This document shows, piece by piece, positions 1-64,000 of a stretch of DNA of 64,000 nt. A program made the translations under genes and the position numbers. The notes below the pieces were generated by a model, which worked only from the letters and a program-made list of their open reading frames with translations, ran no database searches and was not told where the DNA came from. The stretch spans positions 62,001-126,000 of the forward strand of contig JAGXRM010000008.1 in assembly GCA_018335855.1 (NCBI GenBank). Reading direction: 5' to 3'. How positions within the stretch are numbered: the first letter of the stretch is position 1; the number at the start of each line of letters is the position of its first letter. The stretch is from Clostridiales bacterium. Lineage in GTDB: Bacteria > Bacillota > Dethiobacteria > Dethiobacterales > Dethiobacteraceae.

Positions 1-13
1 TCCAATAGATTGT

Positions 14-93
14 ATCACTTTACATTTGTAAAGTGCCTAATGAATGGAGTACTGAAAAGCGTGCTTTGAGGGAACTGAAAAGAGCACGCCTTT
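14..93 (+). other. Structured repeat element, copy A (upstream of holA)
   Basis: Intergenic element with two stem-loops. A perfect 8-bp hairpin (CACTTTAC/GTAAAGTG, 16-35) is followed by CTAATG and a second hairpin whose arms are GCGTGCT (59-65) and AGCACGC (83-89), with AGGGAACTGAAA in its loop. A clearly related sequence lies at 25895-25972 before yqfC. It ends a few bases before the holA ribosome-binding site, so it would lie in the leader. I do not recognise it as a known riboswitch class. Confidence 0.5.
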
Positions 94-109
94 CTTGGGA
101 GGTTGTGGA

Positions 110-1147
110 ATGAAAACACAGGGACAGGAAAATGATTACCTGCGCTTAAAACGGGAAACGCAGGCCGGCAAACTGAGGAGTGTCTATATTTTTTCCGGCA
201 GCGAAGATGTCCTGATGGATGAAGCAGTAAAAGAAATCTATAAAAAATTACTTCCAAACGATGCGGAAAATACAAACTTGTCCCGGATTAACGGACGCGA
301 ATTTTCTCTCGTACAGGTATTGGATATGGTAGAGACCGTATCTCTCTTTGGCGATGCACGGTTTATTATTGTTGTAGATGCACCGTATTTCGGTAAAGAT
401 GGTGATACGGATAAAGAGGCACTGGATCGTTTGCTTGCGCTCCATTGTTCAAGGGATGCTGCATCCTGCGTGATATTTTTTGCCGTAGACTTTGTAAAGA
501 CAAAAAAAGTACATAAAGAATTGTCTGCAGGCGGGGCACTATACCGATTCGAGGCACTTAAGTCAGGGGAACTAAACTCATGGCTGCGCGAGCAGCTAAA
601 GATAGCAAATAAAACAGCCTCATCCAGTGTGCTGAATCTATTAGTCGACAGGGTCGGCAAAGACTTACGCCGTTTATCGACTGAACTGGACAAGCTTGTT
701 ACATATCTGGGGCCACAGCAAGAGTTGGATGAACAGAGTATTATGCTGGCCACCGCACGCTCATTGCAGGGAGATATTTTCGCCCTTACAGATGCGGTGG
801 TGTACGGTCGTACGGCAAAAGCATTAGCTCTTTTAAAAGATTTGCTTGGTTCAGGGGAGCCTGCTCTGCGGATTCTTGCCATGCTTGTACGCCAGTTCCG
901 GCTGTTGGGAGAGAGCATAGAACTGTTGGGACGGGGCTGTGCGTCGGCAGAATTGGCATCCAGATTAAATATTCACCCATATGCTGCCCAAAAGCTTACT
1001 GAGCAGGCGTCTAAGATGAATGAGGACAAGCTGAACAGGGCAGTAGAACTGCTGCTGCAGACCGACTTGGATATAAAGAGAGGTAGAATTAATCAGACGT
1101 TGGCGCTGGAAACTCTCGTTGTTGCATTAGGAGAAAAAAGTGCTTGA
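110..1147 (+). CDS. holA: DNA polymerase III delta subunit
   Basis: 345 aa, the usual length of HolA (YqeN). It is the clamp-loader subunit that opens the beta sliding clamp during replication. The N-terminal RecA-like fold starts with VYIFSGSEDVLMDEAV, the degenerate P-loop region typical of delta, and the C-terminus is all-helical (ends LALETLVVALGE). The start is ATG 110, with GGGAGG seven bases upstream; an in-frame TTG at 95 lies before the RBS and is unlikely. Its stop codon (1145-1147) overlaps the -35 box of the next, iron-regulated operon. The holA-rpsT-gpr order matches Bacillus. Identification rests on fold-typical motifs, length and synteny. Confidence 0.93.
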   Translation: MKTQGQENDYLRLKRETQAGKLRSVYIFSGSEDVLMDEAVKEIYKKLLPNDAENTNLSRINGREFSLVQVLDMVETVSLFGDARFIIVVDAPYFGKDGDTDKEALDRLLALHCSRDAASCVIFFAVDFVKTKKVHKELSAGGALYRFEALKSGELNSWLREQLKIANKTASSSVLNLLVDRVGKDLRRLSTELDKLVTYLGPQQELDEQSIMLATARSLQGDIFALTDAVVYGRTAKALALLKDLLGSGEPALRILAMLVRQFRLLGESIELLGRGCASAELASRLNIHPYAAQKLTEQASKMNEDKLNRAVELLLQTDLDIKRGRINQTLALETLVVALGEKSA

Positions 1148-1187
1148 CAGCCACGTCTTTTTTCATTATCATTGAAAATGAGAATAA
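1144..1187 (+). promoter_or_regulatory. feoAB promoter with upstream Fur-like site
   Basis: TTGACA (1144-1149), 17-bp spacer, TATCAT (1167-1172). An imperfect inverted repeat built on ATTATCATT and AATGAGAAT (about 1165-1187) covers the -10 and start region and resembles a Fur site. Repression by Fur-iron would therefore block RNA polymerase directly. Confidence 0.7.
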
Positions 1188-1221
1188 GTCTCAAAGGGCG
1201 GTTTCTTTTTTTGAAGGAAGA

Positions 1222-1236
1222 TGAGAATAATTATCA
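1222..1236 (+). promoter_or_regulatory. Fur box of feoAB
   Basis: TGAGAATAATTATCA differs at one position from the 7-1-7 Fur consensus TGATAATNATTATCA. It sits between the promoter and the feoA RBS (GGAGGTG at 1241). Confidence 0.8.
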
Positions 1237-1254
1237 TTCAGGAGGTGCTTTACC

Positions 1255-1479
1255 ATGACCACGCTTGATCAGGTAAAAAGAGGTCAGAAAATTGAGATTT
1301 GCCGCATTCCCGATGAAATAATTCGTGCCCAGGCAATTCGTTTCGGTGTTGCGGAGGGAGCCATCGTAATCTGTTCAGAAAAACTTCCTGCCGGCCCAGT
1401 TGTTATTAGTAAAGGGCATCAGGAGCTGGCCATTGGCCGAGGACTTGCTAAAAAAATCGACGTCAGAATTGCATCTTAA
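1255..1479 (+). CDS. feoA: Ferrous iron transport protein A (FeoA, SH3-like)
   Basis: 74 aa, the normal size for single-domain FeoA, a cytosolic SH3-like partner of the FeoB iron transporter. It has the family pattern of an early GQKIEICRIPDE strand pair, a middle glycine-rich turn and a basic end (GRGLAKKIDVRI). It is preceded by a strong RBS (AGGAGGTG) and followed 15 bases later by feoB. The promoter region carries two Fur-type operators, so expression should rise when iron is short. Confidence 0.9.
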   Translation: MTTLDQVKRGQKIEICRIPDEIIRAQAIRFGVAEGAIVICSEKLPAGPVVISKGHQELAIGRGLAKKIDVRIAS

Positions 1480-1494
1480 ATCAGGGAGGAACCT

Positions 1495-3345
1495 ATGCCA
1501 CGTCATTGTCATGATCTATCAGAAACGATTGAAATACCTGCCGGCAAACGAAGCTTAGTGCTGGTGGGCAACCCGAATGTTGGTAAGTCCGTTTTTTTCA
1601 ATGAGCTTACCGGTCGCTATGTCGATGTATCCAACTTCCCCGGAACTACGGTGGAAATTCATAAAGCTGCATATGGCGAAGATATACTGATGGATACTCC
1701 CGGCGTTTATGGTGTTTCTTCATTCAACGATGAAGAACGGGTCGCCCGGGATATTATTCTCCATGCCGATACAGTGATAAATATTGTCGATGCTCTACAT
1801 ATGGAGCGGGATTTGTTTCTTACGCAGCAGATTATCGACATGGGTATCCCCACAGTTGTGGCCCTGAATATGATGGATGAGGCCGAGGAGAGCGGGATCA
1901 CGATTGACGTGGAGAAGCTCAGCAAGTTACTTGGCGTTCCTGTTATACCCACGGTGGCTGTAACCAAAAAGGGTATTGCCGAATTAAAAGGGGCAATTAC
2001 GAAAGCTTCACTGGGTAATGCAGACCCCCGGCTTGAGGAAGAGTTGAAAAAAATCTCCATGGATGGAATTAGCCGTGCAGATGCACTGCTGGTTCTTGAG
2101 GGAGATGAAGAGGTGGCGCGCTGCCATGATTTGGTGCCGCAGCCGCTACGGGAAGAGATTTATCTGCGTCGGCGTCTCCGTGTCAACGATATTGTCGAAC
2201 AGGTGGCCACAGACGTAAACGTCAATAAGAAATGGAACAAGAAACTTGGCCAGTGGACGGTGCGCCCGCTGACTGGCATTCCGATATTATTTGCAGCACT
2301 TTATGCCATGTATTGGTTTATCGGAGTTTTTATTGCTCAAACGGTTGTTGAGATTACAGAAGAAGTTATCATGGACGGATTATATGGAGGATTTATTACT
2401 TCTTTTATCTTCCGGTTTGTTAATGAAGAAAGTTTTCTCGGGGAACTGCTGGCAGGAGAATTCGGGATGCTGACGATGGCTCCCATTTACCTGCTGGGTT
2501 TGCTTCTGCCACTGGTCATCGGTTTTTATCTGGCTCTTTCAGTCATGGAAGACTCAGGTTATCTGCCCCGTCTGGCCACACTGGTGGACAGGATGCTCAC
2601 CGGTTTAGGTTTAAACGGCCGTGCGGTCATACCGATTATTCTTGGATTTGGTTGTGTCACCATGGCAACGATTACTACCAGGCTGCTCGGCTCTAAGCGT
2701 GAGCGTTTTATCGCCACTGTACTTCTCGGAGTTACTATTCCCTGTTCAGCACAGATTGGTGTAATTGTCGGTTTGATTGCACCACTGGGATTCAAATACT
2801 TTATCATTTATTTCTTAACCATTTTTATCACGTTTGTTGCAATCGGCACTCTTTTAAACCGTGTACTGTCAGGGGAATCGACCCATCTGTTAATAGACCT
2901 GCCCCCCCTGCGTCTGCCCCGCATAAAAAATGTATTCGCTAAAACGTACACAAAGTCACTGGCGTTTATGCGTGAGGCAGCACCGCTGTTTGTCCTGGCC
3001 GCTGTAGTGATTACGTTGCTGCAGGTTTCGGGAGCTCTTTCCTGGCTGCAGGATGTCATTTCGCCTCTGACAGTTGGTTGGTTACGATTACCCCGCGAAA
3101 CGACGACTGCCTTTATAATGGGTATCATGCGGCGTGATTTTGGTGCGGCCGGAATGTATGGTATGGCGCTCACACCGGCACAAACGCTGATCGGCTTAGT
3201 AACAATTACTCTGTTTGTACCGTGTATTGCCACGATTATGATTATCGTAAAAGAACGAGGTTGGAAAGAAGGCAGCTATATTTGGGTTGGTTCAATCGTA
3301 ACTGCCTTTCTCGTCGGCGGTATTCTTGCCAGAATCATCAGTTAG
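1495..3345 (+). CDS. feoB: Ferrous iron transporter FeoB
   Basis: 616 aa membrane permease taking up Fe(II). The N-terminal G domain shows G1 GNPNVGKS (residues 25-32), G3 DTPG and G4 NMMD; a helical GDI-like region follows and then about eight membrane segments from residue 260 on. The two inverted gate repeats are visible (ALSVMEDSGYLPRLA and the second with PLFVLAAVVITLLQ). It is slightly shorter than E. coli FeoB (773 aa) and lacks a long cysteine-rich tail; the separate small cysteine protein just downstream may take that place. RBS AGGGAGGA precedes ATG 1495. Confidence 0.95.
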   Translation: MPRHCHDLSETIEIPAGKRSLVLVGNPNVGKSVFFNELTGRYVDVSNFPGTTVEIHKAAYGEDILMDTPGVYGVSSFNDEERVARDIILHADTVINIVDALHMERDLFLTQQIIDMGIPTVVALNMMDEAEESGITIDVEKLSKLLGVPVIPTVAVTKKGIAELKGAITKASLGNADPRLEEELKKISMDGISRADALLVLEGDEEVARCHDLVPQPLREEIYLRRRLRVNDIVEQVATDVNVNKKWNKKLGQWTVRPLTGIPILFAALYAMYWFIGVFIAQTVVEITEEVIMDGLYGGFITSFIFRFVNEESFLGELLAGEFGMLTMAPIYLLGLLLPLVIGFYLALSVMEDSGYLPRLATLVDRMLTGLGLNGRAVIPIILGFGCVTMATITTRLLGSKRERFIATVLLGVTIPCSAQIGVIVGLIAPLGFKYFIIYFLTIFITFVAIGTLLNRVLSGESTHLLIDLPPLRLPRIKNVFAKTYTKSLAFMREAAPLFVLAAVVITLLQVSGALSWLQDVISPLTVGWLRLPRETTTAFIMGIMRRDFGAAGMYGMALTPAQTLIGLVTITLFVPCIATIMIIVKERGWKEGSYIWVGSIVTAFLVGGILARIIS

Positions 3346-3354
3346 GAGGACAAC

Positions 3355-3513
3355 ATGGCTGGAGGAAGTGTGTGCCCAAACTGTGGCTACCGTACAGAGC
3401 AGTTGTCCATTACCTGCCCGCGTTGCCGGCAACCGTTAAAGCATGAGCATTGTCAACAGTGCGGACGTTGCCCCGGTATGCAGGAAAATGTTCAGAGAAC
3501 TGAAAAAAAATAG
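3355..3513 (+). CDS. Small cysteine-rich zinc-ribbon-like protein of the feo operon
   Basis: 52 aa starting at ATG 3355, seven bases behind a TAGGAGGA RBS and nine bases after the feoB stop. It has seven cysteines arranged as CPNC (residues 7-10), CPRC (21-24) and CQQCGRC (33-39), like a zinc ribbon or rubredoxin-type knuckle. It is co-transcribed with feoAB and closes the operon, since a strong hairpin follows. It is not a member of the membrane FeoC-like or FeoB-associated hydrophobic families that I can recognise. A role as metal sensor, partner or cytosolic domain of FeoB is inference from position only. Confidence 0.75.
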   Translation: MAGGSVCPNCGYRTEQLSITCPRCRQPLKHEHCQQCGRCPGMQENVQRTEKK

Positions 3514-3516
3514 CGA

Positions 3517-3556
3517 ATTAAACGAGGGGAACCGTTTTCGGTTCCCCTCGTTTAAT
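3517..3556 (+). terminator. Terminator-like hairpin of the feo operon
   Basis: Perfect 18-bp stem (arms ATTAAACGAGGGGAACCG and its complement) with a TTTT loop, immediately after the small zinc protein. There is no long U tract. It faces the convergent rpsT. Confidence 0.75.
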
Positions 3557-3575
3557 ATAAACCCTTAGTAAACAC

Positions 3576-3601
3576 AAAAAACCCGGTTCTCCGGGTTTTT
3601 T
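3576..3601 (-). terminator. rpsT terminator (bidirectional)
   Basis: AAAAAACCCGG-TTCT-CCGGGTTTTTT, which works in both directions. It lies 17 bases beyond the rpsT stop. Confidence 0.9.
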
Positions 3602-3617
3602 CGCATTTATAATTAGA

Positions 3618-3899
3618 TTATTCAGCAGCAACGGTAGCGTTAGCTTTATTAAAACGCTTCGCCAGACGGGACTTCTTGCGGGCGGCGGCGTTTTTGTGCA
3701 CAACCCCTTTGCTGACAGCTTTATCCAAAGATTTTACTGCAGTTTGCAATGTATTGCCGGCGTTTTCCAGATCTCCCTGGGCCAGCGTTTCACTAAAACG
3801 GCGCACAGCAGTTTTAACCGAACTTTTTACAAAGCGGTTGCGTGCGTTCCGTTTCTCGCTTACTCGTATCCGTTTTAAAGCTTGTTTTGTATTGGGCAT
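3618..3899 (-). CDS. rpsT: 30S ribosomal protein S20
   Basis: 93 aa, basic and helical. Starts MPNTKQALKRIRVSEKRNAR, the typical S20 N-terminus, and ends with an Ala-rich helix (KNAAARKKSRLAKRF). It binds 16S rRNA early in small-subunit assembly. Start chosen at the ATG whose complement is at 3897-3899, preceded by GAAGGAGGTG. Divergently transcribed from the following small membrane protein, with its own terminator. The same position next to gpr and holA is seen in Bacillus. Confidence 0.97.
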   Translation of the reverse strand: MPNTKQALKRIRVSEKRNARNRFVKSSVKTAVRRFSETLAQGDLENAGNTLQTAVKSLDKAVSKGVVHKNAAARKKSRLAKRFNKANATVAAE

Positions 3900-4046
3900 G
3901 CGTTCACCTCCTTCATACATGCTTAGAGGACACAACAATTTTACCATGTGTTTCTTTAAAATGCAACAAAAAGGTCGGATGTATAGCCCAAAAACGTTTG
4001 GTTATCCTATATTTAGTTAATATTAATAGCAAAGGAGGTGTATTTA

Positions 4047-4373
4047 ATGATTGGCTTAATTGTCCGTTTCATCGTTTCCGCCATCGTCCTCATGCTGGTC
4101 AGCTTTCTTCTCCCCGGATTTGCCACGCTGGGATTTGTTTCCGCGCTGGCAGCGGCTCTTGTCATTGCGCTTTTGGGATTCATTGTCGAGAGTGTCCTTG
4201 GTAAGAAGATTTCTCCGCATAACCGGGGCGTTGTTGGCTTTATTGTCGCCGCCATCGTGATTTATGCTGCCCAGTTTCTCGTGCCTGGAATGAGTGTTAC
4301 TATTATCGGCGCGGCTCTGGCTGCCCTGGTAATCGGTATTGTCGATGCGTTTGTCCCGACAGAACTGCGCTAG
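4047..4373 (+). CDS. Small four-helix membrane protein, phage-holin superfamily IV (YvlD-like)
   Basis: 108 aa with about four membrane helices (residues 1-21, 26-48, 59-77, 83-104) and a short loop ESVLGKKISPHNRG. This fits the family annotated as mycobacterial 4-TMS phage holin superfamily IV, despite the chromosomal setting. Start is ATG 4047, six bases after AAAGGAGGTG. It lies 17 bases before gpr and could be cotranscribed with it. Function unknown; membrane stress or spore membrane roles are only guesses. Confidence 0.7.
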   Translation: MIGLIVRFIVSAIVLMLVSFLLPGFATLGFVSALAAALVIALLGFIVESVLGKKISPHNRGVVGFIVAAIVIYAAQFLVPGMSVTIIGAALAALVIGIVDAFVPTELR

Positions 4374-4390
4374 AAACAGGAGGACTGCCT

Positions 4391-5386
4391 GTGCCCGAGA
4401 ATATAGTATTCAAGAGAAACATCAGAACTGACTTGGCTGTTGAGGCCAGGGAAATGTTAATGGGTGAAGTCAGGGAAGAAATTCCCGGCGTAACCGCCCA
4501 AACAGAAACATTTGATGAAATCACTGTTACCCGGGTGAGTGTGGATACTCCCGAAGCGGCAGAAAGAATGGGAAAAAAACAAGGGCGTTATGTTACGCTG
4601 GAAGCACCAGGTTTACGCCAGAAAAACACACCGTTACAGGATCAGGTATCCAGGCGCTTTACTAAGGAATTGGTGAACATGGTGGAACTCCAGGAGAACA
4701 CCTCTGTCCTGGTTGTCGGTCTTGGAAACTGGAATGTTACACCGGACGCTTTGGGCCCCCGGGTCGTAGAAGACCTCTTGGTTACCAGACACATTTTACA
4801 GATGGAGCCGGAAACGCTGGGCGAGGGATTTCGTCCCTTAGCGGCTATTGCACCCGGTGTGCTGGGCATAACAGGTGTGGAGACCAGTGAGATTATTCAG
4901 GGCCTGGTTGAGAAAGTGAAGCCCGATATATTAATTGCCGTAGATGCATTGGCTGCCCGGAACCTCAACCGCTTACATACCACAATCCAACTGGCGGATA
5001 CGGGAATTACGCCTGGCTCCGGTGTTGGTAATAAACGCTTAGCCATTGATCATGAGACCATCGGTATTCCGGTAATCGCCGTGGGTGTTCCCACTGTGGT
5101 CGATGCGGTCACGATAGCAGATGATTTAATCAATCATCTGCTGGGTGAAATCATGAATGAAGCGGGAGAACAATCTCCGGTGCATGCAGTGGTTCGCAGT
5201 ATTGCAGAGGGTGACAAGCGAAGTGTTATGGAAGAAGTCTTAACGCCTTACGGCGGCAGACTAATGGTTACTCCAAAGGATATTGATACGCTGGTTGAGG
5301 ATGTATCGAGGCTCATTGCCGGTGGCATCAACGCCGCAGTCCATCCGGCAGTAGAAAGCAGTGAAGCCGGCAAGTACCTCCACTGA
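4391..5386 (+). CDS. gpr: Germination protease GPR
   Basis: 331 aa zymogen protease that degrades small acid-soluble spore proteins during germination. Typical stretches include NIRTDLAVEAREML near the N-terminus, VLVVGLGNWNVTPDALGP, and the DALAARNLNRLHTTIQL block; the atypical aspartate active site of the family lies in these regions. The GTG start at 4391 has AGGAGG eight bases upstream. An intrinsic terminator follows, separating it from spoIIP, as expected because gpr is normally forespore-specific whereas spoIIP is early and sigma-E/F dependent. Gene order gpr-spoIIP-lepA is the Bacillus order. Confidence 0.96.
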   Translation: MPENIVFKRNIRTDLAVEAREMLMGEVREEIPGVTAQTETFDEITVTRVSVDTPEAAERMGKKQGRYVTLEAPGLRQKNTPLQDQVSRRFTKELVNMVELQENTSVLVVGLGNWNVTPDALGPRVVEDLLVTRHILQMEPETLGEGFRPLAAIAPGVLGITGVETSEIIQGLVEKVKPDILIAVDALAARNLNRLHTTIQLADTGITPGSGVGNKRLAIDHETIGIPVIAVGVPTVVDAVTIADDLINHLLGEIMNEAGEQSPVHAVVRSIAEGDKRSVMEEVLTPYGGRLMVTPKDIDTLVEDVSRLIAGGINAAVHPAVESSEAGKYLH

Positions 5387-5396
5387 ACTTATTTTC

Positions 5397-5430
5397 AAAA
5401 AAGAAGACCTTGGAAAAGGTCTTCTTTTTT
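5397..5430 (+). terminator. gpr terminator
   Basis: Stem AAAAAAGAAGACCTT / AAGGTCTTCTTTTTT around a GGAA loop, ending in a T run. Found 11 bases after the gpr stop. Confidence 0.93.
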
Positions 5431-5443
5431 GGGTAAGTTTTTT

Positions 5444-5473
5444 GTTATATCTTTGCGGGGACCGGCATATCAT
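5444..5473 (+). promoter_or_regulatory. Candidate sigma-E promoter of spoIIP
   Basis: GTTATATC, 14-base spacer, CATATCAT, close to the sigma-E consensus KMATATT-N14/15-CATACAHT. It sits 33 bases upstream of spoIIP, a known sigma-E target in Bacillus. Confidence 0.6.
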
Positions 5474-5506
5474 TATATACAGATGACTTAAAAAGGAGGG
5501 ACTGCC

Positions 5507-6568
5507 ATGGCCAGGGGCGCTTTTTTTTCTGTTCGAGGCAAAAAACGTTGGAATCGCAGGAATAAATCAAGTAGGGTTTTTTTTACGCTGATGATATCGC
5601 TATTGCTTGTGACCGGTGCGGTCCGTTACCTGAGTCAGGCTACTGTGCCCGTGATGGCGGCAACAACAGGGGCACGTACTGTTACATCCCTGCTTCCGGA
5701 CCGGCAGACAGTGCTTTTACATATTTTAGGGCAGGTAATTCCCGGGTTTGAGCAGCCCGACCCTGTGGGCAATAGTAATAATGACGCATACGGGGAGATT
5801 GGAATACAAGCAGTGAGCCGCTTTGATCCCCGCGATCCCAAGCGTATTCTGGCTGCCCAAATTCCCTATATGAGTGATGTGCAGCCTGCGTTGCAGCCCT
5901 TACTGCGGCAGGTAAACAGTGTCCCCGAAAATGAGGAAGCCCAACGGAAAATCATTATTCCTTCACCGACAGCTTTCGGGTCGGGGGACGGTAAAGTTGT
6001 TATTTACCACACCCATACCACAGAATCATTTGTCCCTACATCCGGCAAAAAATTCACGGAAGAATTAGACCTTACTGTTGCCAAGTTAGGTGAGGAATTG
6101 GCATCTATTTTACTGGAGACCTATGGCATCCCCGTAGTACATAACAACGAGATCCATGATATTCCCCGAAGTACGTCCTATGAAAAGGCATTACCCACAG
6201 TGAAACGTTTGCTGGAAGAAAATGCGGATACAAAAATCCTCATTGATTTGCACCGCGACGGTGTAGATCGAAAGATATCAACAACACAGATTAACGGCCA
6301 AAATATGGGCAGGATTCTTTTTGTAGTGGGGTCCAGCCATCCAAGGTGGCAGGAAAATTACCAGAAAGCGCTGTTTCTCCATGATGCGTTGGAAGAGATG
6401 GCGCCGGGCATTTCCCGGGGTGTGAGGGAACGGCCCCTTGTTTATAACCAGCATGTTCATCCCGGAGCACTGTTAATTGAATTAGGCGGCCACGAGAATT
6501 CATTGGTGGAAGTACAGAGAGTGCTTCCTATATTGGCCCGGGCCATCGATCTTCTTTATAACAACTAG
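5507..6568 (+). CDS. spoIIP: Stage II sporulation protein P (peptidoglycan hydrolase)
   Basis: 353 aa. A basic N-terminus and one membrane anchor (residues about 24-44) are followed by the amidase/endopeptidase domain of the DMP engulfment complex (SpoIID-SpoIIM-SpoIIP). The zinc-site motifs are present: VIYHTHTTES, ILIDLHRDG and LLIELGGHENS. It acts outside the mother-cell membrane to thin septal wall during engulfment. RBS AAGGAGGG precedes ATG 5507. Upstream is a sigma-E-like promoter. Confidence 0.95.
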   Translation: MARGAFFSVRGKKRWNRRNKSSRVFFTLMISLLLVTGAVRYLSQATVPVMAATTGARTVTSLLPDRQTVLLHILGQVIPGFEQPDPVGNSNNDAYGEIGIQAVSRFDPRDPKRILAAQIPYMSDVQPALQPLLRQVNSVPENEEAQRKIIIPSPTAFGSGDGKVVIYHTHTTESFVPTSGKKFTEELDLTVAKLGEELASILLETYGIPVVHNNEIHDIPRSTSYEKALPTVKRLLEENADTKILIDLHRDGVDRKISTTQINGQNMGRILFVVGSSHPRWQENYQKALFLHDALEEMAPGISRGVRERPLVYNQHVHPGALLIELGGHENSLVEVQRVLPILARAIDLLYNN

Positions 6569-6594
6569 TTGCAGTATAGAAATATAGCCGTAAC

Positions 6595-6621
6595 GGGAAG
6601 AATATTTGAAAGATTCTTCCC
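6595..6621 (+). terminator. Stem-loop after spoIIP
   Basis: Nine-bp stem GGGAAGAAT/ATTCTTCCC with a nine-base loop, 26 bases past the spoIIP stop. It has no T run, and its 3' arm touches the RBS (GGGAGG) of the next small gene, so it may regulate translation rather than terminate. Confidence 0.4.
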
Positions 6622-6637
6622 GGGAGGCGATTGTTAT

Positions 6638-6883
6638 ATGATGAGACAAACGGTATGTTCCGTTTGCCTTCTTTTTTTATTGTTTGTCATGATTCTGTTC
6701 TCCGGGTTATCCCTGTGCGAGCGGGGGGTGCGGGAAGTAAGCGGTATGAATATGACACCGGGAGCGTTCACGCTGGTTATAGCGGAAGGCACCTGGACAC
6801 TGACTCTGACCGGCCACCGGTACAGCCTTGACTCCTCCCGGATTTTTCATTATCTGAGAAGGCAGTTTGACGATGAAAACTGA
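6638..6883 (+). CDS. Small membrane-anchored protein of unknown function
   Basis: 81 aa if started at ATG 6638 (a second ATG follows directly). It has one N-terminal hydrophobic helix (VCSVCLLFLLFVMILFSGL) and then a short polar domain ending RIFHYLRRQFDDEN. It sits between spoIIP and the lepA promoter, a position often held by small spore-former proteins. I do not recognise a family. The RBS GGGAGG is ten bases from the start and partly inside a hairpin. Coding status is supported by the signal-anchor pattern and the RBS only. Confidence 0.5.
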   Translation: MMRQTVCSVCLLFLLFVMILFSGLSLCERGVREVSGMNMTPGAFTLVIAEGTWTLTLTGHRYSLDSSRIFHYLRRQFDDEN

Positions 6884-6909
6884 CACACTCTGTCCCGTAT
6901 GAGCCTTGC

Positions 6910-6938
6910 TTGTCAGCCTTAAAGCCAGGTGCTATAAT
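6910..6938 (+). promoter_or_regulatory. Sigma-A promoter of lepA
   Basis: TTGTCA (6910-6915), 17-bp spacer, TATAAT (6933-6938). It is 28 bases ahead of the lepA start. Confidence 0.8.
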
Positions 6939-6965
6939 GTATTGATAGATGGCAGGAGGATGACA

Positions 6966-8762
6966 ATGAGTCAGGACAGAATACGTAACTTTTCAATTAT
7001 CGCTCACATTGACCACGGTAAGTCTACATTGGCGGACAGGCTATTGGAATTTACCGGTGCGTTAACTCAGAGGGAAATGACAACCCAGGTTCTGGACCAG
7101 ATGGATTTGGAACGGGAACGGGGTATTACGATAAAACTGCAGGCTGTCCGGTTGCTTTATCAGGCAAAAGACGGCCAGGAATATATGCTTAACCTGATTG
7201 ACACACCCGGGCATGTGGACTTTACGTATGAAGTCTCCCGCAGCCTGGCGGCGTGTGAAGGGGCACTGCTTGTGGTGGATGCGGCACAGGGGATTGAAGC
7301 GCAGACTCTGGCAAATGTTTATTTGGCGCTGGAGAATAATCTCGAGATCATTCCCATTATTAATAAAATTGATTTACCCAACGCCGATGTGGAAAAAGCA
7401 AAAAAAGAACTGGAAGATATTATCGGCATTCACGGTGATGAAGCCATTCTCGCCTCGGCGAAAGAAGGGCTAGGCATCGAAGAAGTGTTAGAAGCCGTAG
7501 TCCAGCGGGTTCCCCCTCCCGTAGGGGAAAGAAGTGTTTCACCACGGGCATTAATCTTTGACTCACATTATGATGCTTATCGGGGTGTTATCGCCTATGT
7601 TCGTGTTATTGAAGGCGAAATTAAGGATCGCATGAAGATTAAAATGATGTCAAACGGGAAGATCTTTGAGGTTGCTGAAGTCGGTTATTTCCGTCCGCTG
7701 ATGACCCGCTCTGCGTCTTTATCCGCCGGAGAGGTGGGGTATGTTATTGCCGGAGTAAAAAATGTAAATGACACACGGGTGGGAGATACCATTACATCGG
7801 CAGAGCGTCCGGCTACCCAGGCTTTACCCGGCTATCGTAAAGCAAACCCCATGGTTTATTGCGGCCTTTATCCTGTTGACAGTGGTGAATATGAGGATTT
7901 GCATGATGCTTTGGATAAACTGAACTTAAACGACGCTGCTTTAACATATGAGCCGGAAACATCGGCAGCACTGGGGTTCGGTTTCCGTTGCGGTTTTCTC
8001 GGTCTGCTACACATGGAAATTATCCAGGAACGGCTGGAACGGGAATATAAGCTTGATTTGATAACGACGGCTCCCAACGTAGTTTACCGTGTAAATATGA
8101 TTGACGGCAGTATCATACAAATTGACAATCCTGCATTATTGCCGAAAAGTGCGGAAATCGCGTCCATCGAAGAACCGTTTGTTACGTCCAGGGTAATTGT
8201 CCCTAACGAATATGTAGGGGCGGTAATGGAGCTTTGCCAGGAAAAGCGCGGCAATTTCATCAACATGGAGTACCTGGACACCAACCGGGTTTTGCTCACG
8301 TACGAGATACCGCTCAGTGAGATTGTTTTTGATTTTTTTGATTTGTTAAAATCACGTACCAGGGGCTACGCCTCTTTTGACTACGAACTGTTGGGATACC
8401 GCACAGCAAAATTGGTGAAGGTAGATATTTTACTGAATGCGGAACCGGTAGACGCGCTTTCGTTTATTACTCACATTGACCGGGCGTACCCGCGGGGGCG
8501 CGAACTGACGGTAAAACTGCGGGAGATAATTCCGCGACAGATGTTTGAAGTGCCGATCCAGGCAGCCATAGGCAGTAAAATTATTGCCAGGGAATCGATT
8601 AAAGCGATAAGAAAAAATGTGTTGGACAAATGCTACGGCGGGGACATTACCCGCAAACGTAAACTGCTTGAAAAGCAAAAAGCAGGGAAAAAACGGATGA
8701 AGCAGGTGGGCAGCGTGGAAATTCCCCAGGAAGCATTTATGGCTGTTCTGAAAATAGATTAA
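6966..8762 (+). CDS. lepA: Elongation factor 4 (LepA), back-translocase GTPase
   Basis: 598 aa, full length for the family. G domain: AHIDHGKST near the N-terminus, RGITIK (switch I), DTPGHVDF and NKIDLP. The LepA-specific C-terminal domain is present ([19 protein letters not shown] and the ending [14 protein letters not shown]). It acts on stalled or mistranslocated ribosomes. ATG 6966 is chosen because AGGAGG lies six bases before it; the ATG at 6960 overlaps the Shine-Dalgarno sequence. It has its own sigma-A promoter and is followed at once by hemW, as in other Firmicutes. Confidence 0.97.
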
Positions 8763-8763
8763 G

Positions 8764-9903
8764 ATGATGGTCTCAGTCTATATTCATATACCCTTTTGCC
8801 TGGCGAAGTGCCATTACTGCGATTTTCTTTCCTTTCCGGGCGGTCAGCATCAATTTCGTAAAGATTACCTGGTGTTACTGGAGAAGGAACTTTCGTTAAG
8901 GGGCAGGGAACTGTCAGTCGCCGGTCATCATGTGGGGACACTATATATTGGCGGTGGTACTCCCACTGTTTTACATGAGGCAGAACTGGGCGGGCTACTT
9001 GATGCGTGCCGCCGGCATCTTCCTTTGGAAGATCCGGAATGGACGGTGGAAGCAAACCCGGGAACCCTGGACAGAGAGAAAGTCGACATTCTTGCCAGCT
9101 CCGGTGTAAACCGTCTTAGCCTGGGTGTGCAGGATTTAGATGACCGACGGCTAGCAATCCTTGGCAGGCCGCATACTGCGGCAGACGCCAAACGGGCGTT
9201 TACTTTGGCCAGAGATCACATACCTTCCGTTTCCGTTGATATTATGTCCGGTCTGCCGGAGCAGACAGTGGACAGCTTTTTAAACACACTGGCTACCGTA
9301 ATCGGTTGGGGCCCGGATCATGTGTCCGTTTACAGCTTAAATGTGGAAGAGGAGACCGTTTTTGCCGCACAATATGGGGCCGGTATGTTACACCTTCCTG
9401 GGGAAGAAGAAGTGCTTCGTATGCTGCTCTCGGGCAAAGAAGTTCTTACGCAACATGGGTTTGAACAGTATGAAATTGCTAATTTTGCCCAGCCGGGCAA
9501 GGCTAGCCGCCATAACAGCACCTACTGGCATAACAGACCGTATATTGGATTGGGGCTGGGGAGCCATTCATACTGGATGGATAAAAGGATAGTCAATTCA
9601 TCTGACCCGGTTATATATCGCAACTTGCTCATTGCCGGGCAATTGCCTATAACCGAGGTTATTTCTGTCTCCCGCCGGCAAGAGATGGAAGATACAATGA
9701 TGCTGGGACTCCGTTTGCTGGCCGGCGTTCATTTTAAAGATTTTTCATGCCGGTTTGGCGAGGACCTGCGTGACGTTTTCTCAGTAGAAATCTCCCGCTT
9801 GCACCAAGCAGGGTTGATTATCAGCGACAATACGGGAATCCGTTTAAGCGAACGTGGTTTTCCTGTGGCAAACCTGGTTTTTGCGGAATTCATTACTGTT
9901 TGA
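8764..9903 (+). CDS. hemW: Radical SAM heme chaperone HemW (formerly HemN-like)
   Basis: 379 aa with the radical-SAM cluster motif CLAKCHYC near the N-terminus (IPFCLAKCHYCDF), the GGGTPT SAM-binding strand, and a C-terminal HemN_C winged-helix domain. It lacks the extra N-terminal region of true coproporphyrinogen dehydrogenases. The start is two bases after the lepA stop with no good RBS, suggesting translational coupling. The family binds heme and hands it to respiratory proteins. The lepA-hemW-hrcA order is conserved across Firmicutes. Confidence 0.93.
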   Translation: MMVSVYIHIPFCLAKCHYCDFLSFPGGQHQFRKDYLVLLEKELSLRGRELSVAGHHVGTLYIGGGTPTVLHEAELGGLLDACRRHLPLEDPEWTVEANPGTLDREKVDILASSGVNRLSLGVQDLDDRRLAILGRPHTAADAKRAFTLARDHIPSVSVDIMSGLPEQTVDSFLNTLATVIGWGPDHVSVYSLNVEEETVFAAQYGAGMLHLPGEEEVLRMLLSGKEVLTQHGFEQYEIANFAQPGKASRHNSTYWHNRPYIGLGLGSHSYWMDKRIVNSSDPVIYRNLLIAGQLPITEVISVSRRQEMEDTMMLGLRLLAGVHFKDFSCRFGEDLRDVFSVEISRLHQAGLIISDNTGIRLSERGFPVANLVFAEFITV

Positions 9904-9906
9904 ACC

Positions 9907-9935
9907 TTGACAAATACCAAAGAGAATGGTATTTT
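9907..9935 (+). promoter_or_regulatory. Promoter of the hrcA heat-shock operon
   Basis: TTGACA (9907-9912), 17-bp spacer, TATTTT (9930-9935), just ahead of the CIRCE operator. Confidence 0.75.
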
Positions 9936-9946
9936 TTATATTAGCT

Positions 9947-9973
9947 TTAGCACTCTAAACTTACGAGTGCTAA
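9947..9973 (+). promoter_or_regulatory. CIRCE operator (HrcA binding site)
   Basis: Perfect TTAGCACTC-N9-GAGTGCTAA inverted repeat placed between the promoter and hrcA. It predicts HrcA repression relieved by heat shock through GroEL titration. Confidence 0.98.
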
Positions 9974-9990
9974 ACTAAGGGGGACAAAAA

Positions 9991-11019
9991 ATGACGGCTT
10001 TAAATGAGAGAAAGCAGAAAATTCTCCACGCCGTAGTCACCGATTATATTGTGACGGCCGAACCGGTCGGTTCCCGAACAGTTTCACGGCGCTATCACAC
10101 CGATTTATCCGCTGCCACGATCCGCAATGAAATGGCAGACCTGGAAGAGTTGGGCTATTTGACGCAGCCGCATACATCTGCCGGACGCATCCCCTCTCAG
10201 CAAGGGTATCGTTTTTATGTGGATTCATTGATGGGAGTTGCACCACTGGCACCGGAGGAAGAAAAGTATCTTTCCGGCGTTTATCTGCAACTGAGAAAAA
10301 TGAAGGAAATAGATCAAATCATTCAACATACCGCAAAAGCCCTTTCACTGATTACCAATTATACATCCCTTGTACTGGGACCACAGTTAAGGCGCAGCAC
10401 TTTAAAACAACTTCACCTTGTTCCGCTGAGTGAGGAGAGGGCGTTGGTCGTTCTGATTACAGATACCGGATTTATAAAAAATAAAATAATTGAACTCCCG
10501 CAAGCATTAAATGAAGATGAGCTTTCAAGGATTGTGGGATACTTAAATGAACAACTGGCCGGAAAAAGCATAGAATTATTATCAGCCGCACAACTGAAGC
10601 AGTTACGCAGTGAACTCTTTCATAAAATGGATCTTCTGGAGCAGATGCTTCTTTTACTCGATGAATCATCCTCGGAAAGCGAGAGCCGTGTCTTTCTGGG
10701 CGGGACGTCAAATATTTTAAATCAGCCGGAGTTTAAAGATCTGGAAAAAGTAAAACATCTGCTGGCGCTGTTTGAAGAGGGCGAGCGGCTGTCGTTTATG
10801 CTGGAAACCACAATGGATGGTGTCTCAATCCGTATCGGAACGGAAAACAGGCTAAGTGAAATGAATGAATGTAGCCTGGTTACCGCTACGTATATGCTCC
10901 ATGACAGGCCTGTGGGGGCCATTGGAGTTCTTGGCCCAACACGTATGGAATACGCGAAAGTTGTCACAGTCATTGAAAAAATCTCTAACAAGTTAAACCA
11001 CTTGTTGGATGTGCTCTAA
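9991..11019 (+). CDS. hrcA: Heat-inducible transcription repressor HrcA
   Basis: 342 aa. An N-terminal winged helix (TAEPVGSRTVSRRY and SAATIRNEMADLEELGYL) binds the CIRCE element directly upstream. The central GAF-like domain and dimerisation region follow, including the conserved HTSAGRIPSQQGYRFYVD. It represses its own operon and usually groESL; its folding depends on GroEL. RBS AAGGGGG precedes ATG 9991. First gene of the dnaK operon. Confidence 0.97.
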   Translation: MTALNERKQKILHAVVTDYIVTAEPVGSRTVSRRYHTDLSAATIRNEMADLEELGYLTQPHTSAGRIPSQQGYRFYVDSLMGVAPLAPEEEKYLSGVYLQLRKMKEIDQIIQHTAKALSLITNYTSLVLGPQLRRSTLKQLHLVPLSEERALVVLITDTGFIKNKIIELPQALNEDELSRIVGYLNEQLAGKSIELLSAAQLKQLRSELFHKMDLLEQMLLLLDESSSESESRVFLGGTSNILNQPEFKDLEKVKHLLALFEEGERLSFMLETTMDGVSIRIGTENRLSEMNECSLVTATYMLHDRPVGAIGVLGPTRMEYAKVVTVIEKISNKLNHLLDVL

Positions 11020-11033
11020 GCGAGGTGAAAAAG

Positions 11034-11570
11034 ATGATTGAACGTGATATACCCAATGAGAATGTAGAAGAACAGGAAATAGCACAGGGACAGGATGGCG
11101 ATTCCTCTCAGCAGGAAGCTTCATCCCCCTCTGCGGAAACACTAGAACAGCTAAAAGCGGAAAATACACAGCTTTTTTCCCGGCTACAGCGTCTACAGGC
11201 TGATTTTGACAATTATCGTAAACGGGTGAAAAGGGAGAAGCAGGAATGGACTGCCCAGGCCGTCTGTGAATTGGTGCGGGAATTGCTTCCAGTGATTGAC
11301 AACCTGGAGCGTGCCAGTGTGGCCGATGGTTCCATAGAAACATTAGCTTCCGGTATAGAACTTGTTCACAAACAGTTTCTGAATGTCCTGGAAAAACAGG
11401 GACTCTGTACAATTGAAGCGTGTGGCACAGAATTTGACCCTAACTGCCATCACGCAGTTATTCAGGTAGAGTGTGAAGAGCCGGAGAATACCGTCGTTGA
11501 AGAAATGCAGAAAGGCTATCGTCTGCATGAGCGTGTCCTTCGGCCAAGTATGGTAAAAGTAGCAAAATAG
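11034..11570 (+). CDS. grpE: Nucleotide exchange factor GrpE
   Basis: 178 aa. Acidic disordered N-terminus (residues 1-45), a long coiled coil ([24 protein letters not shown] in the dimer stalk) and the C-terminal beta-wing ending with [23 protein letters not shown], the family signature. It releases ADP from DnaK. ATG 11034 is preferred; a GTG nine bases upstream overlaps the GAGGTG Shine-Dalgarno. Co-transcribed between hrcA and dnaK. Confidence 0.96.
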
Positions 11571-11592
11571 TAGAAGACAGGAGGCAGAAAAA

Positions 11593-13416
11593 ATGAGTAA
11601 AGTTATTGGTATCGACCTTGGAACAACAAACTCCGCAGTCGCTGTGATGGAAGGCGGCGAGCCGGAGATTATTGCCAGTGCGGAAGGTGACAGAATTACA
11701 CCGTCCGTCGTAGCATTCAGCAAGACAGGTGAGCGCCTTGTGGGCCAGGTGGCGAAGCGTCAGGCAATCACCAACTATGATAAAACAATCGCGTCTATTA
11801 AGCGTCATATGGGAACCGACCATCGGGTTAAAATTGACGAAAAAGAATATTCACCCCAGGAAATTTCGGCCATGATTTTGCAAAAACTAAAACAGGATGC
11901 CGAAGCTTATCTTGGTGAAAAAGTAGAGAAAGCGGTTATTACCGTTCCGGCATATTTTACCGATGCACAGCGCCAGGCAACAAAAGATGCCGGCAAAATC
12001 GCCGGGTTAGAAGTCTTGCGGATTATCAATGAACCGACGGCGGCAGCGCTGGCTTACGGTATGGATAAAGGGGAAGACCATACAATCCTTGTTTTTGACC
12101 TTGGCGGCGGCACGTTTGACGTGTCTATCCTCGAACTTGGAGACGGTGTTTTTGAAGTAAAGTCGACCAGCGGCAATAACCGTCTGGGTGGCGACGATTT
12201 TGACCAAAAAGTTATTGACTATCTGGCCGATCAATTTAAAAAAGAACAGGGTGTGGATCTCCGTACTGACCGTATGGCCCTGCAGCGTTTGAAAGAAGCG
12301 GCTGAGAAAGCAAAAATTGAGCTATCCAGCCTCACTACTACCAACATTAACTTGCCATTTATAACGGCTACTGCTGAAGGCCCCAAGCACCTGGACCTAA
12401 ACCTTACACGAGCTAAATTTGACGAGTTAACGGCTGATTTAGTGGAAGCTACCATGGAACCGGCAAGACGCGCTTTATCTGACTCAGGGAAGAAAGCGGC
12501 CGAAATTGATAAAGTCATTCTCGTCGGGGGTTCAACCCGTATTCCCGCTGTTCAGGAAGCAATTAAAAAGCTAATCGGAAAAGATCCACATAAAGGTGTT
12601 AATCCCGACGAAGTTGTGGCACTGGGAGCTGCGATTCAGGCCGGTGTGTTAGCCGGAGAAGTTAAGGATGTACTACTGCTTGACGTAACACCGTTATCAC
12701 TGGGTATTGAGACACTGGGAGCCGTTTACACCAAAATCATTGAGCGCAACACCACCATCCCCACATCCAAGAAGCAGATCTTTTCCACAGCGTCTGACAA
12801 TCAGACACAGGTGGAAATCCATGTGCTACAGGGCGAACGTCCCATGGCGTCTGACAACAAAACATTGGGCCGCTTTGTACTGGACGGTATTCCGCCGGCA
12901 CCCCGCGGAGTGCCGCAGGTTGAAGTGTCTTTTGATATTGATGCCAACGGTATTGTTAACGTTTCTGCAAAAGACCTGGGAACGGGCAAAGAACAGAAAA
13001 TTACTATTACCGCTTCAACCGGTCTTAGTGACGCTGATATCGATGACATGGTGAAGAACGCTGAAAAATTTGCGGCGGAAGACCAGAAGCGCAAAGAACT
13101 GGCTGAAGTTCGTAATGAAGCGGACTCCATGGTCTATTCCACGGAAAAAATGCTCAGAGATCTGGGAGAAAAAGTGGATGAGGTTAAAAAAGGCGAAATT
13201 GAATCGGCTATTACAGAGCTAAAAGAAATAGCTCAGAAAGACGATGTGGAAGCTACGAAAAAAGCTTTGGAAACCCTGACAAAGTTCTTGCATGAACTGT
13301 CTACCCAACTGTATCAGCAGAATGAAGCTGCACAGGAGCAACCGAGTAATGAGGATACAACAGGCAGTGAGACAGTGGATGCCGAGTATGAAGTGGTGGA
13401 TGAGGAAGAAAAATAA
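11593..13416 (+). CDS. dnaK: Chaperone protein DnaK (Hsp70)
   Basis: 607 aa. ATPase domain signatures [29 protein letters not shown] and [17 protein letters not shown]; substrate-binding domain from about residue 375 ([14 protein letters not shown]). The C-terminal lid ends in an acidic tail [12 protein letters not shown]. It lacks the 24-residue insertion of Gram-negative DnaK, as expected for Firmicutes. RBS AGGAGG, start ATG 11593. Works with the DnaJ and GrpE encoded on either side. Confidence 0.99.
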
Positions 13417-13437
13417 GCGGGGAATGATGGGGGAATT

Positions 13438-14574
13438 ATGGGCAAACGTGATTATTACGAGGTCCTGGGGCTGGCGAGAAACGCTTCTGCCGAAGAAATA
13501 AAAAAGGCCTACCGTAAGCTGGCCAGGCAATATCATCCTGATGTCAACCCCGATGATAAAACCTCTGAGGATAAGTTTAAAGAGGTTAAAGAGGCGTTTG
13601 ACGTATTAAGTGATTCAAACCGGCGTTCCCAGTATGACCAGTTTGGCCATGCTGCAGAGGAAGGTGCCAATGGTTTTGGAGGATATGGTGCCGGCTTTGG
13701 TCAAAACGGGTTTGGCGGTTTTGAAGATATATTTGATACATTCTTCGGCGGAGGCGGGCGGGGTCGCCGTTCCGCCGGGCCACAGCGCGGAAACGACTTG
13801 CGTTATGATATGGAAATAACACTGGAAAACGCCGCGTTTGGCTGGGAGACCAAAATAACAATCCCCCGTGTCGAACAGTGTGACACCTGTGAGGGGAGTG
13901 GAGCCAAATCTGGCAGCGATGTGGTTACCTGTCAGCAATGCGGCGGAACGGGCCAGCAGCAGGTTGTGAGAAATACTGCCTTTGGCCGCTTCGTCAGTGT
14001 TAAGACTTGTGAAGCCTGCGCCGGTGAAGGCAAGCAGATTAAAGAACCCTGTCCGGCATGTAAGGGTGCGGGCCGTCTACAGCGGGAACGTACCATAGAA
14101 ATTAAAATTCCCCCCGGTGTAGACACCGGTTCGAAACTTCGTGTGTCCGGTGAGGGTGAAGCTGGCTTGCGCAACGGTCCTCCCGGTGATCTCTATGTCG
14201 TACTCCATGTCCGCCCCCATAAAGTGTTCAAACGAGAGGGAGACGACATCATTGTAGAAATGCCTGTTTCCTTTGCCCAGGCAACACTGGGAACGGAAAT
14301 GGAAGTGCCGACACTGGATGGAAAGGCCCGTATAAAGGTACCCGAAGGAACGCAACCAGGAACGTTTTTCCGCCTGCGCGGCAAAGGTATCCCACACCTG
14401 CGCGGATACGGACGGGGTGACCAGCATGTTAAAGTCACGGTAAACATCCCGAGGAAACTAACCGGGAAACAGAAGGAACTTATCCGTGAGTACGCAAAAC
14501 TTTCCGGAGAAGAAGTATTGCCTGTGGATAAGGGAATCATAGATAAAATGAAAGATGCCCTGGGCGGCAAGTAG
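13438..14574 (+). CDS. dnaJ: Chaperone protein DnaJ (type I Hsp40)
   Basis: 378 aa. J domain with HPD (YHPDVNPDD), a Gly/Phe-rich linker (residues about 75-115), four CxxCxGxG zinc repeats ([32 protein letters not shown]) and the two beta-barrel substrate domains. It delivers substrates to DnaK and stimulates its ATPase. Start ATG 13438 is behind GGGGGAA. Fourth gene of the CIRCE operon. Confidence 0.99.
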
Positions 14575-14585
14575 GAGGCGTTTAC

Positions 14586-15524
14586 TTGCGCTGGTTGGAA
14601 GTAACAGTAACAACCCTGAATGACAGTAGCGAGGCCGTAACTGAAAGGCTGTTGTCTCTCGGTGCCAACGGAGTCTCCCTGGAGGAGAACTGGGATTGGG
14701 AGAAAGCCCGCCGTGACGGTCTCGGCGACATTTTCCCGGCTCAAAGTATCACAACAGAAGATTCAGCAATCATCCGGGGGTACCTACCCCTTTCTTTTTT
14801 AGGTTCCGAAAATGAAATATTGCTCCGTAAATTTATAGACGGACTGCCCGGTTACGGACTGGCACCGGCGGAACTCTCCTGCCGGGAAGTCAATGATATT
14901 GACTGGGAAGATGCCTGGAAGCAGTATTGGCAGGCTACCCCAGTGGGAAAAAAACTTCTTATTCTTCCGGCCTGGCTTGACGCTGAAGCATATCCGGACC
15001 GGATTGTCATGCGCCTGGACCCCGGTCCGGCTTTTGGCACGGGTACACATGAAACCACCCGTCTGTGCCTTGAATTGCTGGAAGAACAGGTGACCGGCCA
15101 AGAGACTGTGCTTGACTTGGGTTGTGGTTCCGGAATTCTTTCCATGGCCGCCCGCATGCTTTGCGCAGGCCGTGTTTTAGGAGTTGACAGTGATAAAACG
15201 GCTGTTCGGTTCAGCCAGGACAACGCACGGCTCAACGGTTTGGACCAGGTTCACTTCCAGGCAGTTGATCTGACTAAGGAACAATCATGGAATGAGCTTC
15301 TTCCCGCAAATATAATTTTAGCCAATCTGACTGCGGATTTGCTTATTTCTATAAAAGAAATGATGTTGCAGGTGCTCCTGCCCGGCGGGCGGGTGATTGC
15401 TTCCGGTATTATTCTGCAGCGCGCGGATGAAGTAATCTCTTCATACCAGGACGCAGGATTTACACTGTTACAGCGGGTAGATGACGGTGCATGGACGGCG
15501 CTGTTGCTGGGAGACTTACGATGA
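14586..15524 (+). CDS. prmA: Ribosomal protein L11 methyltransferase
   Basis: 312 aa. Class I SAM-dependent methyltransferase with motif I VLDLGCGSGILSMAA and motif IV (IILANLTADLL). The PrmA N-terminal substrate-recognition domain begins RWLEVTVTT. It trimethylates ribosomal protein L11. TTG start at 14586 behind AGGAGG; no better ATG exists. Its stop overlaps the rsmE start (ATGA), implying translational coupling. Confidence 0.94.
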   Translation: MRWLEVTVTTLNDSSEAVTERLLSLGANGVSLEENWDWEKARRDGLGDIFPAQSITTEDSAIIRGYLPLSFLGSENEILLRKFIDGLPGYGLAPAELSCREVNDIDWEDAWKQYWQATPVGKKLLILPAWLDAEAYPDRIVMRLDPGPAFGTGTHETTRLCLELLEEQVTGQETVLDLGCGSGILSMAARMLCAGRVLGVDSDKTAVRFSQDNARLNGLDQVHFQAVDLTKEQSWNELLPANIILANLTADLLISIKEMMLQVLLPGGRVIASGIILQRADEVISSYQDAGFTLLQRVDDGAWTALLLGDLR

Positions 15525-16261
15525 GCCGCTTCTTTTATACAGCTACCCAACGTCATAATGAGGATGTTACGCTGACCGGCGACGATGCCCGTCACCTGTC
15601 CCGGGTACTGCGCGCATCCCCTGGGGATGCTGTTGAACTTTGCAACGAATCAGGGCAATGTCAGGCTGCGCAAATTACTTTCGTTGGAAAAGAAAGTGTT
15701 ACGTGCCGCTTAGCATCACTGCTACCCGACCGTGAATCCGGTGTTCGTGTGACACTGGCGTTTGCTCTCCTTAAAGGAGAGAAGACGGACTTTGTTTTAC
15801 AGAAGGCAACGGAACTGGGCGTTTCCGCCTTTATTCCATTCAGTAGCACACGATGTGTGGCCCGTATTGATAAAAAAGCAAGAGATAAACTAGTTCGCTG
15901 GGACAAGATTGTCCGTTCAGCAGCCGGACAGTCTCTCCGTAACCGCGTACCCGTTATTTCCCCTCCTTTAGATTGGCCGCAATTGCTAACAGAGTTCCAA
16001 AATTACCAAAGAATCGTCTTTTTTTGGGAAGGCGAGGGAGACAAGCCACTAGCTCCTGTATTAAAAGGGGTTTTGCCGGGAGAAAACATTCTTCTGATAA
16101 CCGGACCTGAAGGCGGTTTTAGCCGCGAAGAGGCAGAAGAAGCTATGGCAAGCGGTGCCAATGCTGTCACCCTCGGTCCGCGCATTCTCCGCGCTGAGAC
16201 TGCTGCTGTCGTTTCGGTAGCCGTTGCACTTTATGAAGCCGGTGAAATGGGAGGTAGGTAA
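15521..16261 (+). CDS. rsmE: 16S rRNA (uracil-1498-N3)-methyltransferase
   Basis: 246 aa SPOUT-class enzyme. N-terminal PUA-like domain (HLSRVLRASPGDAVELCN) and C-terminal knot with LLITGPEGGFSREEAE and LGPRILRAETAAVV, both RsmE signatures. It methylates U1498 of 16S rRNA. ATG 15521 overlaps the prmA stop by four bases and its stop overlaps the mtaB start by one base, so the three are a tight translational unit. Confidence 0.95.
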   Translation: MSRFFYTATQRHNEDVTLTGDDARHLSRVLRASPGDAVELCNESGQCQAAQITFVGKESVTCRLASLLPDRESGVRVTLAFALLKGEKTDFVLQKATELGVSAFIPFSSTRCVARIDKKARDKLVRWDKIVRSAAGQSLRNRVPVISPPLDWPQLLTEFQNYQRIVFFWEGEGDKPLAPVLKGVLPGENILLITGPEGGFSREEAEEAMASGANAVTLGPRILRAETAAVVSVAVALYEAGEMGGR

Positions 16262-17556
16262 TGGATACTGTAGCATTTCATACCCTGGGCTGCAAAGTAA
16301 ACCAAACAGAGACTGCGGCGTTGCAGTATCTGTTTGAGAGCGCCGGTTACCGGACAGTTCCGTTTTCAACTCCGGCTGATGTTTATGTGATTAACACATG
16401 TACCGTGACGCACCTGGGAGACAGAAAGTCCCGGCAGGTTGTCCGCCGGGCCCGTCGCATCAATGCGGACTCTGTTATCGTCGTAACCGGTTGTTATGCC
16501 CAGGTTGCCCCAGAAGATGTCATGGCGATTCCTGAGGTGGATCTTATCGTAGGGACCCATTCCCGTGGAAAACTGCCGGAACTGGTTCTGGAAACAAAAC
16601 AAAAAGGGCGGCTCAACTGTGTTTCGCCACTGGAGGAAAAAGGCGGCTTTGAATCGCTTCCGGCAGCACAAACCGGTAGCCGCACCCGGGCTTTTCTTAA
16701 AGTACAGGAAGGCTGCCGTCAGTACTGTTCCTATTGTATTGTGCCCTACGCTCGCGGTCCGCTGTACAGCCGTCACCCCGAAGACGCAGTCGTGGAGGCC
16801 CGCCGTTTGGCTCAGTCAGGCTTTAAGGAACTGGTTCTCACCGGTGTCCATCTGGGCTCCTACGGAGTGGATTTACCCGGCAACATTGCGCTCAGCGACC
16901 TGATTACCCGTATTTCCCCGATCGACGGGATCGAAAGAATTCGTATCTCGTCAGTAGAACCGACAGAAATTACACCGGACCTGATTGAAACGGTGATGGA
17001 ACATAATAAAGTATGCCGCCATCTGCATATACCTCTGCAAAGCGGCGATGACCTGATTCTGCGCCGGATGAACAGGAAATATGATTCCGGTGAATTTCTC
17101 TATCTGGTACGCTGGCTGCAGGCCCAGATTCCCGATATCGCTTTGACAACGGATGTGATGGTGGGGTTCCCCGGGGAAACGACAGAACAATTTGCCCACT
17201 CTTTAGGGTTAATCCAGCGCGCCGGGTTCAGCCGACTTCATATCTTTAAATACTCCCCCCGCCAGGGTACACCCGCAGCGAAATTTCCCGACCAGGTGCC
17301 CCATCCGGTTAAAGAAGAGCGGGCCAGGCAGTTAACACAACTGGGAGATGAACTGGCATCATGTTACCGGGAGCGCTTTGTCGGTAAGACGGTGAACGTT
17401 CTCTTCGAGGAAAAAGCTGGACGGAGCAAGCTGGCCGGCTTAACGGAACATTATATCCGGGTTACTGCCAAAGCAGCGGAATCCTTACTGGGACACCTTG
17501 TCCAGGTAAAAGTTACCGGCAACGGAGAAAAAGAGCTTACAGGTGAAATCGTATAG
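16261..17556 (+). CDS. mtaB: tRNA N6-threonylcarbamoyladenosine(37) methylthiotransferase
   Basis: 431 aa. An N-terminal MTTase domain (TLGCKVNQTET with the first cluster cysteines), the radical-SAM motif CRQYCSYC and a C-terminal TRAM domain (about residues 370-431). The TLGCKVNQ start distinguishes MtaB (e-MTTase, YqeV) from MiaB and RimO. It makes ms2t6A37 in ANN-decoding tRNAs. Last gene of the dnaK operon, followed by an intrinsic terminator. Confidence 0.95.
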   Translation: MDTVAFHTLGCKVNQTETAALQYLFESAGYRTVPFSTPADVYVINTCTVTHLGDRKSRQVVRRARRINADSVIVVTGCYAQVAPEDVMAIPEVDLIVGTHSRGKLPELVLETKQKGRLNCVSPLEEKGGFESLPAAQTGSRTRAFLKVQEGCRQYCSYCIVPYARGPLYSRHPEDAVVEARRLAQSGFKELVLTGVHLGSYGVDLPGNIALSDLITRISPIDGIERIRISSVEPTEITPDLIETVMEHNKVCRHLHIPLQSGDDLILRRMNRKYDSGEFLYLVRWLQAQIPDIALTTDVMVGFPGETTEQFAHSLGLIQRAGFSRLHIFKYSPRQGTPAAKFPDQVPHPVKEERARQLTQLGDELASCYRERFVGKTVNVLFEEKAGRSKLAGLTEHYIRVTAKAAESLLGHLVQVKVTGNGEKELTGEIV

Positions 17557-17597
17557 AAAAGGCCATTGAACATATGAAGAGTCTGCCAAGAAACTCA

Positions 17598-17626
17598 AAA
17601 GCCGCTGTCAACAAGACAGCGGCTTT
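17598..17626. terminator. Bidirectional terminator between mtaB and agrD
   Basis: AAAGCCGCTGTC-AACAA-GACAGCGGCTTT with T-rich flank, serving mtaB (forward) and the agr locus (reverse). Confidence 0.88.
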
Positions 17627-17638
17627 CTCTCTATTAAC

Positions 17639-17761
17639 TTACTTTCTTAATGCTTGTGGAAGCTCTGGCTGATGAAGAAATGCCCCACAGGCGGAAGCAG
17701 CCCCTGACAGGGCAACTAACGTCAGCAGACCGGCAATGAGGGAGAGAATTCTTTTTTTCAT
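17639..17761 (-). CDS. agrD: Cyclic lactone autoinducer pre-peptide (AgrD family)
   Basis: 40 aa. An amphipathic N-terminal leader (MKKRILSLIAGLLTLVALSG) is followed by AASACGAFLHQPELPQALRK. The pattern Cys-x3-hydrophobic, then QPELP and a charged C-terminus is the clostridial AgrD arrangement. The predicted ring is a thiolactone over C-G-A-F-L with a short N-terminal tail, while the PELP tail is the AgrB recognition sequence. It is expressed from the reverse strand downstream of agrB, 120 bases away, with an AAAGGTGG RBS. The leader contains a TTTGTCGAA Spo0A-type box. Found by reading the reverse strand beside AgrB; the match is strong for so short a gene. Confidence 0.88.
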   Translation of the reverse strand: MKKRILSLIAGLLTLVALSGAASACGAFLHQPELPQALRK

Positions 17762-17831
17762 TGCAAAAAACCACCTTTCTTTATTTAATTTAATAACCAC
17801 TGAATTCTATAAAAAAATAAAATTTCCTGTT

Positions 17832-17840
17832 TTTGTCGAA
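17832..17840 (+). promoter_or_regulatory. Spo0A box upstream of agrD
   Basis: TTTGTCGAA, containing the 0A box TGTCGAA. It lies in the 120-bp agrB-agrD spacer, about 70 bases before the agrD start. Confidence 0.5.
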
Positions 17841-17881
17841 ATGTTACATAAAACGACAAATGCAGGGAATATATGTTAAAT

Positions 17882-18499
17882 TTACGAGTTTTGTCTGCGC
17901 CTGAACAATAAACTTAACTGTTCAATCAGTCTGTAGCCTGGAGGTGTTAAAAGGAAAGATTGCCAGAGAAGGCCAAGATTTCCTGCGGCGTAAAAATATA
18001 ATAAGTCCATCTTCTGGCCTGCCCACAGGTAAGCACCCATAATAAACCACAGCACGATAAACAGGAAAGACAACCGCCGTAACATTGTACGCTGGGCAGA
18101 AGACGAAATAGGTTTCTGCGGCACATCAGCCGGTGCGTAGAAATATGCAGGAATAAAAGCGATGACAGAAGGGACGGTTACCCATAAAAACGTTCCTGAT
18201 ACAGTTGGACCAGCGTTCTTAATAATTACAGCAAAAAGTATAATAATAAGGGTACCTACGGTTAGGCATCCTGGAAGTGTGCTGCAGTGTGCTCCACCAC
18301 TTAACTTGCGGTAAACAGCTACAACGAAAAATACAGTCATGGCTTCACGGACGATACCAATGGCGGCTGACAGAATCAAAACGGAAAGCAGCGCAGTAAA
18401 TGCTCCGTAGAATGACTGTAGGCCGTAACGGACAATATCCGTTTGATCTTTCGACAAGCCTAGTTCATCGGCTATATAATCAATAAATCTTTCCAGCAG
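17882..18499 (-). CDS. agrB: Accessory gene regulator B (AgrB), peptide-processing membrane protease
   Basis: 205 aa if started at the CTG at 18499. Five to six membrane helices surround the catalytic pair, His and Cys in KLSGGAHCSTLPG, the hallmark of AgrB. It cleaves the AgrD tail and closes the thiolactone. A TTG at 18457 would give 191 aa but drops LERFIDYIADELGL, which matches the usual AgrB N-terminus. The only RBS (AGGGGGT, 18505-18511) is correctly spaced for CTG 18499, so a rare start codon is likely. Lies 24 bases after the upstream membrane gene in an operon-like array. Confidence 0.9.
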   Translation of the reverse strand: MLERFIDYIADELGLSKDQTDIVRYGLQSFYGAFTALLSVLILSAAIGIVREAMTVFFVVAVYRKLSGGAHCSTLPGCLTVGTLIIILFAVIIKNAGPTVSGTFLWVTVPSVIAFIPAYFYAPADVPQKPISSSAQRTMLRRLSFLFIVLWFIMGAYLWAGQKMDLLYFYAAGNLGLLWQSFLLTPPGYRLIEQLSLLFRRRQNS

Positions 18500-18523
18500 G
18501 TTGCACCCCCTGTTTGTGGAATC

Positions 18524-18988
18524 TCACTGAATGTACTGTTTGTGATACCCTCGCAGATAGTAAGCTACAAGAAACACGGTAAGCAGGAAAAGTTGCTGTG
18601 GAATTGACACAAGTATTCTGAGCCAGGAATTGCCCAAAATCATTTCATATGTAATGGATAAACCCGTAGTAATCAGTGGGAGAAACAGACTTTCTGCCGC
18701 TACCAAAAAGACAAAACCCAGAAAGGCTGCAGCTATTGACTCTTTATAAGAAACTTTAAAGAAGTAGCACAGATATATGGACATGAGGATAAAAATAAAT
18801 ATAGAGTGATAGCCGAAAGACAGAGGTAATTTCCTGATGATAAATGCAGAGATACTATAAAGTATGGAAACAGAGAGAATAGTCTGGAAGCGCGGCCGGA
18901 TACCCATTAGCGTTAAGCCTACGGAAGCTAAAAGCATTCCTTCCGGAATAGCCAACAAGAGCAGTGTAATCAGAGGCATTTTATCCAT
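18524..18988 (-). CDS. Polytopic membrane protein, stand-alone sensor-domain-like
   Basis: 154 aa, almost entirely hydrophobic with about five helices and no catalytic domain. It opens MDKMPLITLLLLAIPEG and has short loops (GIRPRFQ, LPLSFGYHS). This composition resembles the N-terminal sensor half of AgrC/GHKL-type receptor kinases, but no kinase part follows in frame. It sits between the histidine kinase and agrB, 49 and 24 bases away, with RBS AAAGGAG. I infer a peptide receptor or kinase partner; the function is unproven. Confidence 0.6.
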   Translation of the reverse strand: MDKMPLITLLLLAIPEGMLLASVGLTLMGIRPRFQTILSVSILYSISAFIIRKLPLSFGYHSIFIFILMSIYLCYFFKVSYKESIAAAFLGFVFLVAAESLFLPLITTGLSITYEMILGNSWLRILVSIPQQLFLLTVFLVAYYLRGYHKQYIQ

Positions 18989-19037
18989 TAATAAATCGCT
19001 CCTTTAAAAGGTTTCTTTATTATTCGCTCATACCAGG

Positions 19038-20159
19038 TTAGCAGATTTGACCGGCTACCTGACATGTATCATCAACAGGGATACAGATAGTAAATTGGGT
19101 ACCCTGACCGACGATGCTCTCTACCTCAATTATACCGTGGTGGGCAAGAATAATGTTTTGCGAAATTGACAGGCCCAGTCCGGTGCCGGCATCCTTTGTC
19201 GTAAAAAATGGGGTGAACACTTTTCCCAAAGCTTCCGGGCTAATTCCCTGGCCGCTATCGTTTACACGGACAACTGCGGTTTTTCTTTTCTCTTTCCAGA
19301 TAGCAGATACAGAAAGAGTTCCTCCATTCGGCATTGCCTGGAGTGCGTTTGTAAACAGGTTTAAAAAGACCTGGATAAACTGATCACGGTCCAGGCACAA
19401 TTGCGGCAGACCGTGAGCAGGGTAAAAGTAAATCTCGATATTTTTCCGCACCGCTTCACCATATACCAGTGAAACTGCGGAGTCTATCACGTCATTGAGT
19501 TGAACCAGAGATTTTTTCGGGGTGTCTGGCCGGCTAAAGCGAAGAAAATCACTGATAATCTGGTTGGTGCGTTTTATTTCATCCAATACCAGTTGATATA
19601 CGTCCTGTTCACTGCTTTCACAGTTTTGTTCCAGCAGTTGCACATATCCCTGAATGACAGTAAGCGGGTTCCTTATTTCATGGGTAATCCCGGCGGCAAT
19701 CTCACCGGCCAACGCGAGTTTTTCCATTCGTCTTGTATGCGCGTGCAGTTCCTCATTTTCCACAAGTTTTTTTCGCAAAGCTTCGATATTTTCCCGGAAC
19801 CAGTCTACGGTTATGGCAATTAAGAAATATACCGCGATAAACGGAAAAATCTCGAGGTCTGTAACAGTAAAGTTATCTAACGATAGAGCCCCCGGCATAA
19901 GGATATTAACAGCATAAATACTGCTTAATAAGGCAAAAACGATGCCTGGTGCAAAGCCGGAAAAAAAAGTAGTACAAAATATCAACACATAAAAAAAATA
20001 CAGGATTAGCCTTCCTTCATCCTGCGAAATAAATCTCGTCTGGTAGGACCATAGCAATACAAGATAAGTAATACAGGAAAAAACAAAGATCATTATTTTT
20101 AAGGATAGAGGAAATGACCGTTCTGAAAAAAAACGGGTCCCCAAGCTCTTTATATTCAT
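19038..20159 (-). CDS. Sporulation-type membrane sensor histidine kinase of the agr locus
   Basis: 373 aa. Four membrane helices in the first 120 residues, a short coiled linker, then HisKA with GITHEIRNPLTVIQGYV and HATPase with N box (NLFTNALQAMPNGG), G1 (DSGQGIS), F (FTPFFTTKDAGTGLGLS) boxes. HEIRNPLT is typical of KinA-E/NtrB kinases, not of AgrC (HPK10). No response regulator gene is nearby, so an orphan kinase feeding a distant regulator such as Spo0F or Spo0A is likely. ATG 20159 is behind GAGAGG. First gene of the reverse-strand agr array; its promoter contains a Spo0A box. Confidence 0.85.
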   Translation of the reverse strand: MNIKSLGTRFFSERSFPLSLKIMIFVFSCITYLVLLWSYQTRFISQDEGRLILYFFYVLIFCTTFFSGFAPGIVFALLSSIYAVNILMPGALSLDNFTVTDLEIFPFIAVYFLIAITVDWFRENIEALRKKLVENEELHAHTRRMEKLALAGEIAAGITHEIRNPLTVIQGYVQLLEQNCESSEQDVYQLVLDEIKRTNQIISDFLRFSRPDTPKKSLVQLNDVIDSAVSLVYGEAVRKNIEIYFYPAHGLPQLCLDRDQFIQVFLNLFTNALQAMPNGGTLSVSAIWKEKRKTAVVRVNDSGQGISPEALGKVFTPFFTTKDAGTGLGLSISQNIILAHHGIIEVESIVGQGTQFTICIPVDDTCQVAGQIC

Positions 20160-20201
20160 TGGTATCCTCTCATCAAGCACGTTTAAGACATTATTCTACA
20201 T

Positions 20202-20229
20202 ATTGTATGTCTAATTCGACAAAGCACAA
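20202..20229 (-). promoter_or_regulatory. Kinase promoter with embedded Spo0A box
   Basis: On the reverse strand: TTGTGC (20224-20229), 16-base spacer, TACAAT (20202-20207). TTTGTCGAA, the Spo0A box, occupies 20215-20223 between the two hexamers. Such a placement usually gives repression or class II-like control by phosphorylated Spo0A. Confidence 0.55.
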
Positions 20230-20333
20230 TATTTTCCTTTTTAGCGTGTCCTTTTTTTCTTAAAACAGGGACATATTTTTTTTCCGGACTGAATAGGATG
20301 GAAAAGAAAGACAGGCGGAAAAGAGGTGGATGT

Positions 20334-20873
20334 ATGGGTAAAAAATTGTTTGTGGTGGAAGCACGACGGTTATTACCGCTGTTGTTCCTCCTGGTACTGC
20401 TGGTGTCCCTGTCAGTGTATGATTCGTTTCGGGCCAGTCCCACAGTTGTCCCTCAGGAAGTGGCCAAGGGAAATGAAGTGAGTTTCACCACGGCCGACAA
20501 GGGCGAAAGGAAGGAACGTCCAACCTTCCGCCTGGCGGTAGACCAGCAAGGTTGGATGGAAGTGGCGGAGGCATGGTCTGTCAACCTGCCCCAGTACCCG
20601 TTCCAACCCCAGCATGAAATTGCTCTGTTTGCCCTGCACGCGGAAGTGCAAAAAATTCAGAGCGTCTCCAAAGGAGAAGCGGAGCTGGAAGTGAAAGTGC
20701 AGGTTGGACCGAAGAAGGACTTTTTCCATGCCGTAACCATGCCGATAGCCGATGTGATGCTGGAGGCGGGAGAGACAACGTGGACGTTCGTGGACAAAAA
20801 AGGAACAATACTGGAGCAGTTTACAGTTGGAGAAGTTGCAGAAACGATTGCTGATGAAACTCCTCAAAAGTAA
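20334..20873 (+). CDS. Membrane-anchored secreted protein of unknown function
   Basis: 179 aa. One N-terminal membrane anchor (LLPLLFLLVLLVSLSVYDSF) and an extracytoplasmic beta-rich domain of about 140 residues (ending EQFTVGEVAETIADE). The pattern of a protease-complex-inhibitor-like fold (hydrophobic strands, ALFALHAEVQKIQ, then ADVMLEAGETTWTF) suggests it caps or assists another extracytoplasmic protein, but I do not recognise the family. ATG 20334 follows AAGAGGTGG. Divergent from the agr kinase, convergent with the ATPase gene. Confidence 0.65.
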   Translation: MGKKLFVVEARRLLPLLFLLVLLVSLSVYDSFRASPTVVPQEVAKGNEVSFTTADKGERKERPTFRLAVDQQGWMEVAEAWSVNLPQYPFQPQHEIALFALHAEVQKIQSVSKGEAELEVKVQVGPKKDFFHAVTMPIADVMLEAGETTWTFVDKKGTILEQFTVGEVAETIADETPQK

Positions 20874-20903
20874 CCTGTAAGATGTATGATTTTCTCAACA
20901 AGT

Positions 20904-20938
20904 AAGAAGAAGGCATGCGCGACGCATGCCTTCTTCTT
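20904..20938. terminator. Bidirectional terminator
   Basis: 16-bp stem AAGAAGAAGGCATGCG / CGCATGCCTTCTTCTT with a CGA loop between convergent genes. Confidence 0.9.
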
Positions 20939-20939
20939 A

Positions 20940-22067
20940 TTATTGTGCATTCATTTTGTAAGCAGTATCAGGGAGTAAATTTCGCATAATTTCCTCTTGC
21001 AGTTTACAGATTTGGTTAAAGTCCATGACGGGGATGTAGTATTCTTCCAGCTTTAGATGAACCCGTTTTGCCCGTTGAAAATTCTCTACTGCCTTACCCA
21101 GCAGGAACCAGAATCGTTCCAGATTCTCCGCACGTTCCCCGGAAGTACTTTTCAGGGAAGACACCCGGGCATACTTGCCCAATGTCAGTGTAATCTGGGA
21201 CCGGAGCTGGTGGGTGGCTTCCAGTGAAAAGGAGTGGGGGTAAGTCGCCTTGACAAACGCTGTTTGTAAAACAGGAACGACTACGGCATCAATTCGCTCC
21301 GGGTCAAATGGACAGCGGTACACTTCCAGGTCATGACCGGCGCGCCGGACAGTATCATATACTTGTTGCAGCAAATACGATTTGCCCGTTCCAGGATCGC
21401 CGGTTAACAGATAGAGTGTGGTGCAGTCTTGTAGAATGGACGGGTAGAAGTTCATTAAGCCGGCAGAGGATACGGCACCGGCAAAGAGATGCCGCTCAAC
21501 AGGTTTTGTTTTAGCCGGCGGCAATGCGGCCACCAGTTCGTTAAGCAGTTGGTGGCTCATCTTTGATAAGCTGAAATAATCCATGGCCAGCGACATCAGG
21601 TAACGGAGCTTTTCCATGACCACATTGGCTTCTTTCAGGTACTGGTACGCCTGGGGATAAATTATTTTACTCTGCCCAATTAGATCTGATATCTCACCTT
21701 TATGCTGCTGAAGTACGGATGAGTTCCAAAAACGACCTAAGTTTATGATTTCATCCATGGCGCCTGGATACACAGGGTCTATAACATGAGGTGCCGTTCC
21801 GTCCACCACGGCAAACCCCAGCGAGGGGACTGCCACCCCGTCCAGGGAATTGGAATCTGAGGAACAGTAAAATTGCTCAATGTCAAAACCCTGTTCCATT
21901 GCCCGATTTCCGATTCCTTTCATCAATGTGGACTTTCCTGTCCCGGGGCCGCCCTTAATAATAACTAACCGTCTGTCAACCTGCCCGGGTATGTAGTGAA
22001 ACAAGGAATAGAAACCATAGGCTGTATTGCTACCCGCAAAAAATTGTCTCGTCCTCCCTTTTTCCAT
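20940..22067 (-). CDS. Double P-loop ATPase of spore-formers (PRK06851-like)
   Basis: 375 aa with two Walker A motifs: IKGGPGTGKST (about residue 40) and LTGDPGTGKSY (about 220). The two halves look like tandem duplicated NTPase domains with a shared pattern: P-loop, then an FYCSSD or YRCPFD strand and a DAVVVP/DGVAVP motif. The family is common in endospore-forming Firmicutes and lacks an assigned role. RBS AAAGGAGA before ATG. Monocistronic, ending at a shared terminator. Function not known; RNA or nucleotide handling would be a guess. Confidence 0.75.
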   Translation of the reverse strand: MEKGRTRQFFAGSNTAYGFYSLFHYIPGQVDRRLVIIKGGPGTGKSTLMKGIGNRAMEQGFDIEQFYCSSDSNSLDGVAVPSLGFAVVDGTAPHVIDPVYPGAMDEIINLGRFWNSSVLQQHKGEISDLIGQSKIIYPQAYQYLKEANVVMEKLRYLMSLAMDYFSLSKMSHQLLNELVAALPPAKTKPVERHLFAGAVSSAGLMNFYPSILQDCTTLYLLTGDPGTGKSYLLQQVYDTVRRAGHDLEVYRCPFDPERIDAVVVPVLQTAFVKATYPHSFSLEATHQLRSQITLTLGKYARVSSLKSTSGERAENLERFWFLLGKAVENFQRAKRVHLKLEEYYIPVMDFNQICKLQEEIMRNLLPDTAYKMNAQ

Positions 22068-22192
22068 GCTATTCTCCTTTCAATTAGGCAATTATCTGTC
22101 TTTCATCTTATGATGATGCGGAAAGAGTGTGCCTGTCCTCCAGACAACCCGCAAACCTGACCCCTAGGCTAAATGTTAAGCCTGACCGTGGT

Positions 22193-22221
22193 TTGCTAGT
22201 TTAGGGGTAAGATGGTATAAT
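22193..22221 (+). promoter_or_regulatory. Promoter of the HIT-family gene
   Basis: TTGCTA (22193-22198), 17-bp spacer, TATAAT (22216-22221). The -35 box lies in the 3' arm of a nested inverted repeat (GCAAACC 22151-22157 / GGTTTGC 22190-22196). Confidence 0.7.
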
Positions 22222-22255
22222 TAGGATTACGAAAATTGGACAAGGGGGTTTTGCG

Positions 22256-22588
22256 ATGCAAAATTGTATCTTTTGTAAGATTATCGCCAGGGAGATTCCT
22301 GGCGACATTGTCTTTGAAGATGATTCAATCATTGCTTTTCGGGATATCCAACCACTCGCACCGGTTCATGTCCTTGTAGTACCCAAAGAACATTATCGCT
22401 CTCTTGATGAATTGCCATCGGGCGACTTGCTCAATGCAGGGAATATTTTGCTTGCCATTAAGAATGTGGCGGAACAGTTAGGTGTATCCGGTGGGTATAA
22501 GGTGGTCACAAACTGCGGAGAGCCTGCTGGTCAGGTTGTCCCTCACCTGCATTTTCATATCCTGGCTGGAAAAAAGTTTGTCCCATAA
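22256..22588 (+). CDS. HIT-family nucleotide hydrolase (Hint-like)
   Basis: 110 aa, complete. Histidine-triad motif HLHFH at the C-terminus (VVPHLHFHILAGKKF) and the N-terminal CIFCKIIAREIPG, where two cysteines join the zinc site together with a histidine. It hydrolyses AMP-lysine or similar phosphoramidates. It precedes rpsU, as hit/yqeY genes often do in Clostridia. ATG 22256 behind AAGGGGG. Own sigma-A promoter; rpsU has another. Confidence 0.93.
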   Translation: MQNCIFCKIIAREIPGDIVFEDDSIIAFRDIQPLAPVHVLVVPKEHYRSLDELPSGDLLNAGNILLAIKNVAEQLGVSGGYKVVTNCGEPAGQVVPHLHFHILAGKKFVP

Positions 22589-22622
22589 GGGAAGACTCCC
22601 TCCCCCTTGGCTTTTGTGGCAG

Positions 22623-22651
22623 TTGACAGACAGTTATGAAAACGATATAAT
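22623..22651 (+). promoter_or_regulatory. rpsU promoter
   Basis: Consensus TTGACA (22623-22628), 17-bp spacer, TATAAT (22646-22651), 86 bases before the rpsU start. Confidence 0.92.
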
Positions 22652-22736
22652 CTATTAAGTATTCTTGGTATAATTCGTCGTAGAATTCGACAGCAATTCT
22701 TCCATGCAAGGTTAGTAGTGAGGGGAGGGAAAGCAG

Positions 22737-22925
22737 TTGACACAGATTAAGGTTGGGAAAAATGAGACTCTTGATAGCGCGATACGCCGTTTTAAAAAGC
22801 AGTGCGCTAAAACAGGAATTTTAGCCGAAGTTCGGAAGCGTGAACACTATGAAAAACCCAGTGTGAAGCGTAAAAAGAAATCCGAGGCGGCCCGGAAGAA
22901 CAACAACAAAAGGAAGTTCAGCTAA
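22737..22925 (+). CDS. rpsU: 30S ribosomal protein S21
   Basis: 62 aa, strongly basic, with the S21 core [32 protein letters not shown] start at 22737 behind GGGGAGGG; no ATG or GTG fits. It binds near the 3' end of 16S rRNA and aids initiation. A strong promoter upstream and a terminator downstream make it a one-gene unit. Confidence 0.96.
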
Positions 22926-22930
22926 CATAT

Positions 22931-22955
22931 AAAACCCGGACTAAGCCGGGTTTTT
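22931..22955 (+). terminator. rpsU terminator
   Basis: AAAACCCGG-ACTAAG-CCGGGTTTTT, six bases past the rpsU stop. Confidence 0.92.
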
Positions 22956-23029
22956 ATGCGTCTACAGGTTGGTTTATCTTTTTTGCAGAATCGTATATAA
23001 TATAAGTGTTGAATATAGGAGGAATGGCT

Positions 23030-24340
23030 GTGATTAGAAAAACGCTGATCCTGCTTTTCGTTTTGTTGATTTCGGGTTTGCCGGGAGTTGTAGTTGCAGC
23101 AACGGCCACGGCTCAGCAATCTGTTTATGTCGTTCCAATAACCGGGCCGGTGGAAAAAGGGCTGAATCGTTATCTTGACCGTGCATTCGGCGAAGCCGAG
23201 CGCGCCGGTGCTTCTGCAATTATTCTGGAACTAAACACTCCCGGAGGCACCCTTGATGCCGCGCTTGATATCAGCGACCTGATTTTGGATTCTCCGGTTC
23301 CCGTCTATGCGTATGTTCGCTTCAGCGCATTGTCCGCCGGCGCTTACCTGGCCTTGTCTAGCCGTGCTTTGTATATGGCGCCGGGCAGTACTATTGGTGC
23401 TGCGGAAGTCCGCACATTAACGGGCGAAGAGGTGGAAGATGAAAAGCTTTTATCTGCCTGGGAAGCTAAAATGCGGGCAGTCGCAGTACAGCAGGGTAAA
23501 GATCCCCAGATAGCTGCCGCCATGGTAAACAGAGAAATTGCCATTGAGGGTGTCATTCGTGAAGGGAATCTGTTAACACTGACGGATACAGAAGCTTTGG
23601 ATTTAGGTTTTACAGACGGAATTTTCAATACCCGCAGTGAACTGCTGGCTGAATTGGGGCTGGCAGGTTCTGAGGTCAGGACGGTGGCCACAAGCCCTGC
23701 AGAGTCTTTGGCGCGTTATATTACCCATCCCGCTGTGGCGACAATTTTAATTGCTATCGGCCTGGCAGCCTTGGTGATTGAAGTCATGACTGCCGGTTTC
23801 GGTGTGGCGGGAACTATTAGTATTCTGGCGTTTTCCCTCTTTTTTGGCGGACATATTTTTGCTGGCCTGGCTGGCAGAGAAGTTATTTTCCTCTTTGCCC
23901 TGGGAGTTATTCTGCTAATGGTAGAAGCGTTTATCCCTAACTTCGGCATCGTCGGCCTTTCCGGATTAACGGCGGTGGTGGCTTCTGTGGTTCTCTCCGC
24001 AGCCACAACCGGGCAGGGTGTGCGTATGATTTCTGTGGCGATTTTCCTGGCTTTGCTTATTATCTTGGCCTCTTTCCGCTTTTTAAAGCGAACGGGGCTA
24101 TGGTCTCAAATTGTGCTCCAGTATGCTGAAACAAAGGATTTGGGTTATGTCGGCCCTGGTGATGCATCTCACCTGGTGGGTATGACCGGTTTAACACTGA
24201 CTCCGTTACGTCCGGCGGGCACGGCAGAAATTGACGGCAAACGGGTGGATGTGGTAAGCGAAGGAGGCTTTGTTCCCCAGGCCACTGAGATTAAGGTTGT
24301 TGGCACGGAAGGAAGCCGGATTGTTGTACGGCAGGTATAA
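23030..24340 (+). CDS. nfeD: Membrane-bound ClpP-class serine protease, NfeD family
   Basis: 436 aa. Signal peptide (residues 1-26), ClpP-like protease domain (NTPGGTLDAALDISDLI and the nucleophile in SALSAGAYLALSSRALYMAPG), then about five membrane helices and a soluble OB-fold NfeD domain at the C-terminus. Long-form NfeD partners with flotillin in membrane microdomains, and floA follows 17 bases later. GTG 23030 is chosen because AGGAGG is seven bases away; the ATG at 23024 lies one base after the RBS. Homologue of B. subtilis YqeZ. Confidence 0.93.
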   Translation: MIRKTLILLFVLLISGLPGVVVAATATAQQSVYVVPITGPVEKGLNRYLDRAFGEAERAGASAIILELNTPGGTLDAALDISDLILDSPVPVYAYVRFSALSAGAYLALSSRALYMAPGSTIGAAEVRTLTGEEVEDEKLLSAWEAKMRAVAVQQGKDPQIAAAMVNREIAIEGVIREGNLLTLTDTEALDLGFTDGIFNTRSELLAELGLAGSEVRTVATSPAESLARYITHPAVATILIAIGLAALVIEVMTAGFGVAGTISILAFSLFFGGHIFAGLAGREVIFLFALGVILLMVEAFIPNFGIVGLSGLTAVVASVVLSAATTGQGVRMISVAIFLALLIILASFRFLKRTGLWSQIVLQYAETKDLGYVGPGDASHLVGMTGLTLTPLRPAGTAEIDGKRVDVVSEGGFVPQATEIKVVGTEGSRIVVRQV

Positions 24341-24357
24341 AAGAAGGAGGTTAAATT

Positions 24358-25350
24358 ATGATTGAATTATTGGTTTTGATTGGTCTGATTATTGTCGCAC
24401 TGTCTGTATTGCTGAGCGTTGTACCTATTGGTTTATGGATTTCGGCATTAGCTGCCGGTGTAAAGGTAAGTATTGTGACACTGATTGGTATGCGCTTGCG
24501 GCGCGTGCCGCCGGCAAAGATTGTAAACCCAATGATTAAGTCTACCAAGGCTGGATTGGATTTAAATGTGAATAAGCTGGAAGGTCACTTTCTGGCGGGC
24601 GGTAACGTAGACCGGGTTGTGAATGCGCTGATTGCTGCACAACGGGCTGGGATTGATTTGGGCTTTGAGCGGGCAGCGGCCATTGACTTGGCTGGCCGGG
24701 ATGTACTCCAGGCCGTGCAGGTCAGTGTAAACCCTCGTGTAATTGAAACACCAACGGTGGCAGCCGTTGCTAAAAACGGTATTGAAGTGAAGGCAAAGGC
24801 CCGTGTTACCGTACGGGCAAATATTGAACGGCTGGTCGGCGGTGCCGGCGAAGAGACAATCATTGCCCGGGTCGGTGAGGGTATTGTAACGACCATCGGT
24901 TCCGCCGCGACGCATAAAGAAGTGTTGGAAAATCCGGATATGATTTCCCGTACTGTGCTCAATAAAGGGTTGGATGCGGGGACTGCCTTTGAAATTCTCT
25001 CCATTGATATAGCCGACGTGGATGTGGGTAAGAACATCGGTGCCCAGTTGCAGACGGATCAGGCAGAAGCTGATAAACGCATCGCTCAGGCCAAGGCGGA
25101 AGAAAGGCGCGCCATGGCTGTGGCTACTGAACAGGAAATGGTGGCCCGGGTTCAGGAGATGCGTGCTAAAGTGGTGGAAGCGGAGGCAGAAGTACCGCGG
25201 GCGTTTGCCCAGGCTCTTCGCGAAGGCAAGCTGGGTGTGGTTGATTATTATAATCTGCAAAACATTAAGGCCGATACGCAGATGCGTGATTCCATAGGTA
25301 AGATGGGTGCATCCAAAGAGGATAAAGGCGAGGACAACCCCAGAAAGTAA
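24358..25350 (+). CDS. floA: Flotillin-like membrane scaffold protein
   Basis: 330 aa. N-terminal membrane hairpin (residues 3-40), SPFH domain ([25 protein letters not shown] region), and a C-terminal Ala/Glu-rich coiled coil ([20 protein letters not shown]). Organises lipid microdomains with NfeD. RBS AAGGAGG. Order nfeD-floA-small protein equals yqeZ-yqfA-yqfB in B. subtilis. Confidence 0.95.
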
Positions 25351-25362
25351 GGTGGTGGTACT

Positions 25363-25797
25363 GTGGAAACCTTAGTAATCTTCGCTATATTCATCATTTT
25401 CTCCGTAATCCGCTCTCTGGGCGGCCAGGGTCAGCGTCCTCCGGGGAGACCCATGCCCCCGGTCATGCAGCCGGTAAGAGCGCCTGTAAGGCCGCCGCAG
25501 CAGCAAATACCGAAACAAAGAGAAGAGGCTCCACCTCGGTACGTTGAGCAAGCTTACGTGCCGTATGATAACCCGATTTACCGGTCAAAAAATGAATTGC
25601 CGTTGGAGCTAAGGCCGGCAAAAAAGGAACGTTTGCCTAAGAAAGCTGAGGCGATATTGCCGGAAGGGTTGATATGCACCGAAGCCGGTCAAGTGCAAAC
25701 GTTGAACTGGAACCAAAATTCGGTTGTCGCAGGTGTTATATTTGCTGAAATTTTAGGGCCGCCCCGGGCAAAAAGACCCTGGAGCCCGCGCTACTAG
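25363..25797 (+). CDS. Small proline-rich membrane-anchored protein
   Basis: 144 aa. One N-terminal helix (TLVIFAIFIIFSVIRSL), then a Pro/Gln-rich disordered stretch (residues 22-60), and a C-terminal cap VVAGVIFAEILGPPRAKRPW, a short motif seen at the end of several clostridial membrane-associated proteins. GTG start 12 bases after floA, RBS AAGGTGG. It holds the place of YqfB in the floA operon without obvious homology. Probably an accessory of the flotillin scaffold (inference). Confidence 0.65.
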   Translation: METLVIFAIFIIFSVIRSLGGQGQRPPGRPMPPVMQPVRAPVRPPQQQIPKQREEAPPRYVEQAYVPYDNPIYRSKNELPLELRPAKKERLPKKAEAILPEGLICTEAGQVQTLNWNQNSVVAGVIFAEILGPPRAKRPWSPRY

Positions 25798-25834
25798 TCC
25801 AGGCTGTTTAAAAACGAGTGCTCTAATTTAGATA

Positions 25835-25874
25835 CCCCGGCCCAGGCGATATATATCGCCTGGGCCGGGGTTTT
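25835..25874 (+). terminator. Terminator of the nfeD-floA operon
   Basis: 16-bp stem CCCCGGCCCAGGCGAT and its complement with an ATAT loop, then TTTT. Confidence 0.92.
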
Positions 25875-25894
25875 ATATTACTGTAGCGAAATTA

Positions 25895-25972
25895 TATCAC
25901 TTTACGCTTTGTAATGGCTAATGTATACAGTTCAAGCTTTCATCAGGGAATTGAAAGCGCAAGCTTTTCTGG
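25895..25972 (+). other. Structured repeat element, copy B (upstream of yqfC)
   Basis: Related to 14-93: shares ATCACTTTAC, a TTTGTAA return arm, TGGCTAATG (TGCCTAATG in A) and, after a few gaps, AGGGAAxTGAAA and TTTCT-GG. It forms alternative stems GCTTTC/GAAAGC (25936-25941, 25953-25958) and AAGCTT/AAGCTT. The conserved parts are loops and flanks while stem sequences differ, as in a structured RNA. Confidence 0.5.
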
Positions 25973-26030
25973 TCGAAAAACATAAGAGACGTTGAAAATG
26001 CATAGTAATTAGCAGAATGGGGGGAGGCTT

Positions 26031-26312
26031 GTGGTCGGCAAAGGGGATAAAAAATGGCGGCAAAATCTGGCAGATCTGTTTGAGTTACCGCGGGAGATTG
26101 TGTTAAACCTGCCACGGTTAACTGTAATCGGAAACCTGCAGTGTTATCTTGAGAATCACCGGGGCGTGATTCAGTATACCACGGAAAAAGTCCGTCTTGC
26201 AGTAAATGGCGGCGAGATCATTATCCATGGGGAAAATTTGGTCATTCGTTATATGGCGAACGATGAAATAGCAGTAGACGGTAATATCAGTAAAGTCCAC
26301 TATGAGTTTTAA
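26031..26312 (+). CDS. yqfC: Sporulation protein YqfC
   Basis: 93 aa. A YabP/YqfC-family beta-rich domain: FELPREIVLNLPRLTVIGNLQCYLENHRG, then GGEIIIHGENLVIRYM and a final strand. The family is expressed in the mother cell under sigma-E in Bacillus. GTG start behind GGGGGAGG. It lies 23 bases before yqfD, its invariant partner in spore-formers. No convincing sigma-E promoter was identified; CATAGTAAT at 26001 is a weak -10 candidate. Confidence 0.93.
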   Translation: MVGKGDKKWRQNLADLFELPREIVLNLPRLTVIGNLQCYLENHRGVIQYTTEKVRLAVNGGEIIIHGENLVIRYMANDEIAVDGNISKVHYEF

Positions 26313-26335
26313 CGGCTGGAATAGGGGGTACAGGC

Positions 26336-27562
26336 GTGTTTATACTAAAATTACGGTATTTTTTTACGGGATACCTGGTTATTTCTGTACAGGGTACCGC
26401 TACGGAAAAATTTATTAACCTGGCTATGCGCCAGGGTATCCCGCTTTGGGACCTGGCAAGAGGTTCAGAAAAAGCCGTACTTAAAGTGGACATGGATAGC
26501 TTTTTCGAACTTCGTCATCTTGCAAAAAAAACAGGTTGCAGGCTAAAAATATTACAAAAGGCCGGACTCCCTTTTCTTATCAGCCGGAGTTTAAGGCGGA
26601 GAGGTTTGATTATCGGCATTAGCCTGTTTATTGTTTCCCTTTATCTACTTTCCTCTTTGATCCTGTTTGTCAGTGTTGAAGGGACAGATAAGTTGGATGA
26701 GAAGTACATCCGCAGCCTTGCGGGGGAACTGGGCGCGCGGCCGGGAGTCTGGAAAGCAAGTCTCGATAAAGAGGATTTGGCAAATGAAATGATTCTCCTG
26801 GAGCCTAAACTTACATGGGTAGGGTTCCACGTCCGTGGTACAAGGCTAATTATCGAAGTGGTTGAGAAAATTAAACCCCCTGTGGAGAACGATATGCCTG
26901 GCAATGTTGTGGCAGCCAAAGACGGGTTGGTTGTGGACGTTTTGATTGTTATGGGAGAAGCCCGTGTACAGGCAGGGGACACCGTCTCCCGGGGGCAGAT
27001 TTTGATTGAAGGCTTGTTAGTCCCCCAATCTCCCTTTACTGATCCGGAAGATAAAGATGCTCCCTCACCTGTTCCGGTCCATGCCCGCGGGGAAGTATTA
27101 GCCAGGGTCTGGTATGAAGGATATGGGGAAGCAAATACGGTTTCTGTGAAGCGAAACCGAACCGGTAAGAGATCTATCGCCTGGTCCGTCATTGTGGACG
27201 GTCAGTCTGTACTGCGGGTTGGACGCAGTGAGATTCCCTATGCTAATTATGAACTGGCATCGATAAAGAGAAGCCTGCCGGAAAGGATTTTTAGAATTCC
27301 TGTCGAAATAATAACAGAATATGCGTATGAAATTGAATTGGAGCAGATTCAGCTTACCCGTGAGCAGACTCTTGACCAAGCGGCAGAACGGGCCAGAATT
27401 CTGGCCGAGTTTCAGTTGCCTGTGGGTGTAGCAGTAGAGTCAGTGTCATTGAACGAAGTGGAAACAGGAACAGGTAATCTGGTGGGGGTTCAGTATATTA
27501 TTGAAACCTTAGAGAATATTGCAGAAGAAGAGGACATTACAGGAGGCGATGAAACGTCTTGA
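26336..27562 (+). CDS. yqfD: Sporulation protein YqfD (stage IV)
   Basis: 408 aa. A cytosolic N-terminal part (FFTGYLVISVQGTATEKFINLA), one membrane helix at about residues 90-112, and a large extracytoplasmic region (TWVGFHVRGTRLIIEVVEKIKPP, the POTRA-like segment). This is the SpoIV/YqfD architecture and usual length (about 400). GTG start. Its stop overlaps the start of phoH by four bases. Confidence 0.93.
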   Translation: MFILKLRYFFTGYLVISVQGTATEKFINLAMRQGIPLWDLARGSEKAVLKVDMDSFFELRHLAKKTGCRLKILQKAGLPFLISRSLRRRGLIIGISLFIVSLYLLSSLILFVSVEGTDKLDEKYIRSLAGELGARPGVWKASLDKEDLANEMILLEPKLTWVGFHVRGTRLIIEVVEKIKPPVENDMPGNVVAAKDGLVVDVLIVMGEARVQAGDTVSRGQILIEGLLVPQSPFTDPEDKDAPSPVPVHARGEVLARVWYEGYGEANTVSVKRNRTGKRSIAWSVIVDGQSVLRVGRSEIPYANYELASIKRSLPERIFRIPVEIITEYAYEIELEQIQLTREQTLDQAAERARILAEFQLPVGVAVESVSLNEVETGTGNLVGVQYIIETLENIAEEEDITGGDETS

Positions 27563-28536
27563 CGACGGAACATTCACGTAAAACGGTCCCTGTGGATAGT
27601 AATGAAGAGATTCGTCAGTTGCTGGGAAAGTTTGACCAGCATGTCACCTTATTAGACCGGTATTTCCAAGTCAGAGTAATTCCCGAGGGTGATGCGATTA
27701 TTGTCGAGGGAGACCGGGACGATGTAGAAAAGGTGGCTCTTTTATTTGAAGAGCTTTTATGGCTTTTGCGGCAGGGTCAGGCACCAAACGTGCCTGAGGT
27801 GGAATACGCCATCGAATTGATCCGGGCGGGACAAGCAGAACGACTACGTACTTTGTTTGGTGATATGATCTTTGTTACTCCCAGAGGAAAAAGAATTAAG
27901 CCAAAGACTTTGGGTCAGAAAGAATATATAGAAGCCATTCGTAAGAATGATATTGTCTTTGGTATTGGCCCGGCAGGAACGGGAAAAACCTATTTGGCGA
28001 TGACCATGGCAGTTAAAGCGCTCAAAGAGAGGTCGGTGCAAAGGTTAATTCTAACCCGGCCAGCCGTTGAAGCCGGTGAGAACCTTGGTTATCTGCCGGG
28101 GGATTTGCAGGAAAAGGTAGATCCGTATCTGCGTCCGCTCTATGACGCCCTCTATGACCTGCTGGGTGTAGATGTTTACAAAGCATATATGGAGAAGGGG
28201 ATTATTGAAATTGCACCTCTGGCGTATATGCGCGGCAGAACGCTGGATGATTCCTATATTATTCTTGATGAAGCGCAAAACACAACCGCAGAACAAATGA
28301 AGATGTTCCTTACACGGTTGGGCTTTGGTTCAAGAGCTGTCATTACCGGAGATATTACGCAGATTGACCTGCCCCGGGGACGATTTTCCGGATTGGCGCA
28401 AGTAAGGGATATTTTAAATAATGTTGAAGGTATCTCCTTCATTCACTTAACAGATTTAGATGTGGTCAGACACCCTCTGGTGCAAAAGATTATTCGCGCT
28501 TATGTGCAATTTGAAGAGGGGCAAAGGCAGGAGTGA
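27559..28536 (+). CDS. phoH: PhoH-like ATPase
   Basis: 325 aa. P-loop GPAGTGKTYLAMTMA, Walker B YIILDEAQNTT and the VITGDITQIDLP motif define the PhoH family (superfamily I-like ATPase, often with RNA-binding). N-terminal KH-like part. TTG start at 27559 overlapping the yqfD stop; the RBS (AGGAGG, 27541-27546) is 12 bases away, slightly long. In B. subtilis the same chain yqfC-yqfD-phoH-yqfF-ybeY occurs. Confidence 0.93.
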   Translation: MTTEHSRKTVPVDSNEEIRQLLGKFDQHVTLLDRYFQVRVIPEGDAIIVEGDRDDVEKVALLFEELLWLLRQGQAPNVPEVEYAIELIRAGQAERLRTLFGDMIFVTPRGKRIKPKTLGQKEYIEAIRKNDIVFGIGPAGTGKTYLAMTMAVKALKERSVQRLILTRPAVEAGENLGYLPGDLQEKVDPYLRPLYDALYDLLGVDVYKAYMEKGIIEIAPLAYMRGRTLDDSYIILDEAQNTTAEQMKMFLTRLGFGSRAVITGDITQIDLPRGRFSGLAQVRDILNNVEGISFIHLTDLDVVRHPLVQKIIRAYVQFEEGQRQE

Positions 28537-28543
28537 GCCTATC

Positions 28544-30670
28544 GTGGGAAGTAATAGTGTATTTAAGAACCTGCTAAAAAAGCAACCCGGGCTAGTACTA
28601 AATAAGCTCTGGTTGCGTTGGCTGCTGGCTGCCGGGTTTTTTACGCTAATTTTAATGATCCTATATCTGACGCTGGCGGCTGCCCGGGTGGAATTAGAGT
28701 TAGGCAGACCCAGTCCCCGTAAAATTGTGGCGGAGTGGGATGCCATTGATTATTACACAACAAATCAGTTGCGTGAAGAAGCAGCTCAGGCAGTGGCAGA
28801 GTCTTTTGATTTTGATTTGGCCGTCCTCGTCCGTGCTGAAGAGCGTATCAATACCTTTTTCTCGGTTGCCCGGGATATTCAGCGAACTCCGGAGCTGGAA
28901 CCTCAGGAGCAGACAGCTTTGTTTATTGCTGCAGTGGAAGTGGAATTGGATGAACCTTTAGCCATGTCATTTCTTGATGCCCGGCCTACGGATCTTGAAG
29001 AAATGCGACTGCAACTTCTGGATGTTGTGGGAAACATTCTGGAGCAGGGCGTTAAAGCCCCGGGATTAGACAGCGCCAGACGGCAGGCAGTACAGGAAAT
29101 CAGTTTTCTGCTTTTTTCCCAGGATCAAAAGAGGGTCATCGGGAAGCTGGCTCAAACGGTAATGGAGCCGAATATGATTTATAACCCGGTAGCGACGAAT
29201 CAGGCCCGGGAAGCGGCACGCCAGGCAGTACCGCCTATCCGTATACTACGCGGTACTGAAATTGTCAGTGAACGGGAAATAGTCACGGAGCGCCATCTCG
29301 CACAATTACAGGAATTAGGGCAATTACGGGGTGCCGGCGGCTATGCCATGTTCTTTGGCTTAGCGGTGCTTTTGCTTGTAATTTTTATTATTGTCGGTAT
29401 CTATCTTTATATTTTTCAGCAGGAGATTTACCACGACACAGTCCGGTTGGTTCTTCTGGGTTTAATTGTTGTGATAACACTGTCGTTAACGATTGCAGCT
29501 ACCTATTTTTCCGGGTATCTGGTGCCTGTTGCTATGGGCGCTATTTTGATTGCCGTTTTGCTGAACCCGCAATTAGCCGTTCTCATGGCAATTGTCATGT
29601 CTGTTTTTGTTGCCCTTGTCACGGGAAATGATTTTCGTTTTATGCTGGTTGCGCTTTTTGGAGCATTAATAGCCATTTACAGTGTCAGCCAGGTGAGCCG
29701 GCGCTCCGACCTGACCAGGGCCGGATTCTATGTGGCGGCGTTGAACATGGTAACGATTATCGGGTTTTTCCTGTTTGCCGGTACTCTCCGCTTTGAGTAT
29801 GAATTACTTCGTGAATTTAGTGTGGGAATTCTGGCGGGGATAACGAACGGTCTGTTCTCAGCCGTAATGGCTATTGGTCTGTTGCCATATCTGGAAAGCG
29901 GTTTTGGGCTCACCACCTCGGTTACGCTGCTGGAATTAGCGAACCCAAATCACCCGCTGTTAAAAAAGCTGCTAATGGAGGCGCCGGGAACGTATCATCA
30001 CAGCTTGGTCGTCGCTAATTTAGCAGAAGCAGCCGCGGAAGCGGTTGGTGCCGATCCGCTATTAGCCAGGGTTGGTTCCTTCTACCATGATGTGGGCAAA
30101 GTAAAAAGACCGTATTTCTTTATTGAAAATCAGCTGGGAGAAAACCCTCACGAGAAAATATCTCCCAACCTGAGCACGCTAATTATAACATCACATATTA
30201 AAGACGGTATGGAACTGGCAAAAAAGGAGAAACTTCCCCGGGTTATCCAAGAGATTATTGAACAGCACCACGGTAACAGCCTGGTATCATATTTCTTCCA
30301 TCAGGCATCAGAAAAATGTCAGGATAGCAAAGACAGCCCATGTGAAGATAATTTTCGCTATGAAGCGCCTCTGCCGGAAAGCAAAGAAGCGGCAATCATT
30401 TTACTGGCAGATTCCGTGGAAGCGGCTGCCCGTGCAATGCCCAAGCCTATTGGGGGTAGAATAGAAAGTGTCGTACGAAAAATTGTTAAAGATAAATTAA
30501 ACGACGGTCAGTTTGACCGGTGTGATATTACGTTTAAAGAACTGGATATGATTGCGTCTGCCTTTGTTAAAATTCTTTCTGGAATTTATCACAACCGAAT
30601 CGAGTATCCGGAGAAAGAGCTGAAGGCAGAAATTGAAAGGGGCCGCAAAAATGGCAGCAGTGATTCTTAA
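28544..30670 (+). CDS. pgpH: Cyclic-di-AMP phosphodiesterase PgpH (7TMR-HD, YqfF)
   Basis: 708 aa if started at GTG 28544. N-terminal helix (residues 22-46), an extracellular 7TMR-HDED sensor domain to about residue 270, seven membrane helices (about 270-470), and a cytosolic HD domain with HHSLVVANLAEAAAEAVG, FYHDVGKVKRP and the later EQHHGNSL. It degrades c-di-AMP to pApA in Listeria. A longer reading frame begins inside phoH, but GTG 28544, eight bases past the phoH stop, gives the family length. Confidence 0.93.
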   Translation: MGSNSVFKNLLKKQPGLVLNKLWLRWLLAAGFFTLILMILYLTLAAARVELELGRPSPRKIVAEWDAIDYYTTNQLREEAAQAVAESFDFDLAVLVRAEERINTFFSVARDIQRTPELEPQEQTALFIAAVEVELDEPLAMSFLDARPTDLEEMRLQLLDVVGNILEQGVKAPGLDSARRQAVQEISFLLFSQDQKRVIGKLAQTVMEPNMIYNPVATNQAREAARQAVPPIRILRGTEIVSEREIVTERHLAQLQELGQLRGAGGYAMFFGLAVLLLVIFIIVGIYLYIFQQEIYHDTVRLVLLGLIVVITLSLTIAATYFSGYLVPVAMGAILIAVLLNPQLAVLMAIVMSVFVALVTGNDFRFMLVALFGALIAIYSVSQVSRRSDLTRAGFYVAALNMVTIIGFFLFAGTLRFEYELLREFSVGILAGITNGLFSAVMAIGLLPYLESGFGLTTSVTLLELANPNHPLLKKLLMEAPGTYHHSLVVANLAEAAAEAVGADPLLARVGSFYHDVGKVKRPYFFIENQLGENPHEKISPNLSTLIITSHIKDGMELAKKEKLPRVIQEIIEQHHGNSLVSYFFHQASEKCQDSKDSPCEDNFRYEAPLPESKEAAIILLADSVEAAARAMPKPIGGRIESVVRKIVKDKLNDGQFDRCDITFKELDMIASAFVKILSGIYHNRIEYPEKELKAEIERGRKNGSSDS

Positions 30671-31121
30671 TGAAGACGAAAATACTTCCGTCTCTCCTCG
30701 GGTTACTGCCGCGATGGAGCAGATAGTACAGAAAGCTTTGCTGGAGCACAATCTCCCCGTTTCTGCTGAAGTGAGCGTCATGCTCTGTGACAACGAAACG
30801 ATTAAAAAATTAAATCGGGAATGGCGTTCTCTTGACAATGCAACAGATGTTCTTTCGTTTCCCCTTCATGAAAGTCTGAAAGAGGGTAAAAGTATCGTAG
30901 ATGAAGAATTTTTGTTGGGCGACATCATTATCTCCCTGGAACGCGCCGGGGAGCAGGCTCTGGAGTTCGCGCACAGTCTGGAACGGGAAATTCTATATCT
31001 CTTTGTACACGGTCTGCTTCATCTGCTGGGGTACGATCATTGTGAAGATGAGGAACGTTTAGAAATGCGCCGCCGTGAGGAAGGCCTCCTGGCAATGGTG
31101 GGAGCGGAGCGAAATGAATAA
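30651..31121 (+). CDS. ybeY: Endoribonuclease YbeY (16S rRNA 3'-end maturation)
   Basis: 156 aa. Zinc motif HGLLHLLGYDH near the C-terminus and the family strand TDVLSFPLHES. Single-strand RNase acting in rRNA maturation and ribosome quality control. ATG 30651 lies inside the pgpH 3' end, behind GAAAGGGG, and its stop lies inside the next start, so three genes overlap in chain. Confidence 0.95.
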   Translation: MAAVILNEDENTSVSPRVTAAMEQIVQKALLEHNLPVSAEVSVMLCDNETIKKLNREWRSLDNATDVLSFPLHESLKEGKSIVDEEFLLGDIIISLERAGEQALEFAHSLEREILYLFVHGLLHLLGYDHCEDEERLEMRRREEGLLAMVGAERNE

Positions 31122-31491
31122 GAAGTCTGCACGGTTAATGGAAAGTTTTCGCTGGGCTGTTTATGGTCTGGCCGATGCATGGCAGAAAGAGCGAAACATG
31201 AAAATTCACAGCGTCGCTACGTTCTTGGTGCTGGCAGCAGGTTTGTGGCTTCGTCTGGAGCGAGTGGAGTGGCTTTTTATCCTTTCCGCTGTGTTCTTAG
31301 TGTTTACGATGGAAATGTTAAACACATCGCTGGAGAGGGTTGTAGATCTTTTTACCCGGGAATACCATCCATTAGCCGGTGCAGCTAAAAACGCCGCGGC
31401 GGGAGCTGCTTTACTGGCATCTCTTTACGCTTTGCTTGTGGCAGGCTTTATCTTGTTGCCCCGATTGGCAGAGAGGATTAACATTTTTTAA
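31114..31491 (+). CDS. dgkA: Undecaprenol/diacylglycerol kinase
   Basis: 125 aa, three membrane helices and the DgkA motif EMLNTSLERVVDL (catalytic Glu/Asn). Gram-positive homologues phosphorylate undecaprenol (UdpK). ATG 31114 overlaps the ybeY stop by eight bases. Same order ybeY-dgkA-cdd-era as Bacillus, with one extra gene (DUF881) inserted here between dgkA and cdd. Confidence 0.94.
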   Translation: MNKKSARLMESFRWAVYGLADAWQKERNMKIHSVATFLVLAAGLWLRLERVEWLFILSAVFLVFTMEMLNTSLERVVDLFTREYHPLAGAAKNAAAGAALLASLYALLVAGFILLPRLAERINIF

Positions 31492-31600
31492 TAATTTGTT
31501 AAAAGGTTTTTTTTCTTTTTATGCGAAGATATTCTTAAAGAGATGCAAATAAATGACAGCAAAAGAGTAACTCAGATTAGAGGAGGCAGGTTCGGCAAAA

Positions 31601-32650
31601 ATGCGGAAAACCAGCTCGGCGTTTCTCGTGGATCGCAGGATTGTGGCATTAATATTGTTTATGTTTATCATGAATACTGTCTTGTTGGTCGCAGGAATCC
31701 ACGTGTTTAACAGCCATTTTAACAATGAAATAGAAGACTTCGTAATGAAACAGAAAATAGCAAAAGAATTGGTAGACTACAACCGTCGGCTGGCGAGAAG
31801 CCTGGGGGTAGATACCCGTACCCAAGTTAGGGAGGCCCTTTCCAGGTTTAATTATGAAATAGATTTGGCGGCGAATGTGGATGATTTAAATAAAGCGATT
31901 CTGGCAAACGGAAGCCGAACCCAGGAAAGAATTCTTCAGGAATATGAAGCTAAACAGAAGGAAACCGTTTTGGCTCTGGTGAATCAGGATCCACTGCTTA
32001 AAGAAATGGACGGCAAACAACGTCTGATGGTAAAACTTAGTCGGGATCAGGGAATTTCGCTGGAACCGGCAAACATGTTACATGATGAGACATTGCTGAA
32101 AATTTCTCAAACAGTGACCATCGGGGAACTGGCGCAGGATCTTATCGTGGAAGTGGAAGTAGAGGAAGGCCGTGGTCAACTGCTTATGCCGTATAACCCA
32201 CTTGATCATATTCGTAACTTAACCCGGGAAATCGATTCTTTACGGGTTACTGTGCATGAGTTGCGCACCAGGAGTGGGTTTGCTGAAATGACGGGCGCTG
32301 GTGTTGTTGTGCGAATTTACGACGCGGAAGACGGCTTTACCAACGAGACAATCATTCACGAGACAGACGTCCGTGACACTGTTAATGAATTATTTGCTGC
32401 TGGAGCACAGGGGGTGGCTATCGGTAATCAGCGATTAACGGCTACGTCGGCCATTCGTTGTGTCGGGCCGTCCATTTTGGTTAATGATGAAAGAATTGCA
32501 GTCAATCCAGTAACGATTCGGGCGATTGGTGACCCCGATGTTTTAGCCAGCGGATTGGATATTATTCGAATTACACTGGAAATATCCCGGGATTTAACTT
32601 TTGAAGTAGAAAAACTTGAGCATCTTACGCTACCGGCTTATAGTCGTTAG
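31601..32650 (+). CDS. DUF881-family membrane protein
   Basis: 349 aa. Short cytosolic N-terminus, one membrane helix (residues 15-38), a helical region (50-180) and a C-terminal DUF881 domain (EMTGAGVVVRIYD, then RDTVNELFAAGAQGVAIGNQRLT and the DVLASGLDI end). The family (YlxW/YlxX relatives) is tied to division or sporulation gene clusters. Here it sits within the core chain before cdd. RBS AGAGGAGG. Function unknown. Confidence 0.85.
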   Translation: MRKTSSAFLVDRRIVALILFMFIMNTVLLVAGIHVFNSHFNNEIEDFVMKQKIAKELVDYNRRLARSLGVDTRTQVREALSRFNYEIDLAANVDDLNKAILANGSRTQERILQEYEAKQKETVLALVNQDPLLKEMDGKQRLMVKLSRDQGISLEPANMLHDETLLKISQTVTIGELAQDLIVEVEVEEGRGQLLMPYNPLDHIRNLTREIDSLRVTVHELRTRSGFAEMTGAGVVVRIYDAEDGFTNETIIHETDVRDTVNELFAAGAQGVAIGNQRLTATSAIRCVGPSILVNDERIAVNPVTIRAIGDPDVLASGLDIIRITLEISRDLTFEVEKLEHLTLPAYSR

Positions 32651-32658
32651 GAGGAGCT

Positions 32659-33060
32659 ATGATTGAAGAGACAGTCAGGAAGTTAATTGAAAGCGCCCGC
32701 GCAGCAAGAGAATCGGCTTACGCTCCGTATTCCCGCTTTTCCGTTGGCGCTGCGTTGATGGCCGATGACGGAGACGTGTATCAAGGAAGCAATGTGGAGA
32801 ATCTGTCATTCGGTTTGACGGTGTGTGCGGAAAGAGTGGCATTATTCTCCGCCGTTGCTGCGGGCAAACGGGACTTTACCGGTCTGGCACTGGTCACGGA
32901 TACACCGGAACCGGTTACTCCATGCGGCGCCTGTCGTCAGGTCCTTCACGAGTTTGCGCCGGACCTTTGGGTAGTTAGCGCAAACTTACGCGGACAGCAC
33001 AAACTATTTACATTGCGGGAGCTTCTGCCGTACTCATTTGATACAGACTTATCGAAATAG
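32659..33060 (+). CDS. cdd: Cytidine deaminase
   Basis: 133 aa homotetrameric type. Active site CAERVAL (with Glu proton shuttle) and PCGACRQVL zinc ligands. Nucleoside salvage: cytidine to uridine. RBS TAGGAGG, eight bases after the DUF881 gene. Confidence 0.97.
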   Translation: MIEETVRKLIESARAARESAYAPYSRFSVGAALMADDGDVYQGSNVENLSFGLTVCAERVALFSAVAAGKRDFTGLALVTDTPEPVTPCGACRQVLHEFAPDLWVVSANLRGQHKLFTLRELLPYSFDTDLSK

Positions 33061-33064
33061 AAAG

Positions 33065-33085
33065 GGCACACCATGATGGTGTGCC
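33065..33085 (+). terminator. Hairpin after cdd
   Basis: GGCACACCA-TGA-TGGTGTGCC immediately after the cdd stop; no T run, so it may be shared with the convergent small membrane gene. Confidence 0.6.
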
Positions 33086-33116
33086 ATAAACTTTTACCCT
33101 TTTCCCCCCGGATCCA

Positions 33117-33317
33117 TTATGCGAGGTATATATACAGCATAGAGACGATAAATGACAGCGAGATTGCAATAGATGCAAACCCAATCCCCACCAAAGGTAC
33201 AAGCAGGATGCCGACAAATAGCACGACAAAAAAGATGATATTAATTACTAATGCTTTGTTACCCTCGTGATGTAGGTGTTCTAAATCCTGGCTTTGCATG
33301 TTATTTGTGTTAGCCAT
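33117..33317 (-). CDS. Small two-helix membrane protein
   Basis: 66 aa. A polar N-terminus (MANTNNMQSQDLEHLHHEGNKALV) is followed by two membrane helices (residues 24-41 and 46-64). Reverse-strand ATG at 33317 with GAGAGGAGG nine bases ahead. The leading LEHLHHEGNKAL stretch could bind metal or a partner. No family recognised. Convergent with cdd. Confidence 0.6.
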   Translation of the reverse strand: MANTNNMQSQDLEHLHHEGNKALVINIIFFVVLFVGILLVPLVGIGFASIAISLSFIVSMLYIYLA

Positions 33318-33673
33318 GATTATATACCTCCTCTCACCTATTGATATGTGTAAGGCATAAGTTAAAGAGTTCACATGCCTAAAATCTATCTTAGCTTATT
33401 TCTGAAGCGAAGCACAGTGTCAAGCGTCCCTTTGTGTTGGGATATGTTAAAATATTCACATTCTTTAATTAAATTATATACTGACAATAAGGATTTGGTC
33501 AAGTCAGGCAAAACAGGCTCAATGGGACATAAGTCCCAATGTTATGGGGCTTTGTGGCAATTATGCCTGTGGCAGAGTTATAAAAAAACTTATATAATTA
33601 TAAAATTTATAATTATATTGGCTGCAGGATAATAAAGGCAGTTAAGAGAACCCTAAAGACGGGGGTGTTACTC
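33318..33673. other. Intergenic region with two palindromes before era
   Basis: No gene seen. TGGGACATAAGTCCCA (33523-33538) is a perfect 6-bp-arm hairpin or operator. At 33593-33617 the arms TATAATTATAAA and TTTATAATTATA form a 12-bp perfect inverted repeat with one central base. The region is AT-rich and should contain the promoters of both flanking genes. Confidence 0.6.
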
Positions 33674-34564
33674 ATGTTTCGTTCTGGTTTTGTTGCTTTA
33701 ATCGGCAGACCTAATGTAGGAAAATCAACGTTGATGAATACGATGATCGGTGAAAAAATGGCTATTATTTCTGATAAACCACAAACAACACGTAATCAAA
33801 TACGCGGTATTTTAACGACAGATGAATACCAGATTGTTTTTCTCGATACCCCGGGAATTCATAAGCCGAAGCACAAGTTGGGCGAGAAAATGAACCAGAC
33901 CGCCATCCGAACGCTAAAGGAAGTGGATATTGTCCTCTTTCTGGTTGACGCTGTGGCAGGACCGGGGAGCGGCGATGAGTTTGTCTTAACGCGGCTTCGG
34001 GACGTAAATACGCCGGTTATTCTCGTTGTGAATAAGGCGGATGTGGCCGGGGATCTCGAGGCGGATAAAATACTTAGCCATTACAGTGATCATTTTCCAT
34101 TTGCCGGTGCACTGACGGTCTCTGCACTGACGGGCTTACACAAAGAAGAACTCCTTAGCTTGCTTGTGGATAAAATACAGGAGGGACCTCGGTACTACCC
34201 GGAAAACATGATTACCGACCAGCCGGAACGCTTTATTGTGGCCGAGCTGATTCGGGAAAAGATACTCGGCTTTACCAGGGAAGAGGTCCCCCACGCCATT
34301 GCCGTGGAAATCGCATCTATGAAGGCAAGGGAAAATCGTGATATGGTAGATATTGAAGCAAATATTTATGTGGAACGGGAATCGCAAAAAGGGATTATCA
34401 TTGGTAGAAAAGGTGCTATGCTCAAAGAAGTGGGACAGTTAGCACGGCAAGATATTGAAGCGTTGCTGGGCAGTCAGATATTTCTTGATTTATTTGTGAA
34501 AGTAAAGCCGGATTGGCGTAATAAAGAGGGTACATGGCATGCTTTTGGCCTGGAGCTGGAGTAG
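33674..34564 (+). CDS. era: GTPase Era
   Basis: 296 aa. G1 GRPNVGKST, G2 QTTRNQIRG, G3 DTPGIHKPKHKLGEKM and G4 NKAD; a C-terminal KH domain with IIIGRKGAMLKEVGQLAR. It binds the 3' end of 16S rRNA. ATG 33674 follows GGGGGTG. Followed 12 bases later by recO, as in Bacillus. Confidence 0.98.
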   Translation: MFRSGFVALIGRPNVGKSTLMNTMIGEKMAIISDKPQTTRNQIRGILTTDEYQIVFLDTPGIHKPKHKLGEKMNQTAIRTLKEVDIVLFLVDAVAGPGSGDEFVLTRLRDVNTPVILVVNKADVAGDLEADKILSHYSDHFPFAGALTVSALTGLHKEELLSLLVDKIQEGPRYYPENMITDQPERFIVAELIREKILGFTREEVPHAIAVEIASMKARENRDMVDIEANIYVERESQKGIIIGRKGAMLKEVGQLARQDIEALLGSQIFLDLFVKVKPDWRNKEGTWHAFGLELE

Positions 34565-34576
34565 GAGCTGTAATCT

Positions 34577-35323
34577 ATGGGGGAACTAAAAAGTCATGCT
34601 CTGGTTTTACGGACCCGCGACTACCGTGAAGCAGACAGGCTCGTCACTTTCCTCACCCGGGAGGAAGGAAAAGTCACAGCGGTGGCACGGGGCGTCAGAA
34701 AAACGAAAAGCAAACTGTCCGCCGTGGTTGAACCTCTGACATTAGGCTTCTTTCTGTTGCACCGGGGGAAATCGCTGGACACCCTGATTCAGGGGGAGAT
34801 CGTTAAACCATACCGTAAACTCCGTGAGGACTTGCTGCTGTTTGCATACGGGCAGTATTTTTGTGAATTGTGTGAGGCCGCCTTACCTGAACGGGAGCCT
34901 TCTCTTCCAGTCTTTTTGCTTGTTCTGACAGCATTGGAAGCGCTGGAATCCGACAGCCAACCGGCTCGTGTTGCCCGATGCTTCGAACTGAATCTGCTTG
35001 AAACATTGGGATACCGACCGGCCATGGAAAACTGCCAACACTGCGGAAGCTCCACGGGGCCTTTTTATTTTGATTTCATAAATGACGGGTTGGTTTGTAA
35101 AAACTGTCCCATACCCGGCGAAAGCCGCCTGCTTAGCGGTGCTGCAGCAGCAGTGATGAAACGTTTTCTCAACAATGGATTTCACCGTTTGTCTGTTTGT
35201 GGCGTTCCGTCTTCTCTTAATTATGAAATAGCCCATATTAATGCGGAACTTCTCAAAAAAGCCCTTGGTAAGTCAAGGTTTAAATCAGTGGAGTTTCTGC
35301 AAAGCCTTGAAGAGTGGAGTTAA
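34577..35323 (+). CDS. recO: DNA repair protein RecO
   Basis: 248 aa. OB-fold N-terminus (HALVLRTRDYREADRLVTFLT) and a helical domain with a zinc knuckle: CQHCGS and CKNC (CxxC-x16-CxxC). Loads RecA with RecR. RBS AGGAG, ATG 34577. Normal size. Confidence 0.96.
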   Translation: MGELKSHALVLRTRDYREADRLVTFLTREEGKVTAVARGVRKTKSKLSAVVEPLTLGFFLLHRGKSLDTLIQGEIVKPYRKLREDLLLFAYGQYFCELCEAALPEREPSLPVFLLVLTALEALESDSQPARVARCFELNLLETLGYRPAMENCQHCGSSTGPFYFDFINDGLVCKNCPIPGESRLLSGAAAAVMKRFLNNGFHRLSVCGVPSSLNYEIAHINAELLKKALGKSRFKSVEFLQSLEEWS

Positions 35324-35394
35324 AAAATCCTTGTTTAATATTTTCGCTCTACTTGTGTAACACTATTGTTATCCAGTACAAGGAGGGCACAAAA

Positions 35395-35793
35395 ATGGAT
35401 ATTTCCCTTCAGAAGATTGATCTTGTCCGGGAACGGACCGGTTTAAGTTATGCTGAGGCCCGGGAACTTTTAGAAGAAGCAAACGGTGATGTGATTGATG
35501 CGTTGGTTATGATGGAGGATGAATTGGAAGCCGATGCAGAAGAACACGGTGTAAGTTTATTGGAAGGGGATATGTTGGCGCCGGTTAAAAACGCAATCCG
35601 TCAGAGTAACCGCACACGTATCCGTGTAAAAAACCATAACGGCACGTTAATGGAATTGCCCGCAACGTTGGGGCTTGCCGGAATGATTCTGGCGCCGAAG
35701 GCAACCGCTTTGGGTGCTGCCGCGCTGTTAATAGCTCATTACAGCCTGGAAGTGACGCCAGCAGAGTCTGAGGAGACGATTTGGGAGAACTAA
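35395..35793 (+). CDS. DUF4342 domain protein with UBA-like N-terminus
   Basis: 132 aa. N-terminal helical UBA-like motif (KIDLVRERTGLSYAEARELLEEANGDVIDALVMME, TS-N like) and a C-terminal DUF4342 segment (IRVKNHNGTLMELPATLGLAGMILAPKATALGAAALLIAHY). ATG 35395 behind AAGGAGGG. Found commonly before glyQS or recO in Clostridia. Role unknown; a UBA-like fold suggests protein binding. Confidence 0.8.
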   Translation: MDISLQKIDLVRERTGLSYAEARELLEEANGDVIDALVMMEDELEADAEEHGVSLLEGDMLAPVKNAIRQSNRTRIRVKNHNGTLMELPATLGLAGMILAPKATALGAAALLIAHYSLEVTPAESEETIWEN

Positions 35794-35796
35794 TGC

Positions 35797-35825
35797 TTGA
35801 CGAGTGAACCTGTTTTTGTTACATT
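35797..35825 (+). promoter_or_regulatory. Promoter of the glyQS T-box transcript
   Basis: TTGACG (35797-35802), 17-bp spacer, TACATT (35820-35825), overlapping the end of the DUF4342 gene region. Confidence 0.65.
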
Positions 35826-35839
35826 TAATGAAACAAGGA

Positions 35840-36032
35840 ACAAGAACCGTGGAAGATGAGTACGCCGCAGAACTGTCAGCGAACCGGGGAACGGTGGAAG
35901 CCCGGCCATGTAAAACGGCGGAATGGCACTTCAGATGAGCGGTTAAAAAGAGTGGGCATAGTAATGCTATGCCAAGTAGGGTGGAACCGCGGGAACTTCC
36001 CGTCCCTATAGGGACGGAGGTTCCTTTTTTGT
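35840..36032 (+). promoter_or_regulatory. Glycine T-box leader
   Basis: Stem I features include GATGAGTA, AGCGAACC and the distal loop GGTG. A specifier GGC lies at 35925-35927 in GAATGGCACTTCAG. A stem III hairpin (GGCATAG/CTATGCC) follows, then the T-box AGTAGGGTGGAACCGCGGG (35975-35993) and a terminator with TTTTTT at 36025-36030. Uncharged tRNA-Gly would favour the antiterminator and read-through into glyQS. Confidence 0.95.
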
Positions 36033-36071
36033 TATCTTGAAGCGCAAAGTTGATACGAGGAGGAATGAGTC

Positions 36072-36962
36072 TTGGATTTTCAAACAATGATCCTAAAGCT
36101 GCAAAACTATTGGGCAAAAAAGAATTGTATCCTTTTACAGCCCTATGATGTGGAAAAAGGTGCGGGTACGATGAACCCGGCCACATTCCTGCGTGCCCTG
36201 GGGCCAGAGCCCTGGTCGGTCGCATACGTAGAACCATCCAGACGGCCCACAGACGGCCGTTATGGAGAAAATCCCAACCGTCTTTTCCAACATCATCAGT
36301 TTCAGGTAATTATCAAGCCTGCACCCCATGATATTCAGGACCTTTACCTGGAGAGCCTCCGTGAATTGGGTATTATCCCGGAAGAACATGATATTCGTTT
36401 CGTGGAAGACAACTGGGAATCGCCCACACTGGGCGCCTGGGGGTTAGGCTGGGAAGTTTGGCTGGATGGGATGGAGATTACTCAGTTTACCTATTTTCAG
36501 CAAGTGGGTAGTATTGACCTGGATGCTGTCTCCGTGGAAATCACGTACGGTTTGGAACGGATTGCCATGTATATCCAGGGTAAAGAAAATGTGTTTCATA
36601 TCGAGTGGGTCGACGGCATAAACTACGGAGAAATATTTCACCGCGCTGAAGTGGAGCATTCCACCTACTGTTTTGAAGAAGCAGATACGGACATGCTCTT
36701 TTCACTGTTTACAACCTATGAAAAGGAAGCGCGCCGTCTTCTGGAAAAAGAGCTGATTCTGCCCGGCTATGACTATGTACTCAAGTGCTCCCACGCATTT
36801 AACTTACTGGATGCCAGGGGGGCAATCAGCGTATCCGAACGGACTGCATATATCGGCAGAGTAAGAAATTTAGCCAGGCTATGTGCGCAAAATTATCTTG
36901 TGCAGCGGGAACAGATGGGCTTTCCGCTTGCCCGTGTAAAGGGAGGGTCAGAGCGTGCGTAA
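36072..36962 (+). CDS. glyQ: Glycyl-tRNA synthetase alpha subunit
   Basis: 296 aa. Begins with [24 protein letters not shown] and contains [19 protein letters not shown], both diagnostic; class II motif regions present. TTG start at 36072, behind GGAGG. The bacterial alpha2-beta2 enzyme. Its expression is set by the T-box leader. Overlaps glyS by eight bases. Confidence 0.98.
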
Positions 36963-39042
36963 AGAATCATTTTTACTGGAGATCGGTACAGAAGAAATTC
37001 CTGCCCGTTTTATGGATCCCGCGCTAAAACAACTCCGTGAAAGAGCCGCAGAAGAACTGACGGCTAACCGTCTTTCTTTCGATGATATTAATGTCTACGG
37101 TACACCCCGTCGCTTGGCCCTGCTGGTATCCGGCTTAGCAGAGCGTCAACTGGATCTGAGTGAAAAGAAAAAAGGGCCTGCGGTAAAAGCCGCGTTTGAT
37201 GCCGACGGCGACCCAACAAATGCGGCCAAAGGCTTTGCCAGATCCCAGGGGGTTGAGGTAGCCAATCTTTTTGTTGAAGAACTGGACGGTACGGAGTATG
37301 TTTTTGCCTTGAGGGAAGAGCCCGGCAGGGAGACCACATCCGTCCTGCCCATGCTTTGCCAAACACTGGCCAAACATCTCAACTTTCCCAAGCCGATGTT
37401 CTGGGAGCACAAAGATATCCGTTTTGCCCGGCCTATCCGCTGGTTAACAGCTCTTTACGGCAGTGACGAAATAAACTTTACCTTTGCCGGCCTGACGTCA
37501 GGTCGTGAAACAACGGGACACCGGTTTTTGTCACCGGACCGTTTTGTATTGGCAGATGCCGCTGATTATCTTACTGTGATGGAGAAACTGGCCGTGATTG
37601 TCGACCCGGCCAAGAGGCGCACTATCATTACAGATCAGGTGAATGCGGCCGCTGCCCAACTGGGGGGACAGGCAACCCTTGATGAGGATCTGCTTGATGA
37701 AGTCAACTATCTGGTGGAATTCCCCAAAGCAGTGGTGGGAAGCTTTGCTGCTGAATATCTGGAAATTCCCCAGGAAGTGCTGACCACGGCCATGCGAGCT
37801 CACCAGCGTTATTTCCCCGTGTTTGACGGCCAGGGTAACATCCTGCCCCATTTCATTACCATCAGCAATGGAACTGACGATGCATTCCTGAAAAATGTAC
37901 GAGCCGGTAATGAAAGGGTATTACGTGCCCGCCTGTCCGATGCCCGCTTCTTTTTTGAAGAAGATTGTAAAAAACCGTTAAGCGAATATGTGGATCAGCT
38001 CGATAATATTGTTTTTATGGAGCAATTAGGTTCAATACGTAAAAAAACTGACAGGGTTGTCCGGTTAGCCGAAGCGCTATGTGGTGAATTAAATATCAGC
38101 GGGGAAATAAAAGAAGCTGCTGTCCGCGCGGCGTTCCTTGCCAAAGCAGACTTAATGACACACATGGTTTATGAGTTTCCCGAACTCCAAGGTACAATGG
38201 GCATGCATTATGCGGCACTTTCCGGCGAGAAAGAAGCTGTATCCCGTGCGATAGAGGAACACTACGCACCGCGATTTGCCGGAGATGATCCTCCGGCCAG
38301 CATCGCGGGTGCTATCGTGGCTGTGGCGGATAAGCTGGATACGATGGCCGCCTGCTTCGGACTGGGCCTGATTCCCAGCGGTTCGCAGGATCCCTACGCT
38401 TTGCGGCGCAGTGCACTGGGAATTGTCGCCACTTTGTCGGCGCACGGGTTAGCCATTTCATTGGAGCGCCTGGCATCCCTGGGCCTTTCGGCATTGGCGG
38501 GTAGCTTAAGCAGGCCCGACCAGGATGTGGCAACGGATCTCTACGACTTTTTCGTGCAGCGTGTCCGGTTTTACTTTCAGGAAAAAGGCTTACGCTATGA
38601 TGTCATTGAAGCCGTACTGGGAGCAGCCGTCAGCGATCTTCCCGGCTTTTTGGCCAGGGCGGATGCGCTACGCAACAAAGTGGATACACCTGAGATGACA
38701 CAAATTCTTACACCGTTTACCAGGGTGGCAAATCTGACCCGTGAGTTTGCAGGCGGCACTATTGTGCCGGAATCTTTTACAACCCAGGCTGAACGGGATT
38801 TATATGAAGCTGTGACTGTGGCTGCTGCAGCGGTAGAAAAAGCAGCGGCCCATGCCCGTTTCGATGAGGTTTTTGAAACATTGGCGCCGTTATCCCGTCC
38901 CATTGACAGCTTCTTCAGTGAAGTGATGGTCATGGTTGATGATGAAAGTATCAAAACGAATCGCCTTTCATTGCTGGCACTTGTCAAAGAAGTATTTTTA
39001 ACACTGGGTGACTTGTCAAAAATTGTACAGGAAAAAAAATAA
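36955..39042 (+). CDS. glyS: Glycyl-tRNA synthetase beta subunit
   Basis: 695 aa. Starts [22 protein letters not shown], contains an HD-like central domain and a C-terminal DALR anticodon-binding region ([16 protein letters not shown]). Forms the tetramer with GlyQ. GTG start inside glyQ. Normal length (about 690). Confidence 0.98.
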
Positions 39043-39068
39043 GCGGCCAGGCAGGAAACAATCAAATG

Positions 39069-39117
39069 ATATAGTATATACTATATAGTGATTTTAGACT
39101 AAATAGCATATGCTATT
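39069..39117. promoter_or_regulatory. Two perfect palindromes before the CcpN-like gene
   Basis: ATATAGTATATACTATAT (39069-39086) and AATAGCATATGCTATT (39102-39117), spaced 15 bases apart in the glyS-ccpN interval. The second contains TATGCTAT, matching the first eight positions of the Bacillus CcpN site TRTGHYATAYW. These are likely operators of the repressor encoded just downstream. Confidence 0.65.
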
Positions 39118-39146
39118 AGCCTGAATCCTGTTATTATTGGCCGGAG

Positions 39147-39779
39147 GTGTTACAAATAGACTTCAGTGCACGGCAACTGGAAATTCTTGAGATTGTTAAG
39201 ATGGAAGGTCCTATTTCCGGAGAGGAAATTGCGGGCCGGCTACATCTGTCCCGGGCGGCGCTTCGTCCCCATCTGGCCGTTTTAACCACATCTGGCCTGA
39301 TTGACGCGCGGCCCCGGGTCGGATATTTTTTTACTGGCAACTCCCATAATGAGGTGGGGGAAATGTTAAAAGGGATTACTGTGGGTGAAATCAAAAGCAG
39401 GCCAAAAGTTATTCGGGAAAACGTATCCGTTTACGATGCCATCGTTACCCTCTTCCTGGAAGATGTGGGGACTCTTTTTGTTGTGGACGAAGAAGGATTT
39501 CTGTTGGGAGTTGTTTCCCGCAAAGACTTTCTTAAAACGGCACTGGGCGGAGCCGATCTGCATAAAATGCCTGTGGGTGTGATTATGACGCGTATGCCGC
39601 AGGTTCATATCGTCAGGGAAGACGAAACTGTTTTACAGGCGGCGTGCAGAATCATGGAGCACGAAGTGGACTCTTTGCCTGTCATCCGGGACATGGGGAA
39701 AGAAGGATTAAAAGTTGTGGGACGGGTGACAAAAACCAATCTGGCGCGTCTGCTCGTGGACCTGAGTGCAGACCGGTAA
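39147..39779 (+). CDS. ccpN: CcpN-like transcription repressor (HTH plus two CBS domains)
   Basis: 210 aa. N-terminal winged HTH ([20 protein letters not shown], then [27 protein letters not shown]) and two CBS domains (about residues 75-135 and 140-205). In B. subtilis CcpN (YqzB) represses gapB and pckA and is encoded with yqfL (ppsR), exactly as here. The start is uncertain: GTG 39147 overlaps its only RBS (GGAGGTG), though homologues begin nearby; a non-canonical start a few codons later is possible. It probably autoregulates through the palindromes. Confidence 0.9.
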
Positions 39780-39792
39780 AAGGGGTGAAATT

Positions 39793-40620
39793 ATGCATGA
39801 TCTAAAACGTAAGCCGTTTGTTTACCTGGTATCTGATTCCATCGGTGAAACTGCTGAGTTTGTCGTGAAAGCTGTAGCCAGTCAATTTAATTCCGGACAT
39901 GTGGACATAAAAAGGATTCCTTTTGTCAATGACACGGAAACGATTATTGACGTGGTCGAGGAAGCAGCGCTGGCTAAAGGAATGATTGCATATACACTGG
40001 TCCTGCCTGAACTTAGGGCAGTCCTCCGGGAAGAAAGTGAACGGAGGGGGCTAATTACTGTAGATGTCATGGGACCAATGATGGATGCGTTTGCCAAACT
40101 TCTGCAGATTGACCCGCGTCTGGAACCGGGTCTGGTCCGCAGATTGGATGAAGAGTACTTCCGGCGGGTGGCTGCCATAGAATTTGCTGTGAAATATGAC
40201 GATGGCAAAGATCCCCGGGGCCTTCTCCTTGCTGATGTGGTGTTAATTGGGGTGTCACGTACTTCAAAAACACCTTTATCCATGTATCTGGCCCATAAGC
40301 GTTTGAAGGTAGCCAATCTTCCCCTGGTCCCGGAAGTCGATGCTCCGGAAGAGCTATTCTGGGTGCCCCCCAACAAAGTGATCGGCCTGACAATCAATCC
40401 GCGCCAACTGAATGAGATTCGCCAGGAAAGACTGAAGGCTCTGGGGCTCCATGCGGAGGCAAACTATGCCAGCATGGAAAGAATCCTGGAAGAGCTGGAT
40501 TACTCGGAGAAGATTATGCGCAGAGTAGGTTGTCCGATATTTGATGTGTCCAACAAAGCTGTGGAAGAAGTGGCCAATAAAATATTAGAAGTGATTAGGG
40601 AGGATCCAAGGAATGGATAA
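39793..40620 (+). CDS. ppsR: Pyruvate, phosphate dikinase regulatory protein (kinase/phosphorylase)
   Basis: 275 aa DUF299 protein. [14 protein letters not shown] at the N-terminus, P-loop [17 protein letters not shown], and the C-terminal [16 protein letters not shown]. It ADP-dependently phosphorylates and dephosphorylates a threonine of PPDK. ATG 39793 behind AAGGGGTG. Overlaps ppdK by eight bases, so the regulator and its substrate are translationally coupled. Confidence 0.97.
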
Positions 40621-43252
40621 GAAGAATGTTTACCTCTTTGCCGAGGGCAACGCCGGAATGCGGGAACTCTTGGGAGGAAAAGGTGCTAACCTGGCAGAAA
40701 TGACAAATATCGGTTTGCCTGTACCTCCCGGATTTACTGTTTCTACCGAAGCCTGCCGCGAATATTTCCGCCGGGAACAGGTAATCTGGGAAGAACTCCA
40801 CAAAGAAGTGGTTTCTGCCTTACGTACACTGGAAGAAGCCACAGGGAAAACGTTTGGTGACAAGAAAAATCCCTTACTTGTATCCGTCCGTTCCGGTTCC
40901 GTTTTTTCCATGCCCGGCATGATGGACACAGTGCTGAATCTTGGGTTAAACAATGAGACTATAAACGGCCTCGCTGAAGCGTCGGGCAATCGACGCTTTG
41001 CCTATGATTGTTATCGTCGTTTTATTCAGATGTTTTCCGATGTGGTTCTTAACGTGGAGCATTTCCACTTTGAGAGGGCGTTGGAAGAGAAGAAAAAAAG
41101 CCTTGGCGTTAAAGATGATACCCAGCTTGATGAGGCGGCTATGCAGGATGTTATCGAAGAATATTTAAAAATCGTAGTACGCCATACTAAAAAACCCTTT
41201 CCCCAGGACCCGGTCGAACAACTGATACTCTCCATTCAGGCCGTATTTGATTCCTGGAACAACCAGCGTGCCATTGTATACCGACAGATACATAAGCTGC
41301 CCGATCACCTGGGAACTGCTGTTAATGTGCAGATTATGGTGTTTGGTAACCTGGGTGAAGGAAGCGGTACAGGAGTTGCTTTCACACGGAATCCCTCCGA
41401 CGGTACCAAAGAATTATACGGCGAATTTCTCATGAATGCCCAAGGCGAGGATGTGGTTGCCGGGACTCGGACACCGCTGCCGATTGCTGCCATGCAAGAC
41501 TATCTTCCCGAAGCTTACCGGGAATTCAGTGAACTCTGTACGCTTCTGGAAAATCACTACCGCGATATACAGGATATTGAGTTTACGGTAGAGCGGGGTA
41601 AACTCTATTTACTGCAAACCAGAAACGGTAAACGGACTGCGGCTGCGGCCGTAAAAGCTGCGGTAAATATGGCGGAAGAAGGCGTGCTCACCCAGGCAGA
41701 GGCATTGCTGCGGGTAAATCCCGCCCAACTGGATCAACTTCTCCACCGCCGGATTGATCCGGATGCCGTTAAGGACGTCATTGCCAAGGGGCTTCCCGCC
41801 TCACCCGGTGCTGCATCAGGGGTCATTGTTTTTTATGCCGACGATGCGGAAGATATGGCGGCAGACGGGAAAAAGGTAATCCTAGTCCGTCCTGAAACGA
41901 CTCCGGATGATATCCATGGCATTGTGGCAGCCCAGGGCGTTTTAACGACCAGGGGAGGCATGACCAGCCACGCTGCAGTGGTGGCCCGGGGAATGGGCAA
42001 GCCGTGCGTTTCCGGCTGTGAAGATCTGTCCATTGATATTGTCGCCAAGACAATGAAGGTGGACGGCCGGACGTTTAAAGAAGGAGACACCATTTCCATC
42101 GACGGAACGACGGGCGAAGTCATTGCTGGTACGGTGGCTTTGATTGACCCCCAACTAAGCGCGGAATTTACTAAAATTCTGGGTTGGGCCGATGAAACAA
42201 AAAGACTCGGAGTCCGCGCCAACGCTGACACCCCCGAAGATGCCCGGAAAGCAAGGGAATTCGGGGCCCAGGGAATCGGATTGTGCCGTACGGAGCATAT
42301 GTTTATGTCACAAGACAGGTTGCCAGTGGTACAAAAAATGATTCTCGCAAAAAATGATCAAGAGCGCCAGACGGCATTGGCTAAACTCCTACCTATGCAA
42401 CAGGAGGATTTTATCGGTATTTTTGAGGCCATGGAAGGTTTTCCCGTCACGATCCGCCTGCTGGATCCCCCCCTCCATGAGTTTTTGCCCAACATAGAAG
42501 AATTACTGGTTGATGTCACCCTGCTAAAGGAGCGGGAGGGAGACTCTCTGCTGCTTAAAGAAAAAGAAGAATTGCTTCGTCAGGTGAAGGCCCTCCATGA
42601 GTCCAACCCCATGCTGGGCCACCGCGGTTGCAGACTGGGCCTTGTTACGCCGGAAATCTACAGAATGCAGGCACTTGCCATTTTCCGGGCCGTCGCAGAA
42701 CTGGCAGGCCGCGATATCATTATCATCCCCGAAGTTATGATTCCGCTGGTTGGCCATGAAAATGAACTGCGTCTGATGCGGGAACTGGTGGAAGAAGCGG
42801 CAGAACAGGTGATGCAAGAGAGCGGTATTCGTTTTGCATACCTGGTGGGTACAATGATTGAATTGCCCCGGGCCTGTGTCACTGCCGATAAAATTGCCAC
42901 CCACGCCGACTTTTTCTCCTTTGGTACCAATGACCTGACACAGACCACTTTCGGTTATTCCCGGGATGACGCCGAGGGTAAATTCCTGTTACATTATTTG
43001 CAACAGAAGATCATTCCTGAAAACCCCTTTGCCGTCCTGGACAGAGAAGGCGTCGGTGAGCTGGTAAAAATGGCGGTAACAAAAGGCCGCTCAACCAAAG
43101 AAAATATTAAGCTGGGTATTTGCGGAGAGCACGGCGGCGACCCGTCATCCATAGAATTCTTCCACTTTGCCGGCCTGCATTACGTCTCCTGCTCCCCCTA
43201 CCGGGTTCCCATCGCCCGTCTCGCCGCCGCCCACGCCAACCTCCCCAAATAA
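40613..43252 (+). CDS. ppdK: Pyruvate, phosphate dikinase
   Basis: 879 aa. ATP-grasp N-terminal domain ([32 protein letters not shown]), swivelling phosphohistidine domain ([21 protein letters not shown] with His), C-terminal PEP/pyruvate barrel ([13 protein letters not shown]). Interconverts PEP and pyruvate reversibly with PPi. Follows ppsR and CcpN-like repressor: a gluconeogenic control module. Confidence 0.98.
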
Positions 43253-43263
43253 AAAATGCGTTT

Positions 43264-43324
43264 GCAAACCGGGGACGGTTCCTAAAGTTGCAGTTTTGCA
43301 ACTCGAGAACCGTCCCCGGTTTGC
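43264..43324. repeat. REP-like nested inverted repeat
   Basis: Outer arms GCAAACCGGGGACGGTTC (43264-43281) and the exact complement (43307-43324). Inner arms are GTTGCA/TGCAAC. The GGGGACGGTTC core recurs as an extragenic palindrome in many clostridial genomes, often moved by RAYT-like transposases. No such transposase is in this window. Confidence 0.8.
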
Positions 43325-43334
43325 ACGGATTGCA

Positions 43335-43373
43335 AAAGAGGGCTACGTGCTTAGTTAGCACGTAGCCCTCTTT
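43335..43373. terminator. Bidirectional terminator between ppdK and dacF
   Basis: Stem AAAGAGGGCTACGTGCT / AGCACGTAGCCCTCTTT with a TAGTT loop. Confidence 0.9.
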
Positions 43374-43389
43374 GTGATAATATTTTTTG

Positions 43390-44538
43390 CTATCCTCGTT
43401 TAATTAAGCCACGAAAGAACTGGCCCACAGCACGGAGGAGACGGACGAATATATTGGCCCGGGCCACATCTTCGGTTGTAACCAGTTGAGTGGTCGCCAG
43501 TGTTTCTTCTCCCAGCCGTATCTCCAGTGTGGCCGCCTCGGTTCCTGCGTCGACTGGAGCCTCAAGATCTTTTGGTGAGGTAACCACTAATTCAATTTCT
43601 TCCTCGCGTCCTATTGGTACTACTACGTTTACTTCTTCTGTTGTGGAAAGAAATACGGACTGCTGTTTGCCGTTTTTAACCTCAGCTTCCCCAACGACCA
43701 TCCCCTCAGCTACTGCAGTTGTAAGCTTAAAATTACGGAAGCCGTGGGTTAGCAACTCCGAACTGGCAGTGAGACGCTCCGTTTCGTTGGCTGTGTTTAA
43801 CACGACGGAAATCATCCGGACACCATCCTGTTCGGCGGTGCCTGCCAGGCAGAAACCGGCTTCTTCTGTCCAGCCTGTTTTCAGTCCGTCAGCGCCGGGG
43901 AATTTGCCCAACAGAGGATTGCGATTATATTGCCGGATATTATTGAAGGTAAATTCACGCATGGTTTCCAGTTCAAGTATGCGGGGAAAGGTAAGAATGA
44001 GATGGCGGGACAAAACGGCAATATCCCTGGCGCTCATTTCATGACCCGGGGCCGGAATGCCTGTGGAATTTTGAAAGCGGGTCCGTGTTAAACCCAGTTC
44101 GGCCGCACGCAGGTTCATTCTCTGCACGAAGGCAGCTTCACTGCCGTAGAGGTGCTCGGCCAGTGCCACACTGCCGTCATTCGCCGATACGACAGATATC
44201 CCTGTTACTAAATCACCATAGCTGACTTCCTGATTCACGTCAAGAAACATCTGGGACCCACCCATACGCCAGGCTGCTTCTGAGACTATGACCGTATCTT
44301 CCCAGGCCACCTGGCCGGACTCCAGCGCTTCAAAAGCCAGTAGCAACGTCATTACCTTGGTTATGCTGGCGGGAGGCAGAGCCTCGTCCGCGTTTTTTAG
44401 GTAAAGGAATTGTCCGGTCGAAGCTTCCATGAGAGCAGCAACGCCGGCGGACGAGTCAAACTCCTGGGCAGAAGCAGTTGCAGGGATAAGGAGCGCTATA
44501 ATCAGCAATAGCGGCAGAATTCTTTTACGTATCATCAT
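43390..44538 (-). CDS. D-alanyl-D-alanine carboxypeptidase (DacF/DacA type, PBP5-like)
   Basis: 382 aa. Signal peptide (residues 1-24), catalytic motifs SITK (SxxK), SAND (SxN) and LKTGW (KTG), followed by a C-terminal beta domain and a membrane-associated amphipathic helix (NIFVRLLRAVGQFFRGLI). Removes the terminal D-Ala of stem peptides, controlling cross-linking. Both sporulation-specific DacF and vegetative DacA share this architecture; the window does not decide. ATG 44538 with GAGGAGG. Confidence 0.93.
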   Translation of the reverse strand: MMIRKRILPLLLIIALLIPATASAQEFDSSAGVAALMEASTGQFLYLKNADEALPPASITKVMTLLLAFEALESGQVAWEDTVIVSEAAWRMGGSQMFLDVNQEVSYGDLVTGISVVSANDGSVALAEHLYGSEAAFVQRMNLRAAELGLTRTRFQNSTGIPAPGHEMSARDIAVLSRHLILTFPRILELETMREFTFNNIRQYNRNPLLGKFPGADGLKTGWTEEAGFCLAGTAEQDGVRMISVVLNTANETERLTASSELLTHGFRNFKLTTAVAEGMVVGEAEVKNGKQQSVFLSTTEEVNVVVPIGREEEIELVVTSPKDLEAPVDAGTEAATLEIRLGEETLATTQLVTTEDVARANIFVRLLRAVGQFFRGLIKRG

Positions 44539-44663
44539 TGGTGAGTCCTCCTCATACGTTATCATTACCATTACTATATTATACGATTATTAACCGGGAA
44601 TCCAGCAGAGAATACTAACAATATTTTCTTAACCCATACTATTACAGGATGTAGAGGTGGACA

Positions 44664-44692
44664 TTGTGAACTGTTTCATTTTCATGTATAAT
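44664..44692 (+). promoter_or_regulatory. Promoter of the two-component operon
   Basis: TTGTGA (44664-44669), 17-bp spacer, TATAAT (44687-44692). Confidence 0.75.
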
Positions 44693-44726
44693 AGCGTTAT
44701 GAGTCTGTAGGAAAGAAGGGGATACC

Positions 44727-45428
44727 ATGAGTGAAGGCCTTATTCTTGTTGTAGATGATGAAGAGCATATAAGGGAGCTAGTCCGTCTGTATTTAGAAAA
44801 GGAAGGGTTCACCGTGGTGTTGGCCGCTGACGGCGAGGAAGCTGTGCAGAAGGTGAAAGCACTACATCCGCAGCTGATTATCCTGGATATTATGCTGCCA
44901 AAGCTGGATGGATGGGATGTCTGCCGCGAAGTGCGAAAAGTTGCGGAAACCCCGATTATTATGTTGACAGCTAAAGGTGAAGAATTTGATAAAGTTCTAG
45001 GCTTGGAACTGGGTGCGGATGATTACCTGACCAAACCATTTTCACCCCGGGAACTGATGGCGAGGGTGAAAGCCATCCTCCGCCGTACGGCGCCGGATGA
45101 TACCACGCAGGCAGACGGTGACACGGTTTCGCTGCCTGGCCTAACAGTTAACCTGTCATCCAGGGAAGCCCGCGTTAATGGCCAGGAAGTTACTCTGACA
45201 CCGAAAGAATTTGACCTGCTCTGGTTTCTGTCTAAAAATCCGGGCAAAGTATTTACCCGGGAACAATTGCTGACAGCGGTCTGGGGATATGATTATTATG
45301 GGGACCTGCGGACAGTGGATACGCATATTAAACGGCTCCGGGAAAAAGTGGAGCGTGACGGGCAGACATCCTACCATGTAAAAACAATCTGGGGTGTTGG
45401 CTATAAATTCGAGGTGCACGAAAAATGA
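44727..45428 (+). CDS. OmpR-family response regulator (WalR/PhoP-like)
   Basis: 233 aa. Receiver domain with acidic DDEE (residues 10-13), phospho-acceptor in ILDIMLPKLDG, and K in TKPFSP; OmpR winged helix (residues 135-230) with TVDTHIKRLREK. Stop overlaps the next ATG (ATGA). Best matches by family feel are WalR, PhoP and ResD; targets cannot be read here. RBS AAGAAGGGG. Confidence 0.92.
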   Translation: MSEGLILVVDDEEHIRELVRLYLEKEGFTVVLAADGEEAVQKVKALHPQLIILDIMLPKLDGWDVCREVRKVAETPIIMLTAKGEEFDKVLGLELGADDYLTKPFSPRELMARVKAILRRTAPDDTTQADGDTVSLPGLTVNLSSREARVNGQEVTLTPKEFDLLWFLSKNPGKVFTREQLLTAVWGYDYYGDLRTVDTHIKRLREKVERDGQTSYHVKTIWGVGYKFEVHEK

Positions 45429-47191
45429 AATCCAACATCTTCACAAAATTACTAACGACGTATTTGGTGATCATTTTGATCACCTTACTTGTTGTCGGCC
45501 TTTTATTGCCCCAACTTATTCAAAATTACTATTATAATGCCAGGGAAAGGGAACTGGCAGTCAAGGGGCAGGAAATTGCCGGGATTTTCACTAACTTTAT
45601 GTTGGGATTCCAGGATCAGCGGACAACGGATGATTTATTGTTTGCCCTCGAGCGCTTTTTAGACGCTCACGTGATTCCCGTTGACAGAAATACATTGCTA
45701 TTGGCATCCAGTGATGGTTTTAATCACATCGGGCTGAGACTGACACCGTTTGAGCTCGATGACGTGTTGCGGGGTGAGATTGTCTCTAAGCGGGGTTTTC
45801 ATGACCACACCAGGGAACAACTAATCACCGTAGCTGTACCTATGTGGATTATGGATCAAGTGGTTGGCGCGATTTTTCTCCATGCACCTTTAACAGGAAT
45901 TGCAGGTACGGTTTCCCAGGTTCGTGTATTAATTGTTTATGCCGCTGTGCTTGCCACATTCCTTTCTATGCTGGTCGGGTTTTATATGTCAAAATCCATC
46001 TCCCATCCGCTGCAGCAGATGAACCGGGCGGCACTGGAGGTGGCTGGCGGGAACTATCAGCAACAAGTGGAAGTTTCTTCTTCGGATGAGGTGGGACAAC
46101 TGGCACAAACGTTCAACTACATGTCATCTACACTGCAACAGACAGTTGAAGCTCTATCCCAGGAAAAAACGAAGCTGGAGAATATTATGCTCAGTATGAA
46201 TGAGGGTGTCATAGCCATCGACAGGCAGGGCCAGGGAATTCTGGCAAACCCTCAAGCCCGGTTGCTCCTTGGGCTTACCGAAGAAGATCTTACAGGGAAA
46301 GATATTGCCTCACTGCTAAAAAATGATGACATTTCATCATTATTAATGTCAGCATCCGGTACCGGCACATTGCAGACAGGTAAATTTACTATTGCCAACG
46401 GAAGAATCCTTTCCCTGCAAGTTGCTCCGTTACGGCAGCACGAGAATGTTTGGGGCGCGGTCGGCATTATACAGGATGTAACAGAAAGGGATTATCTTGA
46501 AGGAATGCGCCGGGATTTTGTGGCTAACGTATCTCATGAATTACGAACTCCCATGACGTCCATTCAGGGATTTGTGGAAGCTTTAATTGACGGCCTGGCA
46601 GAGGATAAAGAGAGTGAGGACAGATACCTGAATGTTATTCTTGACGAAACTGTCCGTTTAAACCGCTTAGTAAACGACTTGCTGGATTTATCCAGACTGG
46701 AAACGGGACAGCTAAAATGGCCTATGGAGCCGGTTAGCTTACATCCGTTGTTAAATCAGGTTGTTACGAAACTGCAAAACCAGTTTGAAAAACAGCAGAT
46801 ACAGGCTGTGATAGATTGTCCGGAAAAGCTACCTGCGGTCCTGGGCAACAGAGACAGAATTCAACAGGTATTAATTAACCTGCTCGGCAATGCCATTTCA
46901 TTTACTCCGTCCGGAGGCAAAATTACGCTAATCGCCAGGGAGGACGGAGAAATGATTAGAATAAGCGTTTCTGATACAGGGATTGGTATTCCTGCGGCAG
47001 AGCAAGATAAGATTTGGGATCGTTTTCATAAGGTTGACAGAGCGCGAACCCGTAGTTTAGGCGGGACCGGTTTAGGACTATCCATCGTAAAGCAAATAGT
47101 TGACGCCCATGGCGGTACTGTAGGTTTGTACAGCACATTGGGAGCAGGATCAACATTCCACTTCTCCCTGAATAAGTACGAAACAAATTAA
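45425..47191 (+). CDS. Sensor histidine kinase (WalK/PhoR-like)
   Basis: 588 aa. Two membrane helices (about 10-30 and 160-182) flanking an extracellular CACHE-like sensor, then HAMP (residues 183-236), PAS (about 250-355), HisKA FVANVSHELRTPMTSIQGFV and HATPase (NLLGNAISFTP, DTGIGIP, GTGLGLSIVKQI). Architecture TM-sensor-TM-HAMP-PAS-kinase is that of WalK/PhoR/ResE. Translationally coupled to its regulator. Confidence 0.93.
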   Translation: MKSNIFTKLLTTYLVIILITLLVVGLLLPQLIQNYYYNARERELAVKGQEIAGIFTNFMLGFQDQRTTDDLLFALERFLDAHVIPVDRNTLLLASSDGFNHIGLRLTPFELDDVLRGEIVSKRGFHDHTREQLITVAVPMWIMDQVVGAIFLHAPLTGIAGTVSQVRVLIVYAAVLATFLSMLVGFYMSKSISHPLQQMNRAALEVAGGNYQQQVEVSSSDEVGQLAQTFNYMSSTLQQTVEALSQEKTKLENIMLSMNEGVIAIDRQGQGILANPQARLLLGLTEEDLTGKDIASLLKNDDISSLLMSASGTGTLQTGKFTIANGRILSLQVAPLRQHENVWGAVGIIQDVTERDYLEGMRRDFVANVSHELRTPMTSIQGFVEALIDGLAEDKESEDRYLNVILDETVRLNRLVNDLLDLSRLETGQLKWPMEPVSLHPLLNQVVTKLQNQFEKQQIQAVIDCPEKLPAVLGNRDRIQQVLINLLGNAISFTPSGGKITLIAREDGEMIRISVSDTGIGIPAAEQDKIWDRFHKVDRARTRSLGGTGLGLSIVKQIVDAHGGTVGLYSTLGAGSTFHFSLNKYETN

Positions 47192-47194
47192 ACA

Positions 47195-47236
47195 GGGAAG
47201 GCCGTGTTTACAAAAGTAAACACGGCCTTCCCTTTT
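47195..47236 (+). terminator. Terminator of the two-component operon
   Basis: 17-bp stem GGGAAGGCCGTGTTTAC / GTAAACACGGCCTTCCC with AAAA loop, then TTTT. Confidence 0.95.
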
Positions 47237-47269
47237 CAGGCTGTTCAAAAAGTTTCAACAGCCTGAAAA
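47233..47269. repeat. Inverted repeat around CAGGCTGTT
   Basis: TTTTCAGGCTGTT and AACAGCCTGAAAA separated by 11 bases. The flanking T and A runs are on the wrong side for a terminator, so this looks like a mobile or REP remnant. CAGGCTGTTYAAAAA is also found at 25800. The rest of 47270-47566 holds one further weak inverted repeat (ACAACGC/GCGTTGC) and nothing coding. Confidence 0.5.
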
Positions 47270-47566
47270 AAAAGGAACAACGCTTGCCACAGCGTTGCTC
47301 TTGCGCCTCTTGCCACACAACCCACATTGTATGGCTTGTTTTTATTATAAACAATAAATATGTCGAGTCCGTGAACAAAGAATGAACAGTTCATAAAACA
47401 TGAGTTATTATTGCAAGAATTATCTGACAATTATGATTATACTAGAAATATTTGATAGAATTGTGAATAAATGATGAAATTTTATGGGAATCGTAAAATA
47501 TGGAGGGTTCTTAATTTTTTGCACGAATTATATTTAATAAAGAGCGGTAGGAAATGGGGGACCAGC

Positions 47567-47979
47567 GTGCTGCTTAGAATTCAGGCTGAGGCGAGGGAAG
47601 AAAAGCTCTTGCTGCCAATGGCTGTCAAAAGTAAAAATGCAACCCGACTCCGTCCTGAAGCAGAGTGTGACGTACGAACAGCTTTCCAGCGTGACCGGGA
47701 CAGAATTATCCATTCAAAAGCGTTTCGGCGGCTAAAGCACAAAACACAGGTATTTATCGCCCCTGAGGGTGATCATTACCGTACCCGTCTTACACATACA
47801 CTGGAGGGGCAACACTATCTGACAAGTAATCCCGAGCTTCTTCCCGATGATTCCCGTGCGCGCATCAGCGAATCGGGGCTTGAGAGAACGGTTTCGATTA
47901 TGTTGCCGGTATGACCGACCGATATATACTGGCTCGCTACCAGGAGTTTTTTTTACCAAAACCTTGGAAAAGTTCATAA
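47567..47979 (+). pseudogene. dgt: Deoxyguanosinetriphosphate triphosphohydrolase remnant (internal deletion plus frameshift)
   Basis: GTG 47567 begins a dGTPase N-terminus: [20 protein letters not shown], then [20 protein letters not shown] and RLTHTLE. At about 47807 it jumps straight to the C-terminal part [13 protein letters not shown]...SGLERTV. It then needs a single-base frame change (about 47893) to read [19 protein letters not shown] and end FLPKPWKSS at TAA 47979. About 200 residues are missing, including the HD catalytic core (HDLGHTPFGH in intact enzymes). Total about 136 codons instead of about 335. Intact dgt normally precedes dnaG in this group of Firmicutes. Confidence 0.9.
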
Positions 47980-48406
47980 TAGCTTGAAATTAGGCGAGAT
48001 ATCGTATAATAAGCAGGAATTGGTATATAATATGTACACACAGACTCAAAAAACATTCTGCCCTAAAGTGTTTTTCCTTATTTTTAATAAAAGAGAAGGA
48101 ATAGGTTCATATATTGTAGAAATACTTGGTAAAGTTTGACGACTGGATACTTTCCCGCATGAAATAATTTCATTCTATAACCGGTGGGGTTGGAGATGGA
48201 CGTCAGGCAGAGGGGGGACTGGCGTACTATTTGTATGAAGAGAGGCAAAGCAGACTCCACCAGAGCGTAATCAAACCTCGTCTCTCTTTATGAGGATGGG
48301 GTTTTTTAATAGGCTGTTCCAAGACTATAAGCAGGAATCTGACAAAATTCGGCGAATTAGAAAAAGCCGCCACCCGAAAAGTGTGATTAAACAGCAGGTG
48401 AAAATC
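47980..48406 (+). other. Long leader region of dnaG
   Basis: No clear gene. TATAAT-like boxes at about 48006 and 48026 suggest a promoter. A 24-codon frame (48196-48270, ATG behind TTGGAG) ends two bases before a terminator-like hairpin at 48273-48307. A closing helix GGTGG (48183) with CCACC (48255-48260) could enclose this part. It may be a small RNA or an attenuator leader. The reading frame running from 48290 into dnaG (GFFNRLFQDYKQESDK) has no RBS and starts inside the hairpin. Confidence 0.4.
48273..48307 (+). terminator. Terminator-like hairpin upstream of dnaG
   Basis: AAACCTCGTC pairs with GATGGGGTTT (with G-T wobbles) and is followed by a T run to 48307. It lies 100 bases before the dnaG start. 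Confidence 0.5.
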
Positions 48407-50218
48407 ATGGACGGTTCAATTCCCAATGAATTTGTTGACGAGGTCCGGTTACGGTTTGACATTGTTGACATTGTCTCGGAGTACGTGCAATTAAAGAAAT
48501 CGGGCAGAAACTATTTTGGATTGTGCCCTTTCCATTCGGAAAAAACTCCATCCTTCAGTGTAGCGCAAGACAAGCAAATTTTCCACTGTTTTGGCTGCGG
48601 TGAAGGCGGGAACGTTTTTTCTTTTATCATGAAAATGGACGGATTAGCGTTTCCTGAGGCCGTAAGAGAGTTGGCCAACCGTGCAGGTATGACGCTTCCC
48701 CATGTGGAAAACTCCATAGTTGAGCGACAAAAAATAAGGAAGAAAGACCGGCTGCGGGAAGCGTCAGAATTAGCATCCCGTTTCTACCAGCATCACCTTC
48801 AACACCCTCAACCCGCCGGCGCTGCTGCCCGCGAGTATTTACATAAGCGGGGGTTGTCAGCGGATGTTATAGAGAGATTTGCCCTTGGTTTTGCCCCGGA
48901 CAAATGGGACGGGTTAAAGTTATTTCTCCAAAAGAAAGGGTTTAAGGAACAGGAATTGATTGAGGCCGGCCTGTTGACCGACAAAGCTTATGACCGGTTC
49001 CGTAACCGAATTATTTTTCCTATCTGGGATCAGCGTGGTACTGTTATTGCTTTCGGCGGAAGAATTATGGGTGACGGGATGCCGAAATATTTAAATTCCC
49101 CGGAAACAGCGCTTTTTGATAAAGGTAGAAACCTGTATGCGCTTCATTTAGCCCGGGAGACAATCCGTAAAGAAAAGCGGGCTATTATATTTGAAGGTTA
49201 TATGGATGTCATCGCCGCCCATCAGGCCAGCCTGACAAATGCTGTTGCCTCCCTGGGTACATCACTGACGGAAGCGCAGGCACGTCTGCTGCGTAACCAG
49301 GCTGAGGAAGTTGTGATTGTATACGACGCCGATGCGGCAGGACAAGCTGCTACGTGGCGCGGACTTCAAACGTTACGCCAGGCAGGGTGTCTGGTAAAAG
49401 TGGGCCGCCTGCCGTTGGGGCAGGATCCGGATGATTTTATCCGCGCCCGCGGTGGGGACGTTTTTCGCAGTGAAGTGATAGAAAAAGCATTGCTACTGGT
49501 AGACTATCAGTTGGTAAGCCTTACCGAAAAATATAATATGGATAACGATGGTGACCGTATTCGCTGCAGTGAGCAGGTTATTGATGTTTTGGCGGCAGTA
49601 CAGAATACCATGGAACGGGAAAGTTACATGGAAAAGGCTGCAGAAATTTTGCGGATTCCCCCCGGGGCAATCCGGGAAGAATTAAAGAAAAAAGCACAAC
49701 AAAGTATCCGGTCCCCTTTTCGTCCGCAGACGAATAATGTAAATAAAACGGAGATACAGACAGATCCTATCCAGGATAAAATGGCAGTGCAAATCCTTGC
49801 TTTATGGTCACGTTTCCCCTCGCTGGTGCAGCGCTATGCGTCAGAACTTAGCGAGGATGATTTCATAGAAGGACTTAGGCCGTTGTTTGCAGAAATTCTA
49901 AAGGGCGGAGAAGCGTTCTCGCCCGCCCGTCTATATGATTTGCTTCCCGAGGGGAAACACCGGCAGCTTCTAAGTACGCTGCTGATAAACGAACAATATG
50001 AGGAAAACGTGGCCCAAAAGGCCGTTGATGATTGTGTAAGGCGTTTGAAGTGTGTCCGCATTATCCGCCAGCGCAAAGAATTAGAAGCGAAAATGGCAGT
50101 GCTGGACCCTGCATCGGCGAAAGGGGAATTCAGTGAGTTGTCAAAAAAATGGCATGAATTAAGGGAACTTGAAGAAATATTAAACAAGCCCAGGGAAGGA
50201 GGGAAAAGTGTTGGCTAA
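48407..50218 (+). CDS. dnaG: DNA primase DnaG
   Basis: 603 aa. CHC2 zinc finger ([18 protein letters not shown], then [10 protein letters not shown]), TOPRIM core ([27 protein letters not shown]) and a C-terminal DnaB-interacting helical domain. Synthesises replication primers. ATG 48407 follows GCAGGTG and gives the classical start [19 protein letters not shown]; the frame is open 39 codons further upstream but that part is not DnaG-like. Its end overlaps rpoD. Confidence 0.96.
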
Positions 50219-51314
50219 GGACATGCAGAAAGACCAGCAGTTAAAACTAATCCAGGATGAACTGATACTGCGCGGTAAAAAGCGTGGTTTACTCACCTAT
50301 AAAGAAATTATTACACCGCTTCAGGAGTTGGATATAACTGCTGATGAAATAGACGAGTTCTATGACCAACTCTCCCGCCTTGGAGTGGATGTTGTGGAAG
50401 AAGTTGCGGAATTAGAGGTTCTGGATGATGAAGAAATAAAAGAAGAAGAGGAAGAAGAAGTCGATTTGACTGTTCCCGACGGTGTTAGCGTTAACGATCC
50501 TGTCAGGATGTATCTCAAAGAGATCGGCAAAATTCCTCTCCTTACCCATAATGAGGAAATAGAACTTGCAAAAAAGATGGAAGCCGGCGAGGAGGAAGCG
50601 AAGCGCCGCCTTGCTGAAGCAAACCTTCGTCTTGTTGTCAGTATTGCCAAAAAATACGTTGGTCGGGGCATGCTTTTTCTTGATCTGATTCAGGAAGGCA
50701 ATCTCGGCTTGATTAAAGCTGTTGAGAAGTTTGATTACCGTAAGGGTTATAAGTTTAGTACGTATGCCACCTGGTGGATTCGACAGGCTATTACCCGCGC
50801 CATAGCCGACCAGGCCAGGACAATCCGCATTCCTGTCCACATGGTCGAGACGATTAACAAACTCATCCGTGTTTCCCGCCAGCTTGTTCAGGAACTGGGT
50901 CGTGAACCCATGCCGGAAGAAATCGCAAAAATAATGGGTATTACCGAAGAACGAGTCCGTGAAATTTTAAAAATTGCCCAAGAACCGGTTTCTCTGGAGA
51001 CACCTATCGGTGAAGAGGATGATTCCCATCTTGGTGACTTTATTGAAGACCAGGATGTTCAGGCACCGGCTGAAGCAGCAGCCTTCGAACTGTTGAAAGA
51101 ACAGCTCGATGACGTACTGGAAACGCTGACTCCCCGCGAGAAGAAAGTTCTCAAACTTCGTTTTGGCTTAGATGACGGTCGTTCCCGCACACTTGAAGAA
51201 GTCGGTCAGGTTTTTGGCGTTACCCGAGAACGGATTCGACAAATTGAAGCAAAAGCTCTGCGGAAACTGCGACATCCCATGCGCAGCAAACGCCTTAAAG
51301 ATTATCTGGAATAA
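50208..51314 (+). CDS. rpoD: RNA polymerase sigma factor SigA (RpoD)
   Basis: 368 aa primary sigma factor. Region 1.1 with an acidic linker ([13 protein letters not shown]), 1.2 ([16 protein letters not shown]), 2 ([20 protein letters not shown] and [19 protein letters not shown]), 3, and 4 ([19 protein letters not shown]). GTG start overlapping the dnaG end by 11 bases with AAGGAGGG. The dnaG-rpoD pair is the macromolecular synthesis operon. Confidence 0.98.
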
Positions 51315-51397
51315 TTTCCAGAAAACACTTGACCATTAAGTATTGACTTACTACTCTACTTTAGTTATAATAACAAATGCACTACTTATTGAGGTTT

Positions 51398-51472
51398 TCC
51401 TCGATAGCTCAACGGTAGAGCAACCGGCTGTTAACCGGTAGGTTGTAGGTTCGAGTCCTACTCGGGGAGCCA
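51398..51472 (+). tRNA. tRNA-Asn (GTT)
   Basis: Cloverleaf with acceptor TCCTCGA/TCGGGGA, anticodon loop CTGTTAA (GTT at 51430-51432), GGTTCGAGTCC T arm, encoded CCA. First of a four-tRNA cluster behind rpoD. Confidence 0.95.
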
Positions 51473-51473
51473 T

Positions 51474-51549
51474 GGGCCCATAGCTCAACGGTTAGAGCTC
51501 CCGGCTCATAACCGGTCGGTTCTAGGTTCGAATCCTAGTGGGCCCACCA
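51474..51549 (+). tRNA. tRNA-Met (CAT)
   Basis: Acceptor GGGCCCA/TGGGCCC, anticodon loop CTCATAA (CAT at 51507-51509), encoded CCA. No initiator features. It could instead be the lysidine-modified tRNA-Ile2; sequence alone does not settle it. Confidence 0.85.
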
Positions 51550-51563
51550 AACTTTCTAAATCT

Positions 51564-51612
51564 GGCCCCTTGGTCAAGCGGTCAAGACAGCGGCCTTTCA
51601 CGCCGTTAACGG

Positions 51613-51638
<26 letters not shown>
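51564..51638 (+). tRNA. tRNA-Glu (TTC)
   Basis: Acceptor GGCCCCT/AGGGGTC, anticodon loop CTTTCAC (TTC at 51597-51599), T arm GGGGTTCGATTCCCC, CCA encoded. Its 3' end (from 51613) is duplicated at 56821. Confidence 0.95.
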
Positions 51639-51760
<122 letters not shown>

Positions 51761-51767
51761 TTTTTTT

Positions 51768-52024
51768 GCTCCCCCGTTGATTCAGAGGGGCATCGTCACC
51801 TGCATACTGTGACAGGACAGTGGTGGCCATGGCGCTACACTTATTTCTTCCTGTCAATAAGCTATCATCACATAATTTAAGTCTACCGGCAGGTTGAAAT
51901 CCGGGTATTTGACTGCTGATAGGACTTAAACAGCATAAAAAAACTGGAAGTTAATTGACTAAAGAGCAGTATTAACTTCCATTTTTTTTATAATTTAATT
52001 GCTTTACTTTTCTGTAAATAGTAG
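51768..52024 (+). other. Intergenic region with an orphan terminator
   Basis: No coding sequence seen. It ends with TGGAAGTTAAT (51945-51955) / ATTAACTTCCA (51971-51981) followed by eight T, an intrinsic terminator without any gene in front of it. A small RNA or the stump of a lost gene may lie at about 51770-51980. Confidence 0.5.
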
Positions 52025-52077
52025 TTGACGTAACAAATAAGAGCACGTTATAATAAGACCAGTGAGAATGATTTTCA
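52025..52077 (+). promoter_or_regulatory. Promoter and Fur box of the island's first gene
   Basis: TTGACG (52025-52030), 18-bp spacer, TATAAT (52049-52054), then TGAGAATGATTTTCA (52063-52077), a Fur box (two mismatches to the 7-1-7 consensus) covering the transcription start. Confidence 0.8.
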
Positions 52078-52106
52078 TTTTTACATAATAGTTTGGGGGC
52101 GATACA

Positions 52107-52808
52107 ATGACTAGCTTCCCCGCTACCGTTGTGAATGAAGACTTAACAGAACTGGAAAAGGAAACGATTGAGGCGTATGTTGTCCGGGAGAGTATTTATA
52201 TCTTGGAGGATGAGTTGGAATACTATTTTTCACATAAAGTAAAACTGCTGGAGATGCTTGCAGGGGGTATTAATTTTAATAAGGTCAGCCCTGCGGATCT
52301 GCAGAAAAAAATGAACCGATCACTGGTTTCTCCGCAGGACTTAGAGATTCTTCTTGCAAAGATACAAAAGAGAATCATTAGAGAATTGGCTAAAGCGAAC
52401 TGCATCTCTAACTTTTCGTTAAATTTTGACCAAATAAATCAAGGTCTACCCCAGTTTGAACTAGCTATAACAGAGCAGCTAAGAACACTTAAGCTTAGCC
52501 GCACTGTTGCTAAAGGAATTGATATGGCCTGGAAAAAAGCCAGTAAAAATATTTTACCTAAAGCTATGACAAAGGTAAGCAATAAACTGTCTGTCGGTGA
52601 TTATTTTATCTCCACTCTCGCCATCGGTCCAAAAGAACAGGAAGCAGAAATTATAACCGGCTATCTAAGAGCTGCAAGAGCCACGCTGGAACAATATCAA
52701 GTTGAACTCATGAACATTCTGGTAAAACAAATAACCAACCAACTTTTTAAAGTTCAGGACTATTGTGAATTGGTTACTGAAGATTGGGCCCTTATACGGT
52801 ATGCATAG
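52107..52808 (+). CDS. Fur-regulated helical protein of unknown function
   Basis: 233 aa, predicted mostly alpha-helical and soluble, with no signal peptide or membrane helix. Notable are the acidic start ELEKETIEAYVVRESIYILE and a basic middle (KGIDMAWKKASKNILPKAMTKVSNKL). One cysteine pair is far apart. I recognise no family. The Fur box at its promoter and the following metal-ATPase genes point to iron or metal physiology, but its own terminator (52825-52857) makes it a separate transcription unit. RBS TTGGGGGCG before ATG 52107. Confidence 0.8.
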   Translation: MTSFPATVVNEDLTELEKETIEAYVVRESIYILEDELEYYFSHKVKLLEMLAGGINFNKVSPADLQKKMNRSLVSPQDLEILLAKIQKRIIRELAKANCISNFSLNFDQINQGLPQFELAITEQLRTLKLSRTVAKGIDMAWKKASKNILPKAMTKVSNKLSVGDYFISTLAIGPKEQEAEIITGYLRAARATLEQYQVELMNILVKQITNQLFKVQDYCELVTEDWALIRYA

Positions 52809-52824
52809 ATAACAGAGAAATCTA

Positions 52825-52857
52825 AAAGATCTGCACTGGAAATGTGCAGATCTTTTA
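52825..52857 (+). terminator. Terminator of the Fur-regulated gene
   Basis: AAAAGATCTGCAC / GTGCAGATCTTTT around TGGAAAT, then ATTTT. Confidence 0.93.
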
Positions 52858-52873
52858 TTTTATGGAATTTTTC

Positions 52874-52889
52874 GCATACTAAGGTATGC
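52874..52889. promoter_or_regulatory. Possible operator of the metal-ATPase operon
   Basis: GCATAC-TAAG-GTATGC, a perfect 6-bp-arm inverted repeat 45 bases before the tandem-repeat protein gene and overlapping its promoter region. The regulator is unknown. Confidence 0.45.
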
Positions 52890-52933
52890 TAATGCAAATA
52901 ATACCAGACAGATGAAAAAGGAGGGAAAGACTG

Positions 52934-53842
52934 GTGACAGACGACAACAATACCAATGAAGCCAGAGAAGATAACGGGCATTTCGAACAGCAAGTAGCTC
53001 CTTTTAAATATGGTGCCCCCTTCCCAGGTCAAATGGGTACTCCCGGCGGTTACGGCACCCCAGGTCAAATGGGTACTCCCGGCGGTTACGGCACCCCAGG
53101 TCAAATGGGTACTCCCGGCGGTTACGGCACCCCAGGTCAAATGGGTACTCCCGGCGGTTACGGCACCCCAGGTCAAATGGGTACTCCCGGCGGTTACGGC
53201 ATCCCAGGTCAAATGGGCACCCCTGGCGGCTACGGAAATCCGGATTACAAACAGCAATACACGAATAAATCAAAACAGGAGGGTACTATGAACTACACAG
53301 GATATCAGGGAATGTATGGCGGCAATTACATGCCGAACAATCAGGCGCAAACTTATAATTATCCGCCGATGTACGCGTATAATTATCACCCCCATCATGA
53401 TCACCCGCATAACGGACATCCGTATCACTACTATCATCATGGTTACAGACCCTCCTATTATGGTGGCGGTAGTTACGGGATGAACCAATCGGGCTTTAAT
53501 TATGGCGGTGCCAACATGTATGGGGGTAGTCCCTTTGGCTTCTCCCCTATGGGTTGGCCTAACATCTTAAACCCTGGTTATTTCTCCTCCCTGCTGAACA
53601 GACCCAGGGTAAATAATTTCTTCCGTGGACTTGGCATCCTGACTGTTGGCATGCTGCTGGTACCGTCTGTTGCAAAAGCCTTTCGTCCCCTTGCTGTGTC
53701 TGCCGTAGAAGGTGCGTTAAGTATCTCGGATGAAGTAAAAAACATTTTTACAGATGCCAGAGAAGATGTTGAGGATATCTTCGCTGAGGCAAAATGGGAA
53801 GATGCAAAAGAAGAGAAAGAAAGAGACGGACGCAAGTCATAA
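52934..53842 (+). CDS. Tandem-repeat, His-rich protein with C-terminal PacL/DUF5132-like membrane segment
   Basis: 302 aa in four parts. (1) Acidic N-terminus to residue 30. (2) Six 12-residue repeats PGQMGTPGGYGT (residues 31-102). (3) An aromatic/His-rich stretch with nine His in 18 residues (about 152-169, HPHHDHPHNGHPYHYYHH) and many Gly/Tyr/Asn. (4) From residue 226 a membrane segment GLGILTVGMLLVPSVAK, then KAFRPLAVSAVEGALSI and TDAREDVEDIFAEAKW, the pattern of PacL/DUF5132 proteins that assist P-type metal ATPases. I infer a membrane-tethered metal-binding scaffold for the ATPase encoded two genes on. GTG start behind GGAGGGAAAG. The DNA repeats are near-identical, a sign of recent expansion. 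Confidence 0.75.
   Translation: MTDDNNTNEAREDNGHFEQQVAPFKYGAPFPGQMGTPGGYGTPGQMGTPGGYGTPGQMGTPGGYGTPGQMGTPGGYGTPGQMGTPGGYGIPGQMGTPGGYGNPDYKQQYTNKSKQEGTMNYTGYQGMYGGNYMPNNQAQTYNYPPMYAYNYHPHHDHPHNGHPYHYYHHGYRPSYYGGGSYGMNQSGFNYGGANMYGGSPFGFSPMGWPNILNPGYFSSLLNRPRVNNFFRGLGILTVGMLLVPSVAKAFRPLAVSAVEGALSISDEVKNIFTDAREDVEDIFAEAKWEDAKEEKERDGRKS
53024..53239 (+). repeat. Six 36-bp tandem repeats
   Basis: Units start at 53024, 53060, 53096, 53132, 53168 and 53204. Units 1-4 are identical in sequence, unit 5 differs at its end and unit 6 is most diverged. 36 is a multiple of three, so copy number can change without breaking the frame. Confidence 0.97.
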
Positions 53843-53916
53843 ATATTGGATTAATAAATAATTGCCTCCTCATACAGGGATAATAAAAACAGAAGACTGT
53901 GCGAGGAGGTAATTCT

Positions 53917-54282
53917 ATGTTGCATTTCTATAGAAGAATGTTTAATGCTTACCCTTTTAAAAAGGGATTTTGGTGGGGGATTGGTACCGCTGGGGCATTT
54001 TGGCTTTTTGGCAAGCAGTTACGTCCGCTGGCGGTAGAAGGAGCTAAAGGAATAATTAAGGTGGATCGCAGCGTTAAGGGAACGACCAGACAAACCGGCG
54101 AAAGTGTAAGCGGGATTGTGATGGAGGCCCAAACCAACAGGTTAAAGGATAAGATTAAGTCCATGAATTTAAGCGAACGCCAACGGAACCTTATTAAAAA
54201 AGATATAGGTAAATTATCCATGCAACTGGCAACGCTAAATGAAGCGGTTGACCCGCAAGCGGTAACGGAAAAGGAGCACTAG
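53917..54282 (+). CDS. Small PacL/DUF5132-like membrane protein
   Basis: 121 aa. One membrane segment (residues about 13-31, FWWGIGTAGAFWLFGKQL) leads into KQLRPLAVEGAKGIIKVD, the same K-x-[LF]-RPLAV core as in the preceding gene, and then a long helical tail ending TEKEH. PacL proteins of mycobacteria (DUF1490) have this TM-plus-Ala/Glu-helix layout and bind metals at their C-terminus; here the tail has only one terminal His. ATG 53917 with GAGGAGG; followed by the ATPase after three bases, so surely cotranscribed. Confidence 0.75.
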   Translation: MLHFYRRMFNAYPFKKGFWWGIGTAGAFWLFGKQLRPLAVEGAKGIIKVDRSVKGTTRQTGESVSGIVMEAQTNRLKDKIKSMNLSERQRNLIKKDIGKLSMQLATLNEAVDPQAVTEKEH

Positions 54283-54285
54283 AGG

Positions 54286-56535
54286 ATGAGCCTTTGCAGG
54301 ATTGAAACAGTACATTCTTTGCCCGGAAGGGTTAGGATAAGTATTTCCGGTTTAAGAGGTAATCGCCCGTTTGCCAGATCACTGGAGAAGACACTGCAAA
54401 GAAATGAGAATGTTTATCATGTTAAGGCTAACCCGCAAACGGGCAAAGCCTTAATTCTTTATAACAGAAAAAAGACTTCTCAGAAAGAAATTTTAACTGA
54501 GGTAAACAAAGATGTTTACTATATCTTGCAGAGAGTGGCTCCAATAGACGTCAGGCAAAAATGGATTCAACGAAGAACAGAGTCAAAAAGAAGGCATGAA
54601 ACCTTTGAGCCTGAAGATATCCCCGTTGAAGTCCAGGTTACCCAGGTGGTTGTTACCGGTGGCATCCTTCTTGGTTTAGTAGTAAAAAGATGTTTCTGGA
54701 AAAAATCACTGCTGGCCTTCTCCGGCAAAGTAAATCTGTTGGCCACAGTCACCACACTTGTAGCCGGTTATCCTATTATCCGCAGTGGTGTGGAAACACT
54801 CGTTACCCGTAAAAAACTCAATAACGATATGCTTATCAGTACGGCTACCGTGGTATCACTATTGTTAAAAGAAAATATTACAGGGCTTGTGGTTGTCTGG
54901 CTGGTAAACCTGAGCACCCTGTTTCAGACACTCACAATGGAAAAGTCAAGAAAGGCCATTAAAGATATGCTGCAGGGCAGGGAAGAGACAGCATGGATAG
55001 AAATTGACGGCACGGTCGTCTCAATTCCAGTTGAAAACGTTGAGGTGGGTAATACCATCCTTTGCTATATCGGGGGTCGTGTTCCGGTAGACGGTGAGAT
55101 CACTGACGGCGAGGCCGCCGTCAGTCAGGCTATTATTACCGGAGAGTCCATGCCGGTAATAAAAACGCTTGGTGATAAAATTTATGCCGGCTCCATAGTA
55201 GAGCAGGGTAGCATCAAAATCCGTGTTGAAAAAGCGGGGCAGGATACATCCATAGCCAAAATTGTTGCTATGGTGGAAGAAGCATCCCGGGACAGGGCAC
55301 CGGTTGAAAACATGGCTGATCGTTATGCTGACAGAATTGTTCCTTACTCATTCGGTCTGGCGGCTCTGGTATACGTATTAACCAGAGATTTTAAGCGCAG
55401 CATGACGATGCTGGTCGTTGCTTGTCCATGTGCTGCAGGCCTGGCCACCCCTACCGCTATCAGTGCATCAATGGGGAATGCGGCAAGGAAAGGTATTTTG
55501 GTTAAAGGCGGCAGTTATCTGGAAAAGGTAGGCAAGACGAATGTTGTCTTGTTCGATAAGACCGGCACATTAACCGAAGGTAAGCCCAGTGTCCGGGAAG
55601 TCTTGCCGATGATTAAGACGGTTCCCTTTGAGCAAATCATTCAGCTGGCTTCATCGGTAGAGTATCAGACAAACCATCCTTTAGCTAATGCAGTTGTTAT
55701 GCGGGCTGAGGAAATGAAGCTGGGATTGCTTACAGTAGAACACAAGGAAATTATTATAGGCAAGGGTGTCAGTGGCAGCATTGAAAATGTACTGGTGGCC
55801 GTAGGCAATGAAGCTCTGATGAAAGAAATAGGTGTCAACCTTATGCGGGCAAAGGCAAAAGCATACAGATTATATATGCTCGGACAGACAGTCCTTTACG
55901 TGGCAAGAGATAATAGGCTGATCGGACTGATTGGCGTAGCTGATAATATTCGCCCCGACAGCAAAATGGCGATTCGCAAATTGCGGCAAGCTGGCATCAA
56001 AACCATCGGCCTTGTCTCAGGGGATTGCAATGAAACCGCAGAGCTGGTGGCGCGTGAATTAGGGCTAAACGAGTTTTGGGCAGAAACAATGCCTGCTGAA
56101 AAAGTACGTATTGTAAAAGATTTTCAGCAAGCAGGCTATACCGTGACCATGGTAGGTGACGGAATCAATGATTCCCCGGCACTGGCAACAGCCGATATCG
56201 GTATTGCCATGGGTACAGGAGGAACAGATGTGGCCATTGAATCAGCCGACATTGTGCTAGCTGCCGATGATCCACTTAAAATCGCATCTGTCATCAGGTT
56301 AAGTAACCATACAATGGAAATTGTTAAACAGAATTTCCTCTTTGCCGTCGGGATCAATGTCAGCGGATTGCTTCTGGGAGCGGGTAAACTGATTACACCG
56401 CTTACAGCAGCAATTTTACACAATCTCAGTACATTCGGCGTTGTGGTAAACTCTTCACGATTGTTTAACTATAACCCCGATTCCGGGAAAGGAAGGCGGC
56501 GCCAAAATGCCAGACATAAACGAACTCGAAGATAA
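54286..56535 (+). CDS. P1B-type heavy-metal translocating ATPase, CtpC-like
   Basis: 749 aa. N-terminal HMA_2-type domain without a CxxC metal site (SLPGRVRISISGL, residues 1-80), membrane helices, actuator ITGESMPV, CPC motif in helix 6 (C380-P-C382), phosphorylation site DKTGT (D424), NHPLANAVV (HP motif) and GDGINDSPALATAD. The last helix carries HNLSTFGVVVNSSRLFNY, typical of the CtpC/CtpV group. CtpC of Mycobacterium exports Zn or Mn together with PacL proteins. The C-terminal tail is very basic (KGRRRQNARHKRTRR). Ion specificity cannot be read here. Confidence 0.92.
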   Translation: MSLCRIETVHSLPGRVRISISGLRGNRPFARSLEKTLQRNENVYHVKANPQTGKALILYNRKKTSQKEILTEVNKDVYYILQRVAPIDVRQKWIQRRTESKRRHETFEPEDIPVEVQVTQVVVTGGILLGLVVKRCFWKKSLLAFSGKVNLLATVTTLVAGYPIIRSGVETLVTRKKLNNDMLISTATVVSLLLKENITGLVVVWLVNLSTLFQTLTMEKSRKAIKDMLQGREETAWIEIDGTVVSIPVENVEVGNTILCYIGGRVPVDGEITDGEAAVSQAIITGESMPVIKTLGDKIYAGSIVEQGSIKIRVEKAGQDTSIAKIVAMVEEASRDRAPVENMADRYADRIVPYSFGLAALVYVLTRDFKRSMTMLVVACPCAAGLATPTAISASMGNAARKGILVKGGSYLEKVGKTNVVLFDKTGTLTEGKPSVREVLPMIKTVPFEQIIQLASSVEYQTNHPLANAVVMRAEEMKLGLLTVEHKEIIIGKGVSGSIENVLVAVGNEALMKEIGVNLMRAKAKAYRLYMLGQTVLYVARDNRLIGLIGVADNIRPDSKMAIRKLRQAGIKTIGLVSGDCNETAELVARELGLNEFWAETMPAEKVRIVKDFQQAGYTVTMVGDGINDSPALATADIGIAMGTGGTDVAIESADIVLAADDPLKIASVIRLSNHTMEIVKQNFLFAVGINVSGLLLGAGKLITPLTAAILHNLSTFGVVVNSSRLFNYNPDSGKGRRRQNARHKRTRR

Positions 56536-56743
56536 GATGAAAGTTGTGATGAAAGACCTGAAAGCATGCGTGGAGATGAGTATACAAATCAGAAAAGAGA
56601 ATCCGGAGGCAAAGAAGCGGATTGATAAGTACTGGGAAGCGTTTCTTAGTCACTTCCTGGACTATGTTAAACGGCGGGAAAAAGAGAGCGGAGAAGCGCT
56701 TTTAAAAGGCATTTCTCCGACTAAGTTGTTAAAATTTTGGTAA
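56507..56743 (+). CDS. Small helical protein following the metal ATPase
   Basis: 78 aa, entirely helical by appearance with heptad-like charge pattern (MPDINELEDKMKVVMKDLKACVEMSI...) and one Cys. Starts 29 bases inside the ATPase 3' end, so it is translationally coupled. No family recognised. Start ATG 56507 behind GGAAAGGAAGG. It may be another accessory of the ATPase (inference). A terminator-like hairpin follows only at 56927. Confidence 0.6.
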   Translation: MPDINELEDKMKVVMKDLKACVEMSIQIRKENPEAKKRIDKYWEAFLSHFLDYVKRREKESGEALLKGISPTKLLKFW

Positions 56744-56820
56744 ACACCCTTGCCAAACTACAAATCACTAACCCTTCTACGTGTGAATGACTCATCGTTG
56801 CGGCAAGGACAAGGTCTGCA

Positions 56821-56846
56821 GGGTTCGATTCCCCCAGGGGTCACCA
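56821..56846 (+). tRNA. tRNA-Glu 3'-end fragment (not functional)
   Basis: GGGTTCGATTCCCCC and AGGGGTCACCA, identical to the 3' part of the tRNA-Glu at 51564-51638. The upstream sequence (56744-56820) has no tRNA 5' half; it contains only CGTTGCGGCAAGGACAAGG-type sequence with no gene. Confidence 0.9.
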
Positions 56847-56850
56847 TTTA

Positions 56851-56925
56851 GGGCGATTAGCTCAGCTGGGAGAGCGCCTGCCTTACAAGCAGGATGTTGG
56901 CGGTCCGATTAGTCATCGCCCACCA
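56851..56925 (+). pseudogene. tRNA-Val (TAC) pseudogene
   Basis: Identical to tRNA-Val 51643-51718 up to the variable region. It then has GGTCCGATTAG in place of GGTTCGATCCCG in the T arm: one base lost and the T stem pairing broken. Acceptor and CCA remain. Probably not functional. Confidence 0.85.
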
Positions 56926-56926
56926 T

Positions 56927-56974
56927 ATAAACACAGTAGCTGTGAGGCTTTTGCCTTACAGCTACTGTGTTTAT
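56927..56974 (+). terminator. Terminator-like hairpin after the tRNA pseudogene
   Basis: 22-bp stem (arms ATAAACACAGTAGCTGT-GAGGC and its near-perfect complement) with TTTT loop. It is longer than the homologous hairpin at 51728 and ends in TTTAT. The interval to 57103 holds nothing else except a short GGCTTACGCC-type inverted repeat near 57000. Confidence 0.7.
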
Positions 56975-57103
56975 ATTGAGCTACGGTTACGCTACTGGCG
57001 TAAGCCACTACAAGCAGGATTTCCACGCATTATGTGTAACTATATTATGCGTCAAGATTATTGTTATTTTTAGCCAGAATAATAGTGAGAGGGGAATGAT
57101 TAC

Positions 57104-57670
57104 ATGCTAAAGTTCATCACAATATCCATTTTTAATGTGCTGGGATGGAAAATGCAAGGGGATATTCCATCCGAAATTGATAAGTGTGTTGTCATTGTTG
57201 CGCCTCATACCAGTAATTTTGATTATATTTTTGGTATTGTTGCTTCGTTTAAAGTAAGACTTCCCGTTCGGTATCTCATCAAGGAAGAATGGTTAAAACG
57301 TTTTGTAATCGGGCAGCTACTGAAATCATGGGGGGCTCTTGGCATTACCAGGTCAGAACGTAAAAATATGGTGGATCAGATGGCGGATTTATTGGTTAGC
57401 AACGAAAAGATTGCACTAGCCTTTCCGCCAGAAGGCACACGTAAACTGGCAAAGAAATGGAAAACGGGATTTTACTATGTTGCTTTGAAAGCAAAGGTAC
57501 CCATCGTGATGTGTTCTTTAGATTACGGGAAAAAAGCGGTTACTATCGGGGAATATTTTGTGCCCACGGGAGATTATGAAAAAGATATGGAGATTGTTAA
57601 AGAGTTTTATAAGGATGCAACTGCCAAGTACCCCAACAAATTTTCTTTAGCCATTTATGAGAGCGTTTAA
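57104..57670 (+). CDS. PlsC-like 1-acylglycerol-3-phosphate acyltransferase
   Basis: 188 aa. Acyltransferase motifs: PHTSNFDY (HX4D catalytic pair) near residue 34, FPPEGTR (motif III), and VPIV (motif IV). The N-terminal hydrophobic helix would anchor it to the membrane. Short relative to PlsC (about 240 aa); related to the lysophospholipid acyltransferase family of small proteins. It ends just before the FtsEX partner gene (19 bases), suggesting one operon plsC-coiled coil-ftsE-ftsX. RBS GAGGGG. Confidence 0.85.
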   Translation: MLKFITISIFNVLGWKMQGDIPSEIDKCVVIVAPHTSNFDYIFGIVASFKVRLPVRYLIKEEWLKRFVIGQLLKSWGALGITRSERKNMVDQMADLLVSNEKIALAFPPEGTRKLAKKWKTGFYYVALKAKVPIVMCSLDYGKKAVTIGEYFVPTGDYEKDMEIVKEFYKDATAKYPNKFSLAIYESV

Positions 57671-57688
57671 GTGCCAGGAGGCCAAGTC

Positions 57689-58795
57689 ATGTTGAAAACA
57701 GAAAAATTAAAATTATTCTCGCTTTCCGCCCTGGTAATTATTATTGCCGTGATGGTTTTAGCTTCGGGTATGGTTGCCGGACAGTCAAAGATCTCTATAA
57801 ATATAGAAAAAAAGCTGGCCGGGCTCACAGATGAAGAAAAAATAGTCCTGGAAAAACTGTTTACCCTGACCCAAGAAATCGCAGAAATGGAGAAGGAAGA
57901 GAGCAGGTTCGGCCTGGAAACAGATAAAATAACGCGTGAAATACACGTATTGGGAAATCTGATTGCCGCTGAAGAAATCGTCTATGAAAAAAAGCAGGAA
58001 GCATTAAAGCAGGTCTTCAGGAGTTACCAGAGGATGGGCCCGTCGTCTTACCTGGAGATAATACTGGGCTCTGATAGCCTAGCCGTCTTTCTCCGGAGAT
58101 TAAACACCCTGCGGGACCTCACGCGCAACACGGGTGAGCTTTTAGGGTTGTTGCAGGAAAGCAACGAAAAGCTGACGGCAGAAAAAACGAAACTTGCGGA
58201 AAAACTTGTGTTGCTGGCAGAGACACAAGAACTTTTGAAAGAATCTCTGCTAAAAACAAAGCAGTTAAAAGATGAAAAAGAAGAGTATCTTGCTTCTCTA
58301 GCGGAAGAAAGGGAGTATTACCGTAATCAGCTGGCCAACATGCAGCGGGCATGGGCTGAGCTTATACATTTTTTCCCAGAGGTAACAAAGAAATTTTCCC
58401 GTATCATCGAAGAGGCGAATTTGCCGCCGGATGCTTTAAAAATAGTGATAACCTTTTCCGGTATTAAAGCGTCCATATCTGACAATACCCTAAATGACAT
58501 CATCGCGGATAATGGCCTGTCGGAGATGGTTTTTGGCTTTTACCCAGGGAAAGTTCAGATAGCAGTGCCTGATAAAAATCTCGTCTTGTCAGGGATATTT
58601 ATCCTGGAGGGAGAGACTCTGAAATTTCGGGCGCAGGAAGGTAGCTTTTACGGAATGGCTCTGCAAACCGAGAACCTCGAAGAATTATTTGGTGAAGCGG
58701 AACTGCTACTGAATCTTAAGACTCTCGTGGGTGACAATATTCTGCGCTCCATAGCAATCCTGGCTGGTCGGCTCGAATTGCTGATGAGTTTTTAA
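57689..58795 (+). CDS. Secreted coiled-coil protein beside FtsEX (CwlO/PcsB/EnvC-like architecture)
   Basis: 368 aa. Signal peptide or anchor (residues about 8-31), then a long coiled coil from residue 40 to about 225 with a break containing SYQRMGPSSYLEIILGSDSLAVFLRRL, the motif seen in EnvC/CwlO coiled-coil domains. The last 140 residues form a separate beta-rich domain (ALKIVITFSGIKASISDN and VLSGIFILEGETLKFRA). No NlpC/P60, CHAP or LytM hydrolase domain is present. ATG 57689 behind CAGGAGG. With ftsE and ftsX next door it should be the extracellular partner of FtsEX. Confidence 0.8.
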   Translation: MLKTEKLKLFSLSALVIIIAVMVLASGMVAGQSKISINIEKKLAGLTDEEKIVLEKLFTLTQEIAEMEKEESRFGLETDKITREIHVLGNLIAAEEIVYEKKQEALKQVFRSYQRMGPSSYLEIILGSDSLAVFLRRLNTLRDLTRNTGELLGLLQESNEKLTAEKTKLAEKLVLLAETQELLKESLLKTKQLKDEKEEYLASLAEEREYYRNQLANMQRAWAELIHFFPEVTKKFSRIIEEANLPPDALKIVITFSGIKASISDNTLNDIIADNGLSEMVFGFYPGKVQIAVPDKNLVLSGIFILEGETLKFRAQEGSFYGMALQTENLEELFGEAELLLNLKTLVGDNILRSIAILAGRLELLMSF

Positions 58796-58822
58796 CTGTG
58801 AAACGCAGGGAGGCATTTATTG

Positions 58823-59491
58823 ATGATAGAAGCAAAAAATTTATGCTTGCGATACGCTGACGGTACTTTAGCATTACATGATATCAATCTGCATGTTGAA
58901 CCGGGTGAACTGGTGTATATAACCGGCCCCAGCGGTTCCGGTAAAACTAGCCTGTTAAAGCTCTTCATGGGAGTGGAATTCCCCACATCAGGCACGTTAA
59001 AAGTACTGGATCATGCTGTAACAAAAGGTCAGGCAAGTAATATCAGGCGGCTGCGTATGGCACTGGGTCCTGTCTTCCAGGATTTTAAGCTGGTAAAAGG
59101 CAGGTCATCGCTGGAAAATATCATGCTGGGCATGAGGTTTTTTGGATTCTCATCCCGCGAGATAAAGGAAAATGCCAGAGAAGCCCTGATTAGGGTAGGT
59201 CTGGAGCACAAGGCGGAATCACTGATAGAAAACCTGTCCTGGGGCGAGTCCCAAAGGGTTTCAATCGCACGGGCTGTGGTCAGGAAGCCTGCTTTAATAC
59301 TGGCAGATGAACCTACGGGCAACCTGGACAGAGACAATGCCCTAAATATACTGGAGATTTTAAAAGCCTGCAAAAATGAAAAAACGGCGGTAATTATTAC
59401 CACCCATGCTACCCATTTAATTAATGAAAATGATGGCAGGCTTATCCGTTTAAACGGGGGAGCAGTGGAGAGGACGGATGAGTTAAAATGA
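58823..59491 (+). CDS. ftsE: Cell division ATP-binding protein FtsE
   Basis: 222 aa ABC ATPase. Walker A GPSGSGKTS, signature LSWGESQRVSIARA (LSxGE variant), Walker B LILADEPTGNLD, H-loop ITTHATH. FtsE-typical length. Couples ATP use to activation of a cell-wall hydrolase through FtsX. ATG 58823 with GGGAGG nine bases upstream. ATGA overlap with ftsX. Confidence 0.92.
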   Translation: MIEAKNLCLRYADGTLALHDINLHVEPGELVYITGPSGSGKTSLLKLFMGVEFPTSGTLKVLDHAVTKGQASNIRRLRMALGPVFQDFKLVKGRSSLENIMLGMRFFGFSSREIKENAREALIRVGLEHKAESLIENLSWGESQRVSIARAVVRKPALILADEPTGNLDRDNALNILEILKACKNEKTAVIITTHATHLINENDGRLIRLNGGAVERTDELK

Positions 59492-60378
59492 AACATCTTC
59501 TTAATAATGCCGATTATTTTTTAAAAGAAGTAAAAGCAATCGTCCGGATTAACCTGCTGTCCAATATTCTTTCCTTTATTAGTACAGCTCTTATTTTTTT
59601 TATTCTGGCCATGGTGATTTCCGGCTGGTGGATGAGCAATCATGTTATAGCAGTAATCCAGGGAGAGGCGGAAATAAACGCGTATTTTGCTGAAAGCATC
59701 AGTTCTGCCGAGGTCATACAGCTGGCAGATGCAATAAAAAGGATAGATGGTGTAAGGGAAGCACAGCTTATTAATGAGGGACAAGCCTATGCCAGGATGG
59801 TGGAAATACTGGGAAAAGAAGCCCGTGTCCTGGAATATTTTGATGAAAACCCCTTCAGCCCTTTTATTGAGATTAAAATACACTTGGAGAGAATGGACGC
59901 CGTCCTGGCAGAATTACATCTCTTGTCTGGAATTGAACATGTGAGGGACAACAGGGATGTTTTAGAGCGCCTGCGTAATCTGGCAGGAATCATAAGGTTT
60001 TTGGGGTACCTGATTGTAACCGCTGTGGGCATTTCAACGCTGGTCATAATCTCACACATTATCAGGCAGGGAATTGATAATAACAGGGAACAAATAAACA
60101 CCCTGAGGTTGCTGGGTGCGCCTGAAAGTTTTATTGCTTTCCCCTTTCTGCTGGTCGGACTATTGTTAAGCATAGGAGGCGGCATACTGGCAACAATGTT
60201 GGCGGCATACGCGTTACGATACGTGTATGCTCAGGTAGCTGGACCCCTTCCGTTCATTCCCCTGCCGCCACGCGAAACCCTGGTGCTGAACCTGATCATC
60301 CTGATTGCTTCCCTAAGCACATTTCTTGGCATTGCAGGCAGCCTGTTTGGCCTCTTTGCAGCTAAAAACAACCAGTAA
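59488..60378 (+). CDS. ftsX: Cell division permease FtsX
   Basis: 296 aa. N-terminal helix (residues 22-48), a large extracellular loop with Phe-rich end (ARVLEYFDENPFSPFIEIKIH), then three membrane helices (about 172-195, 215-240, 265-290). Standard MacB/FtsX permease layout, length typical for Firmicutes. Overlaps ftsE by four bases. Its loop should touch the upstream coiled-coil protein. Confidence 0.93.
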   Translation: MKHLLNNADYFLKEVKAIVRINLLSNILSFISTALIFFILAMVISGWWMSNHVIAVIQGEAEINAYFAESISSAEVIQLADAIKRIDGVREAQLINEGQAYARMVEILGKEARVLEYFDENPFSPFIEIKIHLERMDAVLAELHLLSGIEHVRDNRDVLERLRNLAGIIRFLGYLIVTAVGISTLVIISHIIRQGIDNNREQINTLRLLGAPESFIAFPFLLVGLLLSIGGGILATMLAAYALRYVYAQVAGPLPFIPLPPRETLVLNLIILIASLSTFLGIAGSLFGLFAAKNNQ

Positions 60379-60472
60379 ATCCTTGTGTTTGCAAAGAACT
60401 CGGGAGTACATCGCTTTATTATAGTAAAGATAATTTCAAATAGAGCTAAAGCATATTTTATTTCTAATGTGA

Positions 60473-60503
60473 AAGAGGCGCAGAGCTGTAGTTGTGCCTC
60501 TTA
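60473..60503 (+). terminator. Hairpin after ftsX
   Basis: AAGAGGCGCA / TGTGCCTCTT with a ten-base loop; no T run. It divides the ftsEX transcript from the regulator gene. The remainder of 60379-60600 shows no gene. Confidence 0.45.
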
Positions 60504-60567
60504 GTGTTTGCCGGCGAGTAAATTGATAGCTCAGCTTGCGCCATACCATTGAAGGGTATTGCAGAAA

Positions 60568-60576
60568 TTTGTCGAA
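60568..60576 (+). promoter_or_regulatory. Spo0A box upstream of the sigma-54 activator gene
   Basis: TTTGTCGAA in a promoter-like context (TTGCAG at 60559, then TAAGAATAT), 38 bases before ATG 60614. Confidence 0.45.
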
Positions 60577-60613
60577 ATAGTAAGAATATTTATACATGCT
60601 CGGAGGTGTGACT

Positions 60614-62326
60614 ATGGCTTCCGCATTTAATTTCTCGGAAACAATATTTGATTACGTACCCGATCCGGTGTTAGTCATTAGCCCCAACGGGGTAGTTTTA
60701 TTTGCCAATAAGGTTTCTGAGGCATTTTTCCCGACATTGAGCAATTCACTTGTGGGCAAAAATTTTGCTGAAATTATTGGTTATGATGATTTGATTTCCC
60801 GGATTAATGACTTTAACGCAATGGAAGAAAAAATACAACTGGGAAAAAAACAATTTGTTGTTTATACCGAACCCATTCACAAAGATCAAAGTCTCGCCGG
60901 TTATATCCTGTTCTTCCGTGAGGTTGGCACAGTTCGGGCACGGCCGGATGAGCCCTGCTTTACTTCAAGTTTTATGAATATATACGAAAAAGTGCTTAGT
61001 GTGGTGCCTGTGCCTATGATATTATTGGACAGGGACTCACGTATTGTTATTATTAATGACGAATACGCCAAATTCCTTAGCGTTGACAAGGATGAGGCCG
61101 TCGGTAAGCATATTCAGTCCATTATTCCGACGAGCCGGGTACCCTTGGTAATCAAGACAGGGGTATCTGAAATTGCGCAGCGCTTTATTTACCTTGATGG
61201 CCGTGAAGCAATTGTGCACCGTATTCCCATCAGGGAGAAGGATGAAGTGGTCGGCTGTTTCGGAATGGTTTTGTTTAAAGACTTGGATGAATTAAAGCTG
61301 TTGGCACGGGAAATAGAGCTTTTGCAAAATGAAATGAACTATTACAAGATACAGTTAAAAAACATTCACCTTGCCAAGTACTCATTGCAAAATATCATTA
61401 CTTGCAGTGCTGAAATGGAGCAGGTAAAGAAGCGGGCTATTCGGGCAGGAAAATCTCGGGCAAATGTACTGGTAACAGGAGAAAGCGGTGTTGGAAAAGA
61501 GCTTGTGGTTCACGGTATCCACCTGGAGAGCCAGCGAAGGGATTCGCCCTTTATCAGTATTAATTGCGCTGCAATTCCGGAAAACTTGCTTGAATCAGAG
61601 TTGTTCGGATATGAAGAAGGGGCATTTACCGGGGCTAAAAAGGGAGGTAAGGTCGGGAAGATTGAACTGGCGCATACAGGAACACTTTTTTTGGATGAAA
61701 TCGGAGATATGCCGCTAGCCATGCAGGCCAAAATGCTCCGTGTTCTCCAGGAAAGAGTGGTAGAACGGGTTGGCAGTAAGGAAGGTAAACCTGTTGATGT
61801 AAGAATTATTGCGGCGACAAACAGGGATCTTGAAGAGATGGTCGCTGAAGGATTGTTTAGGGCTGACCTGTATTATCGTTTAAATGTGCTCTCCGTCCAT
61901 ATCCCGCCAATACGGGAAAGGACAGAGGACATTCCCCTGCTTTGTGATCACTTTTTATCAGAGCTTCATGCGGAAACCGGAATTTTCGCCAAGTTTGAAG
62001 CAAAATCTCTGGCTTTGCTGTGCCAGTATCCATGGCCGGGTAATGTCCGGGAATTACGCAGTATTATAGAGCGGATTCTAACGAATATGGATAATAATAG
62101 GGACGCCATTACCGTTAATGATTTACCGTTAGTAATTCTGAATAAAATTGAGAGAAATCGCGTTGAAGGGTTGCAGACTCTGGACGACGCCATTAGCAAA
62201 ACTGAGAAACAAATTATTGCGGAAACGCTAAAGGTGACAAATTATAATAAAGCAGATGCCGCCAAAATCCTGAACATTCCCAGGTCGAGATTATATAGAA
62301 AGATTGAAAAATATAATATTACCTAA
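60614..62326 (+). CDS. Sigma-54-dependent transcription activator (PAS-PAS-AAA+-Fis)
   Basis: 570 aa. Two PAS domains (residues about 8-100 and 125-225), a coiled linker, then AAA+ domain: Walker A GESGVGKE, GAFTGA (contact with sigma-54), Walker B FLDEIGD and the ATNRDLEEMV sensor. The C-terminal Fis-type HTH (NYNKADAAKILNIPRSRLYRKI) binds DNA. No receiver domain, so it senses a ligand through PAS. ATG 60614 follows GGAGGTG. Its likely target is the CoA-transferase next door, whose promoter is sigma-54 type. Confidence 0.95.
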   Translation: MASAFNFSETIFDYVPDPVLVISPNGVVLFANKVSEAFFPTLSNSLVGKNFAEIIGYDDLISRINDFNAMEEKIQLGKKQFVVYTEPIHKDQSLAGYILFFREVGTVRARPDEPCFTSSFMNIYEKVLSVVPVPMILLDRDSRIVIINDEYAKFLSVDKDEAVGKHIQSIIPTSRVPLVIKTGVSEIAQRFIYLDGREAIVHRIPIREKDEVVGCFGMVLFKDLDELKLLAREIELLQNEMNYYKIQLKNIHLAKYSLQNIITCSAEMEQVKKRAIRAGKSRANVLVTGESGVGKELVVHGIHLESQRRDSPFISINCAAIPENLLESELFGYEEGAFTGAKKGGKVGKIELAHTGTLFLDEIGDMPLAMQAKMLRVLQERVVERVGSKEGKPVDVRIIAATNRDLEEMVAEGLFRADLYYRLNVLSVHIPPIRERTEDIPLLCDHFLSELHAETGIFAKFEAKSLALLCQYPWPGNVRELRSIIERILTNMDNNRDAITVNDLPLVILNKIERNRVEGLQTLDDAISKTEKQIIAETLKVTNYNKADAAKILNIPRSRLYRKIEKYNIT

Positions 62327-62340
62327 CCTTGCCTCTATTC

Positions 62341-62449
62341 GCGTAGCATATCGCTGCATTTACTGTAGCGATATGCTACGCAAAATTATCAGAATATTTA
62401 GGCACTTTACTGCATTTCGTCGCCTTTTGTGTAGCGTTTCGTGACGCTT
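62341..62449 (+). promoter_or_regulatory. Enhancer (UAS) region for the sigma-54 activator
   Basis: A perfect 15-bp-arm inverted repeat: GCGTAGCATATCGCT (62341-62355) and AGCGATATGCTACGC (62367-62381). It is followed at 62433 by TGTAGCGTTTCGTGACGCT, which shares the TGTAGCG-N-ACGC shape. Three related sites (one reversed) lie 100-190 bases before the sigma-54 promoter, a standard distance for activator sites. Confidence 0.7.
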
Positions 62450-62529
62450 GGAATATGGTCGGGTTACCCCTGTGATGTGTATAAGCCCAAATTTACTGCG
62501 GTTATCTTAAATTAAGAATCAGAATATTC

Positions 62530-62545
62530 TGGCATATTAATTGCA
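62530..62545 (+). promoter_or_regulatory. Sigma-54 promoter of the CoA-transferase gene
   Basis: TGGCATATTAATTGCA has GG (62531-62532) and GC (62543-62544) exactly ten bases apart, the -24/-12 rule. It is 31 bases before the gene. Confidence 0.85.
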
Positions 62546-62576
62546 GTATTGATATCCTAACAACGGGCTGGGGGTT

Positions 62577-64000
62577 ATGCCATTGAAAAAGTTAGTTAGC
62601 AGCGATACAGCCGTAGCTCTGATTAAAGATGGTGATGTGGTGGCAATCAATGGATTTATTGGATTTGGCCATCCGGAAGAGCTTTCCATGAAAATTGAGG
62701 AACGTTTTTTGCGCCTGGGTAGTCCCCGCAACCTGACACTGGTTTATGCTGCAGGACAAGGTGATTACCATGAAAAAGGGATAAACCACTATGCACATAC
62801 AGGCCTGACAAAAAGAGTCATTTGCGGACACATCGGGCTCGCCCCCAAACTGGGGCAGTTGGTAGGCCGGAATCTTGTTGAAGGGTATGCATTTCCGCAA
62901 GGAGTTATCACTCATCTTTTCAGGGCTATAGCCGGGGGGAAACCCGGAGTAGTAACTCACGTAGGTCTGGGAACTTTTGTTGACCCCAGGCTCGAAGGGG
63001 GGAAGCTCAATGCTATCAGCAAAGAGGATCTCGTCCAGCTTTTAACGATTGATGGCCGTGAGTGGATGCTCTATAAGTCATTTCCCATTAATATTGCACT
63101 AATCAGGGGAACTACTGCGGATGAAGCCGGTAATATCACGATGGAAAAAGAAGCAGTATTGCTGGAAACCCTTGCTATTGCCCAGGCTGCAAAAAACTCC
63201 GGCGGCATCGTCATTGCCGAAGTAGAGCGTGTTGCACGCAGGGGAACATTGAACCCACGAGATGTGAAGGTTCCCGGAATTCTTGTTGACTTGATTGTCG
63301 TTGCTGCCAAAGAAAACCGCCGGATGTCTTTCACCATTGATTATGACCCTGCGTTAAGCCATGAATTGCGTGTTCCGAGTAGTAAAAAGATTGATATCGG
63401 ACTAAACGAACGCAAAGTAATTGGCAGACGGGCGGCGATGGAGATACGACACGGTGATATCGTAAATCTTGGAATTGGTATTCCGGATGCTATTGGTGCG
63501 GTAACTGTGGAAGAGGGCATGGATGAGCACATCTATTTTAGCATTGAATCCGGACTGATCGGAGGTATTCCGGCAGACGGCTTAAACTTAGGGGCGGCGG
63601 CCAACCCGGATGCCGTTATAGAGCATCCGGCCCAGTTTGATTTCTACGACGGCGGAGGGTTAGATATCGCATTTCTGGGGATGGCCCAGGCCGATCATCA
63701 AGGCAATGTAAATGTGAGTAAATTTGGTTCCAGAGTTGTCGGGCCGGGAGGGTTTATTAATATATCTCAGAATGCGAAAAAGGTAGTCTTTTGCGGTACG
63801 TTTAAAAGTGGCAGGCCAAATTATAAAATCAGCCGAGGTAAGCTTACTATTACTGATGATGGGAACGTGAACAAGTTTGTTGCGCAGGTTGAGCAAATCA
63901 CCTTTAGCGGTCAATATGCACAAAGAGTTGGCCAGGAGGTACTCTATATCACTGAAAGGGCCGTCTTTAAACTCACGGAGGCGGGCGTCATCCTAATAGA
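62577..64000 (+). CDS. Propionate/acetate CoA-transferase (Pct/YdiF family), 3'-truncated by the window
   Basis: 474 codons visible, about 520 expected. N-terminal alpha part (VALIKDGDVVAINGFIGFG), second domain with HGDIVNLGIGIPDAIGAV, catalytic Glu in FSIESGLIGG at residue 324, the position of the active-site glutamate known for Clostridium propionicum propionate CoA-transferase. Moves CoA between acetyl-, propionyl-, lactoyl- or butyryl-CoA and free acids. ATG 62577 behind GGGGG; a TTG at 62583 is an alternative. Expression depends on sigma-54. Stop lies outside the window. Confidence 0.93.
   Translation, partial: MPLKKLVSSDTAVALIKDGDVVAINGFIGFGHPEELSMKIEERFLRLGSPRNLTLVYAAGQGDYHEKGINHYAHTGLTKRVICGHIGLAPKLGQLVGRNLVEGYAFPQGVITHLFRAIAGGKPGVVTHVGLGTFVDPRLEGGKLNAISKEDLVQLLTIDGREWMLYKSFPINIALIRGTTADEAGNITMEKEAVLLETLAIAQAAKNSGGIVIAEVERVARRGTLNPRDVKVPGILVDLIVVAAKENRRMSFTIDYDPALSHELRVPSSKKIDIGLNERKVIGRRAAMEIRHGDIVNLGIGIPDAIGAVTVEEGMDEHIYFSIESGLIGGIPADGLNLGAAANPDAVIEHPAQFDFYDGGGLDIAFLGMAQADHQGNVNVSKFGSRVVGPGGFINISQNAKKVVFCGTFKSGRPNYKISRGKLTITDDGNVNKFVAQVEQITFSGQYAQRVGQEVLYITERAVFKLTEAGVILI

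Follow-up and report, generated by a model that had tools for sequence, protein, structure and literature searches.

The window, by which we mean the whole 64,000-nt stretch of DNA analysed, contains a cassette of five genes starting at position 52107, with a promoter and a predicted operator upstream of the gene at 52107-52808, the fifth to be found. A sequence-only reading of this DNA had described a four-gene operon consisting of P1, P2, an ATPase and a 78-aa ORF. All four, with their sequence features, lie where that reading had placed them, but the gene count did not hold because the additional gene, encoding 233 aa, is located ahead of P1. The features are listed below.

51613-51741, plus strand: left copy of a direct repeat of about 129 nt, with the tRNA-Glu 3' end, tRNA-Val and the start of a terminator (repeat search)
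52025-52054, plus strand: promoter TTGACG-18-TATAAT (consensus scan, 11/12)
52063-52077, plus strand: predicted Fur box TGAGAATGATTTTCA (motif match, resampling, orthologous sites)
52107-52808, plus strand: U, first gene of the operon, encoding a 233-aa protein of unassigned family, predicted helical (orthologues)
52823-52857, plus strand: hairpin resembling an intrinsic terminator, in the gap between U and P1 (14 pairs)
52934-53842, plus strand: P1, PacL-like and N-terminally extended, 302 aa (ORF, repeats, homology)
53917-54282, plus strand: P2, short PacL-like protein of 121 aa, membrane segment followed by KQLRPLAV (ORF, family homology)
54286-56535, plus strand: P-type ATPase, P1B6-like (CtpC-type), 749 aa, with an HMA_2 N-terminal domain (profiles, tree, motifs)
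56507-56743, plus strand: G4, 78 aa, predicted helical hairpin of an undescribed family (link to clusters of PacL and HMA_2 ATPase genes)
56821-56948, plus strand: right copy of the direct repeat, with the tRNA-Glu 3' end and a decayed tRNA-Val (repeat search, ARAGORN)

P1 starts with GTG preceded by AAGGAGGG, the best start for P2 is the ATG at 53917 (giving 121 aa), and the G4 ORF start overlaps the ATPase end by 29 nt. At the left repeat copy both tRNA-Glu and tRNA-Val are intact according to ARAGORN. A same-genus genome conserves rpoD and the tRNA cluster with different genes downstream, and a clean empty site was not found in it. The terminator-like hairpin separates U from P1 in the window, an observation that counts against the five-gene platform preferred below.

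Orthologous cassettes and the U and G4 families

The whole cassette was also found in two genomes of another family, and the gene order in L058 and L059 is orthologous, down to the pair of PacL-like proteins and the overlap of ATPase and G4. Because orthologues of the P1, P2, ATPase, 78-aa and 233-aa proteins follow one another in the same order in two other genomes, their coding is genuine, and the existence of such operons rules out chance or an ORF artefact. U is 33-34% identical to the first genes of the orthologous operons and is matched more remotely by homologues from other clusters (hhalign 94%, E 1.3e-7), a relation resolved only by profile comparison since BLAST alone gave E 0.55 against a distant homologue. 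U had no Pfam or NCBIfam match, and its single-sequence predicted fold (pLDDT 44, helical only) was unusable. G4 was predicted to fold into a two-helix hairpin (pLDDT 83), and a search of 398 same-phylum genomes returned 25 credible members, mostly beside genes for PacL-like proteins and HMA_2 P-type ATPases. G4 and U represent two small protein families that travel with such pumps across the phylum.

The ATPase groups with the CtpC/P1B6 clade

In the tree, the ATPase falls within the CtpC/P1B6 clade (20 rows, support 100/99, with a long-branch caveat for the P1B6 rows) and groups neither with other DUF1490-linked ATPases nor with CopA/CadA-like paralogues. It carries CPC in TM4 (VVACPCAAGL) and HN in TM6 (AILHNLSTFGVVVNS). 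The earlier assignment to a CtpC/CtpV group is accordingly retained for CtpC, in view of the clade and of both motifs. It fails for the DUF1490-linked ATPases lacking HN, presumably of CtpV/CtpG type, which lie outside the clade; the tree rejects a CtpV/CtpG-type relationship. The P1B6-type ATPases of L010-L012 have SCG at the TM4 position, and the CPC found here, as in the Zn-exporting CtpC, is an observation against an iron platform.

P1 and P2 are PacL-like proteins

A membrane segment, RPLAV (in KAFRPLAV of P1 and KQLRPLAV of P2) and an Ala/Glu helix had been claimed for both proteins and are confirmed in each; family homology supports their PacL-like nature. Profile comparison shows the P1 and P2 families to be homologous to each other (hhalign 98.6%, E 1.2e-15). 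With DUF1490 PacL the P1 family has a weak relationship (hhalign 52%, E 1.5e-4; one member, E 0.0015), in which AV...EDIFAEAK aligns to AV...DVVAEAR, and 9 of its 17 members weakly matched DUF5132. A direct relation of P2 to DUF1490 was rejected (hhalign E 0.29), P2 being linked solely via the P1 family. The similarity to DUF5132 and DUF1490 that the sequence-only reading had offered for checking is therefore real, as is that to DUF6110, but curated cut-offs were not reached. Pfam scores were 16.9 of 25 bits for DUF5132 and 15 of 26 bits for DUF6110; a Pfam search gave no DUF1490 match in P1, in P2 or in the whole genome; direct searches for PF17195, PF19605 and PF07371 in the same genome or class found nothing; and neither P1 core, P2 nor G4 reached a curated family cut-off in Pfam or NCBIfam.

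As in PacL proteins, P1 and P2 have a single membrane segment followed by an acidic Ala/Glu helix, and the cassette encodes them together with a P1B ATPase. GXXG is absent from the membrane segment, with a conserved GXG instead in both families. A C-terminal His/Asp metal-binding motif is likewise absent (P1 ends in ERDGRKS and P2 in VTEKEH), and the His cluster is N-terminal. Small proteins beside the P1B6-type ATPases of Peptostreptococcus and a Desulfobacterales bacterium (L010/L012) belong to the P1 superfamily (hhalign 91.5%, E 8.6e-7).

The extension of P1 carries a collagen-like array and a His patch

Six GQMGTPGGYGTP repeats and a cluster of nine His (YHPHHDHPHNGHPYHYYHH; ten His in the whole of P1) are present in P1, as had been reported. 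At the DNA level, a 36-bp unit is repeated 5.9 times at 53023-53235 with 97% matches, the sole tandem array that TRF detected in the window. The repeat had been taken for a low-complexity scaffold. It is indeed repetitive, but because the 12-aa repeat places Gly at every third position, yielding 24 uninterrupted Gly-X-Y triplets (residues 32-103), it is collagen-like rather than merely low-complexity. A His/Tyr patch spans residues ~149-169, and the predicted membrane segment (~230-248) is followed by RPLAV and the acidic Ala/Glu helix EDVEDIFAEAK. Positive charges flank the segment on both sides, and a topology with the Ala/Glu helix inside would mean exporting a 230-residue N-terminal tail that contains no other hydrophobic segment.

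One might read P1 as a surface or adhesin-like collagen protein that stands beside the pump by chance and outside any platform, as the Gly-X-Y array would suggest (Pfam Collagen, 24.7 of 27.2 bits, E 2e-5, under cut-off). However, no N-terminal hydrophobic signal segment was found in P1, its PacL-type C-terminal part shares 47-48% identity with the corresponding gene of the orthologous operons, gene order is conserved, and the orthologues lack the collagen-like array. We rejected P1 as an adhesin for want of a signal segment and in view of its PacL-type C-terminal part, and consider this reading highly improbable. The extension differs in the two genomes of the other family, being Tyr/Gly/Asn-rich with only 2-3 His. 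Hence, the earlier statement that no equivalent fusion was known needs division: an extension as such is common in the phylum, and compositionally biased, N-terminally extended PacL-like proteins represent a recurrent design, while the Gly-X-Y array and the His expansion are unique in our sample.

A predicted Fur box suggests an iron context

The predicted Fur box lies 8 nt past the −10 hexamer and 29 nt ahead of the ATG at 52107, and among resampled 200-nt regions 0.35% contain a match of equal quality. Across the 2.96-Mb genome the exact motif was found just four times: before feoA/feoB, before a permease of Fe-siderophore type, before the cassette and once inside a reading frame. In the orthologous operons TTGTTT-18-TATAAA stands where the promoter is, and L058 and L059 have TGAGAA-type sites in the same place, plus a perfect Fur box closer to the start codon. 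The predicted operator is thus footprinted at the same promoter position in three genomes and is common to iron-uptake operons. Judged from these motif positions before feoAB and the siderophore permease, iron, not Zn/Mn efflux, is likely the operon's context. No good Fur box was found in the giant HMA_2 ATPase clusters, and control by iron may therefore be confined to the cassette's branch.

A Zn/Mn/Cd reading of the metal efflux proposed earlier is disfavoured because the operon shares its predicted Fur box with iron-uptake operons. The ATPase clade and the PacL-like partners would fit a plain efflux operon with an incidental Fur-like box, but a box at the same promoter position in three genomes, with perfect copies in two, makes this improbable. 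Alternatively, a Fur-controlled pump of the PacL/CtpC effluxosome type could serve detoxification in iron starvation, exporting Zn, Mn, Co or Cd that leaks through derepressed iron importers. Among characterised ATPases CtpC, a Zn exporter that likewise carries CPC and HN, is the nearest (PMC9374683), the His-rich patch fits Zn/Ni/Co, and Fur control alone does not define a substrate. By contrast, none of the cassette genes was recognised as a Zn- or Cd-type regulator, the orthologues' extension has only 2-3 His, and the predicted operator is common to feoAB and the siderophore permease. We regard detoxification as possible but unlikely.

Discussion

The explanation we prefer, to which we give about an even chance, is that the cassette encodes a Fur-repressed, PacL-scaffolded, P1B6-like iron-handling membrane platform of five genes, possibly ferrosome-like, in which U and G4 would have roles. 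In low iron, Fur would leave the operator and the cassette would be made alongside iron importers. The P1B6-like ATPase would then remove a metal from the cytosol, with Fe2+ the most likely one. The two PacL-type proteins might stabilise and cluster it, their single membrane segment oligomerising and their acidic Ala/Glu helix contacting its HMA_2 domain. The extension of the larger one could add multivalency, through its collagen-like or Tyr/Gly-rich segment, and metal binding through the His/Tyr patch. Since a simple iron exporter produced during iron starvation would defeat its own purpose, a ferrosome-like role appears most coherent, in which a membrane-bounded or membrane-clustered store is loaded with iron when the supply recovers. 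More tentatively, this would be an undescribed Fur-controlled iron store that combines a P1B6-like ATPase with two PacL-type scaffolds (one collagen-like and His-rich) and the two undescribed families U and G4.

PacL1 scaffolds CtpC in mycobacteria (PMC9374683), and Firmicutes have PacL-like DUF6110 proteins with P1B6 ATPases (PMC9374683, PMC13043812). The pairing of a PacL-like protein with a CtpC-clade ATPase, which the sequence-only reading had called a Firmicutes version of the PacL platform, therefore stands but is already in those papers. In C. difficile, the ferrosome genes FezA/FezB are repressed by Fur (PMC12574912), and FezB is a putative ferrous iron transporter (PMC11334425).

Clusters with fused HMA_2, P1B and P2A ATPases (L017, L018, L057, L060, L061, L070) have PacL-like and G4 partners too, but differ in their double ATPases of 1.5-1.7 thousand residues, and no good Fur box was found in them. 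We take these ATPases to be CtpH/CtpI-like. The DUF6110 systems, mainly of Firmicutes, also pair a small membrane protein with a P1B6-type ATPase; however, the DUF6110 score is below cut-off here, the forms described are without predicted metal-binding motifs, and the available descriptions mention no N-terminal extension.

Like the mycobacterial PacL/CtpC effluxosome, the cassette places a PacL-type membrane segment and acidic Ala/Glu helix by a CtpC-clade P1B ATPase with CPC and HN, and a pump-cluster scaffold is proposed in both (PMC9374683, PMC13043812). Among the papers found, those that resolve PacL scaffolding all concern mycobacteria, with Zn and Cd as the metals. The cassette differs in its predicted Fur box at the promoter, in two PacL-like proteins per operon with the extra U and G4 genes, in P1 and P2 lacking an above-cut-off DUF1490 match, and in putative metal-binding residues located in an N-terminal repetitive extension rather than in a C-terminal DLHDHDH motif.

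Compared with the fez systems, the cassette has CPC in TM4 rather than the SCG of the L010-L012 P1B6-type ATPases, an extended PacL-like protein and no recognised FezC cytochrome gene. Features in common would be regulation by Fur, which is predicted for the cassette, the pairing of a membrane protein with a metal transporter, and probably iron as the metal. The FezB transporter is presumably of P1B6 type. The Fur operator predicted in three genomes ties a PacL-like/P1B6-like cassette to iron and offers a testable bridge between effluxosomes and ferrosomes; if this is true, the iron store would join both as one pump-scaffold superfamily.

Composition and conservation of the cassette

The cassette is of the PacL/P1B6 pump-scaffold type with new features, and it is real and conserved. 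The sequence contained the four open reading frames reported in the sequence-only reading, together with both K-x-[LF]-RPLAV segments and the cluster of nine His, and the six repeats described there correspond to a 36-bp array of 5.9 copies (53023-53235). The unit also includes a fifth gene, U, at its 5' end.

52107-52808, + strand: U, 233 aa
52934-53842, + strand: P1, N-terminally extended PacL-like protein
53917-54282, + strand: P2, short PacL-like protein (preferred start ATG 53917)
54286-56535, + strand: P1B ATPase
56507-56743, + strand: G4, 78 aa

The ATPase gene runs 29 nt into G4, and does so too in the orthologous operon of L059. Both L059 and L058, from another family, keep the full order U, extended PacL-like, short PacL-like, CPC ATPase and G4, with 62% identity between the window and L059 CPC ATPases and 33-34% identity for U. 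Profile comparison linked U to remote homologues in other clusters (hhalign 94%, E 1.3e-7), G4 is predicted to fold as a helical hairpin (pLDDT 83), and neither matched a described family above cut-off. A profile built from three G4 proteins matched in 26 of 398 same-phylum genomes, one match (L080) being partial and probably spurious. Near G4, with the window counted, a PacL-like gene was found in 21/25 cases and an HMA_2-type P-type ATPase in 16/25; these counts cover 8-14 kb per locus and are descriptive only, given that several loci are congeneric and the training set itself contained some of the PacL rows. After G4, L058 and L059 carry a second HMA_2 ATPase without CPC, possibly a regulatory or degenerate partner, which also occurs in L057.

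Second HMA_2 ATPase without CPC (TM4 LCPMG or LTPSA)
L058, 1258-3420
L059, 4594-6753
L057, 7040-9181

At three other loci (L062, L067, L069) a G4-family gene lies directly 3' of rpoD, as does the window cassette, with no HMA_2 P-type ATPase nearby, which suggests a G4 role outside pump clusters or a common locus history. Separately, giant ATPases of 1.5-1.7 thousand residues occur at L017 (3292-8169), L018 (1862-6847), L057, L060, L061 and L070, together with two to three PacL-like proteins, of which some bear a tail resembling a Gly zipper; the one scanned (L017) is a fusion of HMA_2, P1B-type and P2A-type ATPase.

Two direct repeats of about 129 nt, derived from tRNA-Glu/tRNA-Val, flank the cassette 3' of rpoD.

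51613-51741: left repeat, tRNA-Glu 3' end and tRNA-Val
56821-56948: right repeat, tRNA-Glu 3' end and decayed tRNA-Val, not called by ARAGORN

Because of these repeats, the absence of the short PacL-like gene from all others of 98 class genomes at E 0.001, and a same-genus genome in which the same tRNA cluster is followed by different genes, the data suggest that the cassette was acquired or that the locus is variable. No integrase was seen.

The ATPase and its PacL-like partners

The window ATPase scores above cut-off for HMA_2 and carries VVACPCAAGL in TM4 and AILHNLSTFGVVVNS in TM6. Boudehen et al. term CtpC 'P1B6-like' for its combination of HN in TM6 with CPC in TM4 (PMC9374683). In a 29-sequence tree, with long branches as a caveat, the proposed CtpC-group placement held: the window ATPase, the P1B6-type ATPases of L010-L012 and the CPC/HN (CtpC-type) ATPases linked to DUF1490 shared a 20-row clade (100/99). 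Paralogues from the window genome fell outside it, as did DUF1490-linked ATPases that lack HN.

The P1 core family matched the P2 family (98.6%, E 1.2e-15) and, across an AV...EDIVAEA stretch, a set of 12 actinobacterial DUF1490 proteins (52%, E 1.5e-4), with which the P2 family gave no signal. Pfam searches with 17 members touched DUF5132 in 9, DUF6110 in 2 and DUF1490 in 1, all under cut-offs. Small proteins adjoining P1B6-type ATPases in Peptostreptococcus and a Desulfobacterales bacterium joined the P1 superfamily (91.5%, E 8.6e-7).

Small TM proteins with an ED[IL]IAEK motif at P1B6-type loci (P1 superfamily; no Pfam above cut-off)
L010, 9101-9388
L012, 8997-9263

Given these profile comparisons and sub-cut-off matches, the RPLAV proteins belong, as had been proposed, to a PacL-like superfamily, but not to DUF1490 PacL.

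The N-terminal fusion, earlier thought to be without known equivalent, is general, because many PacL-like proteins are extended (159-364 aa; L057-L061, L063, L064, L066, L068, L071, L077) and orthologues keep a reduced version of the pre-TM His/Tyr patch of P1 (YHPRGYYYHRFY); what is specific to the window in this sample is the Gly-X-Y array, absent from P1 orthologues, and the nine-His expansion. The extensions are compositionally biased, being rich in Tyr/Gly/Asn in L058-L059 and in Arg/Gly/Tyr or Gln in others. The P1 repeat comprises 24 unbroken triplets with Gly at every third residue and matches Pfam Collagen at E 2e-5, under its cut-off. Since by our own arithmetic a 12-residue unit with five Gly has a chance of about 3% of such periodicity, the repeat may form a triple helix. 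The sole hydrophobic segment of P1 lies near residues 230-248, and its flanking charges fit neither orientation preferentially. With the acidic helix on the cytoplasmic side, the arrangement in PacL1, the 230 residues that contain the His patch would have to lie outside; in the opposite orientation the helix could not contact the cytoplasmic domain of the ATPase.

Putative Fur control and a proposed role in iron

A promoter (TTGACG-18-TATAAT, 52025-52054) precedes U, and 8 nt past it lies TGAGAATGATTTTCA, with two mismatches to the 7-1-7 Fur box; when the 200-nt region was resampled 20,000 times under a first-order Markov model, 0.35% of the resamplings gave a match this good. L058 and L059 have a similar TGAGAA-type site at equal distance after the -10 hexamer, and a perfect TGATAATnATTATCA directly 5' of U or at its start. 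Exact TGADAATNATTNTCA occurred at four places in a scan of the whole 2.96-Mb genome.

5' of feoA/feoB
5' of a FhuB/FecD-like siderophore permease (under equivalog cut-offs)
5' of the operon
inside an ORF

In the window, Fur-box-like TGAGAATAATTATCA (1222-1236) lies directly 5' of feoA, followed by feoB (1495-3345); FeoB scored above the TIGR00437 cut-off. These sites are strong sequence evidence for putative Fur control of the operon, from which a role in iron would therefore follow, and they support iron regulation of the cassette. Its metal substrate, direction of transport and storage role are what we infer. For a pump produced under iron scarcity, plain iron export makes little sense, whereas storage, or the handling of other metals let in by iron importers, would fit. 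Ferrosomes of C. difficile require FezA and FezB, both of them under Fur repression (PMC12574912).
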